Origin: a virus
Direction: 5' to 3' (one strand)
IMG/VR virus record: IMGVR_UViG_3300047297_000084
Coordinates: 1-35,986 of that record
DNA length: 35,986 nt
The notes beneath the pieces were generated by a model. The model saw only the letters and a list, made by a program, of their open reading frames with translations. It made no database searches and was not told the origin of the DNA. Position numbers and translations under genes: made by a program. Shown one piece after another: positions 1 to 35,986 of this stretch (position 1 is the stretch's first letter; every line of letters starts with the position of its first letter).

Positions 1-14
1 GTTGTACATACATA

Positions 15-44
15 CCCCCCGCGCGCGGCGGGGGCCGGGGGGGG
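15..44. repeat. G/C hairpin cluster at genome end
   Basis: Six C residues at 15-20 followed by GCGC are followed by two G-rich arms: GCGGGGG at 28-34 pairs with 16-22, and CGGGGGG at 36-42 pairs with 15-21. A third possible partner is GCGGGGGGT at the very end of the window (35978-35986), which pairs perfectly with ACCCCCCGC at 14-22 if the ends are joined. These pairings exclude one another, so the site could switch folds; the G runs could also form a quadruplex. Role unknown; proximity to the ends suggests a packaging or end-processing site. Confidence 0.5.
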
Positions 45-235
45 TCCAAACCTAAGTGCCTAATCGACCCCTCCCCGCAAAAACCCACGCATTTCTGCGG
101 GTCACAGACTGTAACAGTGTATTAGTGCTGGACCAAATGGTGTCGGAGGCGCACAAGAAACGCGGTGCGGCGGTGTCTCTTTCCCTTGTTAAATCGGCAC
201 ATCGTTCCTGCGTCATTAAAATATATAGGCGATAC

Positions 236-255
236 AATCACATTGCGATGTGATT
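236..255. promoter_or_regulatory. perfect 20-bp inverted repeat (operator-like)
   Basis: AATCACAT at 236-243 and ATGTGATT at 248-255 are perfect inverted arms separated by TGCG. The size and symmetry fit a site for a dimeric HTH protein. It lies about 30 bp before the TTGACA of the promoter feeding the small rightward operon, so it may serve an activator or repressor. The XRE-type protein at 786-965 is a candidate binder, but nothing in the sequence proves it. Confidence 0.45.
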
Positions 256-287
256 ATGTTTAGTTTCAGTATGGGAGTAATTAATGA

Positions 288-316
288 TTGACACACCGGA
301 ACATTGTTCCTACTCA
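288..316 (+). promoter_or_regulatory. candidate promoter of the small rightward operon with embedded palindrome
   Basis: A consensus -35 TTGACA (288-293) is followed after 17 bp by a weak -10 (TACTCA, 311-316). The spacer contains the perfect palindrome GGAACATTGTTCC (298-310), placed where a bound protein would block or remodel RNA polymerase. The first small gene starts at 353. The poor -10 suggests help from an activator, or that the true -10 is elsewhere. Confidence 0.4.
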
Positions 317-352
317 TAGTGCCTCGACAACAACGAAAGAGGGACCATCCAA

Positions 353-466
353 ATGTTATTCGATCTATCACAATACCTATCGTTCAACGCATTCGCATTC
401 TTATGGATAGCCAGCATGTTAGCGGCGGTTGCGTTCTTCGGTCGCGACGATAACAACGGGAGCTAA
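353..466 (+). CDS. 37-residue single-span membrane peptide
   Basis: ATG start at 353 is preceded by a GAGGG ribosome-binding site 7 to 8 nt away. The product is 37 residues: a short polar N-terminus, a hydrophobic stretch of about 20 residues (roughly 13-32, rich in F, A, L, M and W) and a polar tail GRDDNNGS. This is the pattern of a single-span inner-membrane peptide. It is the first gene of a small rightward operon and is followed 3 nt later by the next start codon. I do not recognise a family. Its place next to a regulatory region would suit a superinfection or host-interaction peptide, but that is speculation. It could also be a chance frame, although the good Shine-Dalgarno and tight spacing argue otherwise. 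Confidence 0.5.
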   Translation: MLFDLSQYLSFNAFAFLWIASMLAAVAFFGRDDNNGS

Positions 467-469
467 CTA

Positions 470-607
470 ATGATTAAACCACAACAAGCCGCGCCATTAG
501 GGCGCAAGGGCCGCGTATCATCCGATAACGCTTGGCCGTTGCGTAATTCAGACGGCCTGACATTCGCAGAGGCCAAGCGCCTAAGAGAGCAGGAGCCGGG
601 TAAATGA
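470..607 (+). CDS. 45-residue hypothetical protein
   Basis: ATG at 470 lies 3 nt after the stop of the 37-residue peptide, and its own stop overlaps the next start as ATGA (604-607), so it is probably translated by coupling. The product is basic in the first half (GRKGRVSS) and ends in a likely amphipathic helix (TFAEAKRLREQEPGK). No family recognised. The tight packing with its neighbours is the main argument that it is real. Confidence 0.5.
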   Translation: MIKPQQAAPLGRKGRVSSDNAWPLRNSDGLTFAEAKRLREQEPGK

Positions 608-789
608 ACGACAACGACGACACACTGCCCGAACGATACACCGAACGCGCAGCCGAAACCTTGGCCTACCGCCTGATGGAGTATCTGGAGTTTCTTGGCG
701 TGCTAACCGCCGACCATGTAAACTATCTGCGCTGGCCTCCTATAGACTTGATTGAAGATGCCGAAGCAGCATTGAAGGATGAGACATGA
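604..789 (+). CDS. 61-residue acidic hypothetical protein
   Basis: Starts inside the ATGA overlap with the upstream gene and ends in another ATGA overlap with the HTH gene at 786, so translation is probably coupled on both sides. The product is acidic (many D/E, including DNDDT at the N-terminus and EDAEAALKDE at the C-terminus) with a predicted helical middle (AETLAYRLMEYLEFLGVL). No family recognised. Being cotranscribed immediately ahead of an XRE-type protein, it could be its partner or antagonist; this rests on position only. Confidence 0.6.
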   Translation: MNDNDDTLPERYTERAAETLAYRLMEYLEFLGVLTADHVNYLRWPPIDLIEDAEAALKDET

Positions 790-965
790 CAAATGAAGAA
801 TTCAAAGCAACACGAGAGACACTGAACCTAACGCAGGGCCAGCTTGCTCAGAAAATAGGACTGTCCGAACGGGCGATCAGATACTACGAACAAGGGGGCC
901 GGGCTATCCCGGCTCCGGTCTCTATGCTCTTAGAGACGTTTCTAAGGGGTCTGGAGCGTGCTTAG
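786..965 (+). CDS. 59-residue XRE/Cro-type helix-turn-helix protein
   Basis: ATG at 786 overlaps the preceding stop (ATGA). The 59 residues are almost entirely one HTH_3/XRE domain: FKATRETLNLTQGQLAQKIG, then LSERAIRYYEQGGRAIP. The LTQGQLAQKIGLSERAIRYYE segment matches the Cro/C1 pattern LTQxxLAxxxGxSxxxIxxxE. No C-terminal dimerisation or cleavage domain is present, so it is Cro-like rather than CI-like. It would bind DNA as a dimer; candidate operators are the dyads at 236-255 and 298-310. It precedes the small terminase gene by 88 bp. It is the only small repressor-type gene in the genome, relevant to whether the phage is temperate. Confidence 0.8.
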   Translation: MTNEEFKATRETLNLTQGQLAQKIGLSERAIRYYEQGGRAIPAPVSMLLETFLRGLERA

Positions 966-1009
966 CTACAATCGGGACTGTTACCTAGCAATCACCCTAT
1001 ATGCCTCTC

Positions 1010-1029
1010 TATGGGCTTTATATGGGCTT
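1010..1029 (+). repeat. paired 9-bp direct repeat ahead of small terminase
   Basis: TATGGGCTT occurs at 1010-1018 and again at 1021-1029, an 11-bp period close to one helical turn, within an A/T-rich leader ending at the AAGGATAAG ribosome-binding site of the gene at 1054. A protein binding side by side on one face of the helix would fit. It could also be simple sequence drift. Confidence 0.35.
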
Positions 1030-1053
1030 ATAGAACTATATAAAGGATAAGAC

Positions 1054-1578
1054 ATGGCTGGTCATATTAAACGCCGCACGATTGCATCGAACTTAGATAA
1101 GGTTGGCGAGACTGTTTTGCTGGAGAAGATTGCGTCCGGCCTGACAATGGCTGGCCTTGCTCGTGAACTAAACATCAGCAACCTATCCCTCTATCATTGG
1201 ATACGCAAAGACCCAGACCGAGAGGAACGGTTCCGACAGGCTCGGACAATCGCGGCGGATCAATGGGCGGATGAGTGCCTCGACATTGCCGACGCTTCGG
1301 ACAACACATCGGCCAACGCTGACAGGCTCAAGATCGAAACGCGCAAATGGCTGGCGGGTGTCGCTGCCCCGGACAAGTTCCAAGCCAAGCCGACCACAGC
1401 GGTCCAAGTGAACATAAACCAATTACATCTTGATGCACTGAAGCAGCTAAACTTGGCGTCATCAAATCCACATGATGCACAAGACGATGACACCATCATA
1501 GACATCACACCACCAAAGCAAGTCGGCTCACATAACCTCGATGCGGACGACTTGCCGGGTGTTTTTGACGACGATTAA
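1054..1578 (+). CDS. terS: terminase small subunit (Sf6 gp1-like)
   Basis: TerS recognises phage DNA for packaging and hands it to TerL. The 174-residue product has an N-terminal helix-turn-helix (about residues 20-55: KIASGLTMAGLARELNISNL, then YHWI), a central oligomerisation region with the family signature ADRLKIETRKWLAG followed by VAAPDKF, and an acidic C-terminal tail (HDAQDDDTIIDI, DADDLPGVFDDD) of the sort that contacts TerL. Length fits the Sf6/terminase_5-like family. The AAGGATAAG ribosome-binding site supports the ATG at 1054. It lies on the opposite strand from terL and about 1.8 kb from it when the ends are joined, an unusual split of the terminase pair. A large dyad array starts only 15 bp after its stop. 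Confidence 0.85.
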   Translation: MAGHIKRRTIASNLDKVGETVLLEKIASGLTMAGLARELNISNLSLYHWIRKDPDREERFRQARTIAADQWADECLDIADASDNTSANADRLKIETRKWLAGVAAPDKFQAKPTTAVQVNINQLHLDALKQLNLASSNPHDAQDDDTIIDITPPKQVGSHNLDADDLPGVFDDD

Positions 1579-1592
1579 CGGAAAACTGCCAT

Positions 1593-1876
1593 CCGTGCAT
1601 GGTTTGAAAAATCCGTGCACGGTTCGGGCCAGGTTTGGTGCACGGTTTAACCACGCATTTCCGCCAATGTGCACGGAGTGCACGGTTTGTCGGCGTATCA
1701 ATCGCCATAAGTAAGTAACATTGTAATATGACCAATTCAACACTGTTACTATCATGAGAGCGGATTAACTTTTATAAACCATGCACTCCGTGCACATCCT
1801 TAGATTTCAGCCATTTTATCTGGCCCTAAACCGTGCACCAACCATGCACGGACCCTCTCAAACCGTGCACGGATTT
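1593..1876. repeat. nested palindromic iteron array, candidate replication origin or packaging/centromere-like site
   Basis: Ten copies of GTGCAC or its one-base variants (GTGCAT, ATGCAC) start at 1595, 1615, 1638, 1669, 1678, 1781, 1790, 1833, 1844 and 1865, most with flanks approaching the palindrome AAACCGTGCACGGTTT. Five lie left and five right of an A/T-rich core (about 1690-1775). The inner pairs form a 22-bp inverted repeat with one mismatch (1667-1688 against 1776-1797) centred at 1732; inside it AGTAACA (1714-1720) and TGTTACT (1744-1750) are inverted around the same centre. An outer perfect 16-bp inverted repeat joins 1609-1624 to 1861-1876. It sits between convergent genes, where promoters are not expected. 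Iterons around an A/T-rich core suggest an origin; adjacency to terS leaves a packaging site open. Confidence 0.7.
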
Positions 1877-1899
1877 AAAAAAAGGGAGCCGAAGCCCCC
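1877..1899 (-). terminator. rho-independent terminator with UUCG loop
   Basis: On the minus strand GGGGGC (1899-1894) pairs with GCTCCC (1889-1884) around a TTCG tetraloop, followed by seven T residues (1883-1877). One G-U pair is included. It ends the leftward early operon immediately after the DUF3310 stop codon, and its T tract abuts the outermost dyad arm of the iteron array. Confidence 0.9.
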
Positions 1900-2181
1900 T
1901 TAGTCTGCTTTACGTTCACGTAAACCTATGAGCCGGTCAAGATACCATCGGGCCTTCTTTAAGTCCTCAATCGGCTTCCCCTTCCTCTCATAGCGCCACA
2001 TATATTTTAGGATATTGCCTTTGAGGTAGCCAGCATATGCCTCCGGACCCATCGACGCTTCGATCCCTTCGATAGCCTCGATGCCTCCGGACTTATAGTG
2101 CGGTGGGCTATTGACCACATCGACATCCGCGTTCAACGCGTCCCTAATCTCTTTGTATCTCATAAAATCATTCCCATACAT
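1900..2181 (-). CDS. DUF3310 family protein (T7 gp1.7-like)
   Basis: The 93-residue product carries the DUF3310 pattern: VVNSPPHYKSGGIEAIEGIE, then YLKGNILKYMWRYERKG and DLKKARWYLDRLI. DUF3310 includes T7 gp1.7, a small nucleotide kinase acting on dGMP and dTMP, so a role in nucleotide supply is likely but not proved by these motifs. The ATG at 2181 is chosen because a GAGGAGG ribosome-binding site lies 6 nt upstream; it overlaps the primase stop by one base (TAATG), so the two are coupled. It is the last gene of the leftward early operon, followed directly by a terminator. Confidence 0.85.
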   Translation of the reverse strand: MYGNDFMRYKEIRDALNADVDVVNSPPHYKSGGIEAIEGIEASMGPEAYAGYLKGNILKYMWRYERKGKPIEDLKKARWYLDRLIGLRERKAD

Positions 2182-4655
2182 TACACATCCTCCTCACCTG
2201 CCTTGAAGTTAATCTCAACGCCAAAGAAATCGTCCGACTGCTCATCTATCATGGCGTTGATGACCATGTAATCTGCATCGCCTATGAGAAGCTCAAGACC
2301 ACGGAACACACGCTTCGTTCGTGTCGCCCGGTCCCTTGTGGCATCATAGCCATGCGTCTTCATCTCTCCATTGAACTTACGCTGCGACCAATCCTTGCCC
2401 TTGGCTTCGTTGTTATCCTTGCACCAGTCACGGAAGTCATTGAACGCCTCGATGGTAGTCATCTCATTGTCTTCGCCAGCCACGCAACGCTCCGTGATCC
2501 AGCGGGCCAATGCGTCCTCTCCTGCGAGATACTCATCGGTAGCTTGGATTACGGCCTGTGGCGGGTTCAACCCTTGTGACAGCCAAGACTTAGCGCCTTG
2601 TATAATCCACGCTAGAATTGCTGGATATTCTTCCTTCAGCTTGTCGGGCAAGTCCATGTCCTTAACGACAGGCTTAGTCTCGAACGGAATCAGGTGCATA
2701 CGCCGACGCATAGCGTCATCGACGTTAGTAATCTCTGGCTTCGTATTACCTGCAATCACAAGCGTGAACTGCGGTGTGAACTCAAAGTTATCCTGCCGCA
2801 TGAAGCGCGCACTGATCTTGTCCCCGCCGGTAAGCGCCTTCACCTTGGCCTCGTCCCACTTACGCGACGGGTCAATCTCCTGTGCGTGCACGAGCCTTGC
2901 ACCCATTAAGGAAGCAAGTTCTGTAGGGTGACGCTGATTGTTCGACGCCAAGAATACGTCCGCACTGGCCACGGTGGCATAATCGCCAAGGATGTTTCCT
3001 ACGGCTCCAAGGAACGTCCCTTTGCCATTACCGCCGGACCCGTGGGCGAAGGCAAGCACATGCTCCTTCGTCGATCCCGTCGCGGAATAGCCAGCCAACC
3101 TTTGAAGGTAAGAGATCATCTCAGCATCACCGTTGCACGCCTCATTAAGAAACGCTTGCCACTGCGGCGCTGGCTTGCTGAAGTCCGCCTCAACCGATGT
3201 GCATTTAGTACACATCCGCGAACGGTCATGCGCCAGCAACTCCCCTGTCTTCAGGTCCACCATCCCCGACTTAGTGTTCAGGATATAGATGTCCGCGTCT
3301 AGCTGCTCGGTGGTGGCTTGCATCGACGGCTCAACCGCTGCCAGCTTCGCCACGTTTGCAATCACATTGTAAGACGCCACACGCTGCGCGATTCGCTCGC
3401 CCTTTGCGATGCTGTCGATCTTTTCCAAGGCTTCCGCCGATGCGTTCGCACACACCTTGCGGACAATGGTAATATGCTTCTTCGCCACGTCCAAGGCCCA
3501 CTTGTTGCCATCCCATGCGACCCAGCCCATGCCGCCCACAACGTATCGGATATCCGAAACGTGTAGCCGTGCAACGCGCTGCGCCAATGCAATGTCACTG
3601 TACTCAATGGGTGTTTCCCCGGCGGAAGCTACCATGCCGAAGTCTTCGTCGCTGAAGTCTGTCACATCGAACTCATCGACCTCGCGCTTGTAACCAAAGC
3701 CAGCCGCCTTACCCGCCAGCCAGTCCCAACCCAACTCATAGGGCGGGTGCATACGACCGAAGTCCGCTTCGATAGTATCGAGCGAGTTAACGCCGTCTTC
3801 CCAACGCTCGGCCCAGGCTGCGAATATCTCGAACGCATCTGGCTCATGGTCAGGGCCACACGCCGCTTTGATGGCATAACCCATACGGATATAATCATCA
3901 CGGTCAGGGAAATGCTCAGTCTTGTTTGGGATGGCCGCTACCGCTGCGGCTACATGGGTAATGCTTGGCGCAGTAAGCGATGCCTGATCGACCGACTGCC
4001 GCTCGACTGCCTTCTGAGCCGTCGTGTCCGCGTGGATAATCTCGCAGCCCATCATCTCCAACGTTTCCGTCAGGTCCACAAAGAACTGCTCAATCTTTTC
4101 CCGCGTGACCAGCTTCAACCCAGCAGGGCCACGTTGCGTCAGGTCCACATCAAGACTGTATGGCTCCTTAGTAATAGGATGGATACCGGCGATGACGTAC
4201 TGCTGTCCGTCACCTAGAAATTCTACAAGCTGCTCGACGCCTCGGTCATCCCGGAACCGCACCTGCATACGGCCAATCTTATCGTCGGTGCGGTACATGA
4301 ACAATCGCTTGGGGAAACGACCGATGCGCATCGGGGCTTTGCCCAATGCCTTCACCGCCATATCGCCAATGACCCTAGCCAGCCCCTCGTTAACAACATC
4401 AATGTCAACCGCAGGATATTTGCTGGCCTTCAGGCCGATATTAGCATGGCTGCGGTCCCACCGCTCAACGTCATTTGGCGTCGGCACATAGTCTTGCCAG
4501 CCATAGCCGCCCCATGTGCCCTGCGCATTCTGCCGACCGGGGGCTTTGCCTGCCTGATCCGCTTGGATTTTAGACATGGCTGACAACTCAGCGTTCGGCG
4601 GAATGACGGACACGAGATCGGTGAACCCAATCTCGTACAGTGTCTTAAATTTCAT
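2181..4655 (-). CDS. bifunctional primase-polymerase / SF3 helicase
   Basis: This is the 824-residue replicative primase-helicase. The N-terminal part is an archaeo-eukaryotic-type primase/polymerase: the metal-binding motif AVDIDV near residue 80 and a downstream IAGIHP (sxH-type motif) are visible. Around residues 245-315 is a PriCT-like region (YIRMGYAIKAACG, then ELGWDWLAGKAAGFGY). The C-terminal half is D5_N plus a P4/D5-type SF3 helicase with Walker A GSGGNGKGT near residue 540, Walker B-like RLVHAQEID, and sensor TLVIAGNTKPEI. It would unwind DNA and make primers for the family A polymerase in the opposite operon. Starts with GAGGG ribosome-binding site and TAATG coupling to the upstream gene. 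Length and domain order are normal for phage and plasmid primases. Confidence 0.9.
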   Translation of the reverse strand: MKFKTLYEIGFTDLVSVIPPNAELSAMSKIQADQAGKAPGRQNAQGTWGGYGWQDYVPTPNDVERWDRSHANIGLKASKYPAVDIDVVNEGLARVIGDMAVKALGKAPMRIGRFPKRLFMYRTDDKIGRMQVRFRDDRGVEQLVEFLGDGQQYVIAGIHPITKEPYSLDVDLTQRGPAGLKLVTREKIEQFFVDLTETLEMMGCEIIHADTTAQKAVERQSVDQASLTAPSITHVAAAVAAIPNKTEHFPDRDDYIRMGYAIKAACGPDHEPDAFEIFAAWAERWEDGVNSLDTIEADFGRMHPPYELGWDWLAGKAAGFGYKREVDEFDVTDFSDEDFGMVASAGETPIEYSDIALAQRVARLHVSDIRYVVGGMGWVAWDGNKWALDVAKKHITIVRKVCANASAEALEKIDSIAKGERIAQRVASYNVIANVAKLAAVEPSMQATTEQLDADIYILNTKSGMVDLKTGELLAHDRSRMCTKCTSVEADFSKPAPQWQAFLNEACNGDAEMISYLQRLAGYSATGSTKEHVLAFAHGSGGNGKGTFLGAVGNILGDYATVASADVFLASNNQRHPTELASLMGARLVHAQEIDPSRKWDEAKVKALTGGDKISARFMRQDNFEFTPQFTLVIAGNTKPEITNVDDAMRRRMHLIPFETKPVVKDMDLPDKLKEEYPAILAWIIQGAKSWLSQGLNPPQAVIQATDEYLAGEDALARWITERCVAGEDNEMTTIEAFNDFRDWCKDNNEAKGKDWSQRKFNGEMKTHGYDATRDRATRTKRVFRGLELLIGDADYMVINAMIDEQSDDFFGVEINFKAGEEDV

Positions 4656-4876
4656 TAGTGCAATTCCCTCTTTTGAATTTGGTCCCGCTTCTGCATCAGC
4701 ATATCTACCGCTGCGTCTATTACATAGAGTTCAGCGTCAGGTCCGGTTTCGGCTATCACTGGATACGCGGCGGTTGTTATTATTACGCCGCGCTCGAAGT
4801 CTTCTTCAAAACCGATGATGAATACTGGAACGAAGTCCACTTTTTGTTTTTCGTCAGTCCATCTTATCTTGTCCAT
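4655..4876 (-). CDS. 73-residue hypothetical protein
   Basis: Acidic 73-residue protein with a central strand-rich segment (FVPVFIIGFEEDF, RGVIITTAAYPVI) and a likely C-terminal helix (VIDAAVDMLMQKRDQIQKRE). No family recognised and no membrane segment or cysteine motif. It is embedded in the leftward early operon, 2 nt after the preceding gene, and overlaps the primase start by one base (TAATG). The tight packing supports a real gene. Early expression would fit a modifier of replication or host functions, but no motif points to one. Confidence 0.65.
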   Translation of the reverse strand: MDKIRWTDEKQKVDFVPVFIIGFEEDFERGVIITTAAYPVIAETGPDAELYVIDAAVDMLMQKRDQIQKRELH

Positions 4877-4878
4877 TA

Positions 4879-5121
4879 CTAGACCCCCGTGAAGTCTGCA
4901 CCTTCAACCGAAACGTTTACAGACCGGCCAGTATATACAGCCCGATTGTTGGCTTGGATTTGTTCCGTGCTTCTGTCGTCTATAAGCGACAAAGCATACC
5001 GCGCAAGTTCGTAGGCATCAATCTTACCTTCGATGTAAATTATATTGCCATGACGGCGAGAGAACCCTTTCGTGTTGCTGTCAATCCACTCGGCCAGTTG
5101 CGATGCTAATACCTGTTTCAT
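4879..5121 (-). CDS. 80-residue hypothetical protein
   Basis: The ATG at 5121 overlaps the upstream stop as ATGA and has a GGGAGAAGAG ribosome-binding site, so I prefer it to the in-frame TTG at 5136 that would add five residues. The product (MKQVLASQLAEWIDSN, then SRRHGNIIYIEGKID and ELARYALSLIDD) looks like a small mixed helix-strand domain. The C-terminus is strand-like (GRSVNVSVEGADFTGV). No family recognised. It belongs to the leftward early operon of unknown small genes. Confidence 0.65.
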   Translation of the reverse strand: MKQVLASQLAEWIDSNTKGFSRRHGNIIYIEGKIDAYELARYALSLIDDRSTEQIQANNRAVYTGRSVNVSVEGADFTGV

Positions 5122-5417
5122 TTGCTCTTCTCCCAAATATTAATTGCGTAAACTAAATCCTGTAGCAGTGAGTCGTGGTCCCCCGCACCGGAAAGCCAAA
5201 ATACGAGTTCACCAGAGCAGTCATAGTCGCTTTGGGCTAAAGCTTCACGCGCACACAGCACCTTTCGGTCCACAGAGGGTTGCTCACAGCGTTCGATCAT
5301 AGCGCAAAGTTCGCGGGTTTGTTCGCTATGTGGGTACGCTTCGCGCACTTCTGATGGAACTCGCCTGCTCATTAAAGCGGCGCGATGGACGATCCAATCT
5401 TGTGGTATGTCGGTCAT
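5118..5417 (-). CDS. 99-residue hypothetical protein
   Basis: ATG at 5417 has a GGGGAG ribosome-binding site; the start overlaps the upstream 51-residue gene (ATGA) and the stop overlaps the next start (ATGA), so translation is coupled on both sides. The product has four cysteines (ELCAMIERCE, KVLCAREAL, YDCSGELVFW), not in an obvious zinc-finger spacing, and a hydrophobic C-terminal helix (LLQDLVYAINIW). No family recognised. Its position in a row of small early genes is typical of host-takeover or anti-defence functions, but nothing specific is visible. Confidence 0.65.
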   Translation of the reverse strand: MTDIPQDWIVHRAALMSRRVPSEVREAYPHSEQTRELCAMIERCEQPSVDRKVLCAREALAQSDYDCSGELVFWLSGAGDHDSLLQDLVYAINIWEKSK

Positions 5418-5569
5418 AGCAAATGCTCCCCTGCTTCAATCCGATCAGCCAGCCAACGTGTGCTGCGCTCAAACATATTCATCTTGCCAGTGCGAAGCCA
5501 CGCAATGATTGCTTCCTTCTCATTCACGACCGGCGTTTCTTCTTCCTTAGTTTTTGTAGGACGTGTCAT
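5414..5569 (-). CDS. 51-residue hypothetical protein
   Basis: This small gene fits exactly between its neighbours: the start at 5569 overlaps the upstream stop by one base (TAATG) and the stop overlaps the next start (ATGA). The product begins with a charged, lysine/glutamate-rich segment (TRPTKTKEEETPVVNEKE) followed by a helical domain (AIIAWLRTGKMNMFERSTRW, then LADRIEAGEHLL). It resembles a small helical adaptor or DNA-binding peptide, but no family is recognised. Confidence 0.65.
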   Translation of the reverse strand: MTRPTKTKEEETPVVNEKEAIIAWLRTGKMNMFERSTRWLADRIEAGEHLL

Positions 5570-6339
5570 TAGGTTAACTCCTTTATCTTAAAGCCTCTTG
5601 ATTCAGCGTAGGCGATGAGATCATCGAGCCACATCAGGCCTCTACCTGCGACATAATACTGATTGATGCCCCTGTGGGGTACGTTATTCACATCGCCCCA
5701 TGTGTGAGACGAATGCTCAAACATCTTTATATCCGCACGATGGACTGACGCATGGAAGCGGCGCAGAAAATGCGCAGCCTCCGCTGCAATCATTTTTGTT
5801 TGGCCGGTAAACTCGCGCCGAATAACCGGCTCGTCTTCTTTAATATTAATCGGAGTAGGCTTAGCGTTTTGCGCAAGCCAGTCCTCCCTCGACAGCGGCG
5901 ACAGCCCTGTTTCCTTTAGCCAACCCATAATCATTGGGCGGTCGGCATTGAATAGCCGCATTAGTTCAGCGCGGGTCATGGTCGGAGCAATCTTGCAGAA
6001 GGTAAGAGGGATAGACTTCTTCCTTCCGCGTCGGTCAACAACGACTTCCTGAAGTTCGAGTTCCTCCATCCAACGATAGACCACAGACCGGGCACGCCCG
6101 TAATGCCTAGTGAGTTGCGTCACGTTCATGGTCTTCGCCAGTTCGGCTAGGTCATCTGGCGTTGGCATCTGGCGTATGATAGCGTCACGCTTCAGCCCTA
6201 GCTTTCTACGCCGACTATCAACCGCGTCTACCGAACGGCCCAGCGCCTCCGCAATTTGCGCGTGCGTTTGGTTATTATCGTAAAGTTCTATGAGTACGGC
6301 GTCCTCTTCGGCCCGCCACGAGCTAAAACTATTGGCCAT
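5569..6339 (-). CDS. DNA-binding protein with N-terminal GcrA/SANT-like HTH
   Basis: First gene of the leftward early operon, 256 residues. Residues about 6-52 (SSWRAEEDAVLIELYDNN, AQIAEALGRSVDAVDSRRRK, LGL) match the GcrA/Myb-SANT-like pattern in which tryptophan, an acidic pair and a QIA-LGR recognition helix bind DNA. Further helical segments (NVTQLTRHYGRARSVVYRWM; TRAELMRLFN, PMIMGWLKETGL) look like a second and third HTH-type repeat. The C-terminal part (VPHRGINQYYVAGRGLMWLD, LIAYAESRGFKI) is not recognised. GcrA-type domains are typical of alphaproteobacteria, where GcrA works with sigma70. A regulator of phage transcription or a host-control mimic is likely. GGGAG ribosome-binding site supports the ATG at 6339. 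Confidence 0.65.
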   Translation of the reverse strand: MANSFSSWRAEEDAVLIELYDNNQTHAQIAEALGRSVDAVDSRRRKLGLKRDAIIRQMPTPDDLAELAKTMNVTQLTRHYGRARSVVYRWMEELELQEVVVDRRGRKKSIPLTFCKIAPTMTRAELMRLFNADRPMIMGWLKETGLSPLSREDWLAQNAKPTPINIKEDEPVIRREFTGQTKMIAAEAAHFLRRFHASVHRADIKMFEHSSHTWGDVNNVPHRGINQYYVAGRGLMWLDDLIAYAESRGFKIKELT

Positions 6340-6422
6340 GATCTCCCTTACATGTCTGTATGCTTTTCGTTACCTCTCTTGGGTGGCACAGTTTGAATAT
6401 CGAATGCAAGAACTTTTTTTTG

Positions 6423-6452
6423 TTGACGTTAAGTTGTAAAGTGCGCTATGTA
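6423..6452 (+). promoter_or_regulatory. rightward early promoter
   Basis: TTGACG (6423-6428) and TATGTA (6447-6452) are separated by 18 bp, downstream of a T-rich run. The predicted start near 6459 gives a short leader with a GAGG ribosome-binding site before the ATG at 6481. It would drive the HNH, polymerase, nuclease and ssDNA-binding genes. No equally clear leftward partner was found in the 141-bp divergent gap (6340-6480). Confidence 0.65.
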
Positions 6453-6480
6453 GTTCAACAGGAGTTTACACGAGGTACGT

Positions 6481-6948
6481 ATGGAAGAGCAATGGAAATG
6501 GGTTAGCGGACAAGAAGGGCGGTACGAGGTATCGAACTTAGGCAGCGTCAAAAGCCACGTCAAAGCTGAACCAAAACTATTACGTCCGGGCAAAGCAAGT
6601 AACGGTTACTTGACGGTGTGCTTTCACACACCAAAACGACGTAGCTATCCTATTCAGCATCTCGTTGCGGAAGCGTTTATCGGGCCGCGTCCTGATGGCA
6701 TGTGCGTATTACACAGCGACGGTAACCGGACAAACAACGTCCTTAGCAATCTTCGCTACGGTACTTACGCAGACAACAACGCAGATATGCTTCGGCATAA
6801 CCGGCGCAAGTGGACAGAGAACCAAATACGAGAATTAAAACGCAGATTAGAGAACGGCGAATCGCCGCTGGCATTGGCTAAAGAATATGGGATGCACCAT
6901 CCACAGGTATACGGAATTAAAAACGGGAGATGTTATGCGTGGGTCTGA
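6481..6948 (+). CDS. NUMOD4/HNH endonuclease (homing-type)
   Basis: The 155-residue product begins with a NUMOD4-like segment (WKWVSGQEGRYEVSNLGSVK), followed by an HNH core (QHLVAEAFIG, then VLHSDGNRTNNVLSNLRYGT) with the histidine and two asparagines in the family spacing, and ends in a helix-turn-helix-like tail (ESPLALAKEYGMHHPQVYGI). This is the usual order of free-standing phage HNH endonucleases, which nick DNA and spread into neighbouring genes. Its stop overlaps the polymerase start by 14 nt, a favourite place for such enzymes. It is the first gene behind the rightward early promoter. It may be a selfish element or may have been adopted for replication or host DNA attack. Confidence 0.85.
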   Translation: MEEQWKWVSGQEGRYEVSNLGSVKSHVKAEPKLLRPGKASNGYLTVCFHTPKRRSYPIQHLVAEAFIGPRPDGMCVLHSDGNRTNNVLSNLRYGTYADNNADMLRHNRRKWTENQIRELKRRLENGESPLALAKEYGMHHPQVYGIKNGRCYAWV

Positions 6949-8854
6949 TATTGTTTCGTGCGATTTCGAGACGCGCAGCGCCATCGATCTCCGAAAGACA
7001 GGCGTCTATAAGTACGCCGCTGATCCTAGCACCGACATCTGGTGTCTAGCATATAAAGCGCCGTGGTCTGCCGACGTACTGGTGTGGCAGCCGGGTGACC
7101 CTATTGATGAGCGGCTTGCGGGTTGGATCATCGGCGGCGGATTGCTCTCCGCATGGAATAGTCAGTTCGAACGCACGATCTGGAACGAGATCATGACCGA
7201 GCGTTACGAGTGGCCACCCACCAAGATCAAACAATGGCGCTGCACGATGGCGCAGGCCAGCGCGATGGGACTACCTCGCGCACTGGGTCAAGCGGCCTCT
7301 GTCCTTGGCGTTGAAGAACAGAAGGACAAAGCTGGCGCGGCCCTTATGCTCCGGATGGCACGGCCACGTAAGGTGAACGCCGACGGCAGCTACACTTGGT
7401 GGAACACTAAGGATAAGATTGATACGCTAGTAGCGTATTGCCGACAGGACGTGCGAACGGAACTGTCCGTCGCGGAAGTCCTGAACGCAATGCCTGACAG
7501 TGAGCGTCGTCTCTATCAACTTGACCAACGCATCAACGACCGGGGCGTTAAGGTTGACCTCGACCTCATCGAAAGGGTTAGCAAACTTGCTAACTCCGCG
7601 TCAGAGAATATCGACGTAGAGATCAAGCGCCTTACGAACGGCCAAGTTAAAGCCGCAACGAACGCAATGGACTTGACCGCGTGGCTTCGTGGCTATGGGT
7701 TAAACGTCAACTCCGTAGACAAGCAGACCGTGACGCGGATGCTGGGCATGGAGAAGCTGCACCCCATCATTAAGCAGGTGCTTCGCCTACGCCAAGACGG
7801 AGCGAAGTCCAGCACCGCTAAGTACGACGCTATGGTTAACGCAGCAAATGCCGACGACCGTATGCGCGGCCTTCTCATGTATCATGGCGCAGCGACAGGC
7901 CGCTGGTCTGGTCGGCTTGTGCAGCCGCAGAACTTCCCACGTCCGCAAAAGAAGCAAGACGAGTTGGACGAGATCATCGCCAAGCTAAAGGCTGACGAGG
8001 ACGTGTCGGAATATGGGGCCGGAACGGTCCTAGCGTCCGATCTGTTACGCTCGATGCTGATTGCCGAGGATGGTCACCGGCTTATGTTCGCCGACTACTC
8101 TGCGATTGAAGCCCGCGTCTTGGCGTGGGTAGCAGGGCAGACCGATCTGGTTGAGACGTTCCGCAATGGCGGGGACGTGTACAAAGAAATGGCGTCGGCC
8201 ATCTACAGCATAAACGTAGAGAACGTAACAGACGGTCAACGCCAAGTTGGAAAGATGGCAATCTTAGGTTGCGGCTATGGCATGGGCGGCAAACGCTTTG
8301 CCGAACAGTGCGCCACGATGGGTATCAATGTAGACGAGGACGAAGCTAAGCGCATTGTGTCTGTCTACCGTGAGAAGAACAATCGCATCGCGCAGTATTG
8401 GCGTGATGTGGAGAACGATTTTGTAGAGATGGTCAAGGAAGCAGGCCGTGTTAGGTCGGTCGAACTTCCCTTACCTAGCGGGCGGTCGCTAACGTACCAC
8501 AATCCGCGCATCATTCAGCGAGAGACACCTTGGGGGGTAATGCGCGACACGGCGCAGGTTGATACGCTGAATAGTGTGACACGCCAGTGGGTGTCCCAGA
8601 TAATCTGGGGCGGTCTACTGACGGAGAATGTGGTGCAAGCAACCGCCCGCGACCTGATGGCCACGGCCATGATGGCGTTGGAAGTCAAGGGCTACAACGT
8701 TATCCTGTCCGTACACGATGAGATCATTAGTGAAGTGCCAGATAATTTTGGGTCGCTTGACGAAATGATTGACATCATGACACAAGTTCCGGCATGGGCG
8801 AAAGGCTGCCCTATCAATGCCGAGGGCAAAGAAGGGAAGAGGTATCGCAAATGA
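6935..8854 (+). CDS. family A DNA polymerase with 3'-5' exonuclease
   Basis: Replicative polymerase of 639 residues. The N-terminal DnaQ-type proofreading domain shows Exo I DFETRS at residues 10-15 and an Exo III-like YCRQDVRTEL near 170. The polymerase domain shows TGRWSG with QPQNFPR upstream, motif A DYSAIEAR near 387, motif B RQVGKMAILGCGYGMG near 435 and motif C VHDEII near 591. There is no 5'-3' exonuclease domain. I chose ATG 6935 (GGGAGA ribosome-binding site) rather than the in-frame ATG 6887, which would add 16 residues with no family resemblance. The tyrosine and lysine of motif B are present, so it should be active. It is coupled to the DUF2800 nuclease (ATGA). Confidence 0.95.
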   Translation: MRGSDIVSCDFETRSAIDLRKTGVYKYAADPSTDIWCLAYKAPWSADVLVWQPGDPIDERLAGWIIGGGLLSAWNSQFERTIWNEIMTERYEWPPTKIKQWRCTMAQASAMGLPRALGQAASVLGVEEQKDKAGAALMLRMARPRKVNADGSYTWWNTKDKIDTLVAYCRQDVRTELSVAEVLNAMPDSERRLYQLDQRINDRGVKVDLDLIERVSKLANSASENIDVEIKRLTNGQVKAATNAMDLTAWLRGYGLNVNSVDKQTVTRMLGMEKLHPIIKQVLRLRQDGAKSSTAKYDAMVNAANADDRMRGLLMYHGAATGRWSGRLVQPQNFPRPQKKQDELDEIIAKLKADEDVSEYGAGTVLASDLLRSMLIAEDGHRLMFADYSAIEARVLAWVAGQTDLVETFRNGGDVYKEMASAIYSINVENVTDGQRQVGKMAILGCGYGMGGKRFAEQCATMGINVDEDEAKRIVSVYREKNNRIAQYWRDVENDFVEMVKEAGRVRSVELPLPSGRSLTYHNPRIIQRETPWGVMRDTAQVDTLNSVTRQWVSQIIWGGLLTENVVQATARDLMATAMMALEVKGYNVILSVHDEIISEVPDNFGSLDEMIDIMTQVPAWAKGCPINAEGKEGKRYRK

Positions 8855-9996
8855 CAGCACATGCTAAGTTTGGCGCGTCGAATGCAAAGCGCCGCATCAA
8901 CTGCCCCGGTTCGCTCAGCGCCGAGGCCCCATTCCCTAACGAGAGTTCACCTTACGCCGAACTTGGTACGGCTGCGCATGAATTCGGTGAGTTCTGCTTA
9001 GTCAATGGACATGAAGATGCCTTCGCCTTCATCGGCCAAGAGCACAACGGCCACAAGGTTGACGACAACATGGCGCGTGCGGTGCAGGTCTACATCGACT
9101 GCATCCAAGATGTGGCCGGATCGGAACCAAGCATCTGCCGCTATGAGAAACGCTTCAGCCTCGATAAACTTGACCCACCCATGCCGATGTTCGGCACAGC
9201 CGACTGTATTATCTACGGCAAAGCGACGGGAACACTGTACGTCATCGACTATAAACACGGCCAAGGTGTAGCAGTCGAAGTCACGGACAACGAGCAGCTT
9301 AAGTATTACGCGCTCGGCGCAATCCTTGAAATCGGGGAGAAGGCTCCGGTCAACAAAGTTATAACGGTTGTTGTACAGCCCCGCGCTATGCACCCCGACG
9401 GGCCGGTGCGGCAGTACAGCTACAGCCGTGACGACATACTGGACTTCGGCACAGAACTTATCGACGCAGCGTATGCGTCTCTGAAGCCGGACGCACCGCG
9501 CATCTCTGGCGCGCACTGCACATTCTGTCTGGCAGCGGGAACCTGTTCGGCCCTGCGCAACAACGCCCTTGAGATCGCACAAGACGAGTTCGGCACAGTA
9601 CGAAACATCAATGACCTATCCCCTCAAGAGATAGCGGACTTCCTGCAAAGGGTTCCGCTGATTGAAGAGTGGATCAAGTCTCTGCGCCGCCACGCCAACA
9701 ACTTGCTTGATACTGGCGCTGCACTTCCCGGCTACAAGCTGGTTGAGAAACGACCGACACGCCGCTGGCGTGTTGAGGAAGAGGTTGTGGCTTGGGCCAC
9801 AGAAGAAGGTCTCGATGACGACGACATCTACGAAAAGAAGTTGAAGTCGCCACCGCAGATCGAGCGCATTGTGGGCAAGAAGAACTTGCCGACATCGCTC
9901 GTCATAGCTGTATCATCCGGCACATCAATGGTCGCTGATACAGATAACCGTCCTGCCGTTGCCTCATTGGCGGCGGATGACTTTACCGTTGAATAA
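8851..9996 (+). CDS. DUF2800 Cas4/RecB-like nuclease
   Basis: The 381-residue product fits DUF2800, PD-(D/E)XK nucleases related to Cas4 and RecB. Visible are the N-terminal substrate motif (NAKRRINCPGS, GTAAHEFGE), the catalytic core GTADCIIY with LYVIDYKHGQG (D and K-type residues), QLKYYALGA, and a C-terminal cysteine group CTFCLAAGTCSAL that in relatives helps hold an iron-sulphur cluster or zinc; a fourth cysteine may come from PSICRYEK or the N-terminal CPGS. The role is probably end resection for recombination-dependent replication. The ATG at 8851 overlaps the polymerase stop (ATGA). It is followed 10 nt later by the ssDNA-binding gene, which could provide its partner. Confidence 0.85.
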   Translation: MTAHAKFGASNAKRRINCPGSLSAEAPFPNESSPYAELGTAAHEFGEFCLVNGHEDAFAFIGQEHNGHKVDDNMARAVQVYIDCIQDVAGSEPSICRYEKRFSLDKLDPPMPMFGTADCIIYGKATGTLYVIDYKHGQGVAVEVTDNEQLKYYALGAILEIGEKAPVNKVITVVVQPRAMHPDGPVRQYSYSRDDILDFGTELIDAAYASLKPDAPRISGAHCTFCLAAGTCSALRNNALEIAQDEFGTVRNINDLSPQEIADFLQRVPLIEEWIKSLRRHANNLLDTGAALPGYKLVEKRPTRRWRVEEEVVAWATEEGLDDDDIYEKKLKSPPQIERIVGKKNLPTSLVIAVSSGTSMVADTDNRPAVASLAADDFTVE

Positions 9997-10006
9997 GGAA
10001 ACTACG

Positions 10007-10567
10007 ATGTCAAAAGTTATTACACCCGAAGCAATCATCTCTTATCCGCATGTGTTCGAACCACAGACACCTCCGGGTGCAAGCGAGCCAGTATATTCTT
10101 GCTGCCTTGTATTCCCTGACGGCACTGACATGTCCGAACTCAAAGCGACGGCGGCTGCTGTGGCCAAGGAGAAGTGGGGAGACAAGACTAAATCGTTGAT
10201 GGAAGGCGGCAAAATCCGTATGCCTTTCCGCAACGACGGCGAAGAGAAGGGCTATCCAGAAGGCTCAATCTTCATGAACGTCAAGTCGAAGCAGGCTCCT
10301 GGTATCGTTAGCAAGTTTGCTGGCGAGAACGGCAAGCCCGCTCCGATTACAGACCCTAAAGAAATCTACCCCGGTGCGAAGGTCCGTGCCTCGCTGCGCG
10401 CTTATGCGTACAGCGTGAACGGCAACAACGGTGTTGCGTTCTCTCTGGGCAATCTTCAGAAGGTAGCCGATGGCCCCCGTATGGATGGCCGCTTGTCCGC
10501 TGCTGACGAGTTCACTGCGACGGAACGTCCGTCCGCAGACATCTCCGACCTTGACGATTTGCTCTAA
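10007..10567 (+). CDS. DUF2815 single-stranded DNA-binding protein
   Basis: DUF2815 proteins are OB-fold ssDNA-binding proteins similar to T7 gp2.5. The 186-residue product contains the family pattern ISYPHVFEPQTPPGASEPVY, MPFRNDGEEKGYPEG, MNVKSKQAPGIV, EIYPGAKVRASLRAYAY and GVAFSLGNLQKV. The acidic, hydrophobic-ended C-terminal tail (ADISDLDDLL) is the protein-interaction tail typical of SSBs. ATG at 10007 is chosen because of the AAGGAA ribosome-binding site; a longer in-frame start at 9959 would lie inside the nuclease gene. It is the last gene of the rightward early operon and is followed by a strong hairpin. Confidence 0.9.
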   Translation: MSKVITPEAIISYPHVFEPQTPPGASEPVYSCCLVFPDGTDMSELKATAAAVAKEKWGDKTKSLMEGGKIRMPFRNDGEEKGYPEGSIFMNVKSKQAPGIVSKFAGENGKPAPITDPKEIYPGAKVRASLRAYAYSVNGNNGVAFSLGNLQKVADGPRMDGRLSAADEFTATERPSADISDLDDLL

Positions 10568-10577
10568 GTAAAAGGGA

Positions 10578-10607
10578 GGGCCGGGGAGTTGGAAGTCGCC
10601 CCGGCCC
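10578..10607. terminator. bidirectional terminator hairpin between convergent operons
   Basis: GGGCCGGGG (10578-10586) pairs perfectly with CCCCGGCCC (10599-10607) around a 12-nt loop. TTCTT follows on the plus strand, and on the minus strand the stem is followed after CTCCC by TTTTA. It separates the rightward early operon from the end of the leftward late operon. Confidence 0.85.
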
Positions 10608-10610
10608 TTC

Positions 10611-11894
10611 TTAATCTAACGCCTCAGAAATCATCTGGGCTTTCTTGGCTAAGGTCTTGGCCACAATTTCATCTACAGAATTGACGAGGCCGAACGTCCG
10701 CACGATGACGGGCTTTGTCTGGCCGATACGGTGGCAACGCTTAGCTGCCTGCGCGTTCACCGCCGGAACCCAATCCATCTCTACGAACGCCACTTGGCTT
10801 GCGGCTGTTAGCGTGATTGCGGTAGAGCAGGCCGTGATCTGGCCGATGAATACGCGAACCTTCGGGTCGGTCTGGAAGTTATCAATCGCAGCTTGACGGT
10901 CTGCTGTAGACATACCACCGGCAACGACCACCGGACTGAAGTCTTTCAGCTTATCGTAAAGGGTTTGGATTGCGTCAGTGTGGTAGGCGAAGATGACTAT
11001 CTTGTCGTAAGCATCATCAGCCAATTCGCCCGCTATCTGTGTGGCGATGGGCGCTGCCTTGGCCGCGCCTGTCAGCCGTCTTAATGACGCGATATGCGGG
11101 GCGATGCTCTCGATCTCGGAAGACAAGTCTTGGTTCGTCAGCGAATGCGCGAGGATCATATCGACCGCTTCGGCTTGGCGTGGGTCGTCGATGTGTTTCC
11201 TGTCGCTCCAGTTTTCTATCTCGACTGGTGCGCTCTGCCACCAGATAGGCGGCAAATCTTTCAGCACAACCTCACCCTTGCGGCGGAGCATGATTGACTG
11301 GAGTACTGTCTTGAACTCAGCCATGCGCTCGGTCTTGTTGCCGAGAATTTGTAGCCCAAATGAGCCACACCATGTCTTGCAGAAGTACGTCGTGAAGTCA
11401 GTGAAGTTTAGCGGGTATCGCCAAATCGCTTTAAGATGGGTCCAGAAATCGCTGACATTATTAGGGATGGGAGTACCGCTAAGAAGCCAAACACGATCAG
11501 CAAACTTAACAAGGCCATCACCGCGACAGTACTGACCATATAGATACTTTGTGCGCTTAGCAGTACGGTTCTTGAGATAATGAGCCTCATCCAGAACAAG
11601 AACGTCTGGCTCAAACTTTGCGATTTCATTGCGGACCTCCTTTGATTGCGTGATTTTATCATAGCTAAAGACTTTGACTTCGCGCTCGACGGTTCCCCAT
11701 CGCTCGAACTCACGACGCCAGTTAATCTTGGCGATAGCGGGACAAACGACAACGACCTTTGTCAGGCCGAGTGTATCACACGCTGCGATAACTTGAAGTG
11801 TTTTGCCAAGGCCCTGCTCATCCGCAAGGAACGCGGCTGGGTTCTTACAAAGAAAGTCTGCGCCGACTTTTTGGTAATCGAATAGGTGGTTCAT
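10611..11894 (-). CDS. SNF2-type DEAD/DEAH helicase
   Basis: A 427-residue SF2 helicase or translocase of the SNF2 class. Motifs in order: Q-like FDYQKVGADFL at the start, Walker A ADEQGLGKT near residue 25, DEAH box VLDEAHYLKN near 105, motif III VWLLSGTPIPNN, and the C-terminal VIFAYHTDAI, VFIGQITACSTAITLT and RCHRIGQTKPV (motif VI). I chose ATG 11894 with its GAGAGGGA ribosome-binding site; an upstream in-frame start at 11963 gives 23 extra residues unlike the family. It overlaps the RuvC-like gene by 50 nt. In many phages this helicase sits with the DUF2800/DUF2815/polymerase module; here it is the last gene of the late operon. Role: replication fork or branch remodelling. Confidence 0.9.
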   Translation of the reverse strand: MNHLFDYQKVGADFLCKNPAAFLADEQGLGKTLQVIAACDTLGLTKVVVVCPAIAKINWRREFERWGTVEREVKVFSYDKITQSKEVRNEIAKFEPDVLVLDEAHYLKNRTAKRTKYLYGQYCRGDGLVKFADRVWLLSGTPIPNNVSDFWTHLKAIWRYPLNFTDFTTYFCKTWCGSFGLQILGNKTERMAEFKTVLQSIMLRRKGEVVLKDLPPIWWQSAPVEIENWSDRKHIDDPRQAEAVDMILAHSLTNQDLSSEIESIAPHIASLRRLTGAAKAAPIATQIAGELADDAYDKIVIFAYHTDAIQTLYDKLKDFSPVVVAGGMSTADRQAAIDNFQTDPKVRVFIGQITACSTAITLTAASQVAFVEMDWVPAVNAQAAKRCHRIGQTKPVIVRTFGLVNSVDEIVAKTLAKKAQMISEALD

Positions 11895-12369
11895 CTTCCC
11901 TCTCTCCGGCGTAACAAGCAAGAAGCGCGGCCTCTGCCCGTCCGTCATCCTTTTTCCGTGCAAAGAGATGGGCGTAATCCGGAAACAACTCTTGTGCCCG
12001 CTGACGACTGCCGTCCTTCCCTCCGAACGTGCGCATAGACTTAATCCAAGTCGCAGGCGGAATCAACTCAAAAGGTACAGACAGGCCAGCAAGGACACCT
12101 TCGACGATACCAGCGGCGCGGCCAAAGCTAAACATCGAGGACACACCTTGGCCCGGCATGGCGTGAACCTTCTCGATAAGGGCTTTAGTTTCGCTATCTA
12201 CATGTGGGCGAAGCGCATCGGCCAGCAGGTGCGCGTCCACCTGATTGACGACACGCGGCCCACGTTTGACTTTAAGAGTAGGCATGTCGATGACGACAAG
12301 TTCTCGGCTATCCTTGTCAAGAATAGCAACAGCCCCGAACGCGCCGGGATCAATGCCCATGAACTTCAT
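11845..12369 (-). CDS. RuvC-like Holliday junction resolvase
   Basis: The 174-residue product has the RNase H-like fold motifs of RuvC-type resolvases: GIDPGAFGAVAILD with catalytic Asp7, ALIEKVHAMPGQG with Glu near 67, and KKDDGRAEAALLACYA with the C-terminal acidic pair near 142. It would cut four-way junctions to debranch replicated DNA before packaging. The ribosome-binding site before the ATG at 12369 is poor, so translation may depend on the upstream gene 17 nt away. It overlaps the SNF2 helicase gene, suggesting the two act on the same DNA intermediates. Confidence 0.85.
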   Translation of the reverse strand: MKFMGIDPGAFGAVAILDKDSRELVVIDMPTLKVKRGPRVVNQVDAHLLADALRPHVDSETKALIEKVHAMPGQGVSSMFSFGRAAGIVEGVLAGLSVPFELIPPATWIKSMRTFGGKDGSRQRAQELFPDYAHLFARKKDDGRAEAALLACYAGEREDEPPIRLPKSRRRLSL

Positions 12370-12386
12370 GGGCGTTATGTACAGTA

Positions 12387-12518
12387 TTAGAAGCTAGTCC
12401 GCAAGTGACTGCGTGGCCCCAAAGACTTACGATGGCGAAGCCCGTCGGGTTTGTGGCGACGCTTGGACTTTGGCTGTGGCTTCCACGACATGTCTTTAAC
12501 GCTAGTCTTCTTGGCCAT
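12387..12518 (-). CDS. 43-residue basic peptide
   Basis: The start at 12518 overlaps the stop of the large ejection-type protein by one base (TAATG) and has a GGTGAG ribosome-binding site. The product is strongly basic, with KPQPKSKRRHKPDGLRHRKS in the middle and few hydrophobic residues. A nucleic-acid-binding peptide is likely. No family recognised. It sits between virion genes and the RuvC/SNF2 pair, so it could be a small DNA-packaging or resolvase-associated protein. Confidence 0.6.
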   Translation of the reverse strand: MAKKTSVKDMSWKPQPKSKRRHKPDGLRHRKSLGPRSHLRTSF

Positions 12519-15172
12519 TACTCACCTTCATTCATCCGAGTAGCCCCCATAGCGCCACCAGTAGTTGCGGCTCCAGCAACGAACTGGTTAATCAGTTCTG
12601 CCTTCTTACCGCCAGACGCTTGGCTGATCCGTAGAAGCAAATCGCGTGCGGGCTTGCTTTCGTAGAACCGCTTTGAAGCGCCAAAGCCAGCACTGAGGGC
12701 TAAGCCTTCTGGAAACGACAATCCAAGGAGAGTGCCAAGACCGCCGAAACTACCCATCGTGGCGAAAGGCACAAGCTGCGCGCCAGTCTCGGGTAGGGCC
12801 GACGCCGATTGAGCGCGGCGGGTAGCGCGCAGAACTTCGGCTAGGCCCTTGACGCGGCGCATATCGGAAGCACCGAAGAACTGACCAAAGTTGTCGGACA
12901 TATCAGAAACCGCCCGTGCAAACTTGTTCGGGTCTATATCACCAGTGTCCCTGTTCATTGCGCGCTTTGCCGCGTCCTGAATAAGCAAAAGCCGAGCGCT
13001 TTCACGGCCATCTTTGTTGAGGCTTGTAAACAGCGTGCGAACATCTGCGGGCTTCGATCCGGTTAGCATCTTTGTGACGGTAGTTGGATCAAACTCGCCT
13101 TTATTTAGTACGTTCTTCAACCCGCCAACACGCAGTTCATCCGCAGTACGGGCCAACTTTGTGTTTGCTACCTTCCAGAGATTGAAGTCTTTGGCCGTGC
13201 CATTGGCCTTGATATAGTCGCCCATATCTTCGTTAAGCGCAGTGTAGACTTTCTGGAATGCCTTTTCAGACTTATCCGGGATTGACGCAAGATTAGGATC
13301 GCTTTTGAGGTTAAATAGCGTCTTACGGTTGGCTTCGATTTTAGCGAGATCGCCCGGCCCGGTAAGGCTATTGCGAACATCTTCAAGCTGCCGAACCAAC
13401 GGGCCAAGCTGCTGCGGAAGGTTCTCTGCTTTCAGATTGCTTAGCAGGCCATCAATGGCCGAAACCGACTTAGTAGCGGCAACGTCGCCGCTACCCGCAA
13501 ACTGCTGGATTACGTTCTCCTTCATGTCAGTGTAGCGACTGATTGTGGCCGAACGGCTCTGGTTCAAATTGCTCACGACTTCAGAAGCGATGTCGCTGTC
13601 TACGCTGACACCGTAATCTGCCAGAAGATTTTCGACGGCGTTCTCCCGAGCGACTTTCTGCTCACGGCGAATACCAGCCGTGCCGAGCGGCATAATTTCG
13701 CCGACTGATTGCGTAAGCCGTCCCATACGCGTTGTCGGCGGTATAACGTCGCTGGTCATGACCGGGATATCGGATTGACGGCCAGCGGCGATGATCTGTT
13801 CTGGAGAGATTTGCTGACCAGAAAAACGACTGGTGGACGGCACGTTTGTGCGTGGAGCGCCAGTGAATGTACCCGGACCACCCGGCAGGAAACGATTGAT
13901 AAGCGCACCGCCCGCTAACCCACCAAGACCACCGAAAGCAGCGCCTTGAAGACGATTACCTTCGCCAGCTTCTCCGCTACCGTACAGCGCACCGTATGCG
14001 GCTTCGCCGATAAGCGGCGCGGCTCCGGCAAGTCGAGTGCCAGCGAGCACGCCCTGTGCACCGCGGATGGCGGGGATTGAGGCCATAGCACCGCCGGTCA
14101 GTTCTCCAACAAACGAAGAAACAGGAGCAGTTTCGCGCAGATATTCTTTGGTCTCTGGGGCCATGCCGTAGCCCGCGGTAAGAGCATTAGCCGCACCACC
14201 AAAGTAACCAGCGGCCATTTGTCCGCCTTCAGTCTTCAGCAGTTCACCAAGCAGACCTTGCGCCGCACCCGTTTCGCCAGTCGGGTTTGCAACGAACTGC
14301 AAGGCTCCGCGCTTTTCAGCGGCGGTACGAACAGCATCAATTTGAGTAGGGTCAATCTGGCGGTTGTAGCCTTGGGCAATCCCAGCCAAATCGGCAAGAA
14401 TAGCGTCCGTAGACTTATTACCCGCAATGCCCGCGTTATAAGCAGCTTGGAGTTGGCTCTGTAATTGACGATCTTCAGCCGTAAGTTGTAACGCACCCGC
14501 TGTAGCAGGAGCAAGGCGACTTGGAGCGGCCCCTGCTTCCGTTATCGCAACGCGAGTTGGAGCAAGCGACGGCGCGAGGGTGATACCCTGCTTGTCTGGA
14601 TCACCGCCCGCTTCCGCCACAAGACCGCGGTATGTGTCGGCGAATGTGTTGTAGGACTGCGCCCGCGAACCGTAAATGTTGAGTGCAGTGTTTTGCATAT
14701 CCATCCGCTGTTCAGGCGAAAGACGCTGGCCACTGGCGAGACGGTTGTACGCGTTACGAATTTGTTCAGGAACGCCCGCCGCATTCTGTGCGCTGGCCTG
14801 TTCGCCTTCGCGGACAACCGAACCGGGATCAAGCGCCTTCATGTAGGAGAAGATTAGGCCAATATCGCCCATTGCCGAACCATCGCTTTGCGCAAGCGTA
14901 ACAATTTGGCGTGTAGCGTTGGCTACATTCCGGAAGTCCTTGACTTCCGAGTTGCCTAGAAATTCTTTACGATAGTCGCCGATAAGACCGCGCCCTGAAG
15001 CCTCTACGTCACGCCCCTCCTCCCGTGCTTTACGGGCCGCGTCTTCGGCGGCGCGCTGCTCATCCCGCGCCTTACGCGCAGCTTCTTCAGCCGCGCCGGG
15101 GCCTGCAACAAAAGTGCCACCGCCGGAAGGCGCTGAAGGAGCATACTTAGCATATGGATTAGGTTCAGCCAT
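12518..15172 (-). CDS. large internal virion / DNA ejection protein
   Basis: An 884-residue protein near the end of the structural operon. An alanine/arginine/glutamate-rich coiled coil (about residues 28-55) is followed by a conserved helical region (SDGSAMGDIGLIFSYMKALD, then PGSVVREGE, QRLSPEQRMD) that I associate with phage internal or injection proteins. A long Gly/Ala-rich segment around residues 330-430 (SFVGELTGGAMASIPAIRG; GGLGGLAGGALINRFLPGG) and a second near the C-terminus (FATMGSFGGLGTLLGLSFP) could insert into membranes. Length, position and composition fit an ejection protein that crosses the envelope with the DNA, analogous to T7 gp16 or P22 gp16/gp20, without clear sequence homology. 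No lysozyme motif was seen; the neighbouring M15 protein may supply it. Confidence 0.7.
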   Translation of the reverse strand: MAEPNPYAKYAPSAPSGGGTFVAGPGAAEEAARKARDEQRAAEDAARKAREEGRDVEASGRGLIGDYRKEFLGNSEVKDFRNVANATRQIVTLAQSDGSAMGDIGLIFSYMKALDPGSVVREGEQASAQNAAGVPEQIRNAYNRLASGQRLSPEQRMDMQNTALNIYGSRAQSYNTFADTYRGLVAEAGGDPDKQGITLAPSLAPTRVAITEAGAAPSRLAPATAGALQLTAEDRQLQSQLQAAYNAGIAGNKSTDAILADLAGIAQGYNRQIDPTQIDAVRTAAEKRGALQFVANPTGETGAAQGLLGELLKTEGGQMAAGYFGGAANALTAGYGMAPETKEYLRETAPVSSFVGELTGGAMASIPAIRGAQGVLAGTRLAGAAPLIGEAAYGALYGSGEAGEGNRLQGAAFGGLGGLAGGALINRFLPGGPGTFTGAPRTNVPSTSRFSGQQISPEQIIAAGRQSDIPVMTSDVIPPTTRMGRLTQSVGEIMPLGTAGIRREQKVARENAVENLLADYGVSVDSDIASEVVSNLNQSRSATISRYTDMKENVIQQFAGSGDVAATKSVSAIDGLLSNLKAENLPQQLGPLVRQLEDVRNSLTGPGDLAKIEANRKTLFNLKSDPNLASIPDKSEKAFQKVYTALNEDMGDYIKANGTAKDFNLWKVANTKLARTADELRVGGLKNVLNKGEFDPTTVTKMLTGSKPADVRTLFTSLNKDGRESARLLLIQDAAKRAMNRDTGDIDPNKFARAVSDMSDNFGQFFGASDMRRVKGLAEVLRATRRAQSASALPETGAQLVPFATMGSFGGLGTLLGLSFPEGLALSAGFGASKRFYESKPARDLLLRISQASGGKKAELINQFVAGAATTGGAMGATRMNEGE

Positions 15173-15173
15173 G

Positions 15174-15476
15174 TTATTTCCCGATTACAACGTGCCAATG
15201 TGGCCCAGTGGCGTGTTTAGATGGATTAGTAACTTCGTCCCTAGCTTCTACAATATTGTATCCAGCTTGGCGAATAGAATTGATGTATTGATTGAAAGTT
15301 ACGCCCGGAATTGGTGCGATGTCAACCGCGCCACGGCTAGTGGCGTGATACGAACGTGGGTTGGCCTTTGACAACGGATGGCTTGGGCCACGATAACCTG
15401 AAGTGATACGAGCGTTGGGGAAGAGTTGCTGGACTACAGACCTACCGTCCGCGAAATCCGCCGGTAGTGTTGCCAC
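15174..15476 (-). CDS. M15-type peptidase domain protein, virion-associated
   Basis: The product carries metallopeptidase M15-like motifs: RITSGYRGPSHPL, SYHATSRGAVDI (histidine and aspartate metal ligands) and a terminal GPHWHVVIGK (HxH). Such enzymes cleave peptide cross-links of peptidoglycan; placed among ejection proteins it could open the wall during DNA entry. I prefer a GTG start at 15476, which has a GGGAGG ribosome-binding site 5 nt away and gives 100 residues with a 35-bp overlap with the upstream gene. An ATG at 15566 gives 130 residues but demands a 125-bp overlap and has no family support. Spacing of the first metal motif differs slightly from the classical SxHxxGxAxD, so activity is probable rather than certain. 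Confidence 0.7.
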   Translation of the reverse strand: MATLPADFADGRSVVQQLFPNARITSGYRGPSHPLSKANPRSYHATSRGAVDIAPIPGVTFNQYINSIRQAGYNIVEARDEVTNPSKHATGPHWHVVIGK

Positions 15477-16212
15477 TACCACCTCCCAGATACTGTGCCG
15501 CTTTACCTTTGCCAAAGATGCTATCGAATTGTTCTGGAGTTCCCACGCCGGAACGAAGATCGTCAATAGCCGCTTGTGGGATAGTTTGCGCGGCTGGGGT
15601 TTGCCCGCCCCCGCTAGACATAAGATCAGACGCCTGTATGTACGTTGTCCCCGCCGGACCAGTTACCGTGATAACACCCTGCTCCGCAGCGACATTGCGA
15701 AGAATTCTCTGGGCTTCTGGCGATCCTAGGGGGATACCGGCGGCTTCGATTTTCTTTTCGGCGTCAGTCAGTTGGCGGCCTTTTTGCCGGTTAATCATGT
15801 ACTCCGCCAACTGCTTGCCGTCCAACAACGCAACCATGTTACGTTCACTGGGCGGGAGTGAATTGAGGAACGCTTGCTCTTGCTGGGACTTCTGTTCCAA
15901 CTGCGCAATCTGAAATTGTGCGTTCAGCTTGTCCATTTGCTGCTTGCGGACATTCTGGAGAACAGCGGCTGGATCAACCGCGCCACGGCTGCCTGCGGCT
16001 TGAAGTACTTGGCCCAGCGCCGATATTTTCTCACCAGTTGATAGCTTGCCAATACCGCCGCTCATAAGAGCCTGCATGTCCGCAACATACTTCGCCGTTG
16101 GCGAAAGCGTAGGCTGCACCGTAGCGGGCATACCAGAAGGAAAAACCGCTCCACCACTTGGGGAAGTGCGGTTTAGACCGACCGAACGCATTATATCTTG
16201 GATCGACGACAT
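15442..16212 (-). CDS. internal virion structural protein, 256 residues
   Basis: A Gln/Ala-rich helical protein. Residues about 85-125 form a likely coiled coil (NVRKQQMDKLNAQFQIAQLE, QKSQQEQAFLNSL). The C-terminal segment includes IDDLRSGVGTPEQFDSIFGK and ends in a Gly-rich tail (YLGGGSGNTTGGFRGR). The start at 16212 sits 4 nt after the preceding gene. The pair of Q/A-rich proteins here, followed by a large glycine/alanine-rich protein, is the usual order of ejection proteins in podovirus-like phages. Not recognised beyond that. The Gly-rich tail codons also contain the ribosome-binding site for the M15 peptidase. Confidence 0.6.
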   Translation of the reverse strand: MSSIQDIMRSVGLNRTSPSGGAVFPSGMPATVQPTLSPTAKYVADMQALMSGGIGKLSTGEKISALGQVLQAAGSRGAVDPAAVLQNVRKQQMDKLNAQFQIAQLEQKSQQEQAFLNSLPPSERNMVALLDGKQLAEYMINRQKGRQLTDAEKKIEAAGIPLGSPEAQRILRNVAAEQGVITVTGPAGTTYIQASDLMSSGGGQTPAAQTIPQAAIDDLRSGVGTPEQFDSIFGKGKAAQYLGGGSGNTTGGFRGR

Positions 16213-16216
16213 CTAC

Positions 16217-17065
16217 TTAACCACCTTTGCCGAAGAGTTCAAGGAGAGCACCAATCGAGGACGCAGCCGACCCAACTTGGCCGAGCGTTGACTGGCCTGG
16301 TGCAGTTGTCGTTGCCGTGATTGGCGATGGAAGACCCTGCGAACCCATGAGCAACGTCTGAAGCTGTTGCTGCGGGAAGCCACGCTGTTCAATGAAGTCA
16401 CGGTATGCAAGGTCGAGGTTCTGCTGAGCCATGCCGCGCTGCGCTTGGCCTGCGCCCTGAAGCATTGCTGCGTAAGTCTGCTGATTGCCGAGAGCCTGTT
16501 GGCCAAAGCCTGTCAAGGCTTGTGCACCCGCAAGCTGCTGTGCTGGCAGACCCTGTGCAAACCCAGCGGCTTGCGTGTATCCCTGATTATACAGATTCGC
16601 CAGCGTCTGGGCGGTATTCAAATCCTGCTCACCTGCAAGCTGTGCTTCGTAAACACCACGGCGTTCGTTGCCGAATGCCCGCGATGAAGCCATCTGAGCC
16701 TTCGTTGCTGCGTCACGTTCGGCGCGGTTCTGTGCAAGGCGGGCCATCGTGGCGTCGATGACGTTGGTCTGGAACGGCGACATGAAGCCAGACACATCTT
16801 GCTGAAACTGCTGCGGCGAGTAGCCAGCCGCACGCTCAGCAACACCAGTAGCCTGTTGCAGTTGCGGCATACCAACTTGATTGGTAGCCGCGTCAATAGC
16901 AGTTTGGAAACCTTGCTGTTCAGCGGGGCGGAACTGCGCAATGCGCGGACCTTGATATGCCTGATACGGAATGGACGCAACTTGTTGTGCCGCTCCGTAG
17001 TTACGCGCCAGAATATCCTGAATGAAAGGATTGAGTGACTGAGTTTGCGTAGTAGTTACCGCCAT
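16217..17065 (-). CDS. Gln/Ala-rich internal virion protein, 282 residues
   Basis: The product is rich in glutamine and alanine with short repeated helical patterns (QPQ, QQ, AQ and GFGQQALGNQQ motifs) and contains AERDAATKAQMASSRAFGNE and YRDFIEQRGFPQQQLQTLLM. The latter phrase resembles a segment I know from tail-associated or ejection proteins of environmental podovirus-like phages. The C-terminus is short and hydrophobic (GQVGSAASSIGALLELFGKG). No enzyme motif is seen. Position directly before the two other internal proteins supports an ejection or tail-tip role. Confidence 0.6.
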   Translation of the reverse strand: MAVTTTQTQSLNPFIQDILARNYGAAQQVASIPYQAYQGPRIAQFRPAEQQGFQTAIDAATNQVGMPQLQQATGVAERAAGYSPQQFQQDVSGFMSPFQTNVIDATMARLAQNRAERDAATKAQMASSRAFGNERRGVYEAQLAGEQDLNTAQTLANLYNQGYTQAAGFAQGLPAQQLAGAQALTGFGQQALGNQQTYAAMLQGAGQAQRGMAQQNLDLAYRDFIEQRGFPQQQLQTLLMGSQGLPSPITATTTAPGQSTLGQVGSAASSIGALLELFGKGG

Positions 17066-17135
17066 TATAATCTCCGTGCGGACTGACCGCCTAATCCTTC
17101 GTTATTAACACAAAACAAAATAAATTGACAGCCCA

Positions 17136-18248
17136 TTACTGCTGAACCTGCGTAACTGCAACATGCGCTGTTGGAATAGATGGATGGAATGCGGTTGCCG
17201 CCACAGTCGTCGGCTTGAGAGCCGTGTCATCTACCGCCCACATAAGTTCGACGTAATCATTTACACCAAGAGAAACAAAGTCATTGATGGAAAGGACCAA
17301 GTAGCCACCGTTGTCGCTCAAAGAACCAACTGCGGAACTTGCGCCGATGTTTGTCGTGCCATTCTTACGAAGCCACATCCAGCCCCGTTTAATGCTAGAG
17401 TTTGAAGAAGAAAATTGGATGCGTGCAGCAAAGTTGTAGAGGCCGCTGTGGGCTACAGTCAAGCGCGTTGTCGGGCTTCCGGTCAACGTGACACCCTCCG
17501 CAATTACGGATGTGTCCCACGCCAGCGCGTAGGCGGTATTCGCTGCGGCTGGTGTGGCGGTTGTGTTGTGGGTGAATTGGCCGAAATAGTATTGCTGCTC
17601 AATCGCAGGCCGGACGAATATCTCTCCGTCAGTCGTACCCACTTTTAGCACAGCCGCGACCGGAACCACGTTGTTCGGTGCTGTCGGCTTTACGTTTGTG
17701 AACGCACCCGCTGTAGTTGGCGAGGCATAGAGAAGATCGCCGACAGCGAAGCCGCCTGTATTGACGCCACGAACGTGGCCGAATGTTGTGCAGTAGCCAA
17801 CCTCGCCGCTGTCGGGCAGTTCATGGGTGAGAACGCCGAGGATGTAGAGCGTAGGCGTCGTGCCATCGGCTAGATATTTGGTGACGGAAAGCACGTTGTT
17901 CGCGCCAACGCCAGCGAAACCTACGACAGCCCCGTTTGGAATGGTGCTGCCCGTGCTATTCTGCACACGGGCGAACGCCTCTTGGCCAACCTGTTGAACG
18001 ACACCATACTCCATGCCGAGATCGAGCGTCCCGTCAATCGTGTTCCACGACAACGAACCTTCAGTCGGCGTGTGCGTATCCGTCGTAATGAACGAGGCGT
18101 CGGAGACAATCAGCTTAGCAGGCTGGTAAACACCTACGTCTTGGCCCTTCTCGTAAACAGTAGACGAGTACAGTTCGATCAGCCGGTTGCGCTGTGCCTC
18201 ATAAGACGGGGTATATACCGCCGGGGGTGGTGGTAGCTTAATGCTCAC
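17136..18248 (-). CDS. tail-associated protein with C-terminal jelly-roll-like domain
   Basis: A 370-residue virion protein. The first half contains beta-rich segments typical of phage decoration or fibre-base proteins (QNSTGSTIPNGAVVGFAG, TPTLYILGVLTHELPDSGEV, GGFAVGDLLYASPTTAGAF). The last about 140 residues (QQYYFGQFTHNTTATPAAAN, LTVAHSGLYNFAARIQFSSS, KRGWMWLRKNG, FVSLGVNDYVELMWAV) have the strand pattern of a C1q/TNF-like jelly roll, a fold often used as a trimeric receptor-binding knob. Start is GTG at 18248, overlapping the previous stop. A 70-bp A/T-rich gap follows. Function as a receptor-binding or capping protein is inference. Confidence 0.6.
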   Translation of the reverse strand: MSIKLPPPPAVYTPSYEAQRNRLIELYSSTVYEKGQDVGVYQPAKLIVSDASFITTDTHTPTEGSLSWNTIDGTLDLGMEYGVVQQVGQEAFARVQNSTGSTIPNGAVVGFAGVGANNVLSVTKYLADGTTPTLYILGVLTHELPDSGEVGYCTTFGHVRGVNTGGFAVGDLLYASPTTAGAFTNVKPTAPNNVVPVAAVLKVGTTDGEIFVRPAIEQQYYFGQFTHNTTATPAAANTAYALAWDTSVIAEGVTLTGSPTTRLTVAHSGLYNFAARIQFSSSNSSIKRGWMWLRKNGTTNIGASSAVGSLSDNGGYLVLSINDFVSLGVNDYVELMWAVDDTALKPTTVAATAFHPSIPTAHVAVTQVQQ

Positions 18249-19726
18249 CTACGGCCACCCGGAATTGCGTTAAGGCGCTGAACCCCAACCCGCCAATCAG
18301 ATGGCGTTGTAGTTGTTACGCGCATCTTGATCTGGCGTCCGTTGAAGCGAACCGATGTCGGCTGCGTCAAACTATACGGGCCGTAAGTTGTCTCTTCACT
18401 TGTCGGATAATAGCGTGTCTTAAATGTGGCGGAGACGCTACCCTGATTGCGTTCGTCAGGAATCATCTCGTTAATATACAAAATCTGGTCGCCGTTTCCA
18501 ATCTGGAACGGACCGCTCTCGGCGTAAGGAAGCGCGTCGCTGTAGTTCAGGCCGACTTCATGGTCGTAGATAAAGCCATCCGTACCAATCATGATTGGGT
18601 TACGGAACACGCTGCGGTCTGTACCCGCCGTGCGGGCCAGTGTGCCAATCGACCAATGGTTTTCTACATAATCCCATACGACATAGCTGTCGTTCTCGTT
18701 CGAGCCAGCCGATGGATAGAACCACCAGACTTCGTTGTACTGGCTGTTGTTGACGGCGTAGACTTTAGACAACTGGTTCGTATTAAGGTTGTTGAACACA
18801 TAGTCATAGACTTCGCACTGCAAGGGCTTGACGTAGCCATCATAAATGTGGAAGCCCTTCTGGCCCATCCACACCGCCTGATTGTCGAGAACGGCAACGC
18901 AGTTAGCGGACGCAGCACCGCAGGCACGGCCTGCGATTTCCGCTTGATACACAAATGGCTGGCCCACATATGTCAGAACGTGCGCGTCAATGTCCGTTAA
19001 GATAAGGTTCTGGCCACGAACGCGCTTGCCAGTGATGATCCGGCCCGATGTTTGTAGGATGATGCTACCAGCAAGATTGGTAGAAGATGGCGTCCAAACA
19101 GTATTGTCTTCGAGATCGGACCACGCAACCTTACGGCCATCGCCTGACGCACCAAGCGCAAACAACGAACGGTCGGCGGTGACAAGAAGGCCGATGTTAT
19201 TGACGGGCGCGTTGGCGATTACCGCAGCTTTGGTTGGCGTAGTATAGTCAAGCTGCCACTCATACAGCTTGCCGTCAGATGTCGAACAGCCGACGAGATA
19301 TTCGCCCCAAGTGTCTAGCGACCATGTGGTAGCGGCTGTTACAGAGCCAGTGTCAGGACGAGGCGTACCATAATAGCCACCACCATAAGTATCAATCCCG
19401 TAGCCAGCGCCTGTAGAAGCATCGTCCGACCCCGCTGTAAAACCAACAGGCGTAATATCTACCAGAACATTGGACTGTGTAACAGCATAAAGTTTCGACG
19501 AAGTTCCGATGGCCATGAGGCGTACACTGCCGTTCGTCTTCCAAGTAAGAAGCGAACGAGCCTTGCCCGTTAGCGCCGAGATGTTGCGCTCCTCCCACCC
19601 GCCGACCGGCTCCATAGCGCCTTCTGTCCAGCGCACAAGATTAACGTCGTACCACCGCCCGGTGGACTGAAGTTCAGTGCCGTTGCGAAATACGCCGGGA
19701 GGAATGTTAATCGGAATTAGCGCCAT
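18245..19726 (-). CDS. packaged DNA stabilisation / tail protein (P22 gp10-like)
   Basis: A 493-residue beta-propeller-like protein. The N-terminus (LIPINIPPGVFRNGTELQST, GRWYDVNLVRWTEGAMEP, VGGWEE) and internal repeats of W-containing blades (GKLYEWQLDYTTPT, GRKVAWSDLEDNTVWTPSS, NEVWWFYPSA, YVVWDYVENHWSIG) match the phage stabilisation protein family that includes P22 gp10. The family forms part of the tail tube and plugs the portal vertex. The C-terminal domain (DQILYINEMIPDERNQGS, RFNGRQIKMRV) is the usual jelly-roll-like end. It follows the lysis genes in the late operon, separated by a short hairpin. Confidence 0.8.
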   Translation of the reverse strand: MALIPINIPPGVFRNGTELQSTGRWYDVNLVRWTEGAMEPVGGWEERNISALTGKARSLLTWKTNGSVRLMAIGTSSKLYAVTQSNVLVDITPVGFTAGSDDASTGAGYGIDTYGGGYYGTPRPDTGSVTAATTWSLDTWGEYLVGCSTSDGKLYEWQLDYTTPTKAAVIANAPVNNIGLLVTADRSLFALGASGDGRKVAWSDLEDNTVWTPSSTNLAGSIILQTSGRIITGKRVRGQNLILTDIDAHVLTYVGQPFVYQAEIAGRACGAASANCVAVLDNQAVWMGQKGFHIYDGYVKPLQCEVYDYVFNNLNTNQLSKVYAVNNSQYNEVWWFYPSAGSNENDSYVVWDYVENHWSIGTLARTAGTDRSVFRNPIMIGTDGFIYDHEVGLNYSDALPYAESGPFQIGNGDQILYINEMIPDERNQGSVSATFKTRYYPTSEETTYGPYSLTQPTSVRFNGRQIKMRVTTTTPSDWRVGVQRLNAIPGGRR

Positions 19727-19738
19727 GTTTTTATCCGT

Positions 19739-19754
19739 ACCTAAAGTCTTAGGT
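19739..19754. other. short perfect hairpin between lysis and tail genes
   Basis: ACCTAA (19739-19744) pairs with TTAGGT (19749-19754) around a 4-nt loop, in the 34-nt gap between Rz1 and the gp10-like gene. It is too weak to terminate and has no T run at its end; it may tune mRNA processing. Confidence 0.3.
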
Positions 19755-19760
19755 CTTATA

Positions 19761-20114
19761 TCACTTTTTAGAAGTTTTTACAGCTTCTTCCCATGCCTCT
19801 ATAGTTCGGCGGTGGCGCAGTGCACAATCACCGTATTTAGCTATTATATCAATTTCCCATATAGCGCGCTCTGGGTCGGCGAGTGGGTTGGGGATCGAGG
19901 GCAGCGGCGGGCAGTTACTCGCTAGGTTCGCCGGAGGCTGCGGCATTGGCGCGACTGACACCGCCTTCGAGCAGCCCGACAACGCGAACATCAGGAACAC
20001 AATCAGCAGAAACAGCAGGCAAAGTCTTATATATCTCGCGGATTGTTTCTCGCTCTTCGGCGACCACGACATCGGCTTTATCTCGTTCGGCTTGGTAAAG
20101 CGTAGAAACCGCAT
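19761..20114 (-). CDS. Rz1-like outer-membrane spanin lipoprotein
   Basis: The product has a hydrophobic signal segment (YIRLCLLFLLIVFLMFALSG) ending in the lipobox LSGC, followed by a proline-rich mature part (APMPQPPANLASNCPPLPSI, PNPLADPERA) and the conserved end IIAKYGDCALRHRRTIEAWE. These are the hallmarks of Rz1 o-spanins. The gene starts inside the Rz gene in a different frame and runs past its end. I give the ATG at 20114 (AAGGA upstream), but an internal ATG at 20072 directly before KSEKQSARY is an equally sensible start. Together with Rz it would fuse inner and outer membranes at lysis. Confidence 0.85.
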   Translation of the reverse strand: MRFLRFTKPNEIKPMSWSPKSEKQSARYIRLCLLFLLIVFLMFALSGCSKAVSVAPMPQPPANLASNCPPLPSIPNPLADPERAIWEIDIIAKYGDCALRHRRTIEAWEEAVKTSKK

Positions 20115-20274
20115 CTATCTGTCCTTGCATTTGCTGGCGTTGCTTTTCCGCCTTTTCCAAAGCCTTGGAATAAGCGGCATCGCACTGCCAGTCTTTGATC
20201 TTCCATCCGGAGGCGAGGCCAATAGCAAGAGCGCCTGCCGCCACATAGCCCATGAATGGATTAATCCGCACCAT
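19915..20274 (-). CDS. Rz-like inner-membrane spanin
   Basis: A 119-residue i-spanin: one N-terminal membrane span (YVAAGALAIGLASGW) and a periplasmic coiled coil (SKALEKAEKQRQQMQGQIDA, LYQAERDKADVVVAEERETI). It overlaps the holin gene by 14 bp and shares most of its second half with the Rz1 frame. Partner of the lipoprotein encoded at 19761-20114. Confidence 0.8.
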   Translation of the reverse strand: MVRINPFMGYVAAGALAIGLASGWKIKDWQCDAAYSKALEKAEKQRQQMQGQIDAVSTLYQAERDKADVVVAEERETIREIYKTLPAVSADCVPDVRVVGLLEGGVSRANAAASGEPSE

Positions 20275-20482
20275 TTATTTTGCCCCATTCTCTCACCGCA
20301 AATATAGTAGCACAAGCTGCAATCGTCGCCGCTAAATCAGTCAGCGATATGGGGGAGCGCGTCATTATTGGCAACGCTACAGCATTAACAATAACGCCGA
20401 CAGCAATACCGACACACGTTACTGGCCTCCACCAAACGCGAACTCGCTCAAGTAGAACGGCTTCGAGTTCTTTAATCGTCAT
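20261..20482 (-). CDS. holin, two-membrane-span type
   Basis: The 73-residue product has two hydrophobic spans (CVGIAVGVIVNAVALPIM and LTDLAATIAACATIFAV) joined by a short loop, with a charged N-terminus (TIKELEAVLLERVRVWWR) and short polar tail. This is class II holin architecture. Its start overlaps the endolysin stop as ATGA, and it precedes the spanins, so it belongs to the lysis cassette. It would form inner-membrane holes releasing the endolysin. Confidence 0.75.
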   Translation of the reverse strand: MTIKELEAVLLERVRVWWRPVTCVGIAVGVIVNAVALPIMTRSPISLTDLAATIAACATIFAVREWGKINGAD

Positions 20483-20871
20483 TTTGGGTCTGGATATTTA
20501 GCGTGAGGAAGTTCCCAATGTGGGCCATCCTTAAATGATTTCCAGTCGCCACCCCAAGTAATTTGTACGTTCTCTAGCTTGGCTGCCTTCTTCATGGCTT
20601 CTTCGATTTTATAAAACAGCGGCCAATCCCAACGGATGCTGCCGCCTACATACGGCGCGATGTCTACCGCAAAGCCGTGAATGTGGCGTGAGCGCATGGT
20701 CCTAGTCGCACCCTTGGCAAACAATTCCTTCTGGCGTGCTGGTGATCGAAGCCCCTCGATGACAGTAAAGTCTATGTCAGAGATGCTGATAGCGCGCCTA
20801 ACGACGCGCACTAAATCAGGATGCACGCCACGAAGGTTTAGTAGGGAGCGGGGGCCTAGCTTAAATGCCAT
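20479..20871 (-). CDS. endolysin, M15-family peptidase
   Basis: The 130-residue product is a single M15-type (VanY/T5 endolysin-like) peptidase: FTVIEGLRSPARQKELFAKG with catalytic-site arginine, SRHIHGFAVDIAPYVGG with the metal-binding His and Asp, and GPHWELP with the terminal HxE-type ligand. Family members such as T5 lys cleave the L-alanyl-D-glutamate bond of peptidoglycan stems. No signal or membrane anchor, so release needs the holin in the overlapping downstream gene. Starts with TAATG coupling to the membrane/coiled-coil gene. Confidence 0.9.
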   Translation of the reverse strand: MAFKLGPRSLLNLRGVHPDLVRVVRRAISISDIDFTVIEGLRSPARQKELFAKGATRTMRSRHIHGFAVDIAPYVGGSIRWDWPLFYKIEEAMKKAAKLENVQITWGGDWKSFKDGPHWELPHAKYPDPK

Positions 20872-21089
20872 TACCGATCTGCCTTGTTGTCCAGCTTGTC
20901 TTCGATCCGGCGAAGGTGCATCATCACCTCGTCGAACTTCTTATCAATGGCGTTGAACTTCTCGTCACCAAACTCCAGCTTGGTTTCTAGAATTGCCAGT
21001 CGGTTACTCAACTGCGTCCACACGCCAATGATGGCGAAGATGCCCGCAACGACGGTGAGAAGCGTGTCGATGCCAAACGACATATCCAT
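20871..21089 (-). CDS. small membrane/coiled-coil protein of the lysis cassette
   Basis: The 72-residue product has one N-terminal span (FGIDTLLTVVAGIFAIIGVW) and a C-terminal charged coiled coil (LAILETKLEFGDEKFNAIDK, EVMMHLRRIEDKLDNKADR). ATG at 21089 lies 2 nt past the preceding stop, suggesting re-initiation; an in-frame TTG at 21104 is the only longer alternative. This architecture occurs in small phage membrane proteins near endolysins, possibly a second holin or holin regulator. No specific family recognised. Confidence 0.6.
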   Translation of the reverse strand: MDMSFGIDTLLTVVAGIFAIIGVWTQLSNRLAILETKLEFGDEKFNAIDKKFDEVMMHLRRIEDKLDNKADR

Positions 21090-21091
21090 TG

Positions 21092-21601
21092 TTAGGCAAC
21101 CCAAACTTCAGCAGGAGCGTCTGGCCATACTGGGTCGAGCATGTCCGCGTCGCGTAGGGCTTGGCGGTAAGCAACAAAGTCTGCCTTGCACTGAGCAGTC
21201 AGGGGGACATCCCCAAGCTGCGTCCAGTCTGTTGCGGATAGTTTCGTGTTACGGGCAGTCTTGTTTGACGCAATGACTTCAGCGTCAATCCGAGCGTGGT
21301 GCGCGGCCTCTTGTTCGGCAGCAGTATGCACCACGTCATCTTCGTCCGTGTAATCGGCAAAGACAGGGCCAAGTATATACTTGGTGTACCACTTGCCTTC
21401 GATCTCCTCGACACCATCGCGCTGACTGTAATGGTAGCGGTCAGGAGACGTGGCCTGCGGGCCTTCAAACACAACGTCTGCGCCAAAGTCGTTAGCCATC
21501 TCTTCCGTAATTACGGACGGGAATGATGTTGTGGGATGCAATCCACGGAACTCATGCTCCGTTACAACTGCGCCTGTTTCTCTTATGCGGTATTCAGCCA
21601 T
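21092..21601 (-). CDS. tail fibre assembly chaperone-like protein
   Basis: The C-terminal part (NTKLSATDWTQLGDVPLTAQ, CKADFVAYRQALRD, DPVWPDAPAEV) matches the phage tail-assembly-chaperone motif in which a TDW-Q-DVPL phrase precedes an AYRQALRD helix and a W-P tail. The N-terminal half (YRIRETGAVVTEHEFRGLHP) is like fibre-assembly proteins that read a partner's C-terminus. It follows the large fibre gene by 11 nt, so it probably folds or attaches that fibre. Length 169 residues is normal. Confidence 0.75.
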   Translation of the reverse strand: MAEYRIRETGAVVTEHEFRGLHPTTSFPSVITEEMANDFGADVVFEGPQATSPDRYHYSQRDGVEEIEGKWYTKYILGPVFADYTDEDDVVHTAAEQEAAHHARIDAEVIASNKTARNTKLSATDWTQLGDVPLTAQCKADFVAYRQALRDADMLDPVWPDAPAEVWVA

Positions 21602-21612
21602 TGTTTTTGTCC

Positions 21613-23538
21613 TTACGCGATGGCGAGATAGATGTAGGTTGCGGCATTGACGTTGACGTTTGTTGCAGCAACTTGGTTAACCACGAAGCCGCTGCTGGCG
21701 GTGTCAACGCTGTCGTCTGTTGTGACTTCTGCGCTTATGTCGTTCAGCGATATATGCGGGTCATTGGCAGCGACAATCCCACGGGCCGCATCCCAAACGT
21801 ACCAATCGCCAGCAGCGTCAGTCCGCTTAATCATCACAAACCGCGCACCCGCAGCAAACGCGCAGTTGATCGTCTGGCTGCTTCCATTGCCCGTGTAGCT
21901 GCCGACCTTGCTGACCCCCGGTGCAGAGGCGAAGAGGTAGGCAACGTAGGTATTTCCGCTGGCATTAAGCTCACTAAACGAGATATCCATGCCAAAGGTT
22001 GTAGCAGTTGGCGTTTTCCATGTGCCAGCAACAGTGCCAACTGCCGCCGCTAGATTTACCAAAAGATATTTATCGTTAGGCGATGAAAGCGCAGAGCAAT
22101 AAGCAATCCATGCTCCAGTAGCCCCGCGATTTTTGATGATAATCAACTCAGGCGCAACGCCAAGGTTGTGGTTGACCGTGCGGGCAACACCCGTCCCCGT
22201 ATAGCACACCTCATCGAAGAAGCCGGGGGCGCGGCGCAGTGTGTAATAAATCTGACTAGCGTCCGCTAATCCGTAACCCTGCACCAACCCTGTGTTCCAC
22301 CAGTTGTAGGCGTAGGGGTAGGTCGGGCTATCTTCCGCGTTAGCCGATGTACTTTTGATACGTTTCTGAGGGGTGCTGCTGGTATTGTTCGAGGCAGTTG
22401 CCCCACGCAAACGGTCGATAAATGCCCAGTTATCAGTGGCGTTGTTGCTGTTACGCTGCCCGCTGATCATGAGATCGACAGGGAAGTTGGTCGTAATCGC
22501 CGTGTCAACCGCCAAGCTGGTAGCAAATGGAGCAAACACACTCGTCCCCAGCGTCGGTGTCCGCATAGGCCCGCGACGGATGGCCATGTAGATGTAGGTT
22601 CCACCAGAGGCATTGCTCTCACCCCAAGCAGCAGTATTACCAGACATTATTCCTGTCGCGCCCGGAGCCACAGAACCCACTTCAACCTCAGCCGCGCTGC
22701 TGTTGGAATAAATATTTTGTACATCTCCCCCTGCAACAGCGCCACGCATAACATCCACAACAATCCAGTCGGAAGTAGTATCTGTTCTCTTTACCAAAAA
22801 CCATTGTGGTTCAAAACCAAGTGTGGCAATTAAGCTATTTGCTGTGCCATTACCCGTATAGCTCCCACACTGAATAATCCCGTCGGACGTTGCGTCGTGG
22901 GCGTAGAGGTAGGCGACGTATGTGCCGCCGGATGCGTTGACGTTTGCGTTGTCATACAGCGTGAATGTGGTTGACGTAGCAACAAGGCCGCCCTGATTAA
23001 CTTGAGCGGCGGTTGAATTTAGTTTGAGTGAAAAGTTAGGTATTGATCTATGATAAGTCCACCAATCACCAGTGCTATCTGTGCGTTTTATAATTATTAA
23101 ACCCGGAGCTATGCCAAGGTTATGGGCGATGTTTCGGTCAGCACCCGTCCCAGTCCACGTTACAACATCAAAGAACTTAGGTGCTTCGCGGAATGTCCAT
23201 GATGCGTAGTTATATGTAGAGTTGTTAAGGTCAGTATTTGCCGTTGTAAACGAATAGCCATTTGAGGCCATAGTAAAGTTGTAATCAGCGCGAGACAGCG
23301 ACTGCTGCGTTAAGTCAGTCGAAAGCACCATGCCGGGGCGCGCACTATCAAAAAGAATGTGTTCTTTGGTTTGATTGCGCGCCTTCGTCCAGACAAGGCC
23401 GCCCTTACCGGCAAGATTGATGCCGTTTTCGATTGTCCGAAGAGAGGCGCTGCTGTTGCCCGTGTACAGGTACGTTGAGAACACGTCCTCGACGAACAGC
23501 TTATCGTCAGATACTTGTGATGAATTAGCGGAGAACAT
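21613..23538 (-). CDS. tail fibre with four DUF7483-like repeats
   Basis: A 641-residue fibre. Four related modules of roughly 95-115 residues repeat a pattern: YTGTG or YTGNG, then HNLG-APELIIIK or GFEPQWFLVK, then a TGDW tryptophan core, and finally SGGTYVAYLYA. Starts of the modules lie near residues 125, 224, 442 and 548; a distinct, less repetitive region (about 330-440) intervenes. The N-terminus (NSSQVSDDKLFVEDVFSTYL, YTGNSSASL) fits attachment to the tail. This repeat type is widespread in fibres of aquatic phages. It is probably the main host-recognition fibre; the adjacent chaperone-like gene supports this. Confidence 0.8.
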   Translation of the reverse strand: MFSANSSQVSDDKLFVEDVFSTYLYTGNSSASLRTIENGINLAGKGGLVWTKARNQTKEHILFDSARPGMVLSTDLTQQSLSRADYNFTMASNGYSFTTANTDLNNSTYNYASWTFREAPKFFDVVTWTGTGADRNIAHNLGIAPGLIIIKRTDSTGDWWTYHRSIPNFSLKLNSTAAQVNQGGLVATSTTFTLYDNANVNASGGTYVAYLYAHDATSDGIIQCGSYTGNGTANSLIATLGFEPQWFLVKRTDTTSDWIVVDVMRGAVAGGDVQNIYSNSSAAEVEVGSVAPGATGIMSGNTAAWGESNASGGTYIYMAIRRGPMRTPTLGTSVFAPFATSLAVDTAITTNFPVDLMISGQRNSNNATDNWAFIDRLRGATASNNTSSTPQKRIKSTSANAEDSPTYPYAYNWWNTGLVQGYGLADASQIYYTLRRAPGFFDEVCYTGTGVARTVNHNLGVAPELIIIKNRGATGAWIAYCSALSSPNDKYLLVNLAAAVGTVAGTWKTPTATTFGMDISFSELNASGNTYVAYLFASAPGVSKVGSYTGNGSSQTINCAFAAGARFVMIKRTDAAGDWYVWDAARGIVAANDPHISLNDISAEVTTDDSVDTASSGFVVNQVAATNVNVNAATYIYLAIA

Positions 23539-23550
23539 TACTCGTTTCCC

Positions 23551-24318
23551 TTACAGCGTGTAGTTCTGGCCCGCATTGCTGCCAATCCAGTTAGAGCCGT
23601 CAGCAGTGAAGATATACTTGTCCGACTTGCTGGCGGTGCTGGTGATCGTCGGCGCAGTTCCGGCTGGCCACTTAACAGCAGCAGGCCATGTTGCCGTGCG
23701 AGAACCAGTGCCGTCCTGCTTTAAAATCAGGATAAAGCTACGGCCAGCAGTTGCCGTTGGGAACGTGAATGTGCAGTTCCCCGTCAGCGTCAGGATTTGG
23801 ACAGAGCCGTTAGAAAGGTCAATCGTGTAGGCCGTGCTCGTGTTGGCGGTTACAGTCTCTTCGGTGTAGCCGTTGGTGAACGTGCCAGCTTCGATAGTCT
23901 TGTTCGTTACCGTCTGCGTGTCGGTTGTACCAACAATAGCGCCTGATGGAGCCGTGAGAGACGTGTTCCATGCAGTGCCAGTGGAGACAGCGATACCAGC
24001 GGCGGGGTAGACCTGAGCAGAAACAGTAGCCCAGCTATTATCACCGCGAAGGAAGGTTGATGCGCTTGGCGTTCCCGTAGCGTTTAGTTTGCTTGCTGAA
24101 AAGCCAGTAACAGTCGCGCTCGTGACGTTTAGCGTTCCTGCAACAGCGAGGGTCTTGCCAGCACCTACGTTTAAGCCAACGCTCGTCCCGGTCCCTGCGG
24201 CTGCGAACAGCGCATCGACCTGATCGAGATCGGTATTAACTTTTGTCCCCCAAGTATCGGCAGACGCGCCGACTTCAGGTTTCGTAAGTCCAAGATTAGT
24301 TGTGGTTGTATCAGCCAT
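23551..24318 (-). CDS. tail fibre / receptor-binding accessory protein
   Basis: The 255-residue product begins with the familiar fibre N-terminus [20 protein letters not shown] followed by [17 protein letters not shown], which in many phages links a fibre to the tail. The middle carries LGDN-type fibre phrases ([35 protein letters not shown]) and the C-terminus is beta-rich ([53 protein letters not shown]). No catalytic motif visible. It sits 13 nt upstream of the large fibre gene. Confidence 0.75.
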
Positions 24319-24326
24319 CTTTTACC

Positions 24327-24959
24327 TCATGCTGCTTCCAGATATTCAGGGAAACCTAAAACTGTCCAGTTTTCTTCTGTAACAGAAATTGGTGTCCATG
24401 TCTCTGGTGTTATTGGTTGTGGTTCCCATTTTTTAACAGCGGTAATTGTGACGGTAGAAACACCGTTTACCACTACACTGCCACGCTGCACATAGCCCGC
24501 CTTGACAGCTACCGAAGCTACTGCACTTGACGTTGCAACACCTGCAGCCGTAATTTTTGCATCTACAGAAATTGCAGACGTAGCCGTTGTGGCTATTGCG
24601 CCTACCACAGACGTACCGCCAGCAGCGGTTACAGACGCAACCGCCGAAACGGCCACAGAAGCATCCACAACCATAACAGCCGCAACTGTGGTAGTCGATA
24701 CCGCATTAACTTCTACAGCCCCGTCTGTGCGCTCTCCCGCCGCTATGGTAACAGACGAGACAGCGTTGCTCTCAAGAGCCGCTTGCTTGACAATCTCGGC
24801 AGATGCAGAAACCGAAGCTACCGCATCAATAGATACGGAAGCGTTGGTGGGGCCTTCGCCATAGTTGCCAATGCCATACGAGCCGCTACCGTACCCCGCA
24901 GGGATACTTGCGGCGGCAAAAGGCCCCTCACCATAATCACCGCTGCCGTAGCGTGCCAT
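24327..24959 (-). CDS. tail-region protein with seven 20-residue tandem repeats
   Basis: The 210-residue protein starts with a YGxG-rich head (residues 3-37: RYGSGDYGEG, GYGSGSYGIG, NYGEGP). Residues 41-180 are exactly seven tandem repeats of 20 residues with consensus x-V-x-x-x-A-V-S-x-V-T-x-x-A-G-x-x-x-x-G; no insertion or deletion breaks the period. A short tail (PQPITPETWTPISVTEENWT, VLGFPEYLEA) ends it. Alternating small and beta-branched residues suggest a beta-solenoid or stacked-strand rod. It lies between the fibre and conserved tail proteins, so it is probably a virion spike or spacer. The GYG head is common in phage proteins; the repeat is not one I can assign. Confidence 0.7.
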   Translation of the reverse strand: MARYGSGDYGEGPFAAASIPAGYGSGSYGIGNYGEGPTNASVSIDAVASVSASAEIVKQAALESNAVSSVTIAAGERTDGAVEVNAVSTTTVAAVMVVDASVAVSAVASVTAAGGTSVVGAIATTATSAISVDAKITAAGVATSSAVASVAVKAGYVQRGSVVVNGVSTVTITAVKKWEPQPITPETWTPISVTEENWTVLGFPEYLEAA

Positions 24960-24962
24960 CTA

Positions 24963-25343
24963 TTAGTCCAGCGTAATGTCGAAGTCGCCCGCAGGAATGC
25001 GGAACACATCGCCAGCATCAATCGTCTTGGCGGTTGTCAGAGCGCCATACGCCAGCATATTGCCGCTAGTAGAAGCGTCAAAGACAGCCGCGTAGGTGAT
25101 TGTTCCCCACGATGCCGCAGCAGTCGGGAACTCTACAGCAGCAGTGTTGGATGCAAGGTTAGCCGCAACCGTGAACGTTGCTGTCTGACGGGCGTAGGGG
25201 CTGCCAGAGACTTCCGTGCCGCCACCAGCTTCACCCGGATTAGACGTAAACAGGGCGATGTAAAGCGTGGCCGGAGCCGTGTACGCTGTTGCGCCAAATA
25301 CATGAAGGAGAACTTTGTTCTCAAGGTAATTAGAAAAACTCAT
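24963..25343 (-). CDS. conserved phage tail/fibre-associated protein
   Basis: The 126-residue product matches a small conserved phage structural family: SFSNYLENKVLLHVFGATAY with TAPATLYIALFTSNPG, then SPYARQTATFTV, FPTAAASWGTITYAAVFDAS and the end AYGALTTAKTIDAGDVFRIP, AGDFDITLD. It is often annotated as a tail fibre or baseplate component near fibre genes. All-beta and no enzyme motif. Its start overlaps the preceding adaptor stop (ATGA). Confidence 0.75.
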   Translation of the reverse strand: MSFSNYLENKVLLHVFGATAYTAPATLYIALFTSNPGEAGGGTEVSGSPYARQTATFTVAANLASNTAAVEFPTAAASWGTITYAAVFDASTSGNMLAYGALTTAKTIDAGDVFRIPAGDFDITLD

Positions 25344-25960
25344 CCGAAAGTCCTTATCCGAGCTTTAAGTTTAGACGAACCAATGCGTGCCCGCTCATCT
25401 GCAACGCGCATATCTTCCACCAGCTTTTCGTACAACGAAGTCCAAATCGCGGTACGCTCATCTTCCTTCAAGTACGGCGCAGACTGGATCAGCGTCGCAT
25501 AGAGGTAGATGTCCGGGCTTTCCGTAAGCAGCCAGTTAGTCGGCGCTGCGTCGCTTAACGACGGTATCTTGGCGTAATAGAGAAGTTCTGCTTCGTAGCT
25601 TCCGTCCGGCTGGGGGAGAACTTCGAATTGCTGGCCGATAGTTGTGTAGAACATCGGCTGATTCGCCGCGCTGTACATCTGACTATCTTCGAGAAGTTGT
25701 TCTGGCGTTACGAATACAAGCGGCGTAACTGGGTTCGTGTTCAACTGAAAACGGATTGTTTCTTTCCAATCCGAAGGAACAGCGAAGTACGACGTATCAA
25801 GAGTTGCAGTCGCCCGCGTCACCATCTTGCGATGGCGCACTTGGCGGTTCATCTGTGCCTCGGCCAGCATGATAAAATTCGGGATAGCCGAAGTTAGATC
25901 AGACCGATTGAGCCAATCAGCGATTGCGGTCTTCAATTCTGAATACGTCGTAATCGCCAT
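25340..25960 (-). CDS. head-tail adaptor protein (SU10 adaptor-like)
   Basis: The 206-residue product (ITTYSELKTAIADWLNRSDL, IPNFIMLAEAQMNRQVRHRK, MVTRATATL, YFAVPSDWKETIRFQ, SPDIYLYATLIQSAPYLKED) matches the phage adaptor family found under SU10-type portals. ATG at 25960 is chosen: it overlaps the preceding stop (TAATG), whereas the in-frame start at 26014 adds 18 residues inside the upstream gene. It would form the ring joining portal to tail. Confidence 0.8.
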   Translation of the reverse strand: MAITTYSELKTAIADWLNRSDLTSAIPNFIMLAEAQMNRQVRHRKMVTRATATLDTSYFAVPSDWKETIRFQLNTNPVTPLVFVTPEQLLEDSQMYSAANQPMFYTTIGQQFEVLPQPDGSYEAELLYYAKIPSLSDAAPTNWLLTESPDIYLYATLIQSAPYLKEDERTAIWTSLYEKLVEDMRVADERARIGSSKLKARIRTFG

Positions 25961-26265
25961 TAAACAGTCCCCGGCCTTGTGCGGAAGTAGAGGTTGTCCG
26001 GATCGTTCAACCACTTCTTCATGCGCTCTTGATCTTGCGTAATACCTTGGCGCTCAAGTTCGTAATACACTGAAATCGGGATGCTGCCAACCTTTGTCCA
26101 CTCACCCCACCGTTCCGGCGCATTATTATATTCTCGTTTGTTACTTTCGATGATTGCGGAAACGTCTTGCTCTTTCGAGATAATCGCTTCGTCCGTCTGG
26201 GCGTCGTAATCATAAAAAGTTTTGACGCCTGTGAAAGCATCGTCGTTGATAAGGCGTTTATTCAT
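25960..26265 (-). CDS. small conserved connector-region protein
   Basis: A 101-residue product with ATG at 26265, supported by a GAGGG ribosome-binding site; an in-frame start at 26295 would run into the hairpin after the capsid gene. Visible segments are FYDYDAQTDEAIISKEQDVS, ERWGEWTKVGSIPISVYYEL and KKWLNDPDNLYFRTRPGTV. The last phrase is common in small proteins between capsid and adaptor of SU10-like phages. A head-completion role is likely from its position. Confidence 0.65.
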   Translation of the reverse strand: MNKRLINDDAFTGVKTFYDYDAQTDEAIISKEQDVSAIIESNKREYNNAPERWGEWTKVGSIPISVYYELERQGITQDQERMKKWLNDPDNLYFRTRPGTV

Positions 26266-26284
26266 AAAACCCTCAATAGTTAGA

Positions 26285-26307
26285 TGAGGGGGCACTATGC
26301 CCCCTCA
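26285..26307. other. strong hairpin after the capsid gene
   Basis: TGAGGGGGCA (26285-26294) pairs perfectly with TGCCCCCTCA (26298-26307) around a 3-nt loop, 18 bp beyond the capsid stop. On the minus strand it is followed by ATCTAACTATT, not a proper U tract, so it is more likely a partial terminator or a 3' end that protects the abundant capsid mRNA than a full stop of the late operon. Confidence 0.6.
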
Positions 26308-26324
26308 CCCAGTTAGACCAAATC

Positions 26325-27287
26325 TTACGAGGTGGTCAAGTCAGCTACGATACCGTGTGCAGCTTGGTTGTTTACCTTCAAGCCGTACTCAACGAGGAGC
26401 AGAGCCTTCTCCGCGTCACCAGTTTTCGCCAAGTCCATCTTCTGGATTGGACGAAGAACCGCCAACGATGCGTAATCAGGATCGACTACGAACGCATCAC
26501 GGTCACGCTGGAAGCGGTTAGGAACGATGTTGACCGTACCAAAGTCAGACACATAGACGTCGGCTGCGCCAACGATCTGTGCCTGCTGACCAGCAGGAAC
26601 GTCGCGGAAGCGAGTTGCAATGCCGGTGAAGCCCGAAGCAACAGTCTTGTTGAATGGACCAACCATCAACATCTTCGGCGTACCACCCGAAGTCCAGACG
26701 CTCTGGATAACACCCTTAAGCAGTGCTTCCGTGAACGCACGCTGCGTACCATCGGTACGAGCAGCAGTTGGCGTTGAGCCAACAGTTGGGTTAGCACCGC
26801 CTGAACCGAACGCAGTGTTCGAGGTCAACCATGCAGGCAGACCCGCAGTACGACGTGCAGTTGTGGTGTTACCAGCGACAGCAGCTTGGTTAGCAAGCAG
26901 AGCCGATTCCATGTCACGCTTCAGTTCCGAACCCAGCTTTGCAAGCTGATAGGTCATTTCGTTACGACGACCAGCCTTATCGACTGCTTCAAGCGTACCG
27001 GAGATTACGACGTTCTTCGTGCTGATCTGCGTGTAGTTACCAACGCGGGCGGTTGGCGTAACAGCAGTGAACGAAGAAATGTCGTCACCTTCAAGTGCGG
27101 CGTTAGCAGCGGAGGCCGCAGCCAAAACGTCTGTCTGCCACTCGTAGTAGGTGTTCTTGACGCTCTCGCGGCCAATGTTCGAAATGAACGGAGTTTCTTC
27201 TGGCGAGATGTTATAGATAACGTTCGACAGGTCTTCACGAATACCGATAGCGGAGTACCGGGTAAATGTATTTGCTACAATAGCCAT
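26325..27287 (-). CDS. major capsid protein (SU10/HK97-fold type)
   Basis: The 320-residue protein matches the SU10 major head protein family (DUF5309): ANTFTRYSAIGIREDLSNVI with YNISPEETPFISNIGRE, then VGNYTQISTKNVVISGTLEA, YQLAKLGSELKRDMESALLA, and the P-loop end GTVNIVPNRFQRDRDAFVVD with YASLAVLRPIQKMDLAKTGD. Length and order are normal. Scaffold lies directly upstream, and an AAGGATG ribosome-binding site precedes the ATG. A strong hairpin follows the stop. Confidence 0.9.
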   Translation of the reverse strand: MAIVANTFTRYSAIGIREDLSNVIYNISPEETPFISNIGRESVKNTYYEWQTDVLAAASAANAALEGDDISSFTAVTPTARVGNYTQISTKNVVISGTLEAVDKAGRRNEMTYQLAKLGSELKRDMESALLANQAAVAGNTTTARRTAGLPAWLTSNTAFGSGGANPTVGSTPTAARTDGTQRAFTEALLKGVIQSVWTSGGTPKMLMVGPFNKTVASGFTGIATRFRDVPAGQQAQIVGAADVYVSDFGTVNIVPNRFQRDRDAFVVDPDYASLAVLRPIQKMDLAKTGDAEKALLLVEYGLKVNNQAAHGIVADLTTS

Positions 27288-27302
27288 TAGTTCACATCCT
27301 TA

Positions 27303-28313
27303 TTAAATGAGTTTATCCAACAGGGCCGCCGCATCTGCGACACGGCCTGTACGCGCAAGGCGCTGGGACGCTTTCTTTACATCGGTTGAACGTGTGTTGA
27401 CTTGAGAACCAGAAGAACCGGGTCGAACGATCCGCGCAACCTTTCGTGGCTGTGCTTTCGCTTTTTCCACTTTCTTCGAACCCTTATCAAACAACATAGC
27501 TTTGCGCAGGATTGAGACGTGAGTGGCCTGAACAAGTGCACTTAGGTCGCGTTCGCTAAACCCATTGTTTATAGCCCATTCACGAAGTTCCTTAGCTTCG
27601 CTTTGCATTGTACCTTCGTCTTTCCATTCAGGAATGACTTCCGGGAGTTTGGCGCGCTCTGACTGCACAATGTCAGCCAAGGCCCGCTGTTGCTCTTTGG
27701 TCATCTCTTGAGCAATCCGCTGTTGTTCAGTAGTAATAGCCTGAAGTTTAGCGGCTCGTTCCTGACGAGACTTATTCCAATGCCGTTCTAACCGCGCCGC
27801 CTCAATGGGGTCTTCGTTATAAAGATTGTCCCAATCAGGCTCAGCATCGGACTGCACCTCAAGTTGCGCTTTAAGCGCCGGTAACAGTTCCGCGTATTGA
27901 GCGCGTTCCATTCGGATCGCTTCGGCCTCACCATAGAACGACTTGCGTTCTTCGGCTAATGCCTGAGTTTTCCGTGTGTAATCCGAATAACGAGAATAAC
28001 CTTTCCGAAGTTCGTCAAGGGTGACTTCCAATTCCTTGCCATCATCTTTTACCTTGATGACTAGATCGTCAGGAAGTTCCTGTTCGATAACCTCTTCTGT
28101 GTCGTACTCTTCATCCGGGTCAGACTGTTCGTCTTCCTCTTCTTCCGAGTACTCCTCGGTTTCAGATTCTTCCGCATAGTCTTGAGCCTCTTCAGGCTCT
28201 TGCGCCTCGGCCTGATCTTGGTTGTCCTCGTCCGGGCCAAGCAGTTGGTCGATGGCTAGTGTTGCTTCGTGGAGGCCGATCCCCGCATGGGGGTTGCCGA
28301 CTTGTTCCGTCAT
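27303..28313 (-). CDS. scaffolding protein
   Basis: The 336-residue product is typical scaffold: a very acidic N-terminal third (residues about 28-75, EEEEDEQSDPDEEY and similar), a long helical charged middle (KTQALAEERKSFYGEAEAIR, KAQLEVQSDAEPDWDNLY, LERHWNKSRQERAAKLQ, ITTEQQRIAQEMTKEQ) and a basic C-terminus (KKVEKAKAQPRKVARIVRPG) that would contact the capsid protein. ATG at 28313 is preceded by AAGGTG; a GTG at 28322 would add only three residues. It lies immediately before the capsid gene. Confidence 0.85.
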   Translation of the reverse strand: MTEQVGNPHAGIGLHEATLAIDQLLGPDEDNQDQAEAQEPEEAQDYAEESETEEYSEEEEDEQSDPDEEYDTEEVIEQELPDDLVIKVKDDGKELEVTLDELRKGYSRYSDYTRKTQALAEERKSFYGEAEAIRMERAQYAELLPALKAQLEVQSDAEPDWDNLYNEDPIEAARLERHWNKSRQERAAKLQAITTEQQRIAQEMTKEQQRALADIVQSERAKLPEVIPEWKDEGTMQSEAKELREWAINNGFSERDLSALVQATHVSILRKAMLFDKGSKKVEKAKAQPRKVARIVRPGSSGSQVNTRSTDVKKASQRLARTGRVADAAALLDKLI

Positions 28314-28337
28314 ATATAGCACCTTTTTAATTAAATG

Positions 28338-28568
28338 TTAACTCCTCGATTTGGCGACTAGGCCGTCATCAAGAATCGCCTGTAGGCGGGCTTTCAACCG
28401 CTCAAGTCCTTTGAGCGTGTGAAACATGTTGGAGCGGGCGTCGTCGTCGGCGTAGCCAGACATGCGCCACTCTTCAAAAATATCTCTCTCCACTTCGGCA
28501 AACGCTCCTTTGAGAATGTCATCCTCAAGAAGGCGCTTTGCGTGGTTAGCTTTTGTTACAGGGTCCAT
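28338..28568 (-). CDS. conserved small helical phage protein
   Basis: A 76-residue helical protein (TKANHAKRLLEDDILKGAFA, EVERDIFEEWRMSG, FHTLKGLERLKARLQAIL). The HAKRLLED start and the central W are features of small proteins I associate with the portal-scaffold interval in several tailed phages. Probably a capsid assembly accessory. It overlaps the stop of the upstream gene by one base (TAATG). Confidence 0.65.
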   Translation of the reverse strand: MDPVTKANHAKRLLEDDILKGAFAEVERDIFEEWRMSGYADDDARSNMFHTLKGLERLKARLQAILDDGLVAKSRS

Positions 28569-30142
28569 CAGATTAACGGCTGGTAAACTGGGTTAGTTGT
28601 CATCGCGGGCTGGGCTTGGGGGGCAGCGCCCGCAGAGAGAAGACCGCTATACTCAGGCCGGAAGAACATAGCTTCCGGGCCAAAACCATACCGCTCATAG
28701 TCTAAGATGTTTGGATCAACGCGCATATCTTGGCCGCGAGCAAAGCCTACGCCCGTTCCAAATGGTGAGGCATATGGTGATCCTGCACCGCCACCGCCGC
28801 CGCCACCCAAAAGGTTGCCTAGAAGATCGGCTCCGATACCACCAATGGATATGAGTTGAGCTAGGGTTAGGCCAGTTCCGAGAACGCCATCCTTTGTAGA
28901 AGGGGGCGTTGTGGTCGAAAAAGTTGGCGGTAACGGGTTAAGCGTCCCACCAAGAGTTCCCCCAAGCACTTGGCCAAGCACGCCGCCGATGTTCTGTTCT
29001 TGCGGTCTCGTCCCCGTAACAACAATATCACCCGACATAGAAGGCTGTGGGTTGATAAGCGAAGACACCGCGCCAAGCGTATTGCCAAGGTTCTGTTCTT
29101 GTGGTCTCCTCCCAGTAACAACAATTTCGTCTGGCATGGGGGGCGACGTAGTTACAAGCGAAGGCAGCGCATTAAGCATCCCGCCAATGTTGAAATCTGG
29201 TCCAAGGTTTAATGCTGGATTTTCTCTTGCGGTAACAACGATTTCTTGAGGCTCTGTAGTAGATGGTTGTTCCGCTGGTGGGGATTGCGATGCTTGCGAT
29301 AACGCCGCTTGACCAATCACATTGCCCGCTGTTGACGCAAGAATACTAGGCGCGACTGCTCTCGTTGCGTTTACGAGGATGCCATCAAATGCGCCAGTAG
29401 GAATTGCTGCGCCAGTAGGAATTGCTGCGGTAGCGATGTTGCCGCCCGGTGTTGGTGTCGCTCCGGGAGTAGCTGGGCCAAACAATTGGCCGCTAGCATA
29501 GGCGCTGCCTCCGGCGATGGCCGCTCGCATCAACGCATCTTGAAGGTCGCGGCCCTGTAATCCACTTGAGACGGCAGAGCCAAGAGCCGCGCCTGCAATA
29601 GGGCCGATACCAGGGATAAAGGACGCGGCAAACGGAAGGACGTTATCTGCTAAAAAACCAAGACCGCTTTGCGACGGGGCAGCGCGGGCAACGTCAATAT
29701 ACCGGGTTCCGCCCACGCTTCCATCAGGGTTTATGGTACGTTCGCCAGTTTGTATCTTGAAGTTAGCGTCTCCGCCAAGTTCATCGCTAAGGCTCTGGGC
29801 CACGGCGACCGCTCGGTTTGCACCTTCAGCGCCAGCACCGCTGAAGATAACATTGCCTCCAGCGTCCACAACGCGAACCTCTTGGCCTTGGCCTACGTTA
29901 AACGTGTTGCCAGTTCCAAACGCAAGCGGGTCACCGTCAGCGGTTGGGCCGACGACAGACGTTCCGGGAGGCGGCGTGTTAGCAGCGATCCGGCGTGCTT
30001 CCCGCTCTTCATATGTCATTGGTGCAACAGCCTGTTGCGTCATCGGCATGACCGCCGCTTGACGGGGCGTGTCCATGATAGGCCCCGCCGCAGCCAAAAG
30101 TCCTTGTAGTGCAGGATCATCAAAATAATAATCTTCAAACAT
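28568..30142 (-). CDS. virion-associated protein with three TonB-box-like repeats
   Basis: A 524-residue protein between portal and scaffold genes. Residues 160-220 are Gly/Ala-rich and hydrophobic (FIPGIGPIAGAALGSAVSSG) and could associate with membranes. Residues 300-386 contain three related segments: EIVVTARENPALNLG, EIVVTGRRPQEQNLG (339) and DIVVTGTRPQEQNIG (372), spaced 39 and 33 residues. EIVVTGxR is the TonB-box-type N-terminal signature of TonB-dependent receptors of sphingomonads and caulobacters. A polyglycine run follows (about 446-452) and the C-terminus contains MRVDPNILDYERYGFGPEAM. No enzyme motif. It may be an ejected or internal protein. Function otherwise unknown. Confidence 0.6.
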   Translation of the reverse strand: MFEDYYFDDPALQGLLAAAGPIMDTPRQAAVMPMTQQAVAPMTYEEREARRIAANTPPPGTSVVGPTADGDPLAFGTGNTFNVGQGQEVRVVDAGGNVIFSGAGAEGANRAVAVAQSLSDELGGDANFKIQTGERTINPDGSVGGTRYIDVARAAPSQSGLGFLADNVLPFAASFIPGIGPIAGAALGSAVSSGLQGRDLQDALMRAAIAGGSAYASGQLFGPATPGATPTPGGNIATAAIPTGAAIPTGAFDGILVNATRAVAPSILASTAGNVIGQAALSQASQSPPAEQPSTTEPQEIVVTARENPALNLGPDFNIGGMLNALPSLVTTSPPMPDEIVVTGRRPQEQNLGNTLGAVSSLINPQPSMSGDIVVTGTRPQEQNIGGVLGQVLGGTLGGTLNPLPPTFSTTTPPSTKDGVLGTGLTLAQLISIGGIGADLLGNLLGGGGGGGAGSPYASPFGTGVGFARGQDMRVDPNILDYERYGFGPEAMFFRPEYSGLLSAGAAPQAQPAMTTNPVYQPLI

Positions 30143-32526
30143 TACATCATACCTTCCGGCGGGAGTTCAACGGGCATCGGCATTTCAGGTGGCATCTGCG
30201 TCGGCATCTGCGCTTGTTGCATTGCCTGAGCCATCTGTGCGTTTTGCACGGCCTGTTGGGCCTGCATAGCAGCGCGTTCCATCTCGCCCTGTTGCTTGAG
30301 AAGTTCACGGTCGCGCTGCATCATCGCTTCGATGTTGGCTGTGTTGACTTGCGCTCCGTACTTGGCCTCAAGTTCGGCTGCCTTAATCATCAGATCGGCA
30401 TCGAGTTTGTCGCGCTCACGGTCATCCTTGCGCAGCATGTCTTCGCGTTGCAACTCAAGTTCGGCTGCCTTCTTCTGGATGTCAGCGCGGATGGCTTCCA
30501 TCTGAACCTGAGACAGCATCTCTTCTGGTGTCGGCTGCGGTGGTGCAGGCGGTGGCGGAGGTGGCATCATGGCTGGGTCTTTGAAGAACACAGTCGGGTC
30601 TTTGTATCCAGCCAGCGCCATCATCTGAGATAGCGTATTGTAGTAACCCTGCATGTCAGCCAATGGCGCGCCCATCTGCATCAGCATCTCTTGCTTGGCT
30701 GCGACTTGACCTAAGAACGCCATCTTCTCTTCGTTGCTGCCAGTACCGATAGCGACGTTGACTACGACATCCATATTCGCGTCCCACGCACGTGGGTCAA
30801 TCGGGACGAACGTATTGCGCAGACGCACCATGCGCGGTGCATCTTGGTTCTTGGCGATAAGCTGCATCGACTTGCGGAACAGACCCTTCATGCCCGTCTC
30901 GGCAAAGATACGGCAAATCAGTTCGATATGTTGCGCTGCGGCAGTAATCGTGGCTGCGACAGCAGCGCGGGTCGAAGACTGAAGCGCGTTGGCATCGAGG
31001 CCAGATGCGGCCTTGGAAATACCTGTACGGTTCTCGCGCAGTTCGTCCATGTACTGCAACATCGGGAAGGCTTGCTGCCCAACGAACGGCATCACGAACG
31101 GCTGCACCATACCCGGTGCACGCATACGAATAATCCCACCGACTTCGGTGTTCATCACGTCTTCGATATTGACTTGGCCTTCAACAACACCCGTGCGTGG
31201 GTGGATCGACTGAGCCAAGCTGTCGAGCGTGTTACGCAGGATATTCGACTTGATAAGCTGAATGTCCATCGTCACGTCGGCAATCGACATGCCGAAGAAT
31301 GTGTGCGGCTCTGGATCGGGGCAGAAGTCTACGAACGGAATAAAGTCGCATGGCTCCCAATGCAGAACCTTGTTGGCGGAGCCAGCAACGCAGACGCGGC
31401 AAAGTTCCGCGATCCCGTCGCCGTCCATGTCAACATACACATAGCCCTCAATGTAGAGGACTTTGCGGGATGTCGTATCTGTGCGGCCTGTGATTTGAAC
31501 GAACGCTTGCGGGTTACGGTCGAAGGCTTCTTCGTTGCCGCCGAAGTCATCTAGCGTTTCGTAGCCAAGGTCTTGAACCTCATCGAAATCGTAGCCCATC
31601 TTCACAAGATCGGATACGGTAACGTAACGACGGTGGGCTACAAATTCGGCGGTCTCGATAGAGCGCGCACGGCGGTCAATCAAAAACTCTTCAGGCGGGA
31701 CGGACTGAACGCACAGACGGCCCTTCTCAACTGTACGGACTACTGTACAATCATATGTCGCAGGCGGAGGAGGGGCGGGCATACCCATCATTTCCGGTGG
31801 CATCATCGGCATTTCGCCGTAAGTAATCTCTACGTCCTTAACTTCGATATTGGCATCGGCCTGAAGGACGGAGAATGTAGCTTCGTCCAGACCCGTGAAG
31901 TAATGGGTCGTGACATCCTTATCGGTATTCCACCAAACTTTCATGATACCGTTCTTACGGATCAGAGCGTCCTTGAATGTGGAGTAGCATTCGCTGAATA
32001 GGTTGTTGTCGCGTGTCAGGCAGTAGTTGACGTAATCCGTCGCTTGCTGCGCACTCTCAACATCTTCTGGGCCGTTCGGCGCGAACTCGACGACGTTGTT
32101 CGCCGCGAAAAATACTTTCATAATCGACGGCATCATGGCCTGTACAGTATCCCGTACATCCATAGACATCGCCTGCGACCGGCCTTCCTCTTCGTTTCCG
32201 AAAGGTTCGCCCTTATAATACTGGCCCGCAAGCGCACGCTCCGGGCTGATTACGTCGTCGATATATTCTTGGGCATCGTCAATCTCGGCGATGATGATGT
32301 TCTGAAGTTCTTCTTCAGATACAGGCTCTTCTACCTGCTCGTCTTCCATTTCAGGCTCTTCGATAGAAATCTCTGTGCCGTCGGCCAGTTCCATCGAAGT
32401 TTCATTGTACATGTCTTCGCTATCGCCGTTTTCAGAGTTGGTGTTAGGAACCCCGGTATCCTGATACATACCTTGGCTCTTAGCCATCTCCGCCTTATCC
32501 GGCTTACGGTTATTGCGATATGCCAT
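30142..32526 (-). CDS. portal protein (SU10/P22-like)
   Basis: A 794-residue portal. After an acidic N-terminus (EEPEMEDEQVEEPVSEEEL) comes the portal core: SPERALAGQYYKGEPFG, RDTVQAMMPSIMKVFFAANN, YVNYCLTRDNNLF, KDALIRKNGIMKVWW, FLIDRRARSIETAEFVAHRR, FFGMSIADVTMDIQLIKSNI with LRNTLDSLAQSIHPRTGVVE, and ENRTGISKAASGLDANALQS. The last 150 residues are a Pro-rich hinge (PPPPPPAPPQPTPEEM) and a long Gln/Met/Ala-rich coiled-coil barrel (RADIQKKAAELELQREDMLR; QAQQAVQNAQMAQAMQQAQM), the usual P22-like barrel region. It forms the DNA entry ring and docks TerL. Confidence 0.9.
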   Translation of the reverse strand: MAYRNNRKPDKAEMAKSQGMYQDTGVPNTNSENGDSEDMYNETSMELADGTEISIEEPEMEDEQVEEPVSEEELQNIIIAEIDDAQEYIDDVISPERALAGQYYKGEPFGNEEEGRSQAMSMDVRDTVQAMMPSIMKVFFAANNVVEFAPNGPEDVESAQQATDYVNYCLTRDNNLFSECYSTFKDALIRKNGIMKVWWNTDKDVTTHYFTGLDEATFSVLQADANIEVKDVEITYGEMPMMPPEMMGMPAPPPPATYDCTVVRTVEKGRLCVQSVPPEEFLIDRRARSIETAEFVAHRRYVTVSDLVKMGYDFDEVQDLGYETLDDFGGNEEAFDRNPQAFVQITGRTDTTSRKVLYIEGYVYVDMDGDGIAELCRVCVAGSANKVLHWEPCDFIPFVDFCPDPEPHTFFGMSIADVTMDIQLIKSNILRNTLDSLAQSIHPRTGVVEGQVNIEDVMNTEVGGIIRMRAPGMVQPFVMPFVGQQAFPMLQYMDELRENRTGISKAASGLDANALQSSTRAAVAATITAAAQHIELICRIFAETGMKGLFRKSMQLIAKNQDAPRMVRLRNTFVPIDPRAWDANMDVVVNVAIGTGSNEEKMAFLGQVAAKQEMLMQMGAPLADMQGYYNTLSQMMALAGYKDPTVFFKDPAMMPPPPPPAPPQPTPEEMLSQVQMEAIRADIQKKAAELELQREDMLRKDDRERDKLDADLMIKAAELEAKYGAQVNTANIEAMMQRDRELLKQQGEMERAAMQAQQAVQNAQMAQAMQQAQMPTQMPPEMPMPVELPPEGMM

Positions 32527-32535
32527 ATTTTAGCC

Positions 32536-32712
32536 TTACTTCTTTTTGGACTTGCCAGCTTCAGACAGAGCGATTGCTATAGCTTGTTTGCGCGATTTAG
32601 CCAAGGGAGCCTTTGCAGGGCCTTTAGGGTTTACACCAGCGCGCAGTTTGCCGCGCTTATATTCACCCATCACTTCACCAATCTTCTTAGCAGCCGCATC
32701 TAACTTCTTCAT
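32536..32712 (-). CDS. 58-residue DUF6496-like small basic protein
   Basis: The product ends with the DUF6496 signature SRKQAIAIALSEAGKS following VMGEYKRGKLRAGV, and is basic (many K and R). The start overlaps the upstream stop as ATGA. Such small basic proteins are common next to portal or terminase genes of environmental phages; their function is unknown. Perhaps DNA- or capsid-associated. Confidence 0.75.
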   Translation of the reverse strand: MKKLDAAAKKIGEVMGEYKRGKLRAGVNPKGPAKAPLAKSRKQAIAIALSEAGKSKKK

Positions 32713-32870
32713 TTCTTTTTAGCTTTCGTTGGCTTGGCAGTCTTGGCTGCGGCCTTAAATGCTGCCGCGCTAGGAGCGCCCTCTGATCCAGGCTTACGCA
32801 TCTTTTCGCCAGAGCCAGCCTTGATGCGGTTCTTCTTGGCCGCAATATTTGCATACAGACCTGTCTTCAT
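32709..32870 (-). CDS. 53-residue lysine/alanine-rich protein
   Basis: The product (MKTGLYANIAAKKNRIKAGS, then GEKMRKPGSEGAPSAAAFKA and AAKTAKPTKAKKK) belongs to a family of short basic proteins I know only as conserved phage hypotheticals, with the GSGEKMRKPGS phrase. It overlaps both neighbours by ATGA, forming a trio of small basic genes upstream of the portal. Highly lysine-rich tail suggests nucleic-acid or capsid binding. Confidence 0.7.
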   Translation of the reverse strand: MKTGLYANIAAKKNRIKAGSGEKMRKPGSEGAPSAAAFKAAAKTAKPTKAKKK

Positions 32871-33157
32871 TTTGACTTTCCTTTGTTTCGGGTTGATATA
32901 GATTTAGCTTTGGACTTCGCGTCTGCTTTAGATGACGCACCCCACGCTTGCAAAGATAAGAGAAGGCGGGTCGGTTCGCCTTTCGCATTACGCTCCGGCC
33001 CCGGCATGTTCCCCATACGTGCTAAGAATGATGCCCTCCGTGGATTATCGCCTGATTTTACTGGAGCCTTCAAGTTGACCCCTTCGGTTTTCTTGAAGTG
33101 GCTACGGCCCGCTTCATTGAGGCCGCCCTTTGGATTTTGAAAACGCTTCGCAACCAT
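32867..33157 (-). CDS. DUF6321-like small basic protein
   Basis: A 96-residue protein whose first part matches the DUF6321 pattern: NPKGGLNEAGRSHFKKTEGV, PVKSGDNPRRASFLARMGNM, PGPERNAKGEPTRLLLSLQA followed by W. DUF6321 proteins are widespread in cyanophages and other environmental phages; function unknown. The C-terminus is rich in Lys and Ser. Overlaps the next gene by ATGA. Confidence 0.8.
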   Translation of the reverse strand: MVAKRFQNPKGGLNEAGRSHFKKTEGVNLKAPVKSGDNPRRASFLARMGNMPGPERNAKGEPTRLLLSLQAWGASSKADAKSKAKSISTRNKGKSK

Positions 33158-33167
33158 ACACTAGAAC

Positions 33168-33590
33168 CTATTTCTTTGGCGTATACGCGCCGCGCTCACT
33201 CAAATACACTATGGCCTTGTAAAGAATAGTTGTATTCTCTCTCGCGTGGCCTAGTACCAAATTACACTTCGAGCATAGTACGCCGCGAACCTCACCCGTC
33301 TCATGGTTATGGTCAACGACAACTGCTCGTTTTGCCTTATACGCTAATGCGGTAGATAATTCTACCTCGCAAATAGCACAAGCAAAATTCTGGTTGGTGA
33401 TGTGGCTATGGTACTCATCTAGGCTGATGCCGTATCGCTGTTTGAGGTTGCGAGCTAGGTGGTAGTCTGGGCGTGTAGCGCAGAAGCGGCGTTGGTGTTC
33501 GCGCACGCACGGCTTACAGGCGCGTCTGTGGAAGTAGAAGTCGTCGCTCGGCTTTTCTTCGCCGCACTCTACACAAGTCTTTGTTTCCAC
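33168..33590 (-). CDS. endonuclease VII-like HNH nuclease
   Basis: The 140-residue product contains two zinc-type cysteine pairs (CVECGEEKPSDDF; CKPC) and the T4 endonuclease VII-type core: NLKQRYGISLDEYHSHITNQ, FACAICEVEL, VVVDHNHETGEVRGVLCSKC, NLVLGHARENTTILYKAIVY. Catalytic DHNHETG and the zinc-binding Cys pairs are intact. The family resolves branched DNA. It starts with GTG at 33590 (AAGGGAG ribosome-binding site) and is the first gene of the late operon, downstream of terL, a place where HNH nucleases often help packaging. Confidence 0.85.
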   Translation of the reverse strand: METKTCVECGEEKPSDDFYFHRRACKPCVREHQRRFCATRPDYHLARNLKQRYGISLDEYHSHITNQNFACAICEVELSTALAYKAKRAVVVDHNHETGEVRGVLCSKCNLVLGHARENTTILYKAIVYLSERGAYTPKK

Positions 33591-33610
33591 GGGTATGCTC
33601 CCTTTGGCCG

Positions 33611-33639
33611 TCTATAGCCTAAAGTTCGCAGAAAAGCAA
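33611..33639 (-). promoter_or_regulatory. second late promoter candidate
   Basis: On the minus strand TTGCTT (33639-33634) and TATAGA (33616-33611) are spaced by 17 bp, with a predicted start near 33604, 14 nt before the GTG of the endonuclease VII-like gene. It would overlap the end of the long leader from the promoter at 33768-33795. A T-rich run (33643-33638) precedes it. Confidence 0.5.
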
Positions 33640-33727
33640 AAAAGTGGGGTGGCGGCGCGGTTAGAACGAAGAAGCATACATCGTTCAGTCGCTATTACCG
33701 GCCTAGCCTCGCACACCCCGTGATGCC

Positions 33728-33758
33728 CGGCAGGAAGAGGGAGAGGAAAAACCTGCCG
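33728..33758 (-). other. 5' leader hairpin of the late transcript
   Basis: CGGCAGG (33758-33752 read on the minus strand) pairs perfectly with CCTGCCG (33734-33728) around a 17-nt pyrimidine-rich loop. It lies within the first nucleotides of the transcript predicted from the promoter at 33768-33795. A 5' stem-loop commonly protects mRNA from RNase E-type decay. It is not a terminator: no T tract follows. The rest of the 200-bp gap (33591-33791) has no gene. Confidence 0.5.
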
Positions 33759-33767
33759 AGCAAAACA

Positions 33768-33795
33768 AATATATCACATCTTTATTCTATGTCAA
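33768..33795 (-). promoter_or_regulatory. main late promoter overlapping the terL stop codon
   Basis: On the minus strand TTGACA (33795-33790) and TATATT (33773-33768) are spaced by 16 bp: a near-consensus sigma70 promoter. The TGA stop of terL is part of the -35 element. Predicted start near 33761 gives a leader of about 170 nt to the first late gene. It would drive the 23-kb late operon with host RNA polymerase. Confidence 0.75.
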
Positions 33796-35201
33796 ACAAT
33801 GCCCCGTATATTTCTACGCAGCGCCCCTGACTTGTTGGCCATCGAGTATCCATGCATAATTGTAGATACATCGGTGGCCAAGCATAAGCACAGCGCATCC
33901 GCCTTATCCGGCGATGGTAGTCCGCGCTTCTTCATGCTCTCCTTACTCTCGACCTGCATCTTACCCGACGAGGTAAAGGTGTAACGCGGTGACGCCAACT
34001 CGGCGAATAACTGTTCATCCTTCGGTATCTTCACGTCGCGGTTCGCCAGCCATCCCTTACACTTGAACCACAACTCGGCGCGTAGGTTGGCGTAAGTGCC
34101 TTTCATTGCTGGGCTTTCTGCGACGTTGATCCCACGCGCTGGTAGGCCCAGTTCGCGCAGACGGTCAAGCACACCGGCTCCCAACCCGATACTATCGACC
34201 AATATTTCTACTGGCTGCTCCGATGGCGGCAGCGCCTCATACTCCGCCACAACCGCGCCGGTTAGTTGCATAAGGTCCAGACCTTTCCAAGTCTGTATCT
34301 CTTCGACAACTGGGCCGCGCCGTTTAGCGAGGGCACTGGCGTCGGAACCCATACGCGCTACGTCTAGGCCCCAGACACTCTTCGTCTGCTTGGCGATCTT
34401 AATCTCGCGGTTCATAGCCCCGTCAATCAACTCGACAGGAATGACCGTATCTTCTTCACGCGGCGGGAAGTTACCAAGGACACGCACATGATACGCGGGG
34501 CTGTCTTCGCCGTACCGTAGCTGCATCTCTCGGACAAACGCATCGGACACACGCGGACTATCAAGACAACTGACATGGAAGGTTTTCCATTCACCCTTCA
34601 GACGGTTGTGCGTATCGTAGAACAACCCGCTGTTTCGGGTAGGGTTCCCCAGAAGAAGCGTCGTCGCATTATGGCCCGACATAGAACCGGACGCAGCTTC
34701 GTACACACTCTCTGGAATACCTGACGCCTCATCCGCTACAAGAAGCACGTTGTCGGCGTGGATACCCTGCAACGCTTCCGGCGTTTCTGCGCGGCTCGTT
34801 CTGGCGGAGATAAAGGCTTCACTAGACGCAGCCTTCAGTTCAATACGGTCGGCCTTTACTTCGATCAGAACCTTGAGCACGTCAGGTAGTTCATTCACCC
34901 ATCGCTTCAGTTCCGCGAACATCGCATCGAACAACTGTGCGGATGTTGGCGCAGTCACAACAACCTTCACTGGATACCGCGTCAGGAAGTAATGCAGCAT
35001 GGCCCAGCTTGCGGCTGTAGACTTACCTACACCGTGGCCGGAGCGCACAGAGATACGACGTTCCCCGGAGCTAATCGCTTTCAGAAACTCGATTTGCCAA
35101 GGGTCTGGCTTCGTTCGTAGAATATCGCGCACGAACCCGACGGGATCATCGCGGTACTTCTTCAGAAACTCCAGAAAGAAGTTTGGCTCAGACTTCGGCA
35201 T
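33792..35201 (-). CDS. terL: terminase large subunit
   Basis: A 469-residue packaging motor and nuclease. N-terminal ATPase: DPWQIEFLKAI, Walker A-type GHGVGKST near residue 55, VVVTAPTSAQLFDAMFAELK and Walker B VLLVADEASGIPE near 155. C-terminal RNase H-like nuclease: GLDVARMGSDAS near 270, DSIGLGAGVLD near 335, and SPDKADALCLCLA. ATG at 35201 has a GGGGAGA ribosome-binding site and overlaps the recombinase gene by 14 bp. terS is on the other strand near the opposite end of the window. It belongs to the TerL type with a shortened ATPase common in podovirus-like phages; headful or cos packaging cannot be told from the protein alone. Confidence 0.95.
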   Translation of the reverse strand: MPKSEPNFFLEFLKKYRDDPVGFVRDILRTKPDPWQIEFLKAISSGERRISVRSGHGVGKSTAASWAMLHYFLTRYPVKVVVTAPTSAQLFDAMFAELKRWVNELPDVLKVLIEVKADRIELKAASSEAFISARTSRAETPEALQGIHADNVLLVADEASGIPESVYEAASGSMSGHNATTLLLGNPTRNSGLFYDTHNRLKGEWKTFHVSCLDSPRVSDAFVREMQLRYGEDSPAYHVRVLGNFPPREEDTVIPVELIDGAMNREIKIAKQTKSVWGLDVARMGSDASALAKRRGPVVEEIQTWKGLDLMQLTGAVVAEYEALPPSEQPVEILVDSIGLGAGVLDRLRELGLPARGINVAESPAMKGTYANLRAELWFKCKGWLANRDVKIPKDEQLFAELASPRYTFTSSGKMQVESKESMKKRGLPSPDKADALCLCLATDVSTIMHGYSMANKSGALRRNIRGIV

Positions 35202-35868
35202 TCTTATCTCCCCTAATTACACGTGCGATTGTTTGGTGACTTACCGTGATACCATGACGCTTTGCTACGATAATAGCAATATCGCGGTAGCTATGACCTT
35301 TAACGCGTGCGGCCTTCATTGTTATCAATGCGTCCTGCGCGTTTGGTTCTGGATGCAGCTTGGCCTTGCGGCCTACGCCTGTCTTCTTAAAACCAAATGG
35401 CACTTTGCCGCCGACGTATCCGCCCTGCGAACTCTTCGCTCTCTTACCGGCGGTGACACGTTCTCTGATACGGCGGCGCTCCTCGCCGGAGAAGACGGCC
35501 ATGATCTCTAGCATGAACCGTCCGTTCGGGTTGGCTTTGTCCATGACATTGCCGTAGCCGTTGATGATTAGGTTGATGTTGGCCGTCTCCCAGTCGGCGA
35601 TGACGTTGAGCGCATCTCGCGCATCGCGGAACATACGGTCTAGCTTCGATACGATGATAGTATCGCCGGGCCGGAGGAACGCCAGCTTGCAGCCTTCTTC
35701 TCGGCGCAGCAGTGGGACGCCGCCGGAGACGCCGCGCTCTTCGTAGATATGCTCCAGTTCCAAATTATGTGTGAGCGCGATGCCTTGTATTTGGCGTGCT
35801 TGATCATCGAGTGATGTGTTCTCAATCTGGTCTTCAGTCGAGACGCGAGTGTATCCAAAAACTGCCAA
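35188..35868 (-). CDS. serine recombinase (resolvase/invertase family)
   Basis: A 226-residue small serine recombinase. The N-terminal catalytic domain has GYTRVSTEDQ with nucleophile Ser10, QARQIQGIAL, FLRPGDTIIVSKLDRMFRD (conserved Arg), FMLEIMAVFSGEERRRIRER with the long E helix, and a C-terminal HTH (RDIAIIVAKRHGITVSHQTI, ARVIRG). Length and a short C-terminal domain fit resolvase/invertase rather than the large phiC31-type integrases. Translation starts at TTG with a GGGAGA ribosome-binding site. It is cotranscribed with and overlaps terL, an uncommon partnership. Possible roles: multimer or circular-genome resolution, inversion, or integration. Direct TGTTACA repeats cover its promoter, suggesting regulation. 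Confidence 0.85.
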   Translation of the reverse strand: MAVFGYTRVSTEDQIENTSLDDQARQIQGIALTHNLELEHIYEERGVSGGVPLLRREEGCKLAFLRPGDTIIVSKLDRMFRDARDALNVIADWETANINLIINGYGNVMDKANPNGRFMLEIMAVFSGEERRRIRERVTAGKRAKSSQGGYVGGKVPFGFKKTGVGRKAKLHPEPNAQDALITMKAARVKGHSYRDIAIIVAKRHGITVSHQTIARVIRGDKNAEV

Positions 35869-35900
35869 CGTATTTCTCCCGTTTTTCGTGGTGTATCTCT

Positions 35901-35928
35901 GTTACACTCTATTGTTACAGTTTGGCAA
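35901..35928 (-). promoter_or_regulatory. recombinase-terL promoter with TGTTACA operator repeats
   Basis: On the minus strand TTGCCA (35928-35923) and TGTAAC (35906-35901) are spaced by 16 bp, with the start codon about 30 nt downstream. Two direct repeats of TGTTACA (plus strand 35900-35906 and 35913-35919, 13-bp period) cover the -10 element and the spacer, so a bound protein would shut the promoter. Candidates are the recombinase itself or the XRE-type protein. The last 58 bp of the window beyond this contain no gene. Confidence 0.55.
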
Positions 35929-35986
35929 GCAAAAAGTTAGGAATTTTTTGGAAGGGATTATGTTAAATACAAGGGGTGCGGGGGGT

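Follow-up and report, generated by a model that had tools for sequence, protein, structure and literature searches.

TonB boxes are degenerate and, in receptors and colicins alike, lie near the N-terminus; the box of FhuA comprises residues 7–11. Among bacteriocins, colicin M carries its TonB box, ETLTV, within an unstructured domain, and infection by phage T1 likewise requires TonB (PMC11658791). Colicin B needs a TonB box of its own to cross FepA, through which it also carries coupled ssDNA (PMC8546555). A literature search, with most subscription journals outside its coverage, found no account of a TonB box in a virion or ejection protein of a phage, and for TonB box and tape measure together it returned nothing but a paper on T5, in which the box is that of the receptor itself.

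The locus described here encodes a phage protein, P0001, with internal copies of a motif that resembles a receptor TonB box. It lies in a viral stretch of 35,986 nucleotides (IMG/VR record IMGVR_UViG_3300047297_000084), referred to below as the window. P0001 shares with TonB-dependent receptors (for example those with the alphaproteobacterial box DEIVVTGxR) the string [DE]-[IV]-V-V-T-[AG], an R two residues on and a flexible context, but in P0001 the motif is not N-terminal, it is present in several copies, no signal peptide was seen and there is neither plug nor barrel. The proposed behavior of P0001 also resembles that of the group B colicins, klebicin C and the pyocins with their own TonB box, in which an incoming protein presents the strand in an unstructured region. 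Unlike these secreted bacteriocins, P0001 is a phage protein; its motif is central and repeated, and any TonB dependence is putative. Our preferred reading, to which we assign a probability of about 0.4, is that P0001 is a virion protein, ejected or internal, whose motif copies form a multivalent mimic of the TonB box. This value is held down because looser variants of the motif fit degenerate TonB boxes and any beta-augmentation site equally well.

P0001 and its genomic setting

The features of the locus, all on the minus strand, are as follows.

30142–32526, minus: SU10-type portal protein (PF23899, E 3e-209), upstream of P0001
28568–30142, minus: P0001, the 524-aa motif-bearing protein, which shares a few bases with the end of the portal gene; 80 viral loci encode homologues
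29678–29971, minus: N-terminal folded domain, ~residues 58–155, pLDDT ~82–94 (AlphaFold; GB2A gp065c profile match)
29483–29665, minus: Gly/Ala-rich hydrophobic helices, ~residues 160–220
29345–29383, minus: degenerate motif copy 4, GILVNATRAVAPS, residues 254–266
29219–29245, minus: motif copy 1, EIVVTAREN, residues 300–308
29090–29128, minus: motif copy 2, EIVVTGRRPQEQN, residues 339–351, preceded by D
28991–29029, minus: motif copy 3, DIVVTGTRPQEQN, residues 372–384
28991–29170, minus: 99-bp tandem repeat, 1.8 copies, 75% match (TRF)
28571–28909, minus: conserved C-terminal region, residues 412–524, with DYERYGFGPEAMFF (invariant alignment columns; short match in GB2A gp065c)
27303–28322, minus: head scaffolding protein (phrog_3927, E 2.3e-57), ~245 bp downstream of P0001
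26325–27287, minus: SU10-type major capsid protein (PF17236, E 8e-103), downstream of P0001

The initial annotation had described three motif copies, a Gly/Ala-rich segment and a place beside the portal gene. Each of these observations held up, and to them are added the coding strand, which is minus (the plus-strand frame across the region contains many stops), and the degenerate fourth copy, at whose equivalent place homologues have GDIVVNAAR or GDIVVTAAR. The three strong copies occupy residues 300–384 of 524 (28991–29245), internal rather than near the N-terminus, a placement that weighs against the mimic, with spacings of 39 and 33 residues. Only copy 2 fits the full phrase [DE]EIVVT[AG]xR; copies 1 and 3 nearly do. 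Copies 2 and 3 are related by duplication, because the 99-bp tandem repeat covers both. A codon-by-codon comparison of these two shows no change in I-V-V or G and a synonymous one in T, whereas the residues just before the core (D/G, E/D, R/T) and most downstream positions differ. The comparison of copies 1 and 2 gives the same pattern at greater divergence.

P0001 itself has no match in Pfam, and the plug domain and 22-strand barrel of a TonB-dependent receptor are thus absent by that search. Nor does it match any PHROG profile, that of the tail tape measure protein included, which 1 of 38 P0001 relatives matches weakly (E 0.0017). An AlphaFold model built on an alignment of 38 homologues is weak overall (pTM 0.32), and its sole confident domain is the one at residues ~58–155. 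Over the motif region (residues 295–390) the pLDDT is ~36–57 in ten-residue blocks and no secondary structure is assigned; the model thus predicts a flexible segment, as expected for a TonB box. Foldseek searches of the PDB gave no convincing match, with nothing below E 0.17; in BFVD four phage proteins were matched, all of them uncharacterised or unnamed.

Portal, P0001 and scaffold follow one another in a near-constant order among the IMG/VR homologues: 63/67 portal neighbours and 65/65 scaffold neighbours lie within 1.5 kb. In named relatives, among them Sinorhizobium phage phiM5, Pelagibacter phage HTVC106P and Methylophilales phage Venkman, the portal–scaffold gap holds only small genes (up to 98 aa among those read), so P0001 is an extra gene at this position. 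We regard P0001 as a probable virion protein, internal or ejected, of a podovirus-like phage of the SU10 type; we infer its virion location and its ejection from synteny and from the annotation of a distant homologue, described below.

Several other features were recorded in and around these loci. A serine resolvase/invertase (PF00239, E 4e-29) is encoded at 35188–35868, at the window end, and overlaps the start of the terminase gene. The products of 6481–6948 and 33168–33590 resemble HNH-type homing endonucleases, as judged by eye only. The 38.6-kb contig IMGVR_UViG_3300020042_005023 encodes two different P0001-family members (L047 and L056), each behind a portal gene; either the contig has a second head module or its assembly is chimeric.

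Conservation of the motif in the P0001 family

Across the relatives of P0001 encoded at the 80 IMG/VR loci, the strict pattern [DE].[IVL][IVT]V[TS][AG] was matched 81 times over 46.6k aa of family sequence and not once over the 470k aa of other ORFs (at least 100 aa, from the same loci), so the motif in this family is not due to chance. Strict copies number 0–5 per homologue; the cassettes differ and the flanks and codons vary, with the core [DE]-I-V-V-[TS]-[AG]-x-R kept. A second scan of the family linkers, in which only [DE]I was fixed and everything downstream left free, yielded 107 distinct sites. V is found at +3 in 79 of them, against a linker background of 8%, and at +2 in 71; A or G stands at +5 in 76; and R stands at +7 in 36, against a background of 1.5%.

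The same picture emerges at the codon level from 86 copies with <90% nucleotide identity. The I is invariant, ATT and ATC being used about equally, and V at +3, which the pattern requires, is written with all four codons; the flanks have ~3 bits of entropy. Because the core is kept while flanks, copy number and codons vary, the motif behaves like a selected short linear motif, here in a linker predicted to be disordered. It had been asked at the outset whether related phages retain the motifs while the flanks diverge, or lack them: most homologues do the former, and a few relatives keep degenerate copies only (L037, L043, L050, L055 and L077), which we count against the mimic.

P0001 gave no tblastn match to named phages at E up to 1. 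A path to an isolate was provided by L146, an 875-aa relative with a different C-terminus, which led to gp065c of Caulobacter phage GB2A. The N-terminal domain of gp065c aligns with the P0001 family profile (hhalign 99.2%, E 8e-20). It has one clear motif copy (VDEIVVTPSQP, with degenerate copies beside it in the linker), and it also matches P0001 briefly at the GFGPEAMFF region, where DWTQYGMGPEASFF takes the place of DYERYGFGPEAMFF. In contrast to P0001, gp065c possesses an extra C-terminal GPGTGRSDSIKANLSDGEYVIDA domain and its gene lies within a tail/lysin module. Its motif also differs in ending in P and in having neither the A/G nor the R, and this too counts against the mimic. The protein is annotated as a tail length tape measure protein and is encoded three genes before a 'lytic tail protein' in the same cluster; it matches the tape-measure PHROG only through its C-terminal part. 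This annotation is the sole isolate-derived hint of a tail or ejection module for the P0001 family.

A domain at the C-terminus, around GPGTGRSDDIPAVLSDGEYVIDA, is shared by phage proteins that bear a tape-measure annotation (L467 5001–5306, L468 4001–4183 and L146). A Cys-rich phage protein with clustered CxxC (L470 2468–4387, MW202545) carries GEVEITGQRE and has a C-terminal domain resembling that of L146.

The phrase in receptors and in other phage proteins

In four alphaproteobacterial genomes, plug-domain receptors carry D-[ED]-[IV]-V-V-T-[GA]-[ST]-R just before the plug. These boxes were taken without forcing the phrase and were obtained from 24/30 loci, though a few of these came from an incorrect frame or position. 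The P0001 core matches this alphaproteobacterial consensus. The initial annotation had regarded the phrase as a marker of the TonB-box end of such receptors, and this stands insofar as it matches their TonB box and plug start. The short form EIVVTGxRP, on the other hand, is not specific: about half of its 80 loci are CapD/PglF-type proteins (DIEIVVTGLRPGEKLYEEL) and ~14 are receptors, by eye. We dropped EIVVTGxRP as a TonB marker because these cytoplasmic sequences dominate its matches.

The longer phrase gives a different result. Among 219 genomes, mostly Pseudomonadota and with the receptor class assigned by eye, [DE]EIVVT[AG]x[RS] has 28 matches, 26 of them in receptor-like N-termini, and for the R-type, [DE]EIVVT[AG]xR, the figure is 25/26. 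The R-type phrase is absent from 299 Bacillota genomes, to which their lower G+C may contribute. By these counts the full phrase is nearly receptor-specific in cellular genomes. With CapD/PglF-type sequences dominating the short phrase and receptors the long one, the concern that the phrase is common in cytoplasmic proteins therefore applies to the former and not to the latter. The genome scan with the P0001 family profile found no relative by tblastn, and this route therefore yielded neither a prophage nor a host.

IMG/VR was also scanned with the long phrase, using two permutations of the same codons as controls and scoring a match as in frame when it fell in the longest frame. The real phrase gave 52 distinct matches in viral contigs, 46 in frame (43 R and 3 S), vs 22 matches with 11 in frame (4 R and 7 S) for the first permutation and 12 with 6 in frame (2 R and 4 S) for the second. 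The excess over the permuted controls is clear, and the R:S contrast holds after removal of the P0001 family and the receptors (p 5e-5). The variant with D at the second place has 15 in-frame matches (12 R and 3 S).

By PHROG profile, 8 of the 40 carriers outside the family are tape measures (L156, L161, L171, L183, L188, L198, L392 and L394). Further carriers are tail tube proteins (L166, with near-identical relatives, and L176), a baseplate hub (L175), an internal virion lysozyme (L182) and an endolysin (L149); the control carriers are portal, terminase, helicase, protease and other proteins. Carriers of the real phrase are often proteins that traverse the envelope. The tape-measure share (8/40 vs 0/17 controls counted, 14 scanned; Fisher p 0.09) is suggestive only. 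The tape measures with EEIVVTAxR (e.g. L183, L188, L156 and L392) share the phrase with P0001 and some have it beside Gly/Ala-rich segments, but they belong to unrelated protein families of long-tailed phages. L183 and L188, which are 56% identical, have two copies each.

The motif is absent from the tape measure of Marinobacter phage PS3, a 43% relative of a two-copy carrier, and this is counted against the mimic. Relatives of the baseplate hub in phages of Komagataeibacter and Acetobacter, and of the tail-tube proteins in Cr30, phiM19 and DLP_6, lack it as well; it is therefore not ancestral to those families. Among the T4-like tail-tube family proteins, DEIVVTxxR is N-terminal in L166, L172 and L190 but stands at the opposite end, the C-terminus, in L176. 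Single copies within folded domains (the L195/L408 tail protein, L402 terminase, L205 major tail protein and L405 tail fibre) look like chance and were set aside.

Possible functions of the motif

The proposed mechanism is as follows. A Pro/Ala/Gly-rich disordered linker would display several beta-strand motifs, [DE]-I-V-V-[TS]-[AG]-x-R, that copy the TonB box and plug start of the host's TonB-dependent receptors. After adsorption P0001 would enter the periplasm, where at least one motif copy could pair as an extra strand with the C-terminal domain of TonB. ExbBD-energised TonB might then pull or anchor the ejected P0001, or be kept from its receptors, and TonB engagement would help DNA entry. 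TonB binding by P0001 and its effect on entry are proposed by analogy.

The main rival, which we consider possible but doubtful, is that the motif serves in beta-augmentation with a partner of the phage's own (portal, scaffold, tail or another ejection protein) or with some host protein that is not TonB, its likeness to a TonB box reflecting shared beta-strand chemistry. The fixed position of the gene between portal and scaffold is in keeping with this, multivalent docking would suit the variable copy number, and the variants EIVVSKYRP, DILVNAAR and VDEIVVTP keep the strand and not the whole receptor phrase. However, the same phrase, R included, is found in tape measures, hubs and tail-tube proteins that are unrelated and have no obvious virion partner in common, and R is strongly preferred at +7, as in receptors.

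That the motif is instead a structural beta-strand of a folded or oligomeric P0001 assembly, missed by a monomer prediction, seems improbable. Hairpin-like contexts around some copies (e.g. NVVDGVDQDTGDIVVSKYRP) and the low overall confidence of the model would agree with it, but copy number and spacing vary freely, P, A and G abound in the linkers, and the motif region has a low pLDDT with the 38-sequence alignment. Passive duplication of a low-complexity linker with no binding function deserves little credence: copies 2 and 3 do stem from a tandem duplication and the family is mosaic, yet residues are kept across copies through many synonymous codons while flanks are free, and the phrase recurs in unrelated proteins.

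We return to the reading of P0001 as a TonB-box mimic. If it functions as proposed, the motif would represent a novel form of bacteriocin-style TonB-box mimicry. The broader idea, that Gram-negative phages widely place such mimics on envelope-crossing proteins (tape measures, hubs, tail-tube and podoviral internal proteins) and so couple genome delivery to TonB–ExbBD independently of the receptor's own box, we judge unlikely. The driving force for the passage of phage proteins and DNA across the periplasm is poorly understood. If true, a TonB-box mimic on ejected proteins would provide a concrete, mutable handle for TonB energy input, would extend the bacteriocin trick to phages, and would make TonB-dependent phages predictable from sequence alone.
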